Below, one piece after another: positions 1 to 64,000 of a DNA stretch of 64,000 bases. Origin of the DNA: Rhodospirillaceae bacterium (GTDB taxonomy: Bacteria > Pseudomonadota > Alphaproteobacteria > UBA8366); contig PBOR01000052.1 of NCBI GenBank assembly GCA_002724395.1, positions 42,938 through 106,937 on the forward strand. Reading direction: 5' to 3'. The notes under the pieces were generated by a model that was not told the origin of the DNA, did not search any database, and was given only the letters and a program-made list of their open reading frames with translations. The position numbers were made by a program, and so were the translations under genes. Each line of letters starts with the position of its first letter. Within the stretch, counting starts at the first letter, position 1.

Positions 1-1976
1 CTATTTTAGATACACCCCCATTGCCCGAATCGGTTAGGACATTCGTGGATTGGGTGGCTGAATACAATCTTTGTCCGCCGGGGTCTGTCCTCCGTATGAC
101 AATGAGTGCACCAAAAGCGCTGCAGCCGCCTAAGCCGCGTATTGCCCTCATTATGAATCAAGATGCGCCGGAGATTCGTATGACCCCAGCGCGCCAGCGA
201 GTGTTATCTTTGCTTGCCGACGGGCCGCCCCGCACTGCGTCTGATTTAGCTAATGAAGCTGGCGTGGGATCCGGTGTGGTGCGTGGTTTAGCTGAAGCCA
301 AGGTATTAAAACGCATACAAATACCTACCAGCGGCCTCTTTCCATTGCCCGATCCCCAAATACCCGGCGCCGACCTTTCTCCGGCGCAGAAAGCAGCGGC
401 CAATGCGATTATCGAAAAAGTGCGAAAGCAGTCATTTGAAGTGTTTTTGTTAGATGGGGTCACCGGATCGGGTAAAACCGAAGTGTATTTTGAGGCAATC
501 GCCGAAACTTTACGGCAAGGCATGCAAGCCCTCGTTTTATTGCCGGAAATTGCCCTCAGCACTCAATGGTTAAATCGTTTTGAGGAGCGATTTGGAGTTT
601 TACCCGCCCAGTGGCATTCAGAATTGTCACAGGCCAACCGAAAACGAATTTGGAGAGGTATAATTGATAGCAAAGTGAATGTTGTTGTCGGAGCACGTTC
701 AGCTTTGTTTCTACCCTTCGATCGTATTGGCTTGATTGTTGTCGATGAAGAGCATGAGGGGTCCTTTAAACAAACCGATGGGGTTGCGTACAACGCTCGC
801 GATATGGCGGTGGTTCGGGCGCGGTTAGAAAAATGTCCTGCGATCTTGGCCACCGCGACACCGTCTCTTGAAACTTTCGTTAACGTTGGTCGTAGTCGTT
901 ATGAACGGCTCCACCTTCCGGAAAGACATAGAGGGGCCGCCTTACCCGAGGTGGAGGTAGTGGACTTACGTCGTGATCGACCAGAGCGGCAAAGTTGGAT
1001 ATCGCCGCCTTTAAAGCTTGGGCTTGCTGCTAATTTGGCTGCGGAAGAGCAGTCATTGCTATTTCTGAACCGCCGAGGCTACGCGCCGCTTACCTTGTGT
1101 CGTTCATGTGGACACCGCCTCCAATGCCCAAATTGTTCCGCATGGCTGGTGGAACATCGTTTTGCGAGCCGCCTTGATTGTCATCATTGTGGTTTCACCA
1201 TGCGTTACCCTGAAACCTGCCCGGAATGTGAAGCCCAAGGCACGATGGCTGCTTGTGGCCCCGGGGTAGAGCGCTTGGTGGAGGAAGTGAGCGTCTTTCT
1301 GCCGGAAGCGCGCATAGGGCTGATGACAAGCGATACGATACGAGGGCCGGGCTCGGCGGCGGATTTGGTCTCACGCGTTCAAAACCACGAGATTGACGTT
1401 TTGGTCGGCACTCAGCTGGTTGCAAAAGGCCATCATTTCCCATTGCTGACCTTAGTTGGGATTGTCGATGCAGATTTGGGATTAAATGGTGGTGATTTGC
1501 GCGCGGCCGAGCGTACCTATCAAATATTGCATCAGGTTTCGGGCCGAGCTGGGCGGGCAGAACGTCCGGGGCGAGTACTATTACAAACATACCAGCCTGA
1601 GCATCCGGTAATGCGCGCCCTTGCGGAGGGGGATAGGGATAATTTCTTGAGCGAAGAGGCCAGGCTCCGGGAAGCCGGTGTTTGGCCACCTTTTGGGCGT
1701 CTCGCAGCACTAATTTTATCGGGCCGTGCCGCTGAAAAGGTCGAGGCGACGGCCCGAAGCCTAGCCCGAGTGGCTCCAAACAATCCCGCTATACGCGTGC
1801 TAGGGCCCGCGCCGGCGCCACTCTCGATAATGCGGGGCCGTCATCGGTGGCGGTTGCTAGTTAAAACCACTCGATCGGTTAATATTCAAAATATACTGCG
1901 GGAGTGGTTGGCACAGGTGAAAATACCTAGCTCGGTTCGATTGAAGGTGGATATTGATCCGTACAGTTTTTTATAA
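1..1976 (+). CDS. priA: Primosomal protein N' (PriA helicase), 5' end outside window
   Basis: GVTGSGKTEVYFEAI Walker A, DEEHEGSFKQ Walker B, Cys-rich zinc motifs CRSCGHRLQCPNCS / CHHCGFTMRYPETCPEC. Frame stays open to the left edge. Confidence 0.96.
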   Translation, partial: ILDTPPLPESVRTFVDWVAEYNLCPPGSVLRMTMSAPKALQPPKPRIALIMNQDAPEIRMTPARQRVLSLLADGPPRTASDLANEAGVGSGVVRGLAEAKVLKRIQIPTSGLFPLPDPQIPGADLSPAQKAAANAIIEKVRKQSFEVFLLDGVTGSGKTEVYFEAIAETLRQGMQALVLLPEIALSTQWLNRFEERFGVLPAQWHSELSQANRKRIWRGIIDSKVNVVVGARSALFLPFDRIGLIVVDEEHEGSFKQTDGVAYNARDMAVVRARLEKCPAILATATPSLETFVNVGRSRYERLHLPERHRGAALPEVEVVDLRRDRPERQSWISPPLKLGLAANLAAEEQSLLFLNRRGYAPLTLCRSCGHRLQCPNCSAWLVEHRFASRLDCHHCGFTMRYPETCPECEAQGTMAACGPGVERLVEEVSVFLPEARIGLMTSDTIRGPGSAADLVSRVQNHEIDVLVGTQLVAKGHHFPLLTLVGIVDADLGLNGGDLRAAERTYQILHQVSGRAGRAERPGRVLLQTYQPEHPVMRALAEGDRDNFLSEEARLREAGVWPPFGRLAALILSGRAAEKVEATARSLARVAPNNPAIRVLGPAPAPLSIMRGRHRWRLLVKTTRSVNIQNILREWLAQVKIPSSVRLKVDIDPYSFL

Positions 1977-2161
1977 TTTGTAGTGAATTTTAAAATCTTT
2001 GCTCCCGCGACCGCAGGCCGCAGGGAGTCCGCTTGTCACCTTTGAGGGCGTATGTTAAACACCGCATAATCGAGGGACGGAAAACCGTTCCAATCTTCTT
2101 GGGAGTGTCGGAAAGTCAGCATTTTCGGAGCTTTCCAGTCAGATTCGGGGGACGCCCTACT

Positions 2162-2719
2162 TTGGCAGTAAATTCAGGCGATACTGGCGTCGCATCGCGC
2201 TATGCGGTGGCACTGTTCGAGCTGGCAGACGATAGCAATTTGCTTGATGTGGTCGCTGATGATCTGCGAACCATTGATTTAGCGATTTCGTCGAATGGCG
2301 ATCTACAGCGTCTTGTTCACAGTCCGGTGGTGAGCCGGGCCGATGCGGGTGCGGCGATGGCTGCTATTTTGGATCAAGCTGGAGCTAATGATTTGACTCG
2401 TAATTTCATTGGCTTAGTCGCGGCTAACCGGCGACTTTTTGCGCTGCGATCCGTCATCACGGAGTACCTCGCGGAATTGGCCAGCCGTCGCGGCGAAGTG
2501 ACCGCGGAAGTATCTTCCGCTATTAAACTTACCAAGAAGCAAGCCGATGAATTAGCGAGAAGCTTGGAGAGGGCGGTTGGCGCGAAGGTATCGGTTAGTG
2601 CGAAGGTTGATCCGGGCTTGGTTGGTGGTCTTGTGGTCAAGGTGGGGAGTGTGATGGTTGATTCCTCACTCCGCACCAGCTTAGAAAAAATGAAACTCGC
2701 GATGAAAGGGGCAGCCTGA
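2162..2719 (+). CDS. atpH: ATP synthase F1 delta subunit (start uncertain; ORF open from 2033)
   Basis: [15 protein letters not shown]-terminus and position before atpA. TTG at 2162 preceded by GGGGGA is the likely start. Confidence 0.9.
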
Positions 2720-4248
2720 TGGAAATCAAGGCCGCGGAAATTTCTGCAATTCTAAAAGAGCAAATCGCGAACTTCGGTGCCGAAGCCGATGTCGCCGAAG
2801 TAGGACAGGTTATCTCTGTCGGTGACGGTGTGGCTCGCGTTTACGGTCTCGATAATGTCCAAGCCGGAGAAATGGTTGAATTCCCGGGGGGCATCAAAGG
2901 CATGGCGCTTAATTTGGAGGGCGACAATGTCGGTGTGGTCATTTTCGGCGACGATCGGGAGATTAAGGAAGGTGATACAGTCAAGCGGACCGGCGATATC
3001 GTCGATGTTCCGGTTGGTAAAGGTTTGCTGGGCCGTGTTGTAAACGGGCTGGGTGAGCCTATTGATGGTAAGGGCCCAATCGAATCCGACAGTCGTAGTT
3101 TAGTTGAAGTCAAAGCGCCGGGAATTATTCCACGGCAGTCAGTTCATGAGCCGGTCCAAACCGGTCTTAAAGCGCTAGATGCGTTAGTGCCAGTAGGCCG
3201 CGGGCAACGAGAGCTTATTATTGGTGATCGTCAAACCGGTAAAACTGCCGTTGCGATTGATGCGATTCTCAATCAAAAGCCTATGAATGATGGTAATGAT
3301 GAATCTAAAAAGCTCTACTGTATCTATGTGGCCATTGGGCAAAAACGGTCCACGGTTGCGCAAGTAGTTAAGACACTCGAAGATTACGGCGCTATGGAAT
3401 ACACGATTGTTGTTGCTGCGACAGCGTCTGAGCCGGCACCCATGCAGTTCCTTGCGCCCTATGCGGGTTGCGCTATGGGTGAGTACTTCCGCGACAACGG
3501 CATGCATGGTTTGATTGTTTATGATGATTTGTCTAAACAGGCTACAGCGTATCGCCAAATGTCTTTGTTGCTGCGTCGTCCTCCTGGCCGCGAAGCTTAT
3601 CCGGGAGATGTATTCTATTTGCATTCTCGTCTCTTAGAGCGTGCTGCGAAAATGAATGAGAGCCTTGGTAGTGGCTCGCTGACTGCGTTGCCGGTTATTG
3701 AAACGCAGGCGAATGATGTATCTGCCTATATTCCTACCAATGTGATATCTATTACTGATGGTCAGATTTTTCTTGAGACCGAGCTATTCTACAAAGGCAT
3801 TCGTCCTGCAATTAACGTTGGCTTGTCGGTATCTCGTGTTGGTTCGGCAGCTCAGATTAAAGCCATGAAACAGGTTGCGGGTTCGATTAAATTGGAATTA
3901 GCACAATACCGAGAGATGGAGGCTTTTTCGCAGTTTGCGTCTGATCTGGATGCTGCAACTCAGAGATTGCTGGCGCGTGGAGCACGATTGACTGAACTCC
4001 TTAAACAGCCTCAATACAGCCCGTTGCCTGTTGAAGAGCAGGTTGTGGCGATTTTCGCTGGGGTACGTGGTTTTCTGGATAATATTGAGATTGCAGATAT
4101 CGGTGGCTTTGAACAATCCTTGCTGGCACTTATGCGTGACAAGCAAGGGGATCTGTTAGCGGTTATTCGCGATGAAGGTGCAATTTCCGATGACAGTGAG
4201 AAGAAGTTGCTCTCTATTATCGAAGATTTTGCCAAATCCTTTAGCTAG
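2719..4248 (+). CDS. atpA: ATP synthase F1 alpha subunit
   Basis: [19 protein letters not shown] Walker A and full-length alpha-subunit architecture. Confidence 0.98.
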
Positions 4249-4268
4249 GCGATTGAGAAAGTAGGTCG

Positions 4269-5165
4269 ATGGCAAGCCTTAAAGAGCTCCGTAACCGGAT
4301 TGCGAGCGTCAAGTCGACGCAACGGATCACTTCTGCTATGAAAATGGTAGCAGCGGCTAAGCTACGGCGGGCTCAGGAGCAAGCAATGGCCGCGCGTCCC
4401 TATGCTGAACGTATGGAAGGCATGTTGCAGTCGGTCGCTCGTGCTTGTGCTGCGGGAGGCTCACCTCTCTTGTCAGGAACGGGTTCCGATAATACGCATT
4501 TGTTAGTTTTGATTTCTGCCGACCGTGGCCTATGTGGCGGCTTTAATATTAGCCTCATGCGCGGACTACGCCAGCACGTGATGAAATTGCAAGGCGCTGG
4601 TAAGGTAGTAAAGCTCATTATTGTGGGGCGTAAAGGGGTTAGCCTGGTTCGTCGGGAATTTCCGGACTTGGTTTTGGAGGTGTTTGAAGATATTGCCAAG
4701 CCCGCACCTTTTTTTGGTTCCGCACGTTCAATTGCCGAAAATATCACTGCGCGCTTTGAGGCGGGTGAATTCGATACCTGTACTGTGTTTTACAACAGGT
4801 TTGTTTCTGCGTTGACCCAGATCGTCACGCCTCAGCAATTAATCCCGTTTGCTTTGCCTGAGAATGATACTGGTGAATATGAGGCAGAAGAAACTGTTAT
4901 TGCCGTCTCGGCGTCTTATGAGTTTGAGCCTTCCGAAGAGGGAATTCTCGATGAATTACTGCCGCGTAATGTGGCAATACAAATTTTCAAAGCAATGCTG
5001 GAATCTTTTGCATCGGAACAAGGTGCGAGGATGACTGCAATGGATAGTGCGTCCCGTAATGCGGGCGATATGATTAACAGCTTGACCCAGAACTATAACC
5101 GAAGCCGCCAAGCGCAGATTACCAAGGAGTTGATCGAAATCATCTCTGGTGCAGAAGCGCTGTAG
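4269..5165 (+). CDS. atpG: ATP synthase F1 gamma subunit
   Basis: [37 protein letters not shown]-terminus. Confidence 0.98.
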
Positions 5166-5176
5166 CGATGGGTTAA

Positions 5177-6622
<1,446 letters not shown>

Positions 6623-6628
6623 CTTATT

Positions 6629-7042
6629 ATGACTGGTACCCTTAAGCTTGAATTAGTTTCCCCAGAGCGGCTAATTTTCTCTGAAGAGGTTGAAATGGCC
6701 GTGTTGCCGGGCGGCGAAGGTGATTTTGGGGTTATAGGCGGCCATTCACCCGTGATCTCGACATTGCGGCCTGGCACTATTGCAATTTTTGATGGAAGTT
6801 CTGTGGCGGCACGCTTTTTTGTGGCAGGCGGTTTTGCGGAAGTGAACAGCGAGGGTTGTACGGTGCTGGCGGAGGCGGCTGACAATATAGAAGATTTTGA
6901 CCGTGTGACTGTTGCTCAAGCGCTACACAAGGCGCGTGAAGATTTGCGCAACGCGTCCGAAGAAGAACGCAAAGGGCTTGCACAGCAAGTTACCATTGGT
7001 GAAGCTAAATTGGCGGCAATCGATAGCCCGGCCTACGGTTAA
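6629..7042 (+). CDS. atpC: ATP synthase F1 epsilon subunit
   Basis: LELVSPERLIFSEEVEMAVLPGGEGDFGVIGGHSP; follows atpD. Confidence 0.96.
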   Translation: MTGTLKLELVSPERLIFSEEVEMAVLPGGEGDFGVIGGHSPVISTLRPGTIAIFDGSSVAARFFVAGGFAEVNSEGCTVLAEAADNIEDFDRVTVAQALHKAREDLRNASEEERKGLAQQVTIGEAKLAAIDSPAYG

Positions 7043-7118
7043 TCAACAGTACTCATTGCGTGAAAAAAAGCCTTCAAACAGGGACCGTTTCTGACGGTTC
7101 GAGAAATACCTTGGAGAG

Positions 7119-7979
7119 CTAAGCGATTAAGCTAAGTAACTCTCCTGGATCAAGTACGCCTCCATCGCCCGGTGTGAGCATGGTTGCATTTTTAATAACC
7201 TGAGTGTCAACTTTACCAAGACCCAGCTTTTCACCAAGGAACCGTTTTTCTGGATTAAAGAGGGGCTCGCCATCTGGCTTCGTAACCATAGCTAGTGAGC
7301 TGGATTTTTTGATAAAGGCATCGCCTTTCTCTCTAGCCTTTTGTGCATCTAGGTTCTTTTGTTTCTGAATTTCGGCACGCGCCCGAAGAATTTTTTGTTC
7401 CGCCTCTGCGGCAACGGCTCTATCTGCGGATGAAGGTTCTCGTGGGGCCAAGGCCGCGCGCTTTACAATTTGCAGTTTACGAATAGTGGCCTCTGGGTTG
7501 TTAGGTACCGTTGACGTATCGATACGAACCTCGCCACCTACTGCATAGGATCGGCCGTCTGGTCCTACTACTGTTCGATATGTTGGTGAACTGGCAAATT
7601 GACCGCCGGCAACTTTATGGGCTTGTTCATGTTCACGCACTTGGCGGTCTCGTGCCTGTAGTTCTCGTACCTTGCGCTTTTCCGACTCAGTTAGACCGTC
7701 GGAGCTTTCGGCATTCGAATAAACGCGGCTGGTCGCGGTTATGCTTGTGGCGGATATTTTATTATTTTGTACTGCTTGGGCTTGTGTCTGAGAGCTCTGA
7801 TCGAGGTAAGAGAATGGGCGTCCCGGTCGCGCAACATCGTTACGTCGAATAACGGGCGTGTTATCGCGATCCACGGAAGCGGCAGCATTAGAATTGAACC
7901 TGCCACCGCCAAGGCCGGCAACGTTTAATGCCTGGCCACCGGTTTGCTGCAATGGAGATGTTTCCAAAGATGGAATCAT
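7119..7979 (-). CDS. Putative metalloprotease, SprA-related (CJM1_0395-like) family
   Basis: VREHEQAHKVAGGQFASSPTYRTVVGPDGRSYAVGGEV (HExxH-like motif plus GPDGxxYAVGGEV). Confidence 0.75.
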   Translation of the reverse strand: MIPSLETSPLQQTGGQALNVAGLGGGRFNSNAAASVDRDNTPVIRRNDVARPGRPFSYLDQSSQTQAQAVQNNKISATSITATSRVYSNAESSDGLTESEKRKVRELQARDRQVREHEQAHKVAGGQFASSPTYRTVVGPDGRSYAVGGEVRIDTSTVPNNPEATIRKLQIVKRAALAPREPSSADRAVAAEAEQKILRARAEIQKQKNLDAQKAREKGDAFIKKSSSLAMVTKPDGEPLFNPEKRFLGEKLGLGKVDTQVIKNATMLTPGDGGVLDPGELLSLIA

Positions 7980-8160
7980 CGGCCTATTCTTCTCCCAAAC
8001 AAGAAACTTTGATTTATTCTAAATAGCATTACCAATAATGGGCCCGACTGCACCAGCGTTTATTTTTACAAAACCCCAGCGTTTGAGGGCATTCACCATA
8101 AATTCCTACTAAAATGTAGGAGCTTTTAGGATAATTGTCAAAATGGCCATACGGTGAAAT

Positions 8161-8637
8161 TTATTTCTCCACTAAAGGACGTAAAACGCCCACTACTCTT
8201 TCATAAACATCTCTTTTAAACGGTACGATTAAAGAGAGGAGATCATTAAACCCCACCCACTGCCATTCAGTGAACTCTGGAATTTCTGTGTTTAGATTTA
8301 TATCACTATCTTGGCCGAGGTATCGGAATGCAAACCATTTTTGTGTTTGTCCACGGTATTGTCCCTTCCAGAGCCTTTGCGATAGTTTTACTGGCAAATC
8401 ATAGGCATACCATTCCGGGCATTCGCCTATGAGCTCCGCGTTATTGGTCCCAATTTCTTCTTTCATTTCACGGAGGGCTGCATCTCTGGGGCATTCATTA
8501 TTATCGATACCGCCCTGGGGCATTTGCCAATGATTGCCCGGTACATCGACCCGGCGTGCTACAAAAACCTTATTCCGCTGGTTGACTAGCATTATGCCTA
8601 CACAAGGTCTGTGAGGTCGTACTTCCACTGGGTTCAC
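8161..8637 (-). CDS. rppH: RNA pyrophosphohydrolase (Nudix)
   Basis: Nudix box GGIDNNECPRDAALREMKEEIGT. GTG start (VNPVEVRPHRPCVG) overlaps the upstream stop. Confidence 0.92.
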   Translation of the reverse strand: MNPVEVRPHRPCVGIMLVNQRNKVFVARRVDVPGNHWQMPQGGIDNNECPRDAALREMKEEIGTNNAELIGECPEWYAYDLPVKLSQRLWKGQYRGQTQKWFAFRYLGQDSDINLNTEIPEFTEWQWVGFNDLLSLIVPFKRDVYERVVGVLRPLVEK

Positions 8638-9971
8638 TTTAAGGATTCTTGGGCTATCGCTGTTATAGGTGCTAGTGCAAGGCCTCGTTCCCGAACGTTT
8701 TCCGCCCAACCAGAAACTTCGGTGACGCTTATTGGATAAGGGCGCGCGATAGCAACAGCGAATCCCCGTCTCTTTGCAATTTCCTCGGCTTGGGCAAGCC
8801 GAGCCCGTATATTTTTGCCGGTAGCAATTTCATCGAGGAATATATCTCGGGCAGCAACAGGCATTCTAAGTTTCTTTGCAATACCCACCGCGTTGCTGAG
8901 CGGGTTCTCGCGCACATCTAGCATCATTAGACCCCGCGATTTTAACTCCGAAACGACCGGCTTTAACGCCCCTGGTTTCGTTGTAAACTCACCGGCCATA
9001 AAAGTGCTAACACCTACATATCCTGTCAAGCGGCTCAACACCCAACGTAATCGTTGTTTGTTTTGTTTTATCGAAAGTGAAGATAATAAAGTGTATGGCC
9101 CAGGGTCGCTATTGGGATAATCAAGCGGCTCCATCGGTAATGCAACCAATACTTCATGCCCAGCTGAGCGGCTAATATTGATCCAATCTTTAAGCCTTCG
9201 CGCAAAAGGGGCGAAGGCGAGGGTGACGGCACCAGGTGTTTTTTGAATGACCGCCTCTGTCGCATCTGCGGAGACACCGAGATCTATAAACACAATTGCT
9301 ATGCGGGGTTTTTTTTCAAGTTTGCTGAAGGGCCGCGAATACACACGCCAGGCTTGCCGTCCGTCCTTGCTGACGATTGGCAGAGGACCGATGGTGGCTC
9401 TCTCAACCAACTGTGGATCAGGGTGGGGGTGGAGCCGTAGTGTAAACTTCTTAAGTTTCTTGGAAAGAAGTGGCTTTTTAGCAAGAGGCAAGTTTGTCTT
9501 TTTATTCTCGGACGTATTCGGTTGTGCGGCCCGGCGACCCGCATCCGTATTCCTTTTGGTCCCCACTTCTTTTTTTTCTCTATTTTTTGCGCGGGGCGCA
9601 CCATTCCTAGAGTGTTTTGCCGGGGCGTTCCCCTCGCCGGCAAAAGTCATACTTATACTTGGCTGTTGCCGTTCCAGTTCCGCATAAATACTGTCCTCAG
9701 TAAAAAAGATCCAAACCACAGTTCCAACTAATACAGTACCCAACATTGCCCAGGCACCAATCAGCAGTTTTCTTGATAAATTATCTACGGTGCTCAATCT
9801 TAACCGGGCATGGCCTAGCAGTTTTCGTGATATTTCAACCACATTGCCAGACACTGGCCGAGCATCGATCAGCAGTTTTCGTGATATTCCAACTACATTG
9901 CTAGACACTGCCCGGGCATCGATCAGCAATTTTCGTAGTAAATCACTGCCTGATGAAGGCGCGTTATGCAC
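8634..9971 (-). CDS. Divergent polysaccharide deacetylase family protein (YibQ-like), membrane anchored
   Basis: IAIVFIDLGVSADATEAVIQKTPGAVTLAFAPF...HEVLVALPMEPLDYPNSDPGPYTLL. Confidence 0.85.
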   Translation of the reverse strand: MHNAPSSGSDLLRKLLIDARAVSSNVVGISRKLLIDARPVSGNVVEISRKLLGHARLRLSTVDNLSRKLLIGAWAMLGTVLVGTVVWIFFTEDSIYAELERQQPSISMTFAGEGNAPAKHSRNGAPRAKNREKKEVGTKRNTDAGRRAAQPNTSENKKTNLPLAKKPLLSKKLKKFTLRLHPHPDPQLVERATIGPLPIVSKDGRQAWRVYSRPFSKLEKKPRIAIVFIDLGVSADATEAVIQKTPGAVTLAFAPFARRLKDWINISRSAGHEVLVALPMEPLDYPNSDPGPYTLLSSLSIKQNKQRLRWVLSRLTGYVGVSTFMAGEFTTKPGALKPVVSELKSRGLMMLDVRENPLSNAVGIAKKLRMPVAARDIFLDEIATGKNIRARLAQAEEIAKRRGFAVAIARPYPISVTEVSGWAENVRERGLALAPITAIAQESLK

Positions 9972-10051
9972 TTCTGCCGCGGCGGAGCCGTCGAGGACCC
10001 CGCCATCGCCTTTGGATTTTTTGAAGGGTAGTTTCAGTGTTCAAATACCCC

Positions 10052-11446
10052 TTAGTTCGTTGCGCCGGCCTTGGTCTGCTGGAAAAGCGATAGCCCACGT
10101 AACAAATCCAGTGCGCGCGCTAATTGATAGTCTTGCACGGATTTGTTTTTGGCAGAGGAATTTTTTTCGGTTTTATCGCCTTTTTGGACTTTCACAGAGT
10201 TTTCCGACTTTTTGTCCTCTTTTTCTTTCAATCCTTCATTTTTTCTTGGGTCGTTCTCGTTTTTAAGTGAATTCCGCAAAGACGCTTCGCTTCGCCGTTT
10301 GGGCAGGTCGATAACTTCAACTTTTGCCTGTTGGACGTGAATGTCCGGATCGATCCCTTTTGCCTGAATCGATCGCCCGCTTGGTGTATAATAGCGTTGT
10401 GTAGTCATTTTTATCGCACCACTCTGGCCAAGCGGAATGATAGTTTGAACAGAGCCCTTACCGAAAGAGCCTGTTCCCAATACAATGGCGCGGCGATGGT
10501 CCTGTAGTGCACCGGCCACAATTTCGGAGGCCGATGCAGATCCACCGTTTATGAGCACTACCAACGGTAATCCACCGGTTTGGTCGCCTTTGGTTGATTG
10601 AAAACGTTGTGCCGATTCTTCGTGCCGTCCTCGGGTTGATACAATTTCACCCTGATCCAAAAAAACGTCGGCGACACTCACCGCTTGGTTTAATAGGCCG
10701 CCGGGGTTGTTCCGAAGATCAAGCACATAGCCTTTGATCTCATCGCCAATCTCTGTTTTCAATTTTTTAAGCGCTTTTTTTAGGCCGCTGGTACTTTGCT
10801 CGTTGAAGCTCGTAATACGGACATAGCCGACTTTACCTTCGGTACGCGACCTGACGGATTGGATGCGAATACGTGCGCGGGTGAGGATTACGTCAAATGG
10901 TTTTTGGGCGGCACGACGTATAGTAACTTTGAGGTCGGTATTGACACGGCCGCGCATTTTCTCCACCGCTTGTGATAGCGATAGACCCCGTACGGGTTTG
11001 CCATCTAGATGTGAGATTAAATCTCCCGCCATAAGGCCGGCCCGGAATGCAGGAGTGTCATCGATTGGTGAGACGACTTTAACCAAGCCGCTGTCACGGT
11101 CCATGGTCACTTCAATCCCGAGGCCGCCAAATTCGCCAGTAGTGTGGACCTGCATTTCCTTGAACTTCTTCTTGTTCAGGAAGTTCGAGTGAGGGTCTAG
11201 GTGCCCTAACATGCCTTCAATTGCAGCTTCTATGAGTTCCTCATCCGAGATTTTTTCAACATAGTCATTGCGAACGCGTTCAAACACGTCACCGAATAGT
11301 TCTAACAACCGATACGTGTCTGTCTTGTCCTGACTGGCGGCTTGTGTGGCCGCAGGTAATCCGAATTGCAGGATAAGGCAGGCCAGCAGTATGGGCAAAA
11401 AATTACGGAATTTCTCTACATAATCTGATTTTATTGTTTTGGTCAC
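10052..11446 (-). CDS. ctpA: C-terminal processing peptidase, S41 family
   Basis: PDZ domain, VLDLRNNPGGLLNQAVSVADVFL, NGGSASASEIVAGALQDHRRAIVLGTGSFGKGSVQ. Confidence 0.95.
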   Translation of the reverse strand: MTKTIKSDYVEKFRNFLPILLACLILQFGLPAATQAASQDKTDTYRLLELFGDVFERVRNDYVEKISDEELIEAAIEGMLGHLDPHSNFLNKKKFKEMQVHTTGEFGGLGIEVTMDRDSGLVKVVSPIDDTPAFRAGLMAGDLISHLDGKPVRGLSLSQAVEKMRGRVNTDLKVTIRRAAQKPFDVILTRARIRIQSVRSRTEGKVGYVRITSFNEQSTSGLKKALKKLKTEIGDEIKGYVLDLRNNPGGLLNQAVSVADVFLDQGEIVSTRGRHEESAQRFQSTKGDQTGGLPLVVLINGGSASASEIVAGALQDHRRAIVLGTGSFGKGSVQTIIPLGQSGAIKMTTQRYYTPSGRSIQAKGIDPDIHVQQAKVEVIDLPKRRSEASLRNSLKNENDPRKNEGLKEKEDKKSENSVKVQKGDKTEKNSSAKNKSVQDYQLARALDLLRGLSLFQQTKAGATN

Positions 11447-11504
11447 TATTGATCCTCTTACGCGTTCAACATCGCTAGCCTATTGTCGCATATTTATATT
11501 CATT

Positions 11505-12731
11505 TTAGCTACGTAGGCGATTGCTTTTATAGGCAACCCAAGGGAGCGGGTTTACCGGCCTACCAGCGCGGCGTAATTCCATATATAGACGTGGCTTCGT
11601 GGCGCTTTTTTTTGCCATCACACCGATAGGTTCGCCTGCCAAAACCCACTGGCCTAGCGAACCGTCGACGCGCACCATACCCGCGAGTAAAGTGTGATAA
11701 CCACCACGATGTTCAATGATCAATATTTTTCCGTAACCACGAAATGGGCCGGCGAAAACGATTTTGCCATCAAAAGGTGCAACCACTTGCGCCCCAGACC
11801 ACGCAGCAACTGTGATTCCTTTGGCGGTGTTGCCGTAACCCGTGTTTTGTCCATATCCTTTAACTAACTTGCCGCGTGCGGGCAGAGTGACGCCGCCGCG
11901 CCTCGGAAATATCCGAATCGATGTGGGGCCCCGGTGCTGCAGCGTGGGTTTTGCCCGAGATAAAATCTTACCGCCATCTTTGCCACGGATAGTCGGGCCA
12001 GACCTCAGTTGGCCAAACAGATCTCTGAGGCTTTTGGCTTTGTTAGTTAGCTGTGCAACCTTTTTTGCAATACGTTCTTTTTCCACATTTGTGATTTGGC
12101 GGAGCGATGCTTTCTTGGCTACCAGTTTGGTCATTTTTTGACGCTCATTTTCGAGCGCATCCGTTGCCGCTTTCAGTTTTTCATATTGAGAGAAGATATC
12201 GGCTTGGATGAGTCCTAGCTCTACAATTTCTTCTTGCAGTGACTGTGCTCGAGTCTGAATTTGCGGGACTGCGGCTCGTAAAAGTGTAGCGCTTCGGAGC
12301 ATTTGGATAGGATCGCCCGGCGCAAGAAGCAGCGCCTGCGGGGGGTTCCTGGCAAGCTTTTCCATGGCCGCTAAAGTGCCATGCATTTGTCTATTCCGTT
12401 TTTGGAGCATTGTACGTCGCCGGTCGGCCTCATCGTTGAGATCGTTGAGCTTCTCTTGTAGCTGCGCCATATGGACTTCTTGCGCCTGCACAGCGCGCGC
12501 GGCTTGGATCATTTGGCCACGTAATCCGTGTAATTCCGTGGCAATCACCTTGCTCTGAGTTTCCAAGTCAACCTGACGTTGTCGATCTTTTGCGATTTCA
12601 CCCTCAATTTTTTGCAAATCGCTAGGGTCTTGGGCGACAGATTCATGCGCCGCACACATCAAAAAAAATGCTGCGAGAATAGCAGTTAGAATAAGGAGCC
12701 GGCTATGTTCGGAACTAACCAGTGGCAGCAT
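11505..12731 (-). CDS. Murein hydrolase activator EnvC-like / M23 peptidase-domain protein
   Basis: N-terminal coiled coil plus C-terminal M23-like GKLVKGYGQNTGYGNTAKGITVAAWSGAQVVAPFDGKIVFAG. Confidence 0.85.
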   Translation of the reverse strand: MLPLVSSEHSRLLILTAILAAFFLMCAAHESVAQDPSDLQKIEGEIAKDRQRQVDLETQSKVIATELHGLRGQMIQAARAVQAQEVHMAQLQEKLNDLNDEADRRRTMLQKRNRQMHGTLAAMEKLARNPPQALLLAPGDPIQMLRSATLLRAAVPQIQTRAQSLQEEIVELGLIQADIFSQYEKLKAATDALENERQKMTKLVAKKASLRQITNVEKERIAKKVAQLTNKAKSLRDLFGQLRSGPTIRGKDGGKILSRAKPTLQHRGPTSIRIFPRRGGVTLPARGKLVKGYGQNTGYGNTAKGITVAAWSGAQVVAPFDGKIVFAGPFRGYGKILIIEHRGGYHTLLAGMVRVDGSLGQWVLAGEPIGVMAKKSATKPRLYMELRRAGRPVNPLPWVAYKSNRLRS

Positions 12732-14289
12732 GGGTATCTGTAGACTCCGTGAATCGAAGAAGTGGGCGGCCAGTCATTTCGGCAGGCAGATCTAATCCCA
12801 TTAACGCTAACACCGTAGGTGACACATCTGCCAGTTTTCCATCTTCAAGGCTAACACCAGCTAGCCCATCGCCGACTAGAATAAGTGGAACAAGGTTGCA
12901 GGTGTGGGCTGTATGAGGGCCACCAATATCGGGATCAAGCATTATTTCGGCGTTCCCATGGTCAGCGGTGACAAGGAGTCCGCCGCCAACCGATTTTATT
13001 GCGATTTCCAGCCTGCCCAGGCAATGGTCCACTGCCTCTACCGCAGTGATGGCGGCTTCGAGAATACCTGTGTGACCGACCATATCTGTATTCGCGTAAT
13101 TAACTAAGATGAAGTCATATTTTTCGCTCTCAATAGCGGCAACCAGTTTGTCGGTAACTTCGGCCGCCGACATTTCTGGCTGTAAATCGTAAGTTTCTAC
13201 TTTGGGTGACTCCACAAGAATTCTGTCTTCGCCATCGAAATTTCTTTCCTCTCCACCATTAAAGAAGAACGTCACATGGGCATATTTCTCAGTTTCTGCG
13301 ATTCGAAGCTGTTTTAAGCCGGCTGCAGCAACCACTCCACCCATCACATTGTTTATTTTTTTTGCGGGGAAAATTGTTCTCATGAACTGGTTTAGTGCAT
13401 CAGAATACTCCACCATGCCGACCGCATCAGACCAGGCGACAGTTCTAGCCCTTGAAAAACCATCGAAAGTATCGTCGACGAGGGCAGTAAGAATTTCTCG
13501 AGCGCGATCAGCGCGGAAATTTGTAAGCAACAATGCGTCCCCATCCTCCATGCCCGCATAATCCCCAATAGTTGTGGGCAACAGAAACTCGTCGGTTACA
13601 TCTTGATCGTAGTACTTTTCAATTGCTGTTAATGGTTCTACGGCTTTTTCACCCACGCCATCCACCAACAAAGAATAGGCTTTCTCAACACGATCCCATC
13701 TTTGGTCACGGTCCATCGCGAAATAGCGACCGCAGATCGTACCTATGTTAACATCCGGCAGGTCGGATATTAAGTCCTCGAGAAAGGCCTTAGCGCTTTT
13801 AGGGGGAGTATCCCGCCCATCAAGAAACAAGTGCAAGACCAGCTGAGCTTTAGCACCCTGCAAAGTTTTCACTAGACTGACCATATGGTTTTGGTGGGAA
13901 TGGACGCCGCCTGGGCCAAGGAGCCCGGCAATGTGGATTTTTCCATCCTTGGAGGTCACGTTGTCGATAAGCCTAGCCAGTGTTTTGTTGGCAGCTAGCG
14001 ATCCGTCTGCAATGGCGGCATCGATGCGCGGTAAATCTTGCATCACGATACGGCCTGCCCCGAGGTTCATGTGTCCAACTTCTGAATTGCCCATTTGCCC
14101 TTTCGGCAGCCCCACGTGGCGTTCAGACGCATTTAATTGGCTGTGCGGTGCGGTTGAGGTAAACCGGTCCCAAACGGGCGTATTTGCGAGTGCGATAGCG
14201 TTGTTGTCGCGTTCGTCACGTTCGCCCCATCCGTCTAATACGCAGAGAACAACGGGTCGTGTTCGAGAATTAATCGCCATAATGGGCAC
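12715..14289 (-). CDS. gpmI: 2,3-bisphosphoglycerate-independent phosphoglycerate mutase
   Basis: VVLCVLDGWGERDERDNNAIALANTPVWDRF; GNSEVGHMNLGAGRIVMQDLPRID; TADHGNAE. Confidence 0.97.
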   Translation of the reverse strand: MPIMAINSRTRPVVLCVLDGWGERDERDNNAIALANTPVWDRFTSTAPHSQLNASERHVGLPKGQMGNSEVGHMNLGAGRIVMQDLPRIDAAIADGSLAANKTLARLIDNVTSKDGKIHIAGLLGPGGVHSHQNHMVSLVKTLQGAKAQLVLHLFLDGRDTPPKSAKAFLEDLISDLPDVNIGTICGRYFAMDRDQRWDRVEKAYSLLVDGVGEKAVEPLTAIEKYYDQDVTDEFLLPTTIGDYAGMEDGDALLLTNFRADRAREILTALVDDTFDGFSRARTVAWSDAVGMVEYSDALNQFMRTIFPAKKINNVMGGVVAAAGLKQLRIAETEKYAHVTFFFNGGEERNFDGEDRILVESPKVETYDLQPEMSAAEVTDKLVAAIESEKYDFILVNYANTDMVGHTGILEAAITAVEAVDHCLGRLEIAIKSVGGGLLVTADHGNAEIMLDPDIGGPHTAHTCNLVPLILVGDGLAGVSLEDGKLADVSPTVLALMGLDLPAEMTGRPLLRFTESTDTHAATG

Positions 14290-14355
14290 TCGTCAGGTTA
14301 AAATCAAAAATCTATGTCGAGACTACTAGGTTTCCAAGGCTGAGCAATAAATTTG

Positions 14356-14817
14356 TCATCCGTTTCGATGGTAGGGGTGCCCCGACAAAATAGACCCTAC
14401 TCTATAGATTTGTTCGACCAGCATGGTGCGCACTAACATGTGGGGCCAAGTGACTGCGCCAAATGAGAGCAACAAATCCGCACGTTTCCGAACCCGTTCA
14501 CCAAGGCCATCAGCGCCGCCGATTAAAAACACAAATGTTGATTGTCCCTGGTTTTGCCAGTTTGCGAGTGTGCGCGCCAATTTTTCACTACTCTGAGCTA
14601 CTCCACGTTCATCCAGGGCGATTACGATAGCGCCATTGGGTATGACACGTTGTAGTGATTCGCTCTCTTGTTTTTGCCGTTCTGGACCGGTTGCCCCCCC
14701 CCTTACTTCAATTTCCTTTAAGTCGATCTGCCAATGTAAGCGTTTTAGGTAAGTGTAAAACAGATCTCGTTCCGGCCCTTTTCGGAACTTTCCCACCGCA
14801 GCGATTATGATACGCAT
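14356..14817 (-). CDS. rlmH: 23S rRNA (pseudouridine1915-N3)-methyltransferase
   Basis: MRIIIAAVGKFRKGPERDLFYTYLKRL; FLIGGADGLGE; HMLVRTMLVEQIYR. Confidence 0.95.
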   Translation of the reverse strand: MRIIIAAVGKFRKGPERDLFYTYLKRLHWQIDLKEIEVRGGATGPERQKQESESLQRVIPNGAIVIALDERGVAQSSEKLARTLANWQNQGQSTFVFLIGGADGLGERVRKRADLLLSFGAVTWPHMLVRTMLVEQIYRVGSILSGHPYHRNG

Positions 14818-14829
14818 TGCCAGGGTCTG

Positions 14830-15213
14830 TTAGGGGGCAATCGCCGGATCAGTGTCATCTTCATCAAACGCTTTATCCCACAATCTTTCAATTCTATAGA
14901 AATCTCTAACTTCGGGTCGAAAAAGATGAATGATGATATCCCCCGCATCGACTAATACCCAGTCGCAATGCTGGTCTCCTTCGATGGCAGTGCGTTTTAC
15001 TCCGACTTTACGCAATTGCCTTCGTAGATGTTCGGTCATTGCGCCCACATGCCTATTCGACGTCCCCGAGGCTACAACCATATAATCCGCCAGGCTAGTT
15101 TTGCCTGCGAGTTTGATGGTAATAATGTCGTTGGCCTTATCGTTATCAAGTGATTGTTGGACGAGTTGGAGAAGTGATTCGCAGTCAGGTGTCTGCTGGA
15201 TTTTGCTGTTTAT
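14830..15213 (-). CDS. rsfS: Ribosomal silencing factor RsfS (non-canonical AUA start proposed; first canonical ATG at 15081)
   Basis: Hand translation upstream of the ATG at 15081 gives ...LLQLVQQSLDNDKANDIITIKLAGKTSLADYMVVASGTSNRHVGAMTEHL, matching the RsfS N-terminus. In-frame TAA at 15226-15228. Confidence 0.85.
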   Translation of the reverse strand: MNSKIQQTPDCESLLQLVQQSLDNDKANDIITIKLAGKTSLADYMVVASGTSNRHVGAMTEHLRRQLRKVGVKRTAIEGDQHCDWVLVDAGDIIIHLFRPEVRDFYRIERLWDKAFDEDDTDPAIAP

Positions 15214-15314
15214 GGTTTGGTCCTCTTAATGAAATTTCGTATCGGACGCCTCACAAGCAGCGACCGGCTTTATGTCGTTCCGCCTCAAATCTAACCGAAT
15301 TTGCCAACCTTCTT

Positions 15315-15971
15315 TTAGGACTTTCCCTTATCTCGTAGGAACCTTATCGCTGTAGACGAAACCGGTTGCAAGGGTGTTTGAAAAAATACCCATGCCGGTG
15401 GCGCTGTTGCAGCTAAAAGCGATGCGGACCGTTCCCTTAACCGAGCTTTACGGTACCGTCGTGCAGCAAGTCCAGCCAAGGCTTTGTGAGAATAGTTTGG
15501 TCGCGCGAAAACCGCAACGGGAATAGAGTCAAAAATTTTATGCCAGCTCTGCCAAGCAGGCATTTGCACAAGGTTGTCGGCGCCTATCAACCATACAAAC
15601 TGGCGATATGGAAACCGGTGTTGCAATTGCGCGATTGTATCGGCGGAAAATCGGGTGCCTAGTTCGCATTCTAGATCGCTAACCCAGATGCGCGGATGAG
15701 AGGCTACTTGTTGCGCCGATTTAAGCCTTTCTGGCAGGGTGTCCATCCCTTCAGCTGATTTTAGCGGGTTTTGAGGTGATACTAGCCACCATACTGCATC
15801 CAATTTCAGCCGCTTCAGTGCTTCTACACTAATGTATCGATGGCCTTTGTGGGCCGGATTGAAGGATCCACCTAAAATGCCGATGCGATGGCCGGGAAAG
15901 GAGATTTGTTGATTTTTTGACAATGAAAGCCCGAATTTTCCAGTTCTGAGTAGGAGTCTAGAATACTTCAC
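15315..15971 (-). CDS. nadD: Nicotinate-nucleotide adenylyltransferase
   Basis: IGILGGSFNPAHKGHRYIS; FVWLIGADNLVQMPAWQSWHKIF. Confidence 0.94.
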   Translation of the reverse strand: MKYSRLLLRTGKFGLSLSKNQQISFPGHRIGILGGSFNPAHKGHRYISVEALKRLKLDAVWWLVSPQNPLKSAEGMDTLPERLKSAQQVASHPRIWVSDLECELGTRFSADTIAQLQHRFPYRQFVWLIGADNLVQMPAWQSWHKIFDSIPVAVFARPNYSHKALAGLAARRYRKARLRERSASLLAATAPPAWVFFQTPLQPVSSTAIRFLRDKGKS

Positions 15972-16214
15972 CGAATGATTAGGGTTTTGGCAAGTATTAT
16001 GGATGATCTAGCGGTAGGCATGTGTGATAAAAGCGTCACAGCAGCTCAAATATACCCACAGAGAGAGGTGAAATAGTTTGAATTAAAAGCATCATCTTCT
16101 TACTCAAGTATAGGTTCGGGAGAGCGTCACTTTGTGTCGGTCGACTAGTTAATTGTGCTGAGGGGATGAAGTTCGTTTTTAATAGGTAAGAATCAAGAAA
16201 CGATCTCAGTAAGC

Positions 16215-16255
16215 GAAACCCCCTCTGATTTGAATTCGGAGGGGGTTTCCTTTTT
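16215..16255 (+). terminator. Rho-independent terminator-like hairpin
   Basis: GAAACCCCCTC (16215-16225) pairs with GAGGGGGTTTC (16239-16249), followed by CTTTTT on the plus strand. Confidence 0.7.
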
Positions 16256-16256
16256 C

Positions 16257-17536
16257 TTAGGATCGGATTTGCCCTGATCCCCTCACTAAATATTTGTAGC
16301 TGGTTAGTTGTTCCGCGCCGACTGGTCCACGTGCATGAAGTTTTCCGGTAGCGATTCCAATTTCAGCTCCCATGCCAAATTCACCTCCGTCGGCGAATTG
16401 CGTTGAGGCGTTGTGCAGAATAATGCCGCTATCAATGCCACTGAAAAATTGTTCCGCGGCCTCGTCATTTTCGGTGATAATCGCTTCGGTATGGCTCGAG
16501 CCGTACTGATTGATGTGTATGACCGCTTCTTCTATGTTGCTGACCAATTTGACAGAAATAATTTTATCTAGATATTCCCTGGACCAGTCCTCTTCTGTCG
16601 CCAGATCGATGCGTTTATCAATCGCTTGTGATTCCATATCACCGCGAATGGTACATCCGCCGTCAACAAGGTCATCCAGCAGGAGGGGCAAAATTTTTCT
16701 TCCAATGCATCGGTCCACCAGCAAAGATTCCGCGGCGCCGCAGATCCCGGGACGCCGTAACTTTGCGTTAGTAGTGACTTGCCGGGCCATTTCCACATTG
16801 GCATCGCGATGAATGTAAATGTGACAATTACCAATTAAGTGGGCGAGGGTCGGTACTTTCGATTCGGTCATCACCCGTTCAGTAAGAGATTGTCCTCCAC
16901 GTGGTATTATTATGTCGATGAGGTCTACGGCATTTAACATCTCGCCCACCACTGCACGGTCGCGGCTTGGTATAAGCTGAATTGCTGCGTCAGGCAGGCC
17001 TACCGATTGAAGACCTTCCTGCAGACATTGGACGATTTTACCTGATGAGTGGAGGCTTTCTGACCCCCCACGCAAAACCGCGGCATTGCCGGATTTAAGG
17101 CACAAACCGCCTGCATCGGCTGTGACGTTTGGACGGCTCTCATAAATGATGCCAATGACACCAAGCGGTATGCTGACACGGGTAAATTTCAACCCATTCG
17201 GTTGATCCCATTCTCCAAGAACTCTGCCGAGTGGGTCCGGTAATGCCGCCACCTTCTCTAAACCTGTAGCCATATCTTCGATGCGCACATCATCGAGAGC
17301 TAATCGGTCCAGCATGGCCTCGTTTAGTCCCTTTTCTCGGCCAAAGGCCATATCTTTTGCATTTTCTTCTTTAAGGTCCTCAGTACGATTGCGTATGGAA
17401 GCAGCTGCATGCCTCAATGCTTTATTACGTTTGTAATTATTTGCTGTTGCTAGTGCGCGTGAGGCATCGCGCGCTGACGTCGCGATTTTGTGAAATACCG
17501 CAGTAATATCATCAATGCCCTTCAACGAAGCTATCA

Positions 17537-17537
<1 letters not shown>
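16257..17537 (-). CDS. proA: Glutamate-5-semialdehyde dehydrogenase (gamma-glutamyl phosphate reductase)
   Basis: IPLGVIGIIYESRPNVTADAGGLCLKSGNAAVLRGGSES. Confidence 0.97.
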
Positions 17538-19722
<2,185 letters not shown>

Positions 19723-19794
19723 CTACCGCCAGAATCAAAGAAAGGGGAACGGCACGCCATTCCCCTTTCAGAAACGCCGTGGCGTTGGGTCCGT

Positions 19795-20049
19795 TTACTC
19801 GGCTGTCTCCACATGCACTGTGGTGCGGTTCCGTGTTTTGTGGAACTTAACCCTACCTTCAGCTACCGAAAAAATGGTGTGATCTTTGCCAATACCCACA
19901 TTGTCGCCGGGATGAACTTTAGTCCCCCGCTGCCGAATGATTATGTTGCCGGGGCTTACGACTTCGCCACCATATTTCTTGACGCCAAGCCGTCGCCCTT
20001 CTGAATCACGACCGTTCCGTGAACTGCCGCCTGCTTTTTTATGTGCCAT
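19795..20049 (-). CDS. rpmA: 50S ribosomal protein L27
   Basis: [29 protein letters not shown]; longer upstream ORF extension discarded. Confidence 0.97.
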
Positions 20050-20056
20050 GTAAAGA

Positions 20057-20578
20057 CTACTCCTTGTTCTTCGTCTTGGCCGCCGGCTTCTTAGCGGGGG
20101 CCTTCTTTTTTGCCGATTTTTTATCCGTAGCCACTTTCTTCTTGGCAGCGGGCTTTTTAGCAGGCGCCTTTTTCTTAGGCGCAGGCTTCTTTGCTTCTGC
20201 CTTAGGCGCTGCGCCGTCTTTGATATCGGCAGCCGTTTTTTTGGATTTGCTAGGTTTTTTGCCATCCGTGAGGATATCAGTGATTTTCACAAGCGTCACA
20301 TGTTGACGATGTCCTTTAAGGCGACGGTAGCCCTGACGGCGCTTCCGCTTGAAAACTAGTATTTTGGGATCACGGGTCTGTTCCATAACCGTACCGGCTA
20401 CGCTGGCGCCAGGTACAACTGGGGTGCCGATAGTTTGAGTGTCGGTATTGCCCACCATCAACACATTATCAAACGCAACTTTACTGCCGGTTTTTGCATC
20501 GAGTTTCTCGATCCGGACCACATCGTCTTTAGCGACTTTATATTGTTTGCCGCCTGTTTTAATTACTGCAAACATCAA
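20057..20578 (-). CDS. rplU: 50S ribosomal protein L21 with Lys/Ala/Pro-rich C-terminal extension
   Basis: [40 protein letters not shown]; then [19 protein letters not shown]... Confidence 0.96.
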
Positions 20579-20832
20579 TCTATTCCGTCTGTTATGCTCG
20601 TTCTCAGTCCAATATCGCTGAGGCTTGGCAATAAGTCTAAAAAATTGGCATGCAAGCCCGTTTAAACGCGTGCGGGACTATACTCCGCAGTCCTCCTAAG
20701 TCAACGATTTTAGTGGGTTTTCTAGCGGCTTCCAGCTAACGCCATTATTTGCGTAAGTGCCGCAGGTGTAAATCTCTTCGAACGGCTGCTTGCTTGGGGT
20801 GTTCGGTTTGGGTAGGGTCCAGCCCGACCTGC

Positions 20833-20920
20833 GGAGAGGTGCCGGAGTGGTCGAACGGGGCGGTCTCGAAAACCGTTGTGCGCTTGCGTACCCAGGGTTC
20901 GAATCCCTGTCTCTCCGCCA
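20833..20920 (+). tRNA. tRNA-Ser, anticodon CGA, CCA encoded
   Basis: GGAGAGG/TCTCTCC acceptor arm, CTCGAAA anticodon loop, long variable arm, GGTTCGAATCC T-arm, terminal CCA. Confidence 0.95.
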
Positions 20921-21011
20921 TCCGAACTTTGGAACGCTGAGTGAGGCGATCCACAGCCCTGGTAAGAACGGTTTTTCCTTGCCGTTAAATCTTTGGAAAC
21001 TATTAAGACCG

Positions 21012-21521
21012 TCAGTGTAGTGAATACGATTTAAAGTTATCCGCGTGTGTCTGACCAAGGGCAATTTCTGGCAGCTGAAGCGCATGTTTTTTCATGTTGG
21101 TTCCAAGCTGCAATCCAGCTGTTAAAAAATCACCGATTCCATCGTCAACTAATAACCAGCTAGCTAAGGCTCTTGCTAATGCACCATTGTTGTTTTGGCA
21201 GGCGGTTATAAAGCGAACCAAACAGTATTCGTCTGTGTCGAGACAGGGGCAGCAAGGCTTATGGAACCTAATCTTACGATTTCCGTACTTTACTAGCGTT
21301 GAAACAATTTTAGAAATGGAGATGACGATTTTGGGCCCATCCTTGTCACCAAATGAAGCTCTGCATTCACGCAACATACACCGCCAAACATGGTGGCTTT
21401 CATCCCAATGCCCCAGAAGCCATTTTCGCAATGACCGGACGACAAATTTTTCTGCTTCGGTCATTTCACGTAACTCCAATGAGTGAGGGTGTGGAACCTC
21501 CCCAAGATCCGGCATGCTCAT
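21012..21521 (-). CDS. Hypothetical protein with Cys-rich CCPC...DxDE motif
   Basis: 169-aa ORF, divergent to 21623 with Fur-like palindromes between. No family confidently recognised. Confidence 0.65.
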   Translation of the reverse strand: MSMPDLGEVPHPHSLELREMTEAEKFVVRSLRKWLLGHWDESHHVWRCMLRECRASFGDKDGPKIVISISKIVSTLVKYGNRKIRFHKPCCPCLDTDEYCLVRFITACQNNNGALARALASWLLVDDGIGDFLTAGLQLGTNMKKHALQLPEIALGQTHADNFKSYSLH

Positions 21522-21543
21522 AAGTTTCCCCTTAATATTATAT

Positions 21544-21564
21544 TGCGATTAATTATTAGTTGCA
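21544..21564. promoter_or_regulatory. Fur-like palindrome
   Basis: TGCGATTAATTATTAGTTGCA, 8 of 10 symmetric pairs. Confidence 0.55.
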
Positions 21565-21588
21565 TATTTAGCAAAGCGTCGCTATAGA

Positions 21589-21609
21589 TGCAATTAAGAA
21601 TTATTCGCA
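21589..21609. promoter_or_regulatory. Fur-like palindrome
   Basis: TGCAATTAAGAATTATTCGCA, differs from the fur-upstream site at 24628 by two bases. Confidence 0.6.
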
Positions 21610-21622
21610 TTATGAGTTTATA

Positions 21623-22123
21623 ATGGACTATCATGCATCTTCTTGTTCGGAGGAACGGTTTTCGTCGCTTCTATTTGCGGACAAACTTTTACTCTGGAGC
21701 GTTCGACTTTGGGCCGACGCGTTAAATCGCGGATGTGGCGTCTCTGAATTGTTGCGCGACGCTTATCGGTTGGCTGGTGCCGGCGATGCATATCTAGACC
21801 TTGACGGTTTGATGTCAATCGTGGCGACGAGTGCAAGCACGAGTATCGACGTTCGTTGCACTAAGTGCGCAACGGTAAGTTTGGACGAGCAGGCCTTCAT
21901 AAGAGCCGTCGCTGTTTATCAAGCAGGCTTTCCTTTATTTGATGCGAGCGAAATTTTTGCGCCCTGGCTACCTCCGACAGCGCGACGGCTTATCAAGCCA
22001 AACATCGCAAAATTGGGCCGTAAATTTCAACATGCTGGGCTTCGGCTCAGCTGCGAAGCCGGGTCCGGACCGCTACCTCGTGCCGATGCTGGCGTGTTAG
22101 CGCCGGACCCGGTGACCGCCTGA
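21623..22123 (+). CDS. Hypothetical protein with CxxC...LDE motif
   Basis: 166-aa ORF; DVRCTKCATVSLDEQAFIRAVAVYQ. Weak similarity of layout to the divergent 21012 ORF. Confidence 0.65.
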   Translation: MDYHASSCSEERFSSLLFADKLLLWSVRLWADALNRGCGVSELLRDAYRLAGAGDAYLDLDGLMSIVATSASTSIDVRCTKCATVSLDEQAFIRAVAVYQAGFPLFDASEIFAPWLPPTARRLIKPNIAKLGRKFQHAGLRLSCEAGSGPLPRADAGVLAPDPVTA

Positions 22124-22163
22124 GAAAACCCAATAGTCTTAAATAAGGAAAGGCAAAACGAAT

Positions 22164-22694
22164 ATGCAACACCCTCAACATCTCCAGGTTGGCGACCGGG
22201 TCCCAGATACAGCATTTAAGATTCGCCCTGATGGCGAATGGGCGGAAATATCTGGTGCCGAAATCTTCGGTGGGCGTACAGTCATCTTATTTGCCCTGCC
22301 GGGCGCATTTACCCCGACCTGCACCACCAGTCATTTGCCGGGTTTTGCTAGCGCTATAGATCGGTTTAAAGAGCTCGGTGTAGAAGAGATCTTTTGCCTT
22401 TCCGTTAACGACTGGTTCGTGATGGATGCTTGGCGGGAAAGTCTCGGTATTTCAAAAGAGGTGACATTACTCGCCGATGGAAATGCCGATTTTACAAAAG
22501 GTATGGGATTGCTTGTCGATAAGCGCAACCTCGGGTTTGGCGAGCGATCCTGGCGCTATGCCATGATCGTGCGCGACGGAACAATTGACGCGATTTTTGT
22601 CGAGGATTTCGACGATGAGGGCGATCCCTTTTCGGCCAGTGGTGCGCCACAACTCCTTGAATACCTTGAAAAGGAAAGGGAAGCTGCCGAGTAA
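22164..22694 (+). CDS. Peroxiredoxin, Prx5-like
   Basis: VILFALPGAFTPTCTTSHLPGF with peroxidatic Cys; CLSVNDWFVMDAW. Confidence 0.94.
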   Translation: MQHPQHLQVGDRVPDTAFKIRPDGEWAEISGAEIFGGRTVILFALPGAFTPTCTTSHLPGFASAIDRFKELGVEEIFCLSVNDWFVMDAWRESLGISKEVTLLADGNADFTKGMGLLVDKRNLGFGERSWRYAMIVRDGTIDAIFVEDFDDEGDPFSASGAPQLLEYLEKEREAAE

Positions 22695-22864
22695 CTTATT
22701 ATTTGAGAACATACCTGGCAAACTTAGGAGGCCGCATGCTAGGTCGTGGGCGAGACCGTGAGGAATTTTCTCCATGTCGTTCTTCGCCTCGCCCTCTTAT
22801 TATCATTAGGCTCCCTCCAAACCGGCTTGTCTCCTCCTATTTTTTGAGAAGTCGGTGCGGTGAC

Positions 22865-22937
22865 GGCGGGGACCGGTTAAAAGATGTTGATAGTTGCAGT
22901 CTCTCTCTTCATCTAACCGGTCTCCGCCACTTTTTTT
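22865..22937 (+). terminator. Rho-independent terminator
   Basis: GGCGGGGACCGGTTA (22865-22879) pairs with TAACCGGTCTCCGCC (22914-22928), one G.U, followed by ACTTTTTTT. Confidence 0.75.
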
Positions 22938-23171
22938 GAAGGAGATGGCCCAGTCTTCTCCTGTTTGGCGGGGCTGTCTTTGCCTATCGAAGAACTTCAC
23001 AGAACTTGAGTGAGCATTGTAATTTTGTCCTAGATGGCGACCACCATTTGCCGAGGTCGATGATGCGTATCATCCCAGTTTGATGTTATGGCAACCTCAT
23101 TCATAAGATTGATTTTGATCGGTTGGCTGGAAAAACAATACGGCGCGGTGTCAAAATTTGCCGAAGAGCCA

Positions 23172-23405
23172 TCAGGCTGCACGATCAACTCTTGTTTGAA
23201 CGAGGCGGCAGTTCTGTATCTTTTGTTGTTGTGGTCTGGCAACTTGTGTCGCTGCGCCAATCGCTTCTGATATCTCGCATTCACACTTACCACAGCATGG
23301 CTCGCGATCATAATGCGCATGCACATCTTCCCAATGGCTAGCGCCAGCGTCAATCGCCTCTTTAACCTCTCTCTCGGTAATGCCATTACAGTTACAAATG
23401 TACAA
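23172..23405 (-). CDS. bfd: Bacterioferritin-associated ferredoxin [2Fe-2S]
   Basis: MYICNCNGITEREVKEAIDAGA...CCGKCECEI: CxC and CxxC pattern of Bfd. Confidence 0.92.
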   Translation of the reverse strand: MYICNCNGITEREVKEAIDAGASHWEDVHAHYDREPCCGKCECEISEAIGAATQVARPQQQKIQNCRLVQTRVDRAA

Positions 23406-23441
23406 GCCCGCTTCCTTACGCAGAGTTCCAAGAAAATTTAA

Positions 23442-23462
23442 TGCGAATGCCTCGCATTCGTA
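23442..23462. promoter_or_regulatory. Fur-like palindrome upstream of bfd
   Basis: TGCGAATGCCTCGCATTCGTA; core CGAATGC-CTC-GCATTCG is a perfect inverted repeat. Confidence 0.55.
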
Positions 23463-23567
23463 TGATTTTTGCGGCTAATTGTCAATTGCACCCACTTAAT
23501 CTGTTCCGTGCTAAATTTACGAGTATGTTTTGGTTTTGCTCATCGCTGACGTGACAAGGAGAGATAA

Positions 23568-24050
23568 ATGAAAGGTCATCCGGCTGTTCTGGAACAGCTC
23601 AACTTAATATTGAAGAACGAACTTACTGCGATTAATCAATATTTCTTGCATGCCCGTATGTTGGAGAATTGGGGCTTCAACCGGCTTGGTCAGAAAGTTT
23701 ACGAGGAATCAATAGGTGAGATGAAACATGCAGATGTGTTGGTTGAACGAATTCTTGTCCTTGATGGGCTCCCCAATTTGCAAGATATGGGTAAACTAAG
23801 AATAGGTGAAAATGTGCCGGAAATTTTCACCTGCGACATGGCCTCTGAAACCGATAATCAAGGGTGTTTGAAGGGCGCTATCGCTATTTGTGAAACGGAG
23901 CAGGATTATGTTTCTCGAGAAATTTTAAAAGGCATTTTAGAAGATACCGAAGAGCACATCGATTGGATCGAGGCGCAGGAAACAAGGATAGAACAGGCCG
24001 GGCTGCCAAATTATCTGCAAGAGCATATGTACACGGAGAGTTCTTCATGA
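23568..24050 (+). CDS. bfr: Bacterioferritin
   Basis: [37 protein letters not shown]...[10 protein letters not shown]. Confidence 0.96.
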
Positions 24051-24128
24051 TCAGTTAAACTATTTAGAGGCCGGCTAAATTTTTAATTTAGGATTCCCAA
24101 AACATAGATAGTTTTGCATCTGTTGCTT

Positions 24129-24548
24129 TCATTTCTCGTCATGAATAATTGGGACTGCGTAAAGCTCTAATTTATGATCGATTAAACGCAGTCCATGTTC
24201 CCGGGCGATGCGTTTTTGAAGAGCTTCGATTTCTTTGTTGTTAAACTCGATGATTGTTCCATCTTCGATATTCACGAGGTGGTCGTGATGGTCTTTGGTT
24301 GCTTCTTCGAAGCGAGAAAACCCATCCTTGAAATCATGACGGTCCAAGATACCAGTTTCCTCTAATAGTCGAACCGTACGGTAGACTGTTGCAATTGAGA
24401 TGCTGGGATCTAACTTGGCCGCGCGCTTATGGACGTCGGGAACGCTTGGATGGTCTTCAGCATCAGACAGGACGCGCGCAATCACACGACGCTGACTTGT
24501 CATACGCAGTCCTTTATCGCCGCAAAGCCTTTCGATCCTGTTTTCCAT
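24129..24548 (-). CDS. fur: Fur family ferric uptake regulator
   Basis: RIERLCGDKGLRMTSQRRVIARVL; ISIATVYRTVRLLEETGI; KDHHDHLVNIEDG. Confidence 0.94.
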   Translation of the reverse strand: MENRIERLCGDKGLRMTSQRRVIARVLSDAEDHPSVPDVHKRAAKLDPSISIATVYRTVRLLEETGILDRHDFKDGFSRFEEATKDHHDHLVNIEDGTIIEFNNKEIEALQKRIAREHGLRLIDHKLELYAVPIIHDEK

Positions 24549-24627
24549 TATTATTGCTACCCTCCGGGATAACTCTATGAGCGGCGAATAATAGCTGTAA
24601 CTAAAGCAATTAAAACTGCGACATTTT

Positions 24628-24648
24628 TGCAATTAATAATTATTTGCA
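24628..24648. promoter_or_regulatory. Fur-like palindrome upstream of fur
   Basis: TGCAATTAATAATTATTTGCA, 9 of 10 symmetric pairs. Confidence 0.7.
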
Positions 24649-24685
24649 ATAAATGTTTTGACTCTATCGCGCCAATTGTTATTTT

Positions 24686-24728
24686 TGCGAATGATAATGA
24701 ATATCAATGATAATGATAATTAATAGCA
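24686..24728. promoter_or_regulatory. Fur box cluster upstream of DUF4856 gene
   Basis: TGCGAATGATAATGAATATCAATGATAATGATAATTAATAGCA, repeated GATAAT hexamers as in classical Fur boxes. Confidence 0.75.
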
Positions 24729-24751
24729 AAATGTGAGATGAGAAGTTTCCA

Positions 24752-26197
24752 ATGCGAAAGACATATTCTTTGATAGGCGCGGGTGGGTTAATGCTCGCGA
24801 TGGCATCGACTGCTGCACTCGCGGATGGCGATGTATATGGTCCGTTTCCAGTTACCGTAAAAGATTATAGTGGCAAGAAAACCAATTCAGTTGCCTATTC
24901 CGGCCAAATTGCGCGACATGCGCTGCACGATTCACTAAAGAAATTAGCTTCAAAAGGTAACGGCAGTCCAAACGCTGACCTTAAAGCTAAAATGATGTCT
25001 TATTTTAAGGGCAAGGATAAAGGCCGCACGATTATAGCACCCAAGACAAAAGGCCCATATGTGGTCAAACAAACTACTATCGATGGGATCTCAAAGAAAA
25101 AAAATATCGCGGGAAAGACTTATAAAGGTGTTATTAGCGGAATGCCGAGCAATATGACCGGGCCAGAGTTGGTTGCTTTTTGGATCGATAAGGCCTCTTC
25201 AGCTAAAAAAGGTGTCGATTACGCTAATGGGTATGACTACAGCCAGCTCATCTCAAAATTCATAATGGGAGCGATGATGTACAACCAGGCGGTTGACAAT
25301 TATCTCGATGAAAAGTTGAGCGCAACAAAGAAGCCCAATGATAAGCCTTACAAAAAAGGAAAGCATTACACTGGTAAGGAACACTCCTGGGATGAAGGAT
25401 TTGGCTATTTTGGGGCACCCGCACATACTTTGAAACTTACACCGCGCCAGGTTTATGAGATTGCTAAACAAGGTAAAAAATCGAAGCCTAAGAAAAATGC
25501 TCTGAAGTTTGCCGATTACAACAAAGACGGAAAGGTAGACCTCAAATCCGAACACACCTTCGGACCTGCGTATTACGCGGCGGGCTTCGATGCAGGGGCC
25601 TATGGCAAAAGCAATGGCACCAATTATCTGCACACAATTGTAAAGGCCTTTATCGATGGACGAAAGTTGATTACATCGGCCAAGGGTGAGAAGCTATCCG
25701 ACGCCCAGCGTTCGAAGCTGCGCGCATATGCAGCTGTCATTGGCAACAACTGGCAGAAAGTACTAGCCGAAGCGACATACAAGTATGCGGGTTCCGTATA
25801 CAAGTCGATGGCTAAGCTGCAGACGATTATGGAAGCTAAGGGTGATACTAAAAAACAGCTTCGCAAATACATCAAGTATTGGGGTGAGCTTAAAGGTTTC
25901 GCGCTAGCGCTCCAAACTGGTAAGGATAATCTTGGCGAAACCGCAACCCGCCTAAACCGGATGATCGGATACGGACCGCTGATGCTAAATCTGAGCCAAG
26001 TAAAGGATATTGATAGCAAGGGCAACTATGTGCGCGATCAAGGCTCGTCCTGGGGCGAGTACATGTTGCATATGGCAAAACTCCAAAAGCTGCTTGTAGA
26101 TAAGTTCGGCGTTAAGGCCCGCAAGAACACAATCACAGGTGACTTGGCGGACCTTGCTAAGAAGCTTGGCGGCGGAAAATCGGTCGAAAACGACTAA
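24752..26197 (+). CDS. DUF4856-type (imelysin-like) exported protein
   Basis: Signal peptide; KEHSWDEGFGYFGAP motif; Fur boxes upstream. Confidence 0.75.
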   Translation: MRKTYSLIGAGGLMLAMASTAALADGDVYGPFPVTVKDYSGKKTNSVAYSGQIARHALHDSLKKLASKGNGSPNADLKAKMMSYFKGKDKGRTIIAPKTKGPYVVKQTTIDGISKKKNIAGKTYKGVISGMPSNMTGPELVAFWIDKASSAKKGVDYANGYDYSQLISKFIMGAMMYNQAVDNYLDEKLSATKKPNDKPYKKGKHYTGKEHSWDEGFGYFGAPAHTLKLTPRQVYEIAKQGKKSKPKKNALKFADYNKDGKVDLKSEHTFGPAYYAAGFDAGAYGKSNGTNYLHTIVKAFIDGRKLITSAKGEKLSDAQRSKLRAYAAVIGNNWQKVLAEATYKYAGSVYKSMAKLQTIMEAKGDTKKQLRKYIKYWGELKGFALALQTGKDNLGETATRLNRMIGYGPLMLNLSQVKDIDSKGNYVRDQGSSWGEYMLHMAKLQKLLVDKFGVKARKNTITGDLADLAKKLGGGKSVEND

Positions 26198-26211
26198 GTT
26201 AATAAAGTATC

Positions 26212-26252
26212 GCGGCGGCTCGAAATTATATTTTGAGCCGTCGCAGTTTTTT
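26212..26252 (+). terminator. Rho-independent terminator between DUF4856 gene and fusion gene
   Basis: GCGGCGGCTCGAAA (26212-26225) pairs with TTTTGAGCCGTCGC (26231-26244), followed by AGTTTTTTTT. Confidence 0.85.
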
Positions 26253-26265
26253 TTGGGAAGGCACC

Positions 26266-28278
26266 ATGGGCGGGCTTGTTGAAGAATACTTACTGGAATT
26301 GACCGGTCCTTTGCTAAACCCCCAAAAACGTATTTTTGTTGGCTTCTTGGCAAGTGCCTTTGTTGTTGCCTTTTCAGTCCAGCTTCTTATTTATCGAATG
26401 AACTTCAAGCAGGCCCTAAAGGAACTTTGCGCCGCAAAAATTTGGTGGTCGCAGTCGGCACGAGCCGACTACAAGCTAATGGCTATTAATCAAGCCCTGA
26501 TGATGGGCATAGCACCGTTATTGATATCCAAACTAGTCTTAGCCACAATATTGTTCGAAAGTCTTCATGTTTGGTTCAACGGAAGACCGGCGTTGCTGCC
26601 TGACCTGCCAGGATGGACGATAGCCGCTCTATTTACGGTAAGTGTATTCCTACTTGATGATCTGTCGAAGTACTTTGTTCATCGTGCACTGCATCGCTGG
26701 CCGATGTTTTGGGCATTTCATCGGGTTCATCACTCTGCGGAAAAGTTGACACCCTTCACTGTCTTCCGGACCCATCCAATTGAAGCAATTATCTTTACCC
26801 TTCGAACAAGCATAGTTCAGGCACTCGTCATTGCCGGGTTTTTATTCTTCTTCTCCGAACGAGCTGATCTATTGACTGTTCTTGGCGCAAATATCTTCTT
26901 GTTCGTATTCAATGCGGTTGGCTCAAATCTGCGTCACTCGCATGTTTGGATAAGCTATGGTGCGTTCGTTGAACGGTTCCTAATCTCTCCAGCCCAACAT
27001 CAAATCCATCATTCTATAGATCCACGTCACCACGATCGCAATTTTGGCGTTGTTCTTGCTGTTTGGGATTGGATATTCGGCACCTTAGTGTTGGCTGGTG
27101 CCAAACAAAATTTGCGCTTCGGCATTTTGGGGACCGTTCGGCACGATTTGGCGGCTCTCTATATTTTGCCTTTCTCGGCATCGGTGCGATCGCTCGGGTT
27201 TAATTTACGAAAGGAATTCTTGAAAATGGTCCGATTTGTCAACCTCCGTCTCAGGCGCCCGACCATGATTGGCATCTTCTTCCTAATGGCGCTTATAACT
27301 GGCAGCCCATTTATAACTAGTGCCGCTTCCAGTGCTGATTTGAACATCTATTCCCATCGCCAGCCTTTTCTGATCAAGCCGTTCCTAGATGCTTATCAGA
27401 AGGAAACTGGCACTAATATAAATATTGTTTACGCCTCCAAAGGTCTGGCGCAACGTCTACAAGCAGAAGGCGCGCGCAGTCCTGCCGATGTCATCCTTAC
27501 AGTCGATATCGCTCGGCTCTATGTGTATGCCGACAAGAAATTGCTCCAGCCGGCGGAATCCCCGATTTTGGCAGCGAATATTCCTGCGCATATGCGCGAC
27601 CCGGGAGATCGTTGGTTCGCATTTTCCAAGCGTGCTCGTATAATCGCGGTCTCAAAAAGGGCCAAGGATGTCTCCCAAATAAAACGTTATGAAGACCTGG
27701 CTAATCCTAGATGGAGGGGTCGCATTTGCTCTCGCCCTGGCAGTCACGTTTATAATCGTGCGCTGATCGCTTCCGTAATCTATACCTCTGGTAAAGCTAA
27801 AGCAGAACAATGGGCGAAAGGTGTTGTCGCTAATTTGGCGCGGCGACCGCAAGGCAACGATCGGGCACAGGTCAAGGCCATTTACGAGGGCGTCTGCGAT
27901 ATAGCTATCATCAACAACTACTATTTCGGGAAGCTTAAGTATTCTGACAAGCCGGACCAACAAAAATGGGCTAGCTCAGTAAATTTGATTTTCCCCAATC
28001 AGGGTGATCGAGGTTCACATGTAAACATCTCCGGCGGCGGTATCGCCAAACACTCACCGAACAAGGCCGAAGCCACCCGTTTCTTGGAGTTCTTGACTTC
28101 TGAAAAGGCGCAGCGATTATACGGATCAATCAATTTTGAATACCCGGTAAATGCTGCGGTAGCGCCACCAAAGGAATTAGAGTCCTGGGGAAAGTTCAGC
28201 GAACACAAAATGCCGATCATCCGGATTGCGGAACTGGCGCCGGAGGCCCAGAAAATAATCGATCGGGTTGGTTGGTAG
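26266..28278 (+). CDS. Fusion: N-terminal sterol desaturase/fatty-acid hydroxylase membrane domain plus C-terminal Fe3+ ABC transporter substrate-binding protein
   Basis: N-terminal His boxes HRALH, HRVHHS, HQIHH. C-terminal ADLNIYSHRQPFLIKPFLDAYQKETGTNINIVYASKGL...VYNRALIASVIYTSGK typical of FbpA/FutA. ATG at 26266 favoured over the ORF start at 26233. Confidence 0.85.
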   Translation: MGGLVEEYLLELTGPLLNPQKRIFVGFLASAFVVAFSVQLLIYRMNFKQALKELCAAKIWWSQSARADYKLMAINQALMMGIAPLLISKLVLATILFESLHVWFNGRPALLPDLPGWTIAALFTVSVFLLDDLSKYFVHRALHRWPMFWAFHRVHHSAEKLTPFTVFRTHPIEAIIFTLRTSIVQALVIAGFLFFFSERADLLTVLGANIFLFVFNAVGSNLRHSHVWISYGAFVERFLISPAQHQIHHSIDPRHHDRNFGVVLAVWDWIFGTLVLAGAKQNLRFGILGTVRHDLAALYILPFSASVRSLGFNLRKEFLKMVRFVNLRLRRPTMIGIFFLMALITGSPFITSAASSADLNIYSHRQPFLIKPFLDAYQKETGTNINIVYASKGLAQRLQAEGARSPADVILTVDIARLYVYADKKLLQPAESPILAANIPAHMRDPGDRWFAFSKRARIIAVSKRAKDVSQIKRYEDLANPRWRGRICSRPGSHVYNRALIASVIYTSGKAKAEQWAKGVVANLARRPQGNDRAQVKAIYEGVCDIAIINNYYFGKLKYSDKPDQQKWASSVNLIFPNQGDRGSHVNISGGGIAKHSPNKAEATRFLEFLTSEKAQRLYGSINFEYPVNAAVAPPKELESWGKFSEHKMPIIRIAELAPEAQKIIDRVGW

Positions 28279-29933
28279 ATTCTTTTCCTACCTGGATTGT
28301 GGGTCTGCGCCTCGGCAGGCCGAGCCCATGGACGCTAGCCACGTCCTTTATCGCTTTAATTTTCTGCGCGCCAATTGTAGCTGTCTTAATTACTGCTGCG
28401 GGCGATAGTGCGGGTCTTTGGCAACATCTATTCGAAACGGTCGTACCGAGATACGTCACCAATACTCTCGTCTTAATGGCAGGGGTAGGTATTATTAGCC
28501 TGTTTTTCGGCATTACTAGCGCCTGGGTTGTCGTTCGGTATGCGTTTATCGGCAGACGAATATATCAATGGATACTGCTATTGCCAGCAGCCATTCCAGG
28601 TTACCTAATTGCCTATACCTATACGGATTTTCTCGAATTCGCGGGTCCCGTGCAGAATTTTCTGCGTACTTTCTTCGGGTGGCAATCCGCACGCGATTAC
28701 TGGTTTCCTGAAATTCGGTCGATGGGCGGCGCAATGCTCGTAATGGGTGCCGTGCTATACCCATATATCTATATCATGGCGCGGACCGCTTTTTTGCTGA
28801 CACCATCATCCTATTTTGAGGTTGCCCAAGTTTCGGGTCGAAATATATTTTGGTCGGTTGCGCTTCCCTTGGCTCGCCCGGCAATTGTGGCAGGCTTGGC
28901 GCTTGTGTTGATGGAAACAATCTCCGATTTCGGAACAGTGGAGTATTTTGCTGTCGAAACGTTAACTCTTGGAATTTTTAATGTGTGGTTAGGGATGAAT
29001 AATCTGACCGCTGCGGCGCAAATTGCATCGTGCGCGTTTCTCTTCATCATATTTCTTTTAGTCTTAGAAATTTTGGCGCGGGCAAAACGGCGCTTTATCG
29101 ATTCAACTCGACGCTCGGTTTCACTAATTGCGAAGCCGGTCTCGGGCTGGCGCGCAGCATTCTGTGCAACCGTTTGTCTTATTCCAGTGATTGTAGGTTT
29201 TGTTGTTCCGGTCGGTGTACTCATAGGATTCATTTTGCAGGGTTATTCGGTAACTCTCAACACTACTATCATTCATGCAGCTGGAAATTCGATCTTAATT
29301 GGCTTCTCCGTAGCGGTTCTTGTCGTGGCTACATCGCTTTTTATGGGACTAGTCGTCGCCTTTAACCAAAACAAGGCGGTCCGGGGTTTAGCGGCAATAT
29401 CATCTTTCGGTTATGCGTTTCCAGGCACAATCCTTGCCGTGGGCGTGGTAACAGCGGGTGGCGCACTCGACACCCAATTAGCAGCATTAGTCAAACAGAA
29501 CTTCGGTTTGGAATATTCCGGCTGGTTAACAAGCGGTTTTGCTTTGGTGGTTTTTGCCTGTGTTGTGCGTTTTCAGGCGGTAGGCTACGGCGCTGTCAAA
29601 TCCGGCCTAGCGCGCATATCGACAAGCATGATCGAAGCAAGCCGCGTCCTTGGCTACGGGTTTGGCAGAACGATGGGCAAGGTCATTCTTCCGATGATTC
29701 GTCTCTCATGTATTGCTGGGGGTCTTTTAGTATTCGTCGATGTTATGAAGGAGCTGCCCATGACATTGCTGTTACGACCATTCAATTTTGATACGCTTGC
29801 AACGTATGTCTATCAGTTTGCTAAAGACGAATTGCTTGAGGAAGCAGCCCTTCCAGCACTAGCGATTGTTTTAACCGGTATCATTCCCGTCATTCTGATG
29901 AACGCCGTCTTTAATCGATTCAGGAATTCCTGA
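28272..29933 (+). CDS. Fe3+ ABC transporter permease (FbpB-like, two permease domains)
   Basis: Multi-TM protein with EVAQVSGRNIFWSVALPLARPAIVAG and IEASRVLGYGFGRTMGKVILPMIR EAA loops. Confidence 0.92.
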   Translation: MVDSFPTWIVGLRLGRPSPWTLATSFIALIFCAPIVAVLITAAGDSAGLWQHLFETVVPRYVTNTLVLMAGVGIISLFFGITSAWVVVRYAFIGRRIYQWILLLPAAIPGYLIAYTYTDFLEFAGPVQNFLRTFFGWQSARDYWFPEIRSMGGAMLVMGAVLYPYIYIMARTAFLLTPSSYFEVAQVSGRNIFWSVALPLARPAIVAGLALVLMETISDFGTVEYFAVETLTLGIFNVWLGMNNLTAAAQIASCAFLFIIFLLVLEILARAKRRFIDSTRRSVSLIAKPVSGWRAAFCATVCLIPVIVGFVVPVGVLIGFILQGYSVTLNTTIIHAAGNSILIGFSVAVLVVATSLFMGLVVAFNQNKAVRGLAAISSFGYAFPGTILAVGVVTAGGALDTQLAALVKQNFGLEYSGWLTSGFALVVFACVVRFQAVGYGAVKSGLARISTSMIEASRVLGYGFGRTMGKVILPMIRLSCIAGGLLVFVDVMKELPMTLLLRPFNFDTLATYVYQFAKDELLEEAALPALAIVLTGIIPVILMNAVFNRFRNS

Positions 29934-30010
29934 TAGGTGGTATGAATTTTGAATTTTTGACTGAAGATACGGTATATGCCAACAATTTTTGTTGCTGTGT
30001 TGCGAGTTAT

Positions 30011-30859
30011 TTAAAACTGCAAAACCTTGCGTGTTTGGAGTTCTGCCATAAGCTTACCATCGCTTGAGCGTGTTAAAGTGGCTGTTGATGTGTAGCCTGT
30101 ATCGGTTAACGTGATTTTGTGCAGTTGATAGATGATCGCTTCGTTAGAAGCGCAATTAGCAAAATAAAAAACGTCACGTTCAACAGTGCCCATTGCTAAG
30201 GCATCAATGCCGCGTTCTGCATAGGCTGTTTTGGTAAAGCGCAATTCGCAAATATCTGCAATCAGTGGATAGGCTGCGAAATACACCAGCGAGACGCCAT
30301 TAATATCATAGAAAGGATTGAGTTCGTATTGGGTCTCGAAAATGGGGTCGGTCCAGCTCACCCCGCGATGTTTGCGATATACTTTACCAAATTCGGGCAT
30401 CGCGGCTTGTTCAGGTATCGAAAAATCTGGCGGCAATAATGGCTCGCCGCGGGTAAGCGCTTTATTGTCATCGCCCTCGCGGCTTGAGAATGTCGACATT
30501 AATGCGGCCTTTATGGTTGCCGTTGCATGCGTGGCTTTATCGCTTGTATCAGAATCTAATGTTCCTTTGGTCTCACTAAAAAATAAACTGGCTCCATAAC
30601 GACTTATGTCTGCATCAAGTATCAATTCGTCATTCTCCTTAAACCCGTCTAGGCCGGGCTTGATAGAATATTTCAAGCGGGTAAAAGTTGCATACAGTCG
30701 ATTGCCGATCGAGTCTTCAAGTCGGCTCGACACCGTATTCAGTCCATCGCATATTAAATTCCAATGGAGATCACCTAGCTCGCGACAGAGCCAGGCCTCT
30801 GATAACCCGAGATAGCCAAGCGCAGGCATGCCGAGTTCGTAGTGGCGCGTTTTTTTCAT
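30011..30859 (-). CDS. LnmK-like / Pnap_2097-like biosynthetic protein (putative double hot-dog acyltransferase/decarboxylase)
   Basis: YELGMPALGYLGLSEAWLCRELGDLHWNLI N-terminus; overlaps an ACP gene by ATGA. Family call from memory. Confidence 0.6.
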   Translation of the reverse strand: MKKTRHYELGMPALGYLGLSEAWLCRELGDLHWNLICDGLNTVSSRLEDSIGNRLYATFTRLKYSIKPGLDGFKENDELILDADISRYGASLFFSETKGTLDSDTSDKATHATATIKAALMSTFSSREGDDNKALTRGEPLLPPDFSIPEQAAMPEFGKVYRKHRGVSWTDPIFETQYELNPFYDINGVSLVYFAAYPLIADICELRFTKTAYAERGIDALAMGTVERDVFYFANCASNEAIIYQLHKITLTDTGYTSTATLTRSSDGKLMAELQTRKVLQF

Positions 30860-31101
30860 TTGTTTTTGTCATCAGCGATTGATTGGGTGGCGCAATAGGA
30901 AATAATTGATTGGAGGCAATCAAACTGGATCCAATCTGCATCGGGAATATTTAATTGAGCTGCATGTTGAATTGCCACACGAAATTCTACCAGATCGAAA
31001 CTATCGATGCCGATTTCGCTAAAGGTGGTTGGGTAATCGTTGGCTGTAAGGTGAGGAAAATATTCCTCTATCAAAACTTGGATGTGCGTGTTTGCGGTCA
31101 T
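30856..31101 (-). CDS. Acyl carrier protein
   Basis: 81 aa; phosphopantetheine-site motif EIGIDSFDLVEFRVAI. Confidence 0.85.
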   Translation of the reverse strand: MTANTHIQVLIEEYFPHLTANDYPTTFSEIGIDSFDLVEFRVAIQHAAQLNIPDADWIQFDCLQSIISYCATQSIADDKNK

Positions 31102-32105
31102 GGTTCTTTATTCGTTGTTTTTGCGGGGCATTGCTTGAAATGGTTTCTTAGACCACCGCCGGAATGGTTTGCGAAGTCACATAGTGCTCCATTCACCAGC
31201 TCTTTGCCTAGAGACGGTTTATAATGCACCGGATCAAAGCTAAAAAATGTTGCCGGGCGGTTTAAGGCGACGCGGCTGAAATCATGCATATTGTTAAAGC
31301 TTCGACGTAATTCTCTCCGTAGCCGGTCAAGGGCAGCTCCTAAATTATGTGCCTTTATTAATGTCATCACATGATGGCTGATGGGGTTTATAAGAACCAC
31401 ATATTTGATGTTGTGCTCATCAAGGAGCATCCGAATTGATTGAAGTACTTGGAGCCGCTTTTCTGAGAAACGAAATCCCCTGTATAAATTGTTGTATGCA
31501 ACGACAAGTTGCGGCTTGACCGCCCGTGGATCGTTTTGCAACGCTTTCATTTGCCGGTCCCGTTTAAACGCCTCTTCCAGGTTGGTCATGCCATTTGAGT
31601 TCGTATGAGAGGGGGTGCCGCTAAGGAAACGATATAGGCTCTTGATACTTAGGCGCAAAACCGGCCAGCCGATTAGTTGGTCGATTGATGATAACTGCGT
31701 TTGCGCGACGAACTCTTTTTCGGATCTGTAGGGGTAAAGGCCTTCGTTAAACATCTCTAAATCGAACCCAATGACGACAAGCTTTTGCTTATTCAGTGAT
31801 TGGCGGAGGTAGTAATATATCTCCTCAGGCAATGCCCCAGCAAAGGCGGCATTGAAAAAGCGTGGCCCAACCAGACTGGTAGGGTCGATATAGCCGATCT
31901 TGCTATTCCCCAGCAACAGGCCTTCATGGGAGTAGCGGCGCTGGTTACGAAGTTTGAGTTGCCGTTCACCACCCGCATAATCGCCCGTCCAATTGGTCCC
32001 AAAGTAATGGTAAGGGTCGGCTGTGATTGTGATAGCCATAATGATTGTTAGCATAAGGCCGATGGTCGTGATGCTTGCTACGAGATATCGTCTGAGTTGT
32101 TTCAT
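31098..32105 (-). CDS. SGNH-hydrolase-like membrane-anchored protein (DltD/AlgJ-like role)
   Basis: N-terminal TM; GNSK in the SGNH block I position; C-terminal DPVHYKPSLG (DxxH). Adjacent to MBOAT. Confidence 0.65.
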   Translation of the reverse strand: MKQLRRYLVASITTIGLMLTIIMAITITADPYHYFGTNWTGDYAGGERQLKLRNQRRYSHEGLLLGNSKIGYIDPTSLVGPRFFNAAFAGALPEEIYYYLRQSLNKQKLVVIGFDLEMFNEGLYPYRSEKEFVAQTQLSSIDQLIGWPVLRLSIKSLYRFLSGTPSHTNSNGMTNLEEAFKRDRQMKALQNDPRAVKPQLVVAYNNLYRGFRFSEKRLQVLQSIRMLLDEHNIKYVVLINPISHHVMTLIKAHNLGAALDRLRRELRRSFNNMHDFSRVALNRPATFFSFDPVHYKPSLGKELVNGALCDFANHSGGGLRNHFKQCPAKTTNKEP

Positions 32106-32114
32106 CCTGGCACT

Positions 32115-33722
32115 CTAGAACTGGAAGTAAATAAATTCGGTAACGGTTGAAAGGTGGGAAATGGCGAACGCCAGGCAAATGCCCGTCGCAACCGCCCAGA
32201 ATAGTGTTGGGCGCCAGGTAATATTTAGCCAAGAAGATTGTGAGGAAATATTTACATACGGCCGGCCATAGCGTGCTATCAGCGCAGGCGTAAATCGGGA
32301 AAATATTTGCAGTGTGTTGGGCATGGCAAGGCAGACGGGGATAATGCAGAGGACACCGAGCAAACGCATCTTGGTTAAACCAATCAGATCGTTAGGCGAT
32401 ACACCTTCGAAAATGATGCCAAATGCGGCAAGAAAATCGGAATACTCAATCGCGTACGGTAAAAAGGAAACTGGCAGAGAGATGCCGTTTGAGCCGCAAA
32501 TAGCACCTAAGATTACAAGCGCACTGGCAACCGACTCTGCTCTAAAAAATACAAAGGCGACCATGACCGCGGTCATGGTCAAAAGCCAGCCCGGGAATTT
32601 CGCAATTAGTGTATGCGCTGAGGCCTGGCGTCCCCGTAGCTGGCGCCAGGCTAAAAATAGGATCACATATCCCCCGTGCAAAAAGCCGAATATAATAAAA
32701 GTCCAGCCAGCACCGTGCCATAAACCACTAAGAAAAAAGGTGATGAAGGTCGGAACCGCGAGGGCAATAATAAATCGGCGGATACTATCACGAGGCCAGC
32801 CTATTACGCGGCCAGTCAGGCGGGCTGCGATGGGTTCGTAAACATAATCAAGCAAAAAACGAGTCAAGCTGATATGCCAACGCTGCCAAAACTCGGCTAT
32901 GTTTGTCGCTTTAAACGGGGAGTTGAAATTAGCCGGCAGCACGATTCCGAACATTCGAGCGATGCCCAATGCCATATCGGAATAACCTGAGAAATCAAAA
33001 TATAGCTGCAGCGGGTATAGAGTGACGGCACTCCAAGCCTCAAAGAAACTTATCGGCGTTCCAAGCGATGCTGCCGTAAATACTGGTGTTACCAATGGGG
33101 CAATCGCATCTGCGATAAGTACTTTTTTTGCTAGGCCAACACTGAAAATACTGATTCCCACAGCCAGGTTCATGAGAATAAGGCGCGACCGGAAGTACTT
33201 GCCAAATTGTGGCATCATATCAGCGTGGTGAACAATCGGTCCGGCGATCAATTGCGGGAAGAAAGTCACGAATAATGCGTACCGGACTAGGGAGTTTTCC
33301 CGTTTGACCCTAAAGTGCACATCCACCAAATAGGCAATCTGTTGGAAAGTAAAAAATGATAGTCCAATAGGTAGAATAATTTCCTCTAAATGCCAATTAG
33401 TGCCGCTCGTATCGTTGACCACTGATACAAAGAAATTTGCATATTTGAAGTACCCCAGTAGTGACAAATTAACGACGATCCCCAGTACTAGCCAAAAACG
33501 ACTTCTGCCATTACTGGCAAAACGACTGATGGCGAAATTAAACAGTACTGAAAATGCCAGGAGAAAAGTGAGGTTCGGGTTCCACCAGCTGAAAAACACG
33601 AAGGAAGCTAGAACAAGCCACGCTAAGTCATATGTTTTATACTTTGATTGTTTTAAAAGATAGTAAATACATAGGGTTATGGGAAGGAACGCCAGTATGA
33701 AGATATAAGAGTTAAAAAGCAT
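32115..33722 (-). CDS. MBOAT family O-acyltransferase (AlgI/DltB-like)
   Basis: LYFDFSGYSDMALGIARMFG; FNSPFKATNIAEFWQRWHISLTRFLLDYVY; GLWHGAGWTFIIFGFLHG. Confidence 0.95.
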   Translation of the reverse strand: MLFNSYIFILAFLPITLCIYYLLKQSKYKTYDLAWLVLASFVFFSWWNPNLTFLLAFSVLFNFAISRFASNGRSRFWLVLGIVVNLSLLGYFKYANFFVSVVNDTSGTNWHLEEIILPIGLSFFTFQQIAYLVDVHFRVKRENSLVRYALFVTFFPQLIAGPIVHHADMMPQFGKYFRSRLILMNLAVGISIFSVGLAKKVLIADAIAPLVTPVFTAASLGTPISFFEAWSAVTLYPLQLYFDFSGYSDMALGIARMFGIVLPANFNSPFKATNIAEFWQRWHISLTRFLLDYVYEPIAARLTGRVIGWPRDSIRRFIIALAVPTFITFFLSGLWHGAGWTFIIFGFLHGGYVILFLAWRQLRGRQASAHTLIAKFPGWLLTMTAVMVAFVFFRAESVASALVILGAICGSNGISLPVSFLPYAIEYSDFLAAFGIIFEGVSPNDLIGLTKMRLLGVLCIIPVCLAMPNTLQIFSRFTPALIARYGRPYVNISSQSSWLNITWRPTLFWAVATGICLAFAISHLSTVTEFIYFQF

Positions 33723-33959
33723 ATTGCCCTATATACCCTGTGGCGCCCAATGGTTGAATCGCCATCCAAAGCGTCAATAATACGAATTTGAGCATACGAC
33801 TTATAACCACCAACATGATTATTGCTAGTGCTAATTCCCGTGAGGACTGGCCGCAGATATTATTATGGGATATGAAGCCCGGGACAAAGGAATGCAGGCC
33901 ATAGGGTAGTATGACTTTTCAACACTCAATTGGTTCTGTGAAGTAAACCCATTAGTTCA

Positions 33960-35171
33960 TTGAGCAAAGCTATGGCGACAGAGACTCCCCTCCCACTTAA
34001 GGGGCTGAAGGTAATCGATGTGGCGACAGTGATCGCAGGACCGACACTGGCAATGCATCTTGGAGACTTTGGCGCCGATGTTCTAAAAATAGAGCATCCG
34101 CGCGGCGATGTGCTGCGAGTGACCGGCTATCAAAAAGATGGCGTTGGGTTGTGGTATAAAATGGCGAACCGCAATAAACGCGGTATCACACTTAATTTTT
34201 CTAAAAATAAGGGCCAGGCACTTTTCAAAAAACTGGTCATGGACGCGGATGTTCTAATAGAGAATTTTCGCACCGGTACAATGGAAAAATGGGGTCTTGG
34301 TTGGGAAGATCTGCGGGCGATTAACCCGAAACTTGTTATGGTGCGACTGACGGGATTCGGTCAAACAGGCCCTTATAAGAATAGGCCGGGATTTGGTACT
34401 ATAGCCGAAGTATTCAGCGGATTTGCCCATATTACCGGTGATGAGGACGGTCCACCGACCCTGCCTAATTTCGGTCTCGCAGATTGCATTGCCGCATCTT
34501 ACGGTGCTTCGGCGGTTATGTACGCCTTATACCATCGAGACGTACAAGGTGGAGAAGGCCAGTTTATCGACCTTTCGATCTACGAGCCGATCTTTCAGGT
34601 TCTGGGGCCGCAGCCTTTGCAATATGATCAGCTCGGTGTGGTTCAACACCGTATGGGCAATCGCTCTAAGAATAATGCGCCGCGCAATACTTACGAAACG
34701 AGGGACGGCCAATGGGTTGCGATTTCTACCAACGCGCCGGCTATTGTCACACGGGTACTGACTTTGTGCGGGGGTCCTGAAGTTTCTTCTGATCCGAGGT
34801 TTTCGACGCCGCAAAGTCGCGTTGAACATATCGACGAAGTCGATGGCATTGTTGCCCGGTGGGTTAAGGCACGCAATCTTGATGAAGTGCTAGCTAAATT
34901 TGAAGAAGCGGAGGCGGCTATTGGCCCAGCCTACGACATAGCGCAAATATTTAAAGATCCCCAATACCAGGCGCGCAACGATATTGTGACTGTGGAAGAC
35001 GAAGACCTGGGCCCGCTCAAAATGGCCAACGCCTTTCCGTTTCTCTCTGAAACACCAGCAAAGATCCGTCATTCCGGTCAGCGTTTGGGGCAATCCAATG
35101 AAGAAGTTTATCGGGAACTTGGTCTGTCTGCAGACGACCTAGCCAAACTAAAAGACGATGGTGTGATTTGA
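33960..35171 (+). CDS. CaiB/BaiF family III CoA-transferase
   Basis: PLKGLKVIDVATVIAGPTLAMHLGDFGADVLKIEHP; NRNKRGITLN. Confidence 0.95.
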   Translation: MSKAMATETPLPLKGLKVIDVATVIAGPTLAMHLGDFGADVLKIEHPRGDVLRVTGYQKDGVGLWYKMANRNKRGITLNFSKNKGQALFKKLVMDADVLIENFRTGTMEKWGLGWEDLRAINPKLVMVRLTGFGQTGPYKNRPGFGTIAEVFSGFAHITGDEDGPPTLPNFGLADCIAASYGASAVMYALYHRDVQGGEGQFIDLSIYEPIFQVLGPQPLQYDQLGVVQHRMGNRSKNNAPRNTYETRDGQWVAISTNAPAIVTRVLTLCGGPEVSSDPRFSTPQSRVEHIDEVDGIVARWVKARNLDEVLAKFEEAEAAIGPAYDIAQIFKDPQYQARNDIVTVEDEDLGPLKMANAFPFLSETPAKIRHSGQRLGQSNEEVYRELGLSADDLAKLKDDGVI

Positions 35172-35329
35172 TTTTATCTTGAAAACGCACCTTTGTGATC
35201 ATAGTTAGCAGTCGGATCTTCCTTTAAAGAACTTACTCCGCTTAACACGAATACGTCTCTAGATTTGTCTACTCGGAAGTAGGGTTTTCCGATGATGCGA
35301 AAGTGATGATTGTATAAAATAAAGCCGCC

Positions 35330-37051
35330 CTATAAAGGCTCAGCGATGACATTAAAGGCGATGCTAATGCGTCGATCAATCACACCAGTGGGAATGGTAC
35401 GGTGAAACATATATCCGGGAAATAAAATTAATTTACCTACTTCGGGCTCGATCATGATGGTTTCCGGGTCAAGTGGCACCGGGAAATCCGGGGGTGGCGG
35501 GCCAAATTCGATCCAGCCGGGTTGTTTTTTGTTGCCGGAATTCACTACGTCTGGCAACTGAACATAATAAACGCCGCTGAGCCACGCGGTGTTATGGGCA
35601 TGGGAAATTTGATGTCCGGGTCCGTCGAGGACAATACCCCAAGCATTGAGCCACCAATTGTCAGGCTTGCCGGCGATAAAGGGGTGACTAGGATCGTTTG
35701 GTAGGCTTGCGATATAGCTCTCGATTTCTTTCTCTAGAACATGTTGGAATACGGAGAACGGTCCCATCGGTTCTTCAAAAAGTTCCCCAGAGTGATAGCC
35801 GTCGCGGGTAGCGTTGCGTGGCGGAGACAAAATCAGAGAGGGGTGAGCAAGCAAATGGTCTGACAGCGCTTGGTTGAAGTCGTTTAAGTTCTCGAATTCA
35901 TTCGGCGTTTTAATGATTGTGGGGCGTAGGAAACTGTCGAAGTCTACAAGGTTTCTGACCTTTTTACGTTCGCCAAGCCCCTCAAGTACCAGCGACAGGG
36001 TAACCAAAACGTGCGTATCTCCGGGGTTATTTTGTAAATAGGTCTCAGCAGTTTTGCGGGCGGCCTCTCCGTTGCCAGCAGCAAGCTGGCATTGTGCCAA
36101 GGCGGCAACAGCGATGTTGTCTGAATGTTTGTCAACCGCCACTTCAAACTCATATACAGCTTCCTCAAACCGTTCGGCCTCTTGCAGTAATATGCCCAGT
36201 AAAATGTCATCCCCGCGATAGGCTGGGCGGAGACGATAGGCCTTTTCGCAGGTCTTGATGGCCCGGTCTAGATCGCCCAATTCTTGGTAAGCACGAGCGA
36301 GATAGAGAAAGGCTTCCGCATAGTCTGGCTTTAAGCGTATTGCCTCCTCGTAGGACGGTATAGCTTCAGCCCACTGACCTTTCTTGGCCAAACACCGAGC
36401 TAGTTTGTAGTTTGGGAGCGGGTGTGAATGATCTAATGCAACGGCGCTTCTGTAAATCTCCTCCGCTTCATCCATTCGGTAGAGGTCTAGTAGCAACTGT
36501 CCCTGCTGTAGTTTTAATTCAATTAACAGCGGGTGCCGTCCAATCATTTCATTTAAAATTGACACAGCTTCCGAGGCACGCTCCGTTTGGCTGAGTAACC
36601 GTGCTAAGTCGATACAAAGCTGATCGTGTTTTGGGTCTAAACGCCGGGCGGTCTCCAATGTTGCGATAGCGCTTGCATCATCATTCATCTCCTCCAAAAC
36701 TTTTGCCATGCCGAGATATAGATCAATGTTCTCTGGGGCTGCGGTGATGGCCTTGCGATATGCTTTGCTGGCCTCTAGGAGGCGGCCAATTTGTCCTAAG
36801 ATAGCGGCCCTATTGCCTAAATAATGTGGTGACTGAGGTGCTAGAGAAATAGCTCGCTCAATGAGTGTGAGTCCTTGCTCGGATTCCCCTGATTCATGTT
36901 TCAATAGCCCGAAGAAATGCAGAGCCTCGTTATGGTTGGGGTCGGCCAAGAGAATTTCTTGGTATAAAGCTGCAGCTTCGGAATAGTTCCCTGATTGGTG
37001 AGCGGCCATTGCCGATTCTAATAATTTTTCTAAGTCGCGAACCTTAACCAC
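35330..37051 (-). CDS. TPR protein with C-terminal 2OG-Fe(II) oxygenase-like domain
   Basis: Repeated TPR units; C-terminus HAHNTAWLSGVYYVQLP...KLILFPGYMFHRTIPTGVIDRRISIAFNV. Confidence 0.85.
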   Translation of the reverse strand: MVKVRDLEKLLESAMAAHQSGNYSEAAALYQEILLADPNHNEALHFFGLLKHESGESEQGLTLIERAISLAPQSPHYLGNRAAILGQIGRLLEASKAYRKAITAAPENIDLYLGMAKVLEEMNDDASAIATLETARRLDPKHDQLCIDLARLLSQTERASEAVSILNEMIGRHPLLIELKLQQGQLLLDLYRMDEAEEIYRSAVALDHSHPLPNYKLARCLAKKGQWAEAIPSYEEAIRLKPDYAEAFLYLARAYQELGDLDRAIKTCEKAYRLRPAYRGDDILLGILLQEAERFEEAVYEFEVAVDKHSDNIAVAALAQCQLAAGNGEAARKTAETYLQNNPGDTHVLVTLSLVLEGLGERKKVRNLVDFDSFLRPTIIKTPNEFENLNDFNQALSDHLLAHPSLILSPPRNATRDGYHSGELFEEPMGPFSVFQHVLEKEIESYIASLPNDPSHPFIAGKPDNWWLNAWGIVLDGPGHQISHAHNTAWLSGVYYVQLPDVVNSGNKKQPGWIEFGPPPPDFPVPLDPETIMIEPEVGKLILFPGYMFHRTIPTGVIDRRISIAFNVIAEPL

Positions 37052-37105
37052 TATTGCCGCCGCTTTTTTGTAATGGACGTACCGGGTGTCATTGTGGCCA
37101 CCAGC

Positions 37106-38758
37106 TTAACTCGACTCAATTGCCTCTATTGTAGTGGAAGGAGAAATGTGATTCAGGCTAATCCGCGTTTCAACTACCGCGGCGCCGTCATGCTTGAAGG
37201 CAGCAGCGACGGTTTCAGCAACTTCGCTCTCATTTTGAATTAGAAACCCTTTAGCACCGAAAGATTCACCCCAGGCGGCAAAATCGGGATTTTGCAGTTC
37301 GGTCGCGGTGACCCGACCAGGGAAATTCTTGGCCTGGTGCATGCGGATGGTACCGTAGGCGCCATTATTGGCGATAAATAATTTCAGCGGCACGCCATAT
37401 TGCACGGCAGTTGCCAATTCATTGCCAGTCATCATCACCCCACCATCGCCACAGAAAGCAACCACTTGACGGCCCGGTGTAGACAAGCCGCCCGCGACTG
37501 CGCACGGCACGCCGGGCCCCATGGCGCCTACGGTTGCGCCGAGGAAATCGTTCTTTTGTGTGAGATGCAGGAATTGCGATGGCCAACTAGAAAAGTTACC
37601 TGCGTCGGTAGTCACTACTGCATCTTCGTCCAAATGCTTGCTAATTTCTTGAATGACATGACCGAATACAACTCCGTCGTTTGAAGATACCGGGGTCCAC
37701 GCCATGATGTTTTGGTGGGTTCTATTCAATTTCCCAACCCATTCTGACCGATCTTTCCGCTCGCCACCGGCGGCTAGCATTGTATTTAGAAACTCTTTCG
37801 GATCACATGCGATGCCCAACGTCGGGTGCCAGAGGCGGCCTATTTCCTGCGGGTCTGGCCAAACATGGATTAGTGGATGATCCGGCTTTGGTGCGCGCGG
37901 GAATGTGAAGCTCTGGCTCATGGACGGGCCGCCTCGGTCGCCAATAATGAGCATGAGATCTGTGGTCTTCATCAAATTAAGCAATTCTACCGGTGCGCGG
38001 TTGGGCAATCGGCCCGCCGCATGGGAGTGTTGGCTGTCGAAGACATGGAAGCGCCGTTGAGGAGAGGCTACCGGTACATCGAACGCTTCCGCGAAAGCGG
38101 TCAGCGCCGCCATACATTCCGGCCCCTTGATTAAGCCACCGGCAATAGCCAAGGGGCGTTCGGCTTTACTTAACATTTCGAGGGCTTGCTCAGTGTATGC
38201 TTGCGATGGCCCGGATTTAGGCAATGGTACCGGCGATACGATGTCAGACTTGCTATCGCCGTAAAGCACATCTTCCGGCAAAACGACGACCACTGGTCCC
38301 GGCGTCCCAGCCTGGGCTACATGAAAGGCACGAGCAATGTACTCACCAAGTCTGTCCCCATCGACAGCCTCTATCACTAGCTTTGCCGTATCAGAAAATG
38401 TTTTTGAATAATTCATTTCTTGGAGTGCCATGCGGCCTAGTTCTTCCAGCTCGGCTTGACCAACCAAGAAAACTACTGGCTCTGCATCGTGATAGGCAAC
38501 ATGTAACGAGATGGCTGCATTCATGGCGCCAGGCCCACGACTAATGATGCAAACGCCGGGTTTGCCGGTTAGTTTGCCATGTGCAACCGCCATTAAACCG
38601 GCACCGCTCTCGTGACGGCAGACCACCAATTTCATTTTAGGAAATTCGAGAAACGCGTCAGTGATCGGCAAATAACTTTCGCCAGGAACACAATAAGCGA
38701 CTTCGACACCGTGGGCGTCAAGGGTTGCGGCAATTACTTTGGCAGCGCCTGTGGGCAT
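37106..38758 (-). CDS. Thiamine pyrophosphate-dependent enzyme (acetolactate synthase-like)
   Basis: YCVPGESYLPITDAF; SRGPGAMNAAISLHVA; CGDGGVMMTGNELATAVQYGVPLKLFIANNGAYGTIRMHQ. Confidence 0.92.
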   Translation of the reverse strand: MPTGAAKVIAATLDAHGVEVAYCVPGESYLPITDAFLEFPKMKLVVCRHESGAGLMAVAHGKLTGKPGVCIISRGPGAMNAAISLHVAYHDAEPVVFLVGQAELEELGRMALQEMNYSKTFSDTAKLVIEAVDGDRLGEYIARAFHVAQAGTPGPVVVVLPEDVLYGDSKSDIVSPVPLPKSGPSQAYTEQALEMLSKAERPLAIAGGLIKGPECMAALTAFAEAFDVPVASPQRRFHVFDSQHSHAAGRLPNRAPVELLNLMKTTDLMLIIGDRGGPSMSQSFTFPRAPKPDHPLIHVWPDPQEIGRLWHPTLGIACDPKEFLNTMLAAGGERKDRSEWVGKLNRTHQNIMAWTPVSSNDGVVFGHVIQEISKHLDEDAVVTTDAGNFSSWPSQFLHLTQKNDFLGATVGAMGPGVPCAVAGGLSTPGRQVVAFCGDGGVMMTGNELATAVQYGVPLKLFIANNGAYGTIRMHQAKNFPGRVTATELQNPDFAAWGESFGAKGFLIQNESEVAETVAAAFKHDGAAVVETRISLNHISPSTTIEAIESS

Positions 38759-38887
38759 AAGATAATTCTCCCTAGAAGATCGTTGTGCACAAGAATACTT
38801 TGCCGCTAAAAGCGGCCTTTGGCTGACTTTTTAAGCTGAAGCTCGGTCGAGGTCTAGCTACCGCCGAGTTACAACAAAATTCTAAAT

Positions 38888-39634
38888 TCAATCGAGCTTT
38901 ATCATTTTCGCAATTTCAATGGGGAATGGGAAAACGATAGTGTTGGTTTTGTCGCTGGCAATATCTTGCAGGCTTTTCAGGTAGCGTAGTTGCATTGCTT
39001 GCGGTTCTTTAGCAAGTGCATTTGCAGCCTCCACTATTTTCTCCGCAGCTTCTTGCTCGCCGAGTGCATTGATAACCATAGCGCGCCTGATCCTCTCTGC
39101 TTCTGCTTGACGGGCAATAGCTCGGACCATGCTTTCATCAATATCTACATGTTTGATTTCCACATTTGCGACTTTGATACCCCAAGCATCGGTTTGTGCA
39201 TCGAGAATTTCCTGCAAATCCGTATTGAGTTTGTCTCTCTCGGAGAGCATTTCGTCAAGCTCATGTTTACCTAATACAGACCGAAGCGTGGTTTGCGCCA
39301 GCTGACTGGTCGCTGCCATATAGTTTTCTACTTGGATTATGGCTTTTGAGGGTTCGATAATACGGAAATAGATTACCGCATTCACTTTAACCGATACGTT
39401 ATCTTTAGAAATCACGTCCTGTGTCGGCACATCTACTACAAGTGTTCTTAGATCTACCCGGTTCATAGTTTGGATAAATGGGATCAGGATGATCAGGCCA
39501 GGTCCCTTTACTGAGGTGAAGCGCCCGAGGGTAAACGTGACGCCTCGATCATATTCACGCAAAACCTTGATTGAGGTACCAAGTATTATGATAGTTACAA
39601 TAAGTAACGGCGCCCATATGTAAATCTGTGTCAT
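38888..39634 (-). CDS. Slipin / SPFH (stomatin-like) protein
   Basis: [41 protein letters not shown]. Confidence 0.95.
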
Positions 39635-41166
39635 GTTGATTCTTCCCTGATGTCATTGGTACTCTTTTTTTGTTCGGTTTTATCCGAGGGCTCCCCTACG
39701 AGGACGTTAAGCCCGTCCACTTGTTTTATTTCGACTTGTTGACCCTTTTTAAACTTAGGATCTCCGGTAGCCTTCCAACGTTCTCCATCGGCCCAAATAA
39801 ATCCTTGACCGCGGGTCCATTCAAGTATCTGTGCAGGGTTACCAATCATGGTGCCTGTCCCAGTAGCTAACGGTTTGCGGAAACTTCGCCAGGCAAAACC
39901 CAGTACAAGTATAAATAGCAGCCCACATAATATGGAAGTGGATATAATGATCGGCCAGGATAGACGGAATTCTGGTGATTCTGCATCGAATAGTAAGGTT
40001 GCCCCGATAACGAACCCAATCAATCCACCTATGCCCAATATGCCGAACGAAGGTAAAAATGCCTCTGCTATCATTAAGGCTAGTCCTAATAGAACAAGAC
40101 TAGCGCCGGTATAATTTAACGGTAAAATATTCATGGCATAAAGGCCTAGCAACAAACAAATGCCGCCTATAACCCCTGGGCCAACAAGACCAGGGTGCCA
40201 GAATTCGAAGATGATGCCGTAAATGCCGATCAGCATCAAAATAAATGCAACATTGGGGTTTGTGATGACAGATAGAAACTTCATTTGCCAATCTGGCTTT
40301 ATCCGTTCTGTCACCATTCCCTTAGTTTTAATTGTGACTTTTGTTTTACCTAATTCGACTACGCGCCCGTCGATTTTCTCCAAAAGCTCTCCCATGTCAC
40401 GTGCGGTAAAATCGATAACCTTAATTTCGAGTGCCTCTTTAGACGGCAGACTTGCTGCCTCGCGGACCGCTTTCTCCGCCCACTCCACGTTGCGGCCCCG
40501 TAATTGGGCGAGGCTTTTTATATAAGCGACTAAATCATTAACCATCTTGGACTTTTTGGGGTCATCCGGGACGAGTTCTTCATTTGGTACATCGGCTTTT
40601 TTGTTAGAGCTTTTGTCCTTTGTCTGATTTTTGTCTGAGCCTTGTATTCCCGCGGGCTTATTAGTTTTTTCTTTATCCCTCTTTTCACTCTCGGTTAATT
40701 TTTCGAGAATTTTTTCAGTTAAATCCTTTTTCTCCTTGCTGTCTTTGCCGGGGCTGCCTGGCCCGCCCAATTGTATCGGTGTAGCTGCACCTACATTTGT
40801 GCCTGGCGTCATTGCGGCAACATGACCCGCATAAAGAATAAAAGTGCCCGCACTTGCTGCATGCGCTCCAGCGGGAGATACATAAACGGCAACCGGCACT
40901 TTAGCGGTTAGAATTTCAGTGATGATCTCTCGCGTACTGGTGACCAAGCCCCCGGGGGTGTTCATTTCAAGAATAATGAGATCTACTTGTTTTTCATGGG
41001 CGGTTTTAAAGGCTCGGTTTAGATATTGTGCGGTTGCGGGGCCAATAGCGCCTTTGATTTCCAGGATGGCCGCGCGTGGCGAAGTGTCCCGGGTTTCCTC
41101 TTTTGCAACGGCTACTAGCATGGTAGCAAAAGCTAAAATTAGGCCGAACAGTATCTTTCGTAGCAT
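39631..41166 (-). CDS. NfeD family membrane-bound serine protease
   Basis: [55 protein letters not shown]-terminal NfeD OB domain; overlaps slipin. Confidence 0.94.
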
Positions 41167-41325
41167 CGAACTATAACTCCCCCGCCAATGTATTGGCGCA
41201 GTCGTAAAGTGTAACGCCTGATTAGCTAGGAGTCTCGACTAATTGCCTTTAAATATGAAGGATGACATGTAATACGCACTCAGCCCGATCGGTTTAGTGT
41301 TTGATTAAAAAATAGAGGATTTAAA

Positions 41326-42120
41326 ATGGGGAAGACGACCAAGAACCTAGAAGATAAGGCTTTTAACTTTATTCGTGTAGCGCCACGTCCGGCCAAACCA
41401 CGTAACCACGGCATGACACTTGTAGCTGACCGTGGTGTCGGCATGCATGCACAAGAAGATTTATTGCAATCGGCCGGTGATTTCGTTGATATGGTAAAAA
41501 TCGGTATCGGCGCTTTTCGGCTACAAACCGAAGATTTTTTGAAGCAGAAAATTGATGCGCTTCACGCAAACGATGTAGAAGTTTTTTTCGCGGGTGATTT
41601 GATGGAAGCGGCCTTCCTGCAAGGAAAGTCTGAAGAATTATATAAAAAGGTCAAAGAGCTCGGCAGCGATGCGGTTGAGGTGTCCTCTGCCCAGGTTTCT
41701 ATGTCGATAGACGACAAGTGCCGCTTGATTAAAATGGCATCCGATGCGGGCCTGAAAGTCGTCGCGGAAGCGGGCCAAAAGGGTCATGATAACTGGACTA
41801 ACAGCCTGAGCTATATCAACAAGCAGATTGAAGCCTATTTTGAGGCTGGTGCTTGGAAAACACTTATTCAGGGTGAGGGTGTTTCGGAGGGCGTTGAGGA
41901 CCGTAAGGAAGACTTAATGTTGAACATCGCAGCGGCTTTTGATGTCAAAGACCTGATCTTTCAAGCCAAAGATGGCGGGACCCAAGCCTTTTATGTAAAT
42001 ACGCTGGGTAATATAGTGAATTTGGATGTTGATTATGATCAAGTAATTGATCTCGAGTTGATGCGCCGTAACATCAGGAAACATGGTTTGTTTGGGCTTG
42101 TCTCGAGTTCGGGTGAATGA
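41326..42120 (+). CDS. Phosphosulfolactate synthase-like protein (ComA family)
   Basis: RPAKPRNHGMTLVADRGVG; GDFVDMVKIGIGAFRL; LKVVAEAGQKG. Confidence 0.8.
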   Translation: MGKTTKNLEDKAFNFIRVAPRPAKPRNHGMTLVADRGVGMHAQEDLLQSAGDFVDMVKIGIGAFRLQTEDFLKQKIDALHANDVEVFFAGDLMEAAFLQGKSEELYKKVKELGSDAVEVSSAQVSMSIDDKCRLIKMASDAGLKVVAEAGQKGHDNWTNSLSYINKQIEAYFEAGAWKTLIQGEGVSEGVEDRKEDLMLNIAAAFDVKDLIFQAKDGGTQAFYVNTLGNIVNLDVDYDQVIDLELMRRNIRKHGLFGLVSSSGE

Positions 42121-42770
42121 AGACAAGGAATACTTATAAATAGCTTTCTTGGGCTTCTAAATATGAAATGGCCGAATTCTGTGATAAAGGCAGAGTTTGG
42201 ATAAATTTGTGCGAAACAGTGCCCTTTTGGGCTTTTGAGCTAGCTTTTTGTTAAAAGTTTCCCAAGCGACGTGACAGTATCTTTTAGAGCAGATGTGCAG
42301 CAAGGCCGTCGTCCTACAAAACCCTACGCTGGGCTGGGCCACTCGGCATCGGTTTCGAAACACGCAATTACATCAATATGAAGGCGTGGTGCGAGATTGC
42401 CTCGCGCACTGATATTGAGTTTGTCTGACCTATGAAGGCTTTAAAGCACTTTACCACAAACTGTGAGTTCTGACATTAACATCATCTGATCTGCAGCGTT
42501 TAGCGCGCGCAATTCCGTTACGTCTGGGCGGTTTGGCACGAGTACCAGCCTGGGAAACCGTGAATCATTTTACAAGAGCACTCGGCTGAGCTTAAGTGTT
42601 AGGATTTGACCTGATTCCTGACGAAGTTGTGGGTGCAAATTAACCATGCCTAACCTTATGTCTTTTGCGCAGGTTAACGTAATAAGGTCGTCTACACATG
42701 CGGCAGATCTCAGTGCTACACTGTCGTTCATTGAAAAGTATTAACACCAAGCAATCGGGGAGAATTTACT

Positions 42771-44156
42771 GTGGCCGACCAACAAACGGGAGCATCCATT
42801 TCAGAAGCCGTCGCCAACTGGTCGTCGGACCTCAAATACAGCGATATGCCGGAAACGGTCTGTTCAATCGTTAAGAAAGTGGTTCTCGACGGCGCCGGCC
42901 TTATGGTTGCCGCCCGTCATGAGGATTATGTTAAAGCTATCGTCGCCTCGGCGGATGGGGATGGACGGTGTACTGCGCTTGGTCATGGCGGCGGGTTCTC
43001 GGCAGCTGATGCGGCTTTCATTAATGGCACTGCGGCGCATGGCGAAGATTATGACGATACTGCTGAAGGCTCGCCCATGCATGCCGGCGGTGCTGTTGGG
43101 CTGCCCACATTGTTTGCGGCCGCTGAGCGGTATGGCTTGAACGGCGAGAGGCTACTTCTTGGGGTGGCTGCATGTATTGAAATTTCGTGCCGCCTAGCGG
43201 TTGTTGCGCCCACTGCGCAGCATCGTGCATCCTTTCACCCCACAGCAGTTCTAGGGTGTTTCGGTGCTACCGTTGGTGCCTCTGTGGCGCTTGGCTTGAA
43301 TACTAAGCAGACCATTGATGCACTCGGCACTGCAGGTAGTTTTGCGGCTGGCATTATTGAGTACCTCGGCGATGGTAGTTGGACTAAACGTATGCACCCA
43401 GGCTGGAATGCTCAATCTGGTTTGCGTGCCGCCTTAATGGGCAAGGCCGGTTTTTTCGGACCCAAATATGTCTTCGAGGGCGAGCACGGTGCTTATGCGG
43501 CCTTTGCCCATCCGGACATTCCGCAAGACTTTGACAAAGTTACTGCGACGCTCGGCAAAGAATGGGTAGCAGATAAAATTACTTTTAAATCTTATGCCTG
43601 CGGCACGATGACCCAGCCATTCATTGATTGTGCGCTTCGCTTCCGCGAGTTGGGCGTAACCCCGGATGAAATTGAAAAAATTGAATGTAATGTGGGCGAA
43701 GGTACTGTCCATCGTCTTTGGGAACCGTTAGGCCTAAAACAAAATATTCCGACGCCCTATGCTGGCAAGTTTTCCGTACCCTACTGTATTGGCATTGGCA
43801 TGGTCGATGGTGCTGCAGGACTGGCTCAGTTCACTGATGATCGGTACCAGGATCCGGTGGCGACTAAGATCGCTCAAAAGGTTGTTTACGTTATTGATCC
43901 AACAAATGAGTATCCGGCGAATTACACAGGTCACCTTAAAGCTACTATGAGAGATGGTACCGTTTATGAATTCGAACAACCCCATATGCGCGGGGGACCA
44001 GTAGAGCCACTGAGTGAAGAAGAGCTTTATGGAAAATTTCGCTCGAACTGCGCTTATGGCGGTTGGGATGATAGCCGGATTGATGCATTACAGGCTTTCT
44101 GCGATAAAATTGGAAGTGCAGATAATATGGATGGTTTGGCTGAATTTCGGGGTTAG
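42771..44156 (+). CDS. MmgE/PrpD family protein
   Basis: AAFINGTAAHGEDYDDT; FHPTAVLGCFGATVGASVALGL; FKSYACGTMTQPFIDCALRF. Confidence 0.93.
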   Translation: MADQQTGASISEAVANWSSDLKYSDMPETVCSIVKKVVLDGAGLMVAARHEDYVKAIVASADGDGRCTALGHGGGFSAADAAFINGTAAHGEDYDDTAEGSPMHAGGAVGLPTLFAAAERYGLNGERLLLGVAACIEISCRLAVVAPTAQHRASFHPTAVLGCFGATVGASVALGLNTKQTIDALGTAGSFAAGIIEYLGDGSWTKRMHPGWNAQSGLRAALMGKAGFFGPKYVFEGEHGAYAAFAHPDIPQDFDKVTATLGKEWVADKITFKSYACGTMTQPFIDCALRFRELGVTPDEIEKIECNVGEGTVHRLWEPLGLKQNIPTPYAGKFSVPYCIGIGMVDGAAGLAQFTDDRYQDPVATKIAQKVVYVIDPTNEYPANYTGHLKATMRDGTVYEFEQPHMRGGPVEPLSEEELYGKFRSNCAYGGWDDSRIDALQAFCDKIGSADNMDGLAEFRG

Positions 44157-44165
44157 CGAGACCAC

Positions 44166-45722
44166 CTAGCGGGGGGATGGGTTTTCAAAATTTGTCATAA
44201 CCGGAGTTTGTCCGGGCACTGGATTGTAACCGTAACTCCCGCCGCTTAATATTTTTGCGACCCCACCGTGCAGTTTGATGGCTTTACTCTGATCTCTCTT
44301 GGCGCGGTTATTCGCATCCTCTGGGTCAACGATAGTACGCAATTCTTTTTCAAGACCATAGTATTTTTCCATGTATGCCGGGTCATCGGCCAAATTATGC
44401 ATTTCGTGGGGATCACTATCCAAGTCGTATAATTCGGCAGGTAGCCCTACATGATAGATCAGTTTCAGGTTCTCGCGCCGGAGCATAAACATGCCAGTTT
44501 TTGAACCATGGGCATGATATTCGCAGAATGCTGGGCGTGCTGGAATATCACCGGCCGCAATGCGCCATAGAGAGTGTCCCCAAAGGTCGGCATCTTCGGG
44601 CTCAGGATTGACGGCAAGAGATTCTAAAAAGGTGGGAAACAAGTCAACGTGGGATACCAAGTCTCCTATGGTCTGTCCTCTTGGTATTTCCGGGCCGCAT
44701 GCTACCAATGGCACGGTGACAGAATGGTCATACCCAACGCTTTTCCCGAACATGCCATGTTGACCCACCGCTTCGCCATGATCGCTGACGTAAACTACTC
44801 TGGTATTGTCGGCAAGCTCAAGGTCATGGAGTTTTTGCAGTATTTTCCCGATTTGTTCGTCCATATGGGTAATTAGGGAGCAATAGCCCGCCACGGATTT
44901 CTTTAAAAACGGTTCAGTCGCTAAATCTTCGAAACTATGAGTCCAGATCAAATGTTGCACAGCCGGATGCGCGTCTTCGAGACCGTTTATGAATTGCGGC
45001 GGCGGCGGCATGTCTGTCTCTGGATAGAGGTCCATTAATCGTTTTGGCACGATAAAGGGCGGATGCGGTGCGGCAAATGAAACTTTGAGAGCCCAAGGTT
45101 TTTTTCCGGCTAATTTATGATCATCTAACCAGGCGCAGGCTTCTTCAGCGATTTGGCGGTCATACAAAATATAATCGGATTCACCAATGCCAGTTTTCTT
45201 GTAATTATCGCGCGGCGTTCGCCTGGCTTCTTCTCCCTGTTCGGTTGCTCGCAGCAGACCGAATAAAGCGCCTTTGCGCTCGACGATATGCATCGCAAGC
45301 CGACTTTCCGTAAAACCGTAATCGTCTCCCTCATCGTTGCCGATATAATGCAATTTTCCGATCGAAACCACTTCGTGTCCCGCAGCGCGCAGACGGTGAT
45401 GCCAACTGGGAATTTTCCCATCATAGACCTTGACGTTATCCCAATAATTAGTTTGGTGGGGGTATCTACCGGTGGCTATAGAGGCACGGGCTGGGCAGCA
45501 AACCGCACTAGCCGCATAAGCGTTATCGAATCGGATGCCACGTTTTGCAATGCTGTCAATGTTAGGGGTTCGAACGAATGGGTGGCCGTAACAACCAGTG
45601 TAATTACGTTGATGGTTATCGGAAACAAGAAACAATAAATTGGCCGGTTTCAAGGATCGTGCTCCAATCTTCTGTTTACGGTGCATTTTATTTTGAGCCC
45701 TTCTTTGCTGCTTGAATATCAC
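44166..45722 (-). CDS. Sulfatase family hydrolase
   Basis: NLLFLVSDNHQRNYTGCYGHPFVRTPNIDSIAKRGIRFDNAYAASAVCCPARAS; CxPxR formylglycine motif; YVSDHGEAVGQHGMFGK. Confidence 0.94.
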   Translation of the reverse strand: MIFKQQRRAQNKMHRKQKIGARSLKPANLLFLVSDNHQRNYTGCYGHPFVRTPNIDSIAKRGIRFDNAYAASAVCCPARASIATGRYPHQTNYWDNVKVYDGKIPSWHHRLRAAGHEVVSIGKLHYIGNDEGDDYGFTESRLAMHIVERKGALFGLLRATEQGEEARRTPRDNYKKTGIGESDYILYDRQIAEEACAWLDDHKLAGKKPWALKVSFAAPHPPFIVPKRLMDLYPETDMPPPPQFINGLEDAHPAVQHLIWTHSFEDLATEPFLKKSVAGYCSLITHMDEQIGKILQKLHDLELADNTRVVYVSDHGEAVGQHGMFGKSVGYDHSVTVPLVACGPEIPRGQTIGDLVSHVDLFPTFLESLAVNPEPEDADLWGHSLWRIAAGDIPARPAFCEYHAHGSKTGMFMLRRENLKLIYHVGLPAELYDLDSDPHEMHNLADDPAYMEKYYGLEKELRTIVDPEDANNRAKRDQSKAIKLHGGVAKILSGGSYGYNPVPGQTPVMTNFENPSPR

Positions 45723-45838
45723 ACATAATCAATAGTGCTATTGTTTCTAAACGCGGCAGAAAGAGCCTATTGAAAATAAGCCTATTTTCCCCGCATCGAC
45801 CTAGACTTACCTATCCGTTGATTTATATCATTGATGGC

Positions 45839-46915
45839 CTAAGGCAGTACGTCCTCGGTGAACCATTCTGTCGGCATGTGGTTGCCAATATTCCGGGCCT
45901 TGGCGCGCTCATATAAGATAGCACCGACAGCTGCAAATTGAATTGCAAGTCCGCGATAATTCAAAAAACAGGTAATATCATTTTCAGAAGTTCGCCCTTT
46001 TGCCGAACCTGTGATTAGGTCGGCAAGGGTGGGAACTTCCCGCAGATAGGCCATATCTGGACTGTTGCCCGCCTCTTTCTTTTGGTCGGCGACTTTGATC
46101 CCGTGGGTGTTGTTATAGTGGTCAAAATCCATGCTGCTGGAATCATGCATCACAACGTGATCGGCAGCTTTGATAGCGGCGAGTTCAATTTCATTGTCGC
46201 GAATGGTTGAAATATGCATGCCTGGTTTGATAAATTTTCGAAACAAAACATTCGATTGAGAATTGGTGGCGCATAAAACAATGTCGGCGCCCATGACTGC
46301 GTTCTCGATATCCTCGCAGGCATGCATATCGACGCCAATCTCCGGGCTTATTTGTTGACAGAAATTATCGCGATTATTTCGGGTCATGCTGTAAACGCGG
46401 ATTTGCTCAACGTTGCGAACTACAGCGATGGCCATGGCTTGCGCACCAGCCTGCCAGCCGGAGCCTATTAATGCCACGGTTTTAGCATCTTCGCGCGCCA
46501 TATATTTCGCCCCAAGAGCACTAGCGCCCGCGACCCGCATGCGTTGCATCACGCCATCGGGGAAAATCATTAATGGTTCGCCGGTACGAGTACTGAATAA
46601 TAGTACCAGACCTGTCCACCTATCTCCGGGTGCTAACGGCACCTTCTTCCGTCGTTTTTTTCCGCCGACCGTCGGAAACGAGAGGATATCCGAATTTATC
46701 CGAACAGCACCAACGCCCAGGCTTGAGATTAACGAGCTCATCATTTTTAACTGGTAAACTGATTCTGGATGGGTGGTTTCTGTAATTATTTCCGCCCGTG
46801 TACCTAGAATGGCGCGCCCTGCTGCGGCTTCTAGATAAGCTGTTTCCAATGCTTCGAGGACGTCTTTCATATTTAGGAGGCAGGCTATCTCATCGTTCGA
46901 TAGTAGAATGGTCAT
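45839..46915 (-). CDS. Ornithine cyclodeaminase / mu-crystallin family protein
   Basis: RMRVAGASALGAKYMAREDAKTVALIGSGWQAGAQAMAI. Confidence 0.93.
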   Translation of the reverse strand: MTILLSNDEIACLLNMKDVLEALETAYLEAAAGRAILGTRAEIITETTHPESVYQLKMMSSLISSLGVGAVRINSDILSFPTVGGKKRRKKVPLAPGDRWTGLVLLFSTRTGEPLMIFPDGVMQRMRVAGASALGAKYMAREDAKTVALIGSGWQAGAQAMAIAVVRNVEQIRVYSMTRNNRDNFCQQISPEIGVDMHACEDIENAVMGADIVLCATNSQSNVLFRKFIKPGMHISTIRDNEIELAAIKAADHVVMHDSSSMDFDHYNNTHGIKVADQKKEAGNSPDMAYLREVPTLADLITGSAKGRTSENDITCFLNYRGLAIQFAAVGAILYERAKARNIGNHMPTEWFTEDVLP

Positions 46916-47293
46916 GGGCGTTTACTCATGCTTTTAATAAAGGGCGTAGCTCAGCCAAAGATTCTATCTTCTCGATGCCGAAAACCACTTCGATTAAACG
47001 ACATCTGTAGCTTGTTCGATGGTTAGAGAGAAGGCGGTTACCTATTTTTAGATAACAGCCTTATCTAATTCAGCACGGTCAGGACGTTTTAGTCGGTTGT
47101 TTTACGATGGAACTGGCAGTAGTCGGAATGCCACTGATTGTTAGTCTGTACTAATAGTTGTCCCCGCGCAAAGTACAGGGTTGAGTTTAAGGGGCTAAAG
47201 GCATTCATATTTCCCCTTTATTTGTCGGTAAGGTAAATTTATCGCCCCTCCGCTCAGAAAGGACAATCAACTCTGACTGTGATTTTCGTTGAG

Positions 47294-48814
47294 TTAGCGT
47301 GAAGTTCGTTCGGGGCTCTTCATTAGAAAAACGCCGAAAGCGGCTACAATACAAACCCAGACAAGGAAATTGAAACAATCTAAGTAGGCGATGAATTCGG
47401 CATTTTCGTTAACCATCCGTCCGAATGCGTGTAAGCCGTCTTGGTCGCTGAGGCGCAGTCCGTCTGGCAAGACGAGATGGCGTAATCGTTCGTTGTAGGG
47501 TGATATGTTTTCGCTAAGTGTGGCACGGTTAGCTTGTTGAAATCTCAATAATTGAGCGACCAAGACCGAGACACCGATGCTAGCACCAATGCGGCGTGAT
47601 AGGGCCAGGAAGGCTGTGGCGTCAGGCCTTAGTTCATTGGGTAGGCCCGCATATGCGGCTGCAGTCAATGTTGTCGAAAAGAACCCAAAACTGACGCCTT
47701 GAATACCAATCCAGAATAGTAGGCTGAAAGCGTCTACTTCTGGCGTAATACGTGCGAGAAAGAAAAATGATGTGCCCATCATCACTGATCCGGCAAAAAT
47801 TAGAGGTTTTGGTCCGACCCGCGCCAAGACATGGCCGACAAAGACAGCTGCGACCATCGTCGCTAGTCCGCGCGGCGTAAGTATTAATCCTGACGTCATG
47901 ACAGGATAGCCAAGATAGTTTTGAAGAAGGGCAGGAAATAATGCGATAAAGCCAAACATCATAATACCGAGCAAAATGAGATAGCAGGCGCAGATTGTGA
48001 AGGTGCGATTCTGGAACAATGCAGGGTCGACAAATGGTCGTCGAGCGGTGACGATGTGGACGATAAAAAGGTATAGGGAGCACAGCGAAATCGAGGTCCA
48101 TACAATGATCTTATCAGACTCGAACCAGGCAAGCTGTTCTCCGCGATCAAGTACCCATTGCATGCATATTAACGCCGTGCCGAGAAGCATGAAGCCGGTA
48201 AGGTCGAAGTGGCGGCTGGGGTCCGGCTTGTTTTCGCGTACGAATAAAAAGATAAGGGTAAATGCGGTGAGCCCGCCGGGGATATTTACGAAAAAATTCC
48301 AACGCCAGCTATAGTAGTCTGTTAAAAAGCCTCCAAGGATGGGGCCAATAATAAGCCCAACCATCATGCCGACACTAAACCAGCCAAGCGCGATATTGTG
48401 GCGTTCCTTTGGCCATAGATCGAGCAAAATTTGTTGGGCCACGGGAATAAGTGTTGCACCAAAGACGCCTTGAATAAACCGAGCCGTTACAATTTCGAAC
48501 AAAGTTTCTGATGTGCCTGCGAAGGTAGATGCAATGACGAACCCGAGAATACCAGTGAGTAAGACGCGCTTGCGCCCATAGCGTCGTCCTAACCATGCTG
48601 TAAGGGGTGTAAACACTGCAACCGCAACTAGATAAGCGGTCAGAATCCACGAAATTTCGTCCAGCGTGGTAGAGAAAGTCCCCATCATGTTCGGCAGTGC
48701 AATACCTGCGAGGAACGTATCCATGGATTGCATGCCTGCGGCGAGGCAGACCCCGAAGCTGATCGGGACCAAATGCCGAGGCATTGAAGCTGTGGGTTCG
48801 ACGTCGGAGGTCAA
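47294..48814 (-). CDS. MFS transporter, DHA2 family
   Basis: SMDTFLAGIALPNMMGTFSTTLDEISWILTAYLVAVAVFTPLTAWLGRRYGRKRV. Confidence 0.93.
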   Translation of the reverse strand: MTSDVEPTASMPRHLVPISFGVCLAAGMQSMDTFLAGIALPNMMGTFSTTLDEISWILTAYLVAVAVFTPLTAWLGRRYGRKRVLLTGILGFVIASTFAGTSETLFEIVTARFIQGVFGATLIPVAQQILLDLWPKERHNIALGWFSVGMMVGLIIGPILGGFLTDYYSWRWNFFVNIPGGLTAFTLIFLFVRENKPDPSRHFDLTGFMLLGTALICMQWVLDRGEQLAWFESDKIIVWTSISLCSLYLFIVHIVTARRPFVDPALFQNRTFTICACYLILLGIMMFGFIALFPALLQNYLGYPVMTSGLILTPRGLATMVAAVFVGHVLARVGPKPLIFAGSVMMGTSFFFLARITPEVDAFSLLFWIGIQGVSFGFFSTTLTAAAYAGLPNELRPDATAFLALSRRIGASIGVSVLVAQLLRFQQANRATLSENISPYNERLRHLVLPDGLRLSDQDGLHAFGRMVNENAEFIAYLDCFNFLVWVCIVAAFGVFLMKSPERTSR

Positions 48815-48841
48815 AATTTAATCTCTGCACTCGCGCACCGG

Positions 48842-50380
48842 CTATTTTGCGGTGATCTGGCCGGTTGTCCGTAACAATAGAGCTAAAGGGATCATGGCTA
48901 AAGTGACGATTGTCAGCCACCAAAAATCTTGCAAATAGGCGAGAAATTCAGCCTGGCGCAGCACTTCTTTTTCTATTGCTGCGACTCCGTTGGGGTCGGA
49001 GAAATTCCAGTTTTCTGGCTTTGGCGACAATTCGAAGCTTTTGTTATAAGGCGTTATATTTTCGGAGATGCTGGTACGATTGGTCTGAGCATTACGCACT
49101 AGCTGACTTACCAGGAATGATACGCCGACACTGCTACCAAATTTCCGGATGAGATTAAAAAAACTAGTTCCCTCGGCACGTTGGTCGGGGGTCAGTGTGG
49201 TGAAGGTGGCGGTGGCAACACAGACACTCACTATTCCCATGGTAAATCCCTGCCAGGCAATAATATTCATGATTTGAGCTTCAGAGGTATCGGGCGTGAA
49301 GAATGTCATACGCCAGGTGAAATAGGATAATAGAAGACAACCGACGATAAGGACGTTCCGTGGTTGTACCCAAGCCAGCATAATGCCCGCGAGAATAGAG
49401 CCAACCATGGACGCCACACCGCGGGGTACCATTAGCAGGCCGGTTGTGAGCGCTGGTATGTCCATATGTTTCTGTAGCATGGTAGGGACAAAACCCACGT
49501 GACCGTAAATCATAATCCCAAAACCGAAAGTGAGAAATAAACCAACAGCATAATTTCGGTTGTTGAAAAGCGACGGCTGTACGAAAGGGTTCTTGGTCAT
49601 CATGATATGGAAGAGAAATATCCATAAAGCTGCGGCGGCGAGGCCGACCTCAAGAACTATTTCTGTGGAGGCCAACCAATCTAGCCGCTCGCCTCGGTCT
49701 AACATTAACTGGGCGCTGGCGATGGCTACTGTTAGCGCGAAAAACCCCACAAAGTCGAATGGTCTATCCCGTTGTTTTTCTGTTTCTGGCACGAATGCCC
49801 AAATGAGTATAAAAGTGGTAATCGCAATTGGTACATTCATCAGAAACACCCAGCGCCAATCGTGATACTCAACGATAAAGCCGCCTAGGGTGGGTCCCAC
49901 AATAACGCCAAACAGAATGCCTATGCTGAAGCAGCCCATCGCAAATCCGTGCAGTTTTTTAGGATAAGTATCCAGCAGAACTTGCTGACAAAGCGGAGCA
50001 AGGCCGCCGGCGAATAGCCCTTCCAGAACCCTAAAGAAAACCATTTCGCTAAGAGTGGAGGAATAGCCGACGCAAATTGAACTTAGGCTGAACCCAACAA
50101 TTAAAGTTAGAAATACCTTCTTGCGTCCGAAACGGCGGCTTAGCCAGGCAATTGGCGGCGTACTGATGGCAATACAGACGAGATAAGCGGTAAGCACCCA
50201 CGCAATTTCATCGGTACTGGCGCTCATAGCACCACGAATGGTTGGTAAGGCAACGCTGGCAGTGTGACTATCTAGAGATTGCATAGATACTGCTAGGATA
50301 GCCGCCAGTGTCACTGCACCAGTGCGCCAGTAAGGACGTAAGTCTGATAGGTCAGTGGTTTTAGGAGCTACCACCTGCAA
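48842..50380 (-). CDS. MFS transporter, DHA2 family (paralog of 47294-48814)
   Basis: SLDSHTASVALPTIRGAMSASTDEIAWVLTAYLVCIAISTPPIAWLSRRFGRKKV. Confidence 0.93.
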   Translation of the reverse strand: MQVVAPKTTDLSDLRPYWRTGAVTLAAILAVSMQSLDSHTASVALPTIRGAMSASTDEIAWVLTAYLVCIAISTPPIAWLSRRFGRKKVFLTLIVGFSLSSICVGYSSTLSEMVFFRVLEGLFAGGLAPLCQQVLLDTYPKKLHGFAMGCFSIGILFGVIVGPTLGGFIVEYHDWRWVFLMNVPIAITTFILIWAFVPETEKQRDRPFDFVGFFALTVAIASAQLMLDRGERLDWLASTEIVLEVGLAAAALWIFLFHIMMTKNPFVQPSLFNNRNYAVGLFLTFGFGIMIYGHVGFVPTMLQKHMDIPALTTGLLMVPRGVASMVGSILAGIMLAWVQPRNVLIVGCLLLSYFTWRMTFFTPDTSEAQIMNIIAWQGFTMGIVSVCVATATFTTLTPDQRAEGTSFFNLIRKFGSSVGVSFLVSQLVRNAQTNRTSISENITPYNKSFELSPKPENWNFSDPNGVAAIEKEVLRQAEFLAYLQDFWWLTIVTLAMIPLALLLRTTGQITAK

Positions 50381-50405
50381 TCACCTTATTAGACCAACAG
50401 AATAG

Positions 50406-51347
50406 TCACCGTTTTCCCCACTTTTTCTCTTCTACGGTCTCTTCTTCAATAGCGTAATAATCTTCCAGACCGATAGCGTCTTCTATGCCTTGTCGGACAG
50501 TAATATTTTCTTCGTTTGTCATACCTGTGTAGCTACCCGTGGCATGAATTTCCTCTAACGCTTTCTTGGCATTATGGAAACTCACCATGAGCCACAGTTG
50601 TGCATCGATGCAGGCCTTATAACCCATATCTTGTAACTCGTTATTGGAGTATAGAGGTCGGCCATCTCGATTACCGCGACTTTGCACATATACCAAGGGT
50701 ACCGTGCATTCTTTCGGTGCCTGTGCGGCTTCCTCATGGTTCGTTGGGAAAAGAAGACCCATGTCGGCTCCTTCTTCGGCACCCATATTCACACGCTTTA
50801 CGGCTTCATCGAGTCCCTCAAAACGGCAGGTGTCGGAGCGGACAATTACGACAAAATCCGGATCGGTCTCATCTCGTTCGCGGCAGGCGTAACGAATTTT
50901 ATAAGCAAATTCTTCGATCGGTATCGCATGGGCTACGTACTTATGATAATGGGCGCGTTTTGGATATAGCTGGTCCTCTATATGAACGCCTGCAACACCC
51001 GCATTAATAAATTCACGCACCGTACGCATGCAATGGAGAGGCTCGCCAAATCCAGCGCCGGCATCGGCGATGATAGGAATTGAGCATCGTTGCGCAATTT
51101 CTCCCGCCACGCTCACCTGTTCATCCATGGAAAGGAGTGGCTCTGATACTGCTTTGGATCCTCCTGTTACATAGCCACCAACATAGGCACTTTCGATACC
51201 AATTTGTTGTGCTACCAGCGCACAAAGTGGGTAGTAGGCCGATGGCATATAGAGGAAGTCTTTTTCTTTTAGCAGTTGACGAAGTTTGGTGGTTGCGCGT
51301 TCCATAGAGGTTTCCTCCGTTAAATTTCTATAGGCTTTATGAGCCAT
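50406..51347 (-). CDS. Isocitrate lyase / PEP mutase superfamily protein
   Basis: SIPIIADAGAGFGEPLHCMRTVREFINAGVAGVHIEDQLYPKRAHYHKY. Confidence 0.93.
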   Translation of the reverse strand: MAHKAYRNLTEETSMERATTKLRQLLKEKDFLYMPSAYYPLCALVAQQIGIESAYVGGYVTGGSKAVSEPLLSMDEQVSVAGEIAQRCSIPIIADAGAGFGEPLHCMRTVREFINAGVAGVHIEDQLYPKRAHYHKYVAHAIPIEEFAYKIRYACRERDETDPDFVVIVRSDTCRFEGLDEAVKRVNMGAEEGADMGLLFPTNHEEAAQAPKECTVPLVYVQSRGNRDGRPLYSNNELQDMGYKACIDAQLWLMVSFHNAKKALEEIHATGSYTGMTNEENITVRQGIEDAIGLEDYYAIEEETVEEKKWGKR

Positions 51348-51385
51348 TGATTCGAGAGCTTGGATTATGAACTAAAGCGCCGCAA

Positions 51386-51414
51386 AGCAAAACGCCCCGG
51401 ACGGTGCTGGGGCG
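51386..51414 (-). terminator. Rho-independent terminator
   Basis: Minus strand: CGCCCC-AGCACCGTCC-GGGGCG followed by TTTTGCTTT, just after the glycosyltransferase stop. Confidence 0.7.
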
Positions 51415-51438
51415 CGCGTCTCCTTCGACTTATGGCGT

Positions 51439-52512
51439 TTAATTTTCTAGAATTTCCTCAAATTCTTGGATAACGCAGTTTAGGGAATAGATGCTGGGTA
51501 GCAAGCTAGGTTTTAGTTTGTCTAACGATTTTTGTTTTGTACGGGCCATGGAACTTATGAATTCTGGGCCAGGGTTGGCCAGCGTTACTGCCCCGCAGGC
51601 TGTTTGTTTGGCAACTTCGCCCAGGCCACCTGCTTGCGGCACGCCTATAACCGGTGTGCCCACGGCAAGAGCTTCTAGCGACGCGTTGGACATTCCTTCC
51701 CATCGCGAGGTGAGTAGAAAAGCATCGGCGCCTGCATAGGTGACCCAGGGATTGTTCACGAAACCAGCGAAGCGAATTTTCTCGGAGACTGCTAGTTTTT
51801 GTGCTAAATCCTGTAACGCACCAATAAGCGGTCCTTCGCCACAGATGGTTACATGAGTGTTAGGTGGCAACTTGGCGAGCCATTCTATCAAGCGGTCGAA
51901 GCCTTTTTGTTCGACTAACCGACCGGAGGCAACGAACCTTAGGCCATCGCCTGGTTCCCGGTGTATTTTACTGGCCATATCTCGTAGCCAATCCACATCT
52001 ACCGGGTTGCGCATTACGGATAGTTTTTCAGGTGGTACTCGCCAACGGTCACTGAAGTCTGACGCAATTCTCATAGTTGGTGTGATGACCCGGTCGGCAC
52101 GGGGATAGTGGTAGCGATAGAGGAATTTTCCTAATAACGGCACTTTAATCGCCTTAATAGTGGCATTCACTTCATTCGCTTCGCGGACGATTATTTTTGT
52201 GTTGGGGTTGATTTTTTTTCGGTTCATGAGAATACCGAGATTGAGGTAGCCCATTGTTGGCACAACCGCATAAGGATTAAATTCGCGAACGGCGGCAATT
52301 AGCGGCTTAATCGCGTGGCGCAGGCGCTTTTGCCGTAGGTCAACAATAGTAATATCGCTAGCCACAGACGCTCGAAGTGGCCCGTCGCTGTCTAGAACGA
52401 TTATGGATGGTGCAAAGCGGCTTCGGTTGAGGGCATTCGCGAGCGAAATCATCACCCGCTCGGCACCACCGCCAGCGAATGAGGGTAAAACGAAGATAAT
52501 TTTATTGGTCAT
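51439..52512 (-). CDS. Glycosyltransferase family 4
   Basis: FVLPSFAGGGAERVMISLANAL; RFVASGRLVEQKGFDRLIEWL; TSRWEGMSNASLEALAVGTPVIG. Confidence 0.93.
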   Translation of the reverse strand: MTNKIIFVLPSFAGGGAERVMISLANALNRSRFAPSIIVLDSDGPLRASVASDITIVDLRQKRLRHAIKPLIAAVREFNPYAVVPTMGYLNLGILMNRKKINPNTKIIVREANEVNATIKAIKVPLLGKFLYRYHYPRADRVITPTMRIASDFSDRWRVPPEKLSVMRNPVDVDWLRDMASKIHREPGDGLRFVASGRLVEQKGFDRLIEWLAKLPPNTHVTICGEGPLIGALQDLAQKLAVSEKIRFAGFVNNPWVTYAGADAFLLTSRWEGMSNASLEALAVGTPVIGVPQAGGLGEVAKQTACGAVTLANPGPEFISSMARTKQKSLDKLKPSLLPSIYSLNCVIQEFEEILEN

Positions 52513-53693
52513 TGGTTTGCGATCTCCTCCCATATGTCCAGTAAGTCTTGGGCACGTGAGGCACCGTCGCAAAGGTGCATAACCTGCTTTAGACCGGCCT
52601 GGCCAAGCCTCTTTGCGACTTCGGGGTTGTCGGCAAGATCAGCGATCCTGCGTGCCATTTTGGCGGCGTCAAATTTCTCAAGCAACACCCCAGTCACGCG
52701 GTCTTTGACAAAAGTATCGTAGGTGCCAACCGAAATAACTGGTTTGCCCGCCGCGAAAGTCTCCAATATGTCGCGCCCCCAAGGATTTGCTTCGCGTGTC
52801 GGTTTTATTAAGGCGTTGCAGGATGCTAAAACTCGTTCTGGATCAGGTACGTGGCCAAGGAATAGAAACATATCGGAAACGCCAACCTGCTCCACGTAAT
52901 CCTGGAATGAACCGCCCGTTCGGGCAATTTTACCCAGCTCTCCTGGGAGCGAACGAGGAAGTGTCATGTCGCCTGCCATAATAAACTGAATATCTCGTCG
53001 ACCATAAGTACGCAGTGCTAAGGCGATTTCTGCTGTACGGTCTACGCCACGTACCCAAGCAAAGTTTGAAAGGCAGGCTATTTTAAACTGGTTATCATTT
53101 GGAATTCTTGTGTGCGGGTCGGCTTTCTCAGGAACGGCGATATTATAGATGACAGACTTCTTCTCATTTGCGGGTGCGAGGCGGTTAAAAGTTTCTTGCT
53201 CATTCTCAGTAATAAAAATTAATCGCTCAATAGTGTTTGCAATCGTACGATTTTGCCAACGGCAAAAAGGGGTGCCATATAGGTTGGTGCGAATGTGCAT
53301 GGATAGTTTGGCGCTTGTTCTCGGTTTTAACCATTGCGCCAATAGAAAAAGAGATTCGTGATTAAAGTGCACAATGTCGGCAGATTGAGCCGCCCTCACA
53401 AGCTGCTTTCGAAAGGCCGCTGTGAAGCACCAATTTGCAGCGAACCGTGAAAAGACAAAGAGATTTCTGCTTAGTCTTGGTAATGCCGATATCTTCGGCA
53501 TTTTATTTTTAACCGACACCGGCACGTTTATCGCGGCATATTTTGATTGAATTGGCCCGGCCCGTTTACACCAAACTCTGATATCCACTCGGCTTTTATC
53601 GATGTGCGCGATACTCTCATACAGGCTTCGAGAGGAGCCACCATATCCACCTTCAATGTCGAGGCATAAAACTCGGAGTTTCGCGTTATTCAT
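52509..53693 (-). CDS. Glycosyltransferase family 4
   Basis: LCLDIEGGYGGSSRSLYESIAHI; NALIKPTREANPWGRDILETFAAGKPVISVG. Confidence 0.88.
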   Translation of the reverse strand: MNNAKLRVLCLDIEGGYGGSSRSLYESIAHIDKSRVDIRVWCKRAGPIQSKYAAINVPVSVKNKMPKISALPRLSRNLFVFSRFAANWCFTAAFRKQLVRAAQSADIVHFNHESLFLLAQWLKPRTSAKLSMHIRTNLYGTPFCRWQNRTIANTIERLIFITENEQETFNRLAPANEKKSVIYNIAVPEKADPHTRIPNDNQFKIACLSNFAWVRGVDRTAEIALALRTYGRRDIQFIMAGDMTLPRSLPGELGKIARTGGSFQDYVEQVGVSDMFLFLGHVPDPERVLASCNALIKPTREANPWGRDILETFAAGKPVISVGTYDTFVKDRVTGVLLEKFDAAKMARRIADLADNPEVAKRLGQAGLKQVMHLCDGASRAQDLLDIWEEIANQ

Positions 53694-54114
53694 CTTATAT
53701 TTAATCCGCGTCCTAGTTAGAGAGATGTCAAAACATTATCCGCATGACCGGTAGACCATCGGGGGATGGGAAGATAGGTTGGTCTTATCCGTGTTTTGGA
53801 TCATTATTTTTTATGATGGCTCCAACTGAATCGGTATTTCAGCAAGCTACAAATTTTAATAAACTTCACAGAGAATCTTTGGACAACAATTTTAGATCTT
53901 AGAGTTAAAATTAGTTGCAACGGAATCATTGTTTGGCACGATTAGTCACAATAATTTGCGAAAACCGGGCGGTGCTTATGAGTCCATTCCTTTCTTCGAT
54001 AAGGCCGCTAGTTCGCGACTCATAAGGTTGCCGCTGCTGGCACCGTTTGTCAGAAATATTCTTTGGATTGTGGCATTTTTGTATTGTGAAACGGCAAGGC
54101 GAGAATTTAATTTT

Positions 54115-54801
54115 ATGATTATTGGCATTCATCAACCTAACTATATTCCTTGGCTCGGATATTTTCGGAAATTATGCCAGTCGCAGACATTCATTTTTTA
54201 TGACAACGTACAGATGCCCATGGGCAAAAGTTACGTTAAGCGCTGCCAGGTTAAATCACCTAATGGTCCCCAATGGCTGACTATTCCGACGCCTCAGTTG
54301 GGGACGCCTGGAGCAATTTGTCAAACGCCAACCCTGGCTGGGCCTTGGACGAAAAAGCATCTTGGGAGTTTGCGAAATTGGTATTCCAAGAGCCCTTGGC
54401 TTGACTCAGTCTGCACTATTATTGAGGAGGAATTTGCTGAAAACCATCCTTCGATTGGTGCATTCAATGGCGCTATTATAATGCGTCTAGCCGCCTTCAT
54501 AGGCATAACTAACATTCATTTTTTGTTCGCATCTGAGATGGCGCATGACATTACTGGCGCAGAAAGCATATTGCCAATTCTTAAGGAAGAGGGTGCAACA
54601 ATTTACCTGACCGGTCGCGGGGCTGGGACAATGCGACATCTAGATGTCGAAGCTTTCGCACAGGCAAATATCGAAATACAGTTCTTGGATACCTCGTTTG
54701 CCACTTATGATCAGCGTCATGGCGAATTTTTAGGAGGTCTCTCCGTTATTGACGCTATACTGAACATTGGGCCTGATGAAACGCGTGGGCTAATTTCTTA
54801 A
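54115..54801 (+). CDS. WbqC family protein
   Basis: MIIGIHQPNYIPWLGYFRKLCQSQTFIFYDNVQMPMGKSYVKRCQVKSPNGPQWLTIP. Confidence 0.92.
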   Translation: MIIGIHQPNYIPWLGYFRKLCQSQTFIFYDNVQMPMGKSYVKRCQVKSPNGPQWLTIPTPQLGTPGAICQTPTLAGPWTKKHLGSLRNWYSKSPWLDSVCTIIEEEFAENHPSIGAFNGAIIMRLAAFIGITNIHFLFASEMAHDITGAESILPILKEEGATIYLTGRGAGTMRHLDVEAFAQANIEIQFLDTSFATYDQRHGEFLGGLSVIDAILNIGPDETRGLIS

Positions 54802-54815
54802 GAGCTGGTACTCGG

Positions 54816-56282
54816 ATGTTATTCAATTCGCATGCGTTTACTTTTTTATTTTTACCGATAGTAATTTTTCTATTCGTATTTCTGTCAATCAGGAATATTC
54901 CCCAAAAGTTTTTATTTTATACAATTATCGCGGCTTCTTTGGTTTTCGTTCTGATTGGAGATTTCCTAAGTCTTGCGCTTCTTTTGACGAGCTTATTTTG
55001 TAATTACGCGATCCTGCATAAATTATCTTCGACCGAGTCCGAGGATAGGCGGCGGTATCTATTAATCTTCGGGATCGTGTTTAACCTGTCATTCATTGGC
55101 GTTTTTAAGTATGCGGATTTCTTTCTGGTCAATCTAAATTATTTTTTGGCAGAAGACATCGCGCTTTTGCAGGACAGGCTCCCCCTAGCCATTTCATTTT
55201 ATACTTTTCAACTTATTGCTCTGCTGGTGGATAGTTGGAAAGATAGACGCCCGTGCTTGCCGCCGGAAAGGCTTGCTTTATTTGTATCGTTTTTCCCACA
55301 GTTGATAGCCGGCCCGATTGTTCGCTATCAAGAAGTAGAAAAAGACCTGGGCCGGCTTGGTATAATTGACCTTAGAAAAATGGCGACGGGTGCATCGATT
55401 TTTTTCATTGGGCTCTTCAAAAAGACTGTCATCGCGGATAACCTCGCTCCGATTGCCAATATATTTTATAGCGCTGTTGAGAAAGGCCAGTCACCTAGCT
55501 TCTTTGAGGCATGGGGTGGTTCTCTCGCATACACATTTCAAATATATTTTGATTTTTCCGCCTACTCGGATATGGCAATTGGATTAGCGCTTATTTTTGG
55601 CATCAGCCTGCCAATCAATTTTTATTCTCCCTATAAAGCAGCGTCGATCATTGAATTTTGGCGCCGATGGCATATGACATTATCACGATTTCTTCGTGAC
55701 TATCTCTATATCCCACTGGGAGGAAATCGTGGCTCGGTTCTCGGTCGTTGGCGTAATGTATTTGTCACAATGCTTCTGGGGGGGTTGTGGCATGGCGCAT
55801 CATGGAACTTCGTTCTATGGGGCGGCGCACACGGTCTTCTTATAGCTGCGAATCATGCTGTTCGTCGTTTAAGGCTTCCTATTCCTACTCCGGTTGGATG
55901 GATACTTACGATGCTAGCTTTGGTAGTGACTTGGGTGCTGTTCCGCACACCGGAAGTAGATGCCGCTGGCAGAGTTTTTGCCGGAATGGCCGGTTTCGGG
56001 GGTATTGTGTTTCCAGTCAGCTTGGCGCCATATCTTATTGATATAATGGGTGATTCTTCTGCAATTCGTTTTGAATCATCCGAACTAATCCGAATGCCGG
56101 CGTTTGTGGTGATTACTTGTGCCGCGGCCATTGCTTTTTTTACGCCCAATACAACCCAGATATTCTTCGAAAAAAGAGAGACTACCTTTACTTTGCGTGT
56201 TGCCCTTCTTACTTCTGTCGCCGGATGTTTCGGGATATTTGGATTATTTGAGGCCGCGTCTTTCGTATATTTCCGATTCTAG
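54816..56282 (+). CDS. MBOAT family O-acyltransferase (second copy)
   Basis: IYFDFSAYSDMAIGLALIFG; FYSPYKAASIIEFWRRWHMTLSRFLRDYLYIPLGGNRG; GLWHGASWNFVLWGGAHG. Confidence 0.96.
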   Translation: MLFNSHAFTFLFLPIVIFLFVFLSIRNIPQKFLFYTIIAASLVFVLIGDFLSLALLLTSLFCNYAILHKLSSTESEDRRRYLLIFGIVFNLSFIGVFKYADFFLVNLNYFLAEDIALLQDRLPLAISFYTFQLIALLVDSWKDRRPCLPPERLALFVSFFPQLIAGPIVRYQEVEKDLGRLGIIDLRKMATGASIFFIGLFKKTVIADNLAPIANIFYSAVEKGQSPSFFEAWGGSLAYTFQIYFDFSAYSDMAIGLALIFGISLPINFYSPYKAASIIEFWRRWHMTLSRFLRDYLYIPLGGNRGSVLGRWRNVFVTMLLGGLWHGASWNFVLWGGAHGLLIAANHAVRRLRLPIPTPVGWILTMLALVVTWVLFRTPEVDAAGRVFAGMAGFGGIVFPVSLAPYLIDIMGDSSAIRFESSELIRMPAFVVITCAAAIAFFTPNTTQIFFEKRETTFTLRVALLTSVAGCFGIFGLFEAASFVYFRF

Positions 56283-56292
56283 AGTATCTAAA

Positions 56293-57222
56293 ATGAACGA
56301 ATTAAACTATCTAAAAGTAGTAACATTGTTTTTCATAGTAGTGTTTGCTGCAGTGGGAGGGTTTGTTTTCTATGCTAATCCGTATGATTTATATGAAATA
56401 GAGCCCACTAAATACACGCGCAGCAAATACAAGGTGGCCTCATTTGAACGCGTCATCAAGCCGGTTGCTGTTTCACGACAACGCCCCAAAACAGTTATTC
56501 TGGGGACTTCCCGTGCTTCCGTCGGTTTGGATCCTAAAACACTCGCTGTGCTGACGCGCGAGCGCGCATACAATTTTGCTATTACGGGTTCCTATATTGA
56601 TGAAATTAGCGCGGCTCTTCGCCATGCGGTCCGACAGGCAGGCTCCAATGCCGTTGTTTGGGGCATAGATTACTTCTCGTTTACCCGCTTACGACCTGAC
56701 GGGGTAAGAAAAATTGCTTTTATTGATGATTGTTCGATTTTCTGTGTTGCTAGAACATTTGCAGAGATGACGGTTAGTCTAAAAGCCCTGCGTGATGCAG
56801 TCGAGACGGTCGTAAGAAATGCGCTTGGACATTCTGCCGACCATACGGTTTTGGGCCATTATATTGGTTATGATTCCAAGGGTGTTTTACCGAACAAACC
56901 GGCCGTTCATCTGCAGCCGCCTTTTGAAACGGCCTACGATATATTCGATAAAATGCTTGGTTTTGGCTTGTCTCGCGGCGTTAAATTTCACCTTTTTATC
57001 TCCCCCACTTACCGTTCGCATTTGAGGCATGGAGAGAAATACCGTCGGTGGGCAGATCGTGTAGTAAAGATTGCTCAAAAGCACAACATTTCAATTATGC
57101 GGTCCGACCTAGATCCTTTTTTCACCGCAGATAAACGCCTGTATTTCGATTCTGGCCACTTTAAGACAAAGGTTGGAAATCGAGTTTTAAGAAATCTATT
57201 GCTTAAGAAACTCAGCCGGTGA
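56293..57222 (+). CDS. SGNH-hydrolase-like membrane-anchored protein, MBOAT partner
   Basis: N-terminal TM; VILGTSRASVGLDP (GTSR); DSGHFKTKVG (DxxH). Start chosen at MNELNYLK. Confidence 0.7.
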   Translation: MNELNYLKVVTLFFIVVFAAVGGFVFYANPYDLYEIEPTKYTRSKYKVASFERVIKPVAVSRQRPKTVILGTSRASVGLDPKTLAVLTRERAYNFAITGSYIDEISAALRHAVRQAGSNAVVWGIDYFSFTRLRPDGVRKIAFIDDCSIFCVARTFAEMTVSLKALRDAVETVVRNALGHSADHTVLGHYIGYDSKGVLPNKPAVHLQPPFETAYDIFDKMLGFGLSRGVKFHLFISPTYRSHLRHGEKYRRWADRVVKIAQKHNISIMRSDLDPFFTADKRLYFDSGHFKTKVGNRVLRNLLLKKLSR

Positions 57223-57356
57223 ACATTAGTTTTTTGCTGGCAGGTATTGGTCTGATGACGGTGCACTTATAGTTTCAAGAAAATTTAATCGCGCAGCAGA
57301 GTTTTGAAATTCTCTCGTTAAGGTAAAGTCGTTCGGTAGATGAATAGTGGCGCTTG

Positions 57357-57815
57357 TCATGTTGTACTGTCAAACGATGTGCTCAGAATAATAAAACTCC
57401 GCTCTTCTGCCTTAAAAGAAAAACCATTACGGCTATAAAATCGTAATGCGCTTGCATTTGATTTTTCGACCTTCAAGGTTAAAAGGGTTGCGCCCGCTGC
57501 TTCGGCTCGGTCGGACATTTCTGTAATCATTCTAGTACCCCAACCCTTGGCACGATGATCGCGATCGATCATAAAATGATGCAGATGCACCTGATCTTCT
57601 GACTTCTTTGATAAAATCGCATAGCCTATCGGTAAGTCGTTTTGCCAAAGTGCGAAGGACAGATCCCATTTTGCAGGCAAATCGATAAGGAAATTCTGCA
57701 AAGTCCAATATTCGCCCGGAATATCGTCGGCGATCGCGAGGAACTCGTCCTGATAGGTTAAAATATCACTCGGGCTGACCGTTCGAAAGTTAGTTTCTGG
57801 GTCTTTGTCAAACAT
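57357..57815 (-). CDS. GNAT family N-acetyltransferase
   Basis: LHHFMIDRDHRAKGWGTRMITEMSDRAEAAGATLLTLKVEKSNASALRFYSRNGF. Confidence 0.92.
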   Translation of the reverse strand: MFDKDPETNFRTVSPSDILTYQDEFLAIADDIPGEYWTLQNFLIDLPAKWDLSFALWQNDLPIGYAILSKKSEDQVHLHHFMIDRDHRAKGWGTRMITEMSDRAEAAGATLLTLKVEKSNASALRFYSRNGFSFKAEERSFIILSTSFDSTT

Positions 57816-59532
57816 TTTTGCTTAACAAAAAATGCCCTAACGCCAAATGCTTTAAACCTGATTTCTGCAGTACTCGAATGGCATCTTCTGGCGAGTATAC
57901 GATAGGCTCACCGTGAAGATTGAACGATGTGTTTACTAAGCCCCCACGGCCGGTTTTTTGCTCGAACGAGCTTAATAGGCGGTGGTAATCGGGGTTGGCG
58001 TTTTTCTTAACCACCTGGGCGCGAATAGTATGGTCGCGTGGGTGAGTGCCGGCGGCCAGATGAGCGCGGCCTTCGATACCTGTTTCAAAGGTGTGGGTCA
58101 TAAATTGAGGATTGATGTTTTTGGGGTCGCTAAAGTAGCGCTCGGTGCTTTCAGCAAGAATTGAAGGGGCAAACGGCATCCAAAAATCCCGCTGCTTGAT
58201 GGCTTGGTTTAATTCATCGACAATGCGATAGTCATGGCCACTTACTAAAATTGAACGGTTACCGAGCGCCCGTGCGCCCCATTCCATGCGGCCTCGGGAG
58301 CGTGCAACGATTTCACCGTTCGCCAGCAAGGTTGCTACCGATTCATCGACGTTTTCTAATTCTTTGACCTCAATGTCGCCGCCACATTTATTTTGAATAG
58401 CTATTTCTTCTTGTTTTTTTGTGAAGTCGCCGCCGAGATAGAGATTGTCGAATATGCTTTCGGTGTGATCGAGCTTTGAATTGCCTTCATAATAGCGATG
58501 GAGGCAGGCGCCGATTGAAAGTGATTCATCTGCCGCGCTTGGCATAACATAAAAACTTGTCACTTCGGGTAGTTCTGCGATCAGCATGTTCGCTTTTACA
58601 TTCATAAACACGCCGCCGCCGGCCACAATATCTGTTATGCCAGTTTTTTTGACACATGCCTTCACCCAATTGACCAGCATTTCCTCAGTAAAAAGTTGGG
58701 TGGCGCCAGCAATAGTATCGAAGCGAACACGTTCGAACGCATCGCGAAGCGTACGGTAACAGTAATTCATCGAGAGTTCGCCAACTTGCTCGAAAGATAT
58801 TCCATCATCAGACAGTTTAAGCATCCCACGAAAAATGTCAGCGGCCGTGTCTGCTTTTTCTAACTCTGCATAGGGAGCCATACCCATTAGTTTATATTCG
58901 TGTTCCCAGGGCGTCATGCCCATCATCATAGTGATGCGCGAGTAAATCTTTCCTAGAGACGCATGTCGGTCGATAGAGGCTATTCTTTTTATGCCGTTAC
59001 CTTGGCAAACTGAAACCGACCCAGCCAATCCGTCCCCGGCACCGTCGCACGTTAGCCCAAGCGCTTTTTGGTTTGGTGCGATGTTTGGTGCGGTGAAGTA
59101 GGCAGCCGTCAGGTGTGCCAAGTGATGTTCGACAAAAGTGACCTTATCGCTGGCAATACCTAGATGATCTGAGGCGGTTTTAATACGATCCGCCGTGCGT
59201 TGTTTGAAGATGACTTTTTGGTAGCCTTGTGGCTTGGCAAAGTCTGCGCGTTGTTCTTCCAGACCAACGCAATACCAGCCTTCTAATTCCGTTAAATAGG
59301 CCTGCTGGTGCATAAACAATGAAGCATAAGCTACTTCCGACAAATCCGCCGCAGTCACACCCCCGATGCGCAACACCTCTTCAATCGACATTTTTGGGTA
59401 GCCAACCTCGTTTTTACGCCGGCTTAACCGTTCCTCGGATAGGGACGCGATGATCTTGCCGTTGAGTGATAAGCTCGCGCCGCAATTATGACCGTCATGG
59501 ATGCCGAGAATGTATTTCGGGTCCGTCATCAA
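57808..59532 (-). CDS. Carbamoyltransferase (NodU/CmcH family)
   Basis: YILGIHDGHNCGASLSLNGKIIASLSEERLSRRKNEVGYP; GRMEWGARALGNRSIL; VNTSFNLHGEPIVYSPEDAI. Confidence 0.95.
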   Translation of the reverse strand: MMTDPKYILGIHDGHNCGASLSLNGKIIASLSEERLSRRKNEVGYPKMSIEEVLRIGGVTAADLSEVAYASLFMHQQAYLTELEGWYCVGLEEQRADFAKPQGYQKVIFKQRTADRIKTASDHLGIASDKVTFVEHHLAHLTAAYFTAPNIAPNQKALGLTCDGAGDGLAGSVSVCQGNGIKRIASIDRHASLGKIYSRITMMMGMTPWEHEYKLMGMAPYAELEKADTAADIFRGMLKLSDDGISFEQVGELSMNYCYRTLRDAFERVRFDTIAGATQLFTEEMLVNWVKACVKKTGITDIVAGGGVFMNVKANMLIAELPEVTSFYVMPSAADESLSIGACLHRYYEGNSKLDHTESIFDNLYLGGDFTKKQEEIAIQNKCGGDIEVKELENVDESVATLLANGEIVARSRGRMEWGARALGNRSILVSGHDYRIVDELNQAIKQRDFWMPFAPSILAESTERYFSDPKNINPQFMTHTFETGIEGRAHLAAGTHPRDHTIRAQVVKKNANPDYHRLLSSFEQKTGRGGLVNTSFNLHGEPIVYSPEDAIRVLQKSGLKHLALGHFLLSKNV

Positions 59533-59559
59533 GTTACCTTTTCAGTTCTTATTTGAACG

Positions 59560-60309
59560 TTATTGTGGATCATCAGTATCAGTAAATTCTTTGTAGGCTT
59601 CGCGGTAAGGTTCACAATTACAGGCCAGTTCTCTCCGTAGGCCTTGATGCCGTCCCGCTGCAAACCGGTCAAGTCTAGAAACTGTATTTTCGGCACCTTT
59701 GGTCGTCCACCAAATGGGATGCGTCAATAATTGTAACGCCTGGCCTTTTTTCACTGCCTCTAAATCTAACGGATAGCCGTGGTCCCAGCGACCACGGGAG
59801 TCTGAACAATAAGCCATGTCGGTAAAATATTTAGGTTGATAAGCATGGCGTCTGCCGGCCAAAAGAGCTGCACGGCCTAACAATGATTTTGTGGGCCGGT
59901 GGAAGCTGATCATATCTACCTCACATCCTGTCACGCATTGCAGACAGCCCGATTCCCATTCAGCGGCTTCTTCGAGTTCGCTTTCTGAATAAAGCGAAGC
60001 GTCGAAATGGAGGCCAACCCTATGGCCAAGGGAAAGAAGAGTCTCAACAGCGGCCAGCCCATTTTTGGAAAACAAATTATACATTTCGGTTCGGAGCAGC
60101 ACAAAATAATGGGCGGATACTCCCAGTTGGTTTTCAAGAACCGCTATCTCTACCGCCGCATCGAGGCACATATCCACATCATGGCGCACAATAAGGTGCT
60201 TGCTTGCCGTGTCCACTTTTCGGAAGCTACTGATTTCGTAACCATGAGTGATAAGTCCTTTGATTAAGCTTTTATAGCCGGTTACAGAAAACTCTCGTTG
60301 ATCGCTCAT
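59560..60309 (-). CDS. Polysaccharide deacetylase-like protein
   Basis: HLIVRHDVDMCLDAAVEIAVLENQLGVSAHYFVLLRTEMYN; GLHFDASLY. Confidence 0.78.
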   Translation of the reverse strand: MSDQREFSVTGYKSLIKGLITHGYEISSFRKVDTASKHLIVRHDVDMCLDAAVEIAVLENQLGVSAHYFVLLRTEMYNLFSKNGLAAVETLLSLGHRVGLHFDASLYSESELEEAAEWESGCLQCVTGCEVDMISFHRPTKSLLGRAALLAGRRHAYQPKYFTDMAYCSDSRGRWDHGYPLDLEAVKKGQALQLLTHPIWWTTKGAENTVSRLDRFAAGRHQGLRRELACNCEPYREAYKEFTDTDDPQ

Positions 60310-62153
60310 GCCCCTACCTCCTCGAAAGGGTGTTCGGAAAACCAGCTCGAAAGAGTGAGTAATTGCATCAAGAGCTTTTTATGATTTGCCTTGCCACTCA
60401 TATGGCCGGATACCGCGACCCGCAGTCCATCTTGTTGGAATAGGCCCATTGCATTGAGTACAGGATCATCTGGAAGGGATAGAGCGAGAGTACGCCACGT
60501 CTCGTTGTGGCGGAACAGGTTTGCGGCGTCCATCCACGACCCGTGCGTGAAGGAAGGGTTCGGTAAGACCGGGCGTTTTATTAAGCCCGTTCGCCTTAGG
60601 ATTGCACGCATGAGGATTAAAAATATCTGTTTAGAAAATCCATAACGAGCTGAAAACCCGGTGTTTGCATCTGCCAAGCGCATAAGGTCCGGGCTGATCT
60701 GGTTCATAGCATCATGCGCGACTTTACCTTCGGCTCGCCAGGCTGGCGGCATAGAGAGGTATAGATCAAAGACTACCGGGTCGAATGTAATTGAGCGGTG
60801 GTGAATAACCTCCTCGATCGCAACAAAATCCGAGTAAGCATAATGGCGTCCAAGCGAATGCAGAATGAAAGCATCCCAACCGTTATAATCATCCTCAATT
60901 TCTATATCTGCCAATGCGGCTTCCATCGCTGCTATGCGACGGGTGTCTATTTCGGCGGCGAAGTCAGGCCTTAAAATTTGTTTGGCGATAGCAGGAGAAA
61001 TTCCAACGCGCAGGCTATTGGCAATTGTTTCCGGGTTCCCATTTTGAATTTGCCGGAGCCGCGGCAACCGCGTCGTCGAACCGGCGAGTTTTAGAGTGCG
61101 GCAGGGAAGGTAGTATCCGCGGAGAGTATAATCCAAACCATGACCACTGAGCATGACGTCGTGGTCGTACGCAATGTCGGGCAGTGAGGAATAAAGATTG
61201 ACCGGTGCAGAAAACAAGCCATCGCTTGCTTCGGTAGAGGGTTTAATTGCTGCCGCAAGTCCTTCGGGTGTGCAATTATGCAGCTTGAAATCTGCTCCCG
61301 TCACCTCTGCGCTCCGGCGGGCTAGAGCAACTTCCATGTTTTCCCAAGCACTAACCGTGGCGCAGGAAAGCGGCTTTCCGGATCGGTGAGCGGCGGCTAA
61401 TACTGCTCGGGAATCTAGTCCCCCTGACATCAACAAACCATGACGTACGGGGTCTGATAATCTTCGCTCGGTAGCACGCGTCAGGGCGGAAGCCAATCCC
61501 TCTGCTGCATCCGTTTTCGAGAAATCTGGTTTTACCCAGGCCAGTTTCCGAGCGGTTTTTTTGGTGAGGGTCCCGTTCTCCCAAACCCAAATCTGTGCAG
61601 CGGTCATAGACTCGATATCGCTATACTGTGTTTGGCTGGCTACTGTTCGTTGATAGATTAGTAACTCTGTCAGTCCTTGTCGGCTCAATCGTTTCCTGAC
61701 TATATCCTCGCGTATCACCGCATCGAGTCGTGAACTTGCGATTAAAGCCTTATCATTATGCCATACAAATATTGATTTTGAGCCAAGCCGGTCGGTGATT
61801 AGGATAACTCGATTTTGCTTAGGGTCGAGTAGGCCGATTCTAAAGCTACCATTTAGCCAAGCGGTTTTGTGTAAATGGCCGGTTTTATAGAGGTCCGCGA
61901 TTAATTGTTCTGGCTCCTTAAAAAGGCCGTAGTCATCAAATATTTCACCTGAAACTGCGCAAACTAGACCATCATCGAACGTGACCGGTGCGCGCATGTG
62001 CGTCATGCCGGCATGCCATGAGTTCGCGATAGCGAGCGACGGTGTAGGGTTTTCTTTACCCAAAGATTGATTGGAGGCAAAGAGCCGGCCTGCCATACGC
62101 TTAATAGCGGCAGTCGTATCAAATCTACCAGCTGCAATGCAAAGACCGGTCAT
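60306..62153 (-). CDS. Asparagine synthase-like protein, N-terminal Cys replaced
   Basis: GLLMSGGLDSRAVLAAAHRSGKPLSC PP-loop; N-terminus MTGLCIAAG instead of MCGI. Confidence 0.85.
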   Translation of the reverse strand: MTGLCIAAGRFDTTAAIKRMAGRLFASNQSLGKENPTPSLAIANSWHAGMTHMRAPVTFDDGLVCAVSGEIFDDYGLFKEPEQLIADLYKTGHLHKTAWLNGSFRIGLLDPKQNRVILITDRLGSKSIFVWHNDKALIASSRLDAVIREDIVRKRLSRQGLTELLIYQRTVASQTQYSDIESMTAAQIWVWENGTLTKKTARKLAWVKPDFSKTDAAEGLASALTRATERRLSDPVRHGLLMSGGLDSRAVLAAAHRSGKPLSCATVSAWENMEVALARRSAEVTGADFKLHNCTPEGLAAAIKPSTEASDGLFSAPVNLYSSLPDIAYDHDVMLSGHGLDYTLRGYYLPCRTLKLAGSTTRLPRLRQIQNGNPETIANSLRVGISPAIAKQILRPDFAAEIDTRRIAAMEAALADIEIEDDYNGWDAFILHSLGRHYAYSDFVAIEEVIHHRSITFDPVVFDLYLSMPPAWRAEGKVAHDAMNQISPDLMRLADANTGFSARYGFSKQIFLILMRAILRRTGLIKRPVLPNPSFTHGSWMDAANLFRHNETWRTLALSLPDDPVLNAMGLFQQDGLRVAVSGHMSGKANHKKLLMQLLTLSSWFSEHPFEEVGA

Positions 62154-62154
62154 C

Positions 62155-62370
62155 TTAGATATCCGAAACCATATCCCAATGATCAATTGTAATAGTATTG
62201 GCCCTGTAGGACTGCATCTTTATGTTATCGGCACCGGTATTATCTTCTGCCACTATAATGGAGAAGGCACGACTAATATCGCAGTTATGGTCACCCGATA
62301 TTTCCGCCGCCACATATGTTGGGTGGCCGCAGCCGGTAACCCGGCCGACTAAGTCAAATTTTCGAAACAT
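62155..62370 (-). pseudogene. Remnant of N-acetylneuraminate/pseudaminate synthase (NeuB/PseI) N-terminus
   Basis: GHPTYVAAEISGDHNCDISRAFSIIVAEDNTGADNIKMQSYRANTITID resembles the NeuB/PseI N-terminus, but the ORF stops at 71 aa. Confidence 0.72.
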
Positions 62371-62449
62371 TTAGGGCAACCTTTTGGCTGGTGTGCTGAT
62401 AACCGCAGTACGATTAATAAATTAACTTCTATCGCCGGTATCGGCATAG

Positions 62450-63100
62450 TCAGCTTTCGCAAACTACCGAAGGCTTTCGGAAAAGCCACCAGTTTAGGTC
62501 ATCGAGGCCTGTAACTCGCTTCCAGAAAAATCCGTCCGCAACATATTCTAATTCCGGACAGGCATCGAGAAACAACCCGCCGTAGTCGCGCTTAAACAAA
62601 AAGTCGTTGTGGCCGTGATACGGAATAGACTGTGGTTTTGGTGAAAAATATTCGAGCGTTAGAATATAACGGCTGCTGACCCGAAGAATTTCGCTAATAG
62701 CTTGGTCCAACGCCTCGTCGGGAATATGAATAAGGACGCCAGAGGTAAAGACGAGTTCAATTGAACTATCGTCAAACGGCAAAAATTGCAGGCTACCTTG
62801 AAGAGCATGTTTGGCTGGTATGACGTTAGATGAAATTAGTTTATCTAAGGCTTCCCGGTTGGGTTCTACCGCATGAAGGGTAGCATTTGTAATCTCTGCG
62901 AGTGCATGAATATTGATGCCTATATTTGAGCCAGCCTCCAGTATGGAAGCCGGAGCCTCTGTGTCGGCGATGTGGTCGAAAATGCTCTTAAATGCATTTT
63001 TGCGCTGCTCGATAGCATTCGCCGTTGCTTGGTTCCGTGAGACATAGTCTCTTCCGAATTTGTTGCTCCACGCATTAAGTTGTTTTTCGCCAATACTCAT
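62450..63100 (-). CDS. SAM-dependent methyltransferase, pseudaminic acid biosynthesis-associated type
   Basis: ASILEAGSNIGINIHALAEITNATLHAVEPN; VFTSGVLIHIPDEAL; YHGHNDFLFKRDYGGLFLD. Confidence 0.85.
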   Translation of the reverse strand: MSIGEKQLNAWSNKFGRDYVSRNQATANAIEQRKNAFKSIFDHIADTEAPASILEAGSNIGINIHALAEITNATLHAVEPNREALDKLISSNVIPAKHALQGSLQFLPFDDSSIELVFTSGVLIHIPDEALDQAISEILRVSSRYILTLEYFSPKPQSIPYHGHNDFLFKRDYGGLFLDACPELEYVADGFFWKRVTGLDDLNWWLFRKPSVVCES

Positions 63101-63849
63101 GAGTTCGACTCCGAAATGTCAGCCAATTTTGGCTGGACAATGTTTGCATTAATTTCGAGGAGTTCCGGTTGGGTGGTGAAAAGTTTGCGTAATTCCTCGA
63201 AGCCGAAATTTGGATTTCGTGGGAATAATATATCGAATATCTGTTTTACTAGTTGGTAATCTTCCGGCGTATCGACGGTTAGGCGCCAATAGCGGAAGTC
63301 CGGGTAGTGATCTATCTCAAGAGCCGGAAAGCGGTTAGGTTGCCGCCAAATAAACGGGGTAACATGCTCTCGTTCATCATCGGTAGTTGCTTCTTCATGC
63401 GCGGATGCAAGAGCCTCCATGGTGAATACTTCTGTGTCAAAACCGTGCGGATAGCCGCTGGTGAGGGCGGTTCGAGCATAGACTACCGGAGAGTTTTTAA
63501 AGGCTGTAAGTATTTCTCCACTCACAGTTGGATCGATTATGGGGCAGTCGGACGTGATACGCATCACCACGGTCGCATTTGCCTGTTTGGCAGCTTTGAA
63601 TGTTCGGTCAAGGACGTCGGTTTCACTGCCTCTAAATAGCTTAACGCCGGCCGGCAAGATATCGACGATAGGGTCGTGGTCCTTCCCAGCGGGTATTGCC
63701 AGCCAGATGGCATCAAGACCGGTAATTCTTGAAACTCGTTCCAGCATGCGCTGCAACAAAGGTGCTCCAGACAGCGGTAGTAGAACCTTCCCAGGTAAAC
63801 GTGTAGAAGTCATGCGAGCTTGAATGATAGCGACGACATTGTCCTGCAT
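63097..63849 (-). CDS. Cytidylyltransferase-like nucleotide-sugar transferase (SpsF/PseF-like)
   Basis: VVAIIQARMTSTRLPGKVLLPLSGAPLLQRMLERV; VMRITSDCPIIDPTV. Confidence 0.88.
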   Translation of the reverse strand: MQDNVVAIIQARMTSTRLPGKVLLPLSGAPLLQRMLERVSRITGLDAIWLAIPAGKDHDPIVDILPAGVKLFRGSETDVLDRTFKAAKQANATVVMRITSDCPIIDPTVSGEILTAFKNSPVVYARTALTSGYPHGFDTEVFTMEALASAHEEATTDDEREHVTPFIWRQPNRFPALEIDHYPDFRYWRLTVDTPEDYQLVKQIFDILFPRNPNFGFEELRKLFTTQPELLEINANIVQPKLADISESNS

Positions 63850-63854
63850 GATTA

Positions 63855-64000
63855 TTAGTCCACACTTATACCCAGCACAGATGCAAGCGTGCCCACGATA
63901 CGGTCAATGTCATTTGATGTCATATCGGTAAAGAGGGGTAGACATAGACAGCGAGCATAATATTCCTCCGCGCCTGCCATCCGCTGTATACCGTATAAGC
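63855..64000 (-). CDS. DegT/DnrJ/EryC1/StrS aminotransferase C-terminus (PseC-like), truncated by window
   Basis: Hand translation from the right edge: YGIQRMAGAEEYYARCLCLPLFTDMTSNDIDRIVGTLASVLGISVD*. Confidence 0.75.
   Translation of the reverse strand, partial: LYGIQRMAGAEEYYARCLCLPLFTDMTSNDIDRIVGTLASVLGISVD

Follow-up and report, generated by a model that had tools for sequence, protein, structure and literature searches.

The stretch of DNA analysed here (64,000 nucleotides, referred to as the window) carries an operon in which a membrane hydroxylase and a ferric-binding protein share one reading frame, with a DUF4856 gene in front and a permease gene behind. Its features are as follows.

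24690..24728, plus strand: Fur-box-like repeats (AATGATAATGAATATCAATGATAATGATAATTAATAGCA) that overlap one another, ahead of the operon
24752..26197, plus strand: first operon gene, DUF4856 protein with a signal peptide (PF16148, 4.3e-12)
26212..26244, plus strand: strong hairpin of 15 pairs with a loop of 3, then a T-run, in the gap that separates the DUF4856 gene from the fused gene
26266..28278, plus strand: fused gene of 670 amino acids, comprising membrane hydroxylase, signal segment and ferric-binding protein (ORF, Pfam)
26266..27225, plus strand: hydroxylase part, residues 1-320, FA_hydroxylase / sterol-desaturase superfamily (Pfam, structure model, histidine boxes)
27210..27215, plus strand: AAAGGA, a Shine-Dalgarno-like motif that precedes the internal ATG by 10 nt
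27226..27228, plus strand: internal ATG in the same frame (codon 321), where a second start of translation is proposed
27226..27339, plus strand: signal-peptide-like segment, residues 321-358, with a basic n-region, a hydrophobic core and small residues before the mature start (alignment, model)
27340..28275, plus strand: mature ferric-binding protein, residues 359-670, FutA/FbpA fold (sequence, fold match)
28272..29933, plus strand: ABC-type inner-membrane permease (PF00528 twice), which overlaps the fused gene at its 3' end (Pfam)

From the ATG at 26266 to the TAG at 28278 runs a single open frame of 670 codons with zero internal stops. An in-frame TTG further upstream, at 26233, is unlikely to be the start of the gene because it falls within the strong hairpin. 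In a Pfam search, residues 125-273 matched FA_hydroxylase (PF04116; E 1.8e-25), and the protein from residue 370 onward matched solute-binding-protein families (E 3.6e-15 and weaker). The three histidine boxes, HRALH139, HRVHH152 and HQIHH245, sit at residues 139-143, 152-156 and 245-249 of the fused protein, and their histidines are invariant across 24 fused proteins; the N-terminal part is a membrane hydroxylase of the PF04116 type, its activity predicted from the profile and these boxes. An AlphaFold2 model built from 24 sequences predicted mostly confident domains on either side of the junction, with the lowest (very low) confidence at residues 323-356, matching the signal-like segment. 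This layout agrees with an earlier note on the sequence, which had described a frame continuing without a stop through a His-box membrane hydroxylase domain, a signal-peptide-like segment and a full FbpA/FutA-like protein, and had placed AAGGA at 27211-27215 before an in-frame ATG at 27226; both elements are present, with a spacing of 10 nt.

The C-terminal part is a ferric-binding protein of the FutA/FbpA type, with Fe3+ binding predicted from sequence and model. The model reached a TM-score of up to 0.95 against 2pt1 (normalised by 2pt1), and the FutA/FbpA sequence match covered the whole mature protein (E 7e-86). Tyr496, Tyr552 and Tyr553 align with Tyr142, Tyr198 and Tyr199 of 1q35, which we take to be the iron ligands of that protein. 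A fold search with the model gave, among the best matches listed, binding-protein matches only, and a PDB sequence search with the hydroxylase alone returned no usable match. Against the curated NCBIfam profile of the ornithine lipid hydroxylase OlsE, the hydroxylase scored 48.3 bits, far below the cut-off of 475.

Iron-related surroundings of the fused gene

All five near-consensus Fur-box matches of the 64-kb window fall in the cluster at 24690-24728, ahead of the first operon gene, compared with a mean of 0.94 matches in shuffled sequence; bacterioferritin and Fur genes also lie near the fused gene. The Fur-box context that the earlier note had ascribed to the locus is real, and the adjoining iron permease it had mentioned corresponds to the ABC permease gene overlapping the end of the fused gene. 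No ATPase subunit gene, as would be needed for a complete FbpABC set, was identified beside the permease within the window. Two related loci, L053 and L054, carry a palindrome, GCTAATGACTNNCATTAGC, upstream of the DUF4856 gene, replacing the GATAATGAT-type boxes of the window; it is possibly the site of a different iron regulator.

Nearly all loci, fused or split, keep the DUF4856 gene 5' of the hydroxylase, and its product shares 53-97% identity in 30 relatives. Its AlphaFold2 model is confident (pLDDT 89.6, pTM 0.88), a PDB search by fold and by sequence gave no significant match, and a literature search of partial coverage found no description of DUF4856. The protein may possibly represent an undescribed fold tied to iron uptake. 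An imelysin or EfeO identity was considered and rejected, given a confident model without a significant PDB match and a profile match to DUF4856 only. Most relatives also have a hairpin, of differing sequence, in the gap between the DUF4856 and hydroxylase genes (L053, L054, L058, L049, L080, L103, L125 and L131, some with a T-run), perhaps a partial terminator or an mRNA-protecting element that sets the expression ratio.

Distribution and origin of the fused gene

Genome searches yielded 26 loci in which hydroxylase and binding protein lie in one frame, the window's included; two of these, G464 and G467, have the binding-protein part cut by contig ends. The 25 further loci, at 45-94% identity, comprise the same fusion in a congeneric genome (94%) and 24 loci in other genera, families and orders, and overall the fusion is spread over the family to which the window belongs, two further families in that order, and three or more additional orders of the class. 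Additional to the 26 are a frameshifted locus, G023, whose DUF4856 and permease genes are also broken, and G040, in which the fusion appears to be divided between two contig ends. Since the same fused ORF recurs in 25 other loci, an assembly or sequencing error was rejected as its source. In nine loci the two genes are separate, within an operon that likewise runs from the DUF4856 protein through hydroxylase and binding protein to the permease. The earlier note had proposed a search for the same architecture elsewhere and had raised the prospect that all homologues might be two separate ORFs; the count of 26 fused loci against nine separate in-operon pairs goes against that refuting prospect. 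G004 has two fused copies, and fused and split operon copies coexist in G007 (L050, L057) and G477 (L120, L121, L128). A phylum-wide sample of 399 genomes contained no fused locus beyond the known ones at the threshold used, a search for viral and plasmid carriers found none, and our literature search, again of partial coverage, found no description of the architecture. The fusion is real and recurrent, and apparently maintained.

In trees built from either part and from the two combined, the fused loci scatter over several groups, with G471 and G473 placed inside the split clade. The placement of all fused loci in one clade was rejected by the AU test (p = 2e-6; p-AU 2.4e-6 without long branches). 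A single origin was rejected on this basis, although the long branches of G443 and G299/G459 call for caution. Because the fused loci do not form one clade, these trees indicate that fusion or fission has happened repeatedly. A route is suggested by the split operons, most of which have the binding-protein start in the +1 frame, roughly 11 to 26 bases short of where the hydroxylase stop codon ends. With the carrier start placed within the 3' end of the hydroxylase gene in this manner, one small indel before the overlap would join the two frames while sparing the carrier start and its ribosome-binding motif.

The G027 locus (L051) lacks the DUF4856 gene and the hydroxylase and is otherwise collinear with the fused loci L053 and L054. 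It may represent either a natural deletion or a state preceding insertion.

The junction and its proposed internal start codon

In the main fused clade, the stretch from Pro302 to the mature binding protein has a single near-invariant residue, Met321. An alignment of the junction in 19 rows (the main clade together with G011) has Met at column 321 in 18 rows and two residues later in the nineteenth, whereas the other columns from 303 to 357 are conserved in at most 15 of 19. Most loci carry AAAGGA or a similar purine motif 9-10 bases upstream of this Met, so that start codon and ribosome-binding motif are conserved together, as in a nested gene; the context is weak in a minority of loci (G431, G477b and G011, and the separate fusions G471, G473, G299 and G459). 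Since the phase of AAAGGA relative to the codons takes two forms, A-AAG-GA and AAA-GGA, it is the bases of the motif that seem to be under conservation, rather than the residues they encode. Predicted pairing with the 16S tail was mostly among the strongest of each gene's ATGs, with a mean of -7.0 kcal/mol and a combined p of about 8e-8, a value inflated by the treatment of related genes as independent and by the use of the best junction ATG. This calculation used an assumed alphaproteobacterial 16S tail; a search of the assembly for the organism's own tail did not find it.

The same Met recurs where the hydroxylase is absent, in G027 and G434, whose binding-protein genes keep it with AAAAGGA or GAGGA in front. 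In G434 it is the first Met in frame; in G027, where an earlier in-frame ATG also exists, it is this Met that has a good ribosome-binding motif, with AAAAGGA nine bases upstream. G027 shares both flanks with the fused loci of G021 and G039, and so occupies the same chromosomal place. The conserved Met is likely to be the start of the binding protein in these two genomes.

The frame across the junction has stayed open as well. Among the 13 codons preceding Met321 there are, on average, 5.8 single changes that would create a stop, and the tree length of the junction is about 8 substitutions per site. In the main clade, codons 308-320 contain zero stops, against about 16 expected under neutrality, a rough figure from a simple substitution model that ignores possible selection on the C-terminal tail of the hydroxylase. 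A stop here should be tolerable for the enzyme, since split hydroxylases end around this junction. This deficit of stops suggests that read-through into the binding protein is kept by selection, and that the joined product is probably real.

As for the signal segment itself, the hydroxylase part has several hydrophobic segments, after which come basic residues, then a hydrophobic core (333-351) and, ahead of the mature protein, small residues; we presume, from the superfamily, that the hydroxylase C-terminus is cytoplasmic. In the measures taken, fused and unfused signal segments are much alike, and this favours an ordinary, cleavable signal peptide at the junction over a permanent anchor. Cleavage-like small residues were present in 26 of 26 fused rows under a permissive rule. 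Taken together, the comparison between loci shows the fusion, the conserved start, the kept frame and a repeated change between fused and split forms.

A candidate two-product gene and its relation to known systems

Our preferred reading, which we hold to be fairly probable, is that of a nested two-product iron-uptake gene, yielding both a joined protein and a free binding protein. Ribosomes starting at 26266 would make the joined protein, composed of the membrane hydroxylase, a signal segment crossing the inner membrane and a periplasmic ferric-binding protein, whereas those starting at 27226 would yield only the ferric-binding protein, equipped with a signal peptide of its own. The free protein would be exported, cleaved and then serve the adjoining permease as a normal periplasmic Fe3+ carrier, and the joined protein would probably be cleaved, at least partly, at the same signal peptide. 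The fusion would have arisen from overlapping genes, with the carrier start inside the hydroxylase 3' end in another frame. The making of both proteins, their cleavage and an iron role for the hydroxylase are what we infer from sequence comparison. The earlier note had left the choice between two products and a membrane tether open; the conserved internal start, which is also the likely start where the hydroxylase is missing, favours the former, and the ordinary, cleavable-looking junction speaks against the latter.

The signal segment retains the features of a cleavable signal peptide, no other part of the structure model is less ordered, the frame stays open, and Alphaproteobacteria offer a precedent in fbcH, all of which would also suit a polyprotein, that is, a single precursor cut by signal peptidase into hydroxylase and free binding protein, with Met321 as a relic of the former start. 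However, a relic Met should neither be the sole near-invariant residue of a fast-changing junction nor retain a Shine-Dalgarno-like motif, and we regard a polyprotein as rather unlikely. The open frame would likewise be compatible with a permanent tether, in which an uncleaved anchor fixes the binding protein to the hydroxylase and only the joined form matters, and the hydrophobic stretch 333-351 is long enough to span the membrane. This arrangement is very improbable in our judgement, since the segment closely resembles its counterpart in unfused relatives, with the cleavage-site residues described above (by a permissive rule), and the internal start is conserved.

The fusion might instead be incidental, the hydroxylase having lost its stop and gained a functionless tail, with selection acting only on the free binding protein and on hydroxylase activity. 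Several origins or losses and the one-indel route from overlapping genes make fusing easy, and G007 and G477 hold fused and split copies in single genomes; yet the 20-locus main clade has no stop or split revertant, set against the expected stop gains, and the two near-clade relatives without a joined gene (G027, G434) lack the entire hydroxylase. We consider an incidental fusion improbable. A similarly small chance is given to the joined protein being a working chimera, in which the di-iron hydroxylase and the carrier would act on one substrate, for example by oxidation of an iron chelate or of a lipid ligand held by the carrier, while the free carrier does the bulk transport; if true, this would be a new kind of iron-uptake component.

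Under the two-product reading, gene callers would report one 670-residue protein and miss the free carrier, or make a split call and miss the joined form. The family provides a natural series (overlapping, fused, hydroxylase absent) for studying the passage from overlapping to two-product genes, and the locus ties a membrane hydroxylase and a DUF4856 protein to ferric iron uptake.

Among known systems, the binding protein has the same fold as, and 40-45% identity with, FutA/FbpA proteins (PDB 2pt1, FutA1; 1q35 and 1si0, Mannheimia FbpA; 6g7n, IdiA/FutA), but differs from them in that a membrane enzyme precedes it in a longer frame, of which it forms the C-terminal portion. The hydroxylase shares its histidine boxes and a Pfam match far above the cut-off with the PF04116 superfamily, which includes OlsE, and differs in sitting in an iron-uptake operon. 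ABC transporters of the OpuA and GlnPQ types have fused substrate-binding domains, and likewise attach a binding protein covalently, within a single frame, to a membrane protein. In those systems the transporter itself is the partner, whereas here it is a His-box hydroxylase, the permease being a separate downstream gene. In fbcH of Bradyrhizobium, which encodes a cytochrome b/c1 precursor whose processing has been shown, a membrane protein and an exported protein also share one frame with an internal signal peptide; the proteins are different, processing in the present case is a prediction, and here an internal start is conserved in addition. According to a published account of plasmid pIGRK, two Rep proteins come from in-frame nested genes with an internal translation start (PMC6854812). 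The likeness lies in one frame with two starts and two products sharing a C-terminus, and the difference in that the short product here would be a whole, separately exported protein, encoded by a stand-alone gene in relatives.
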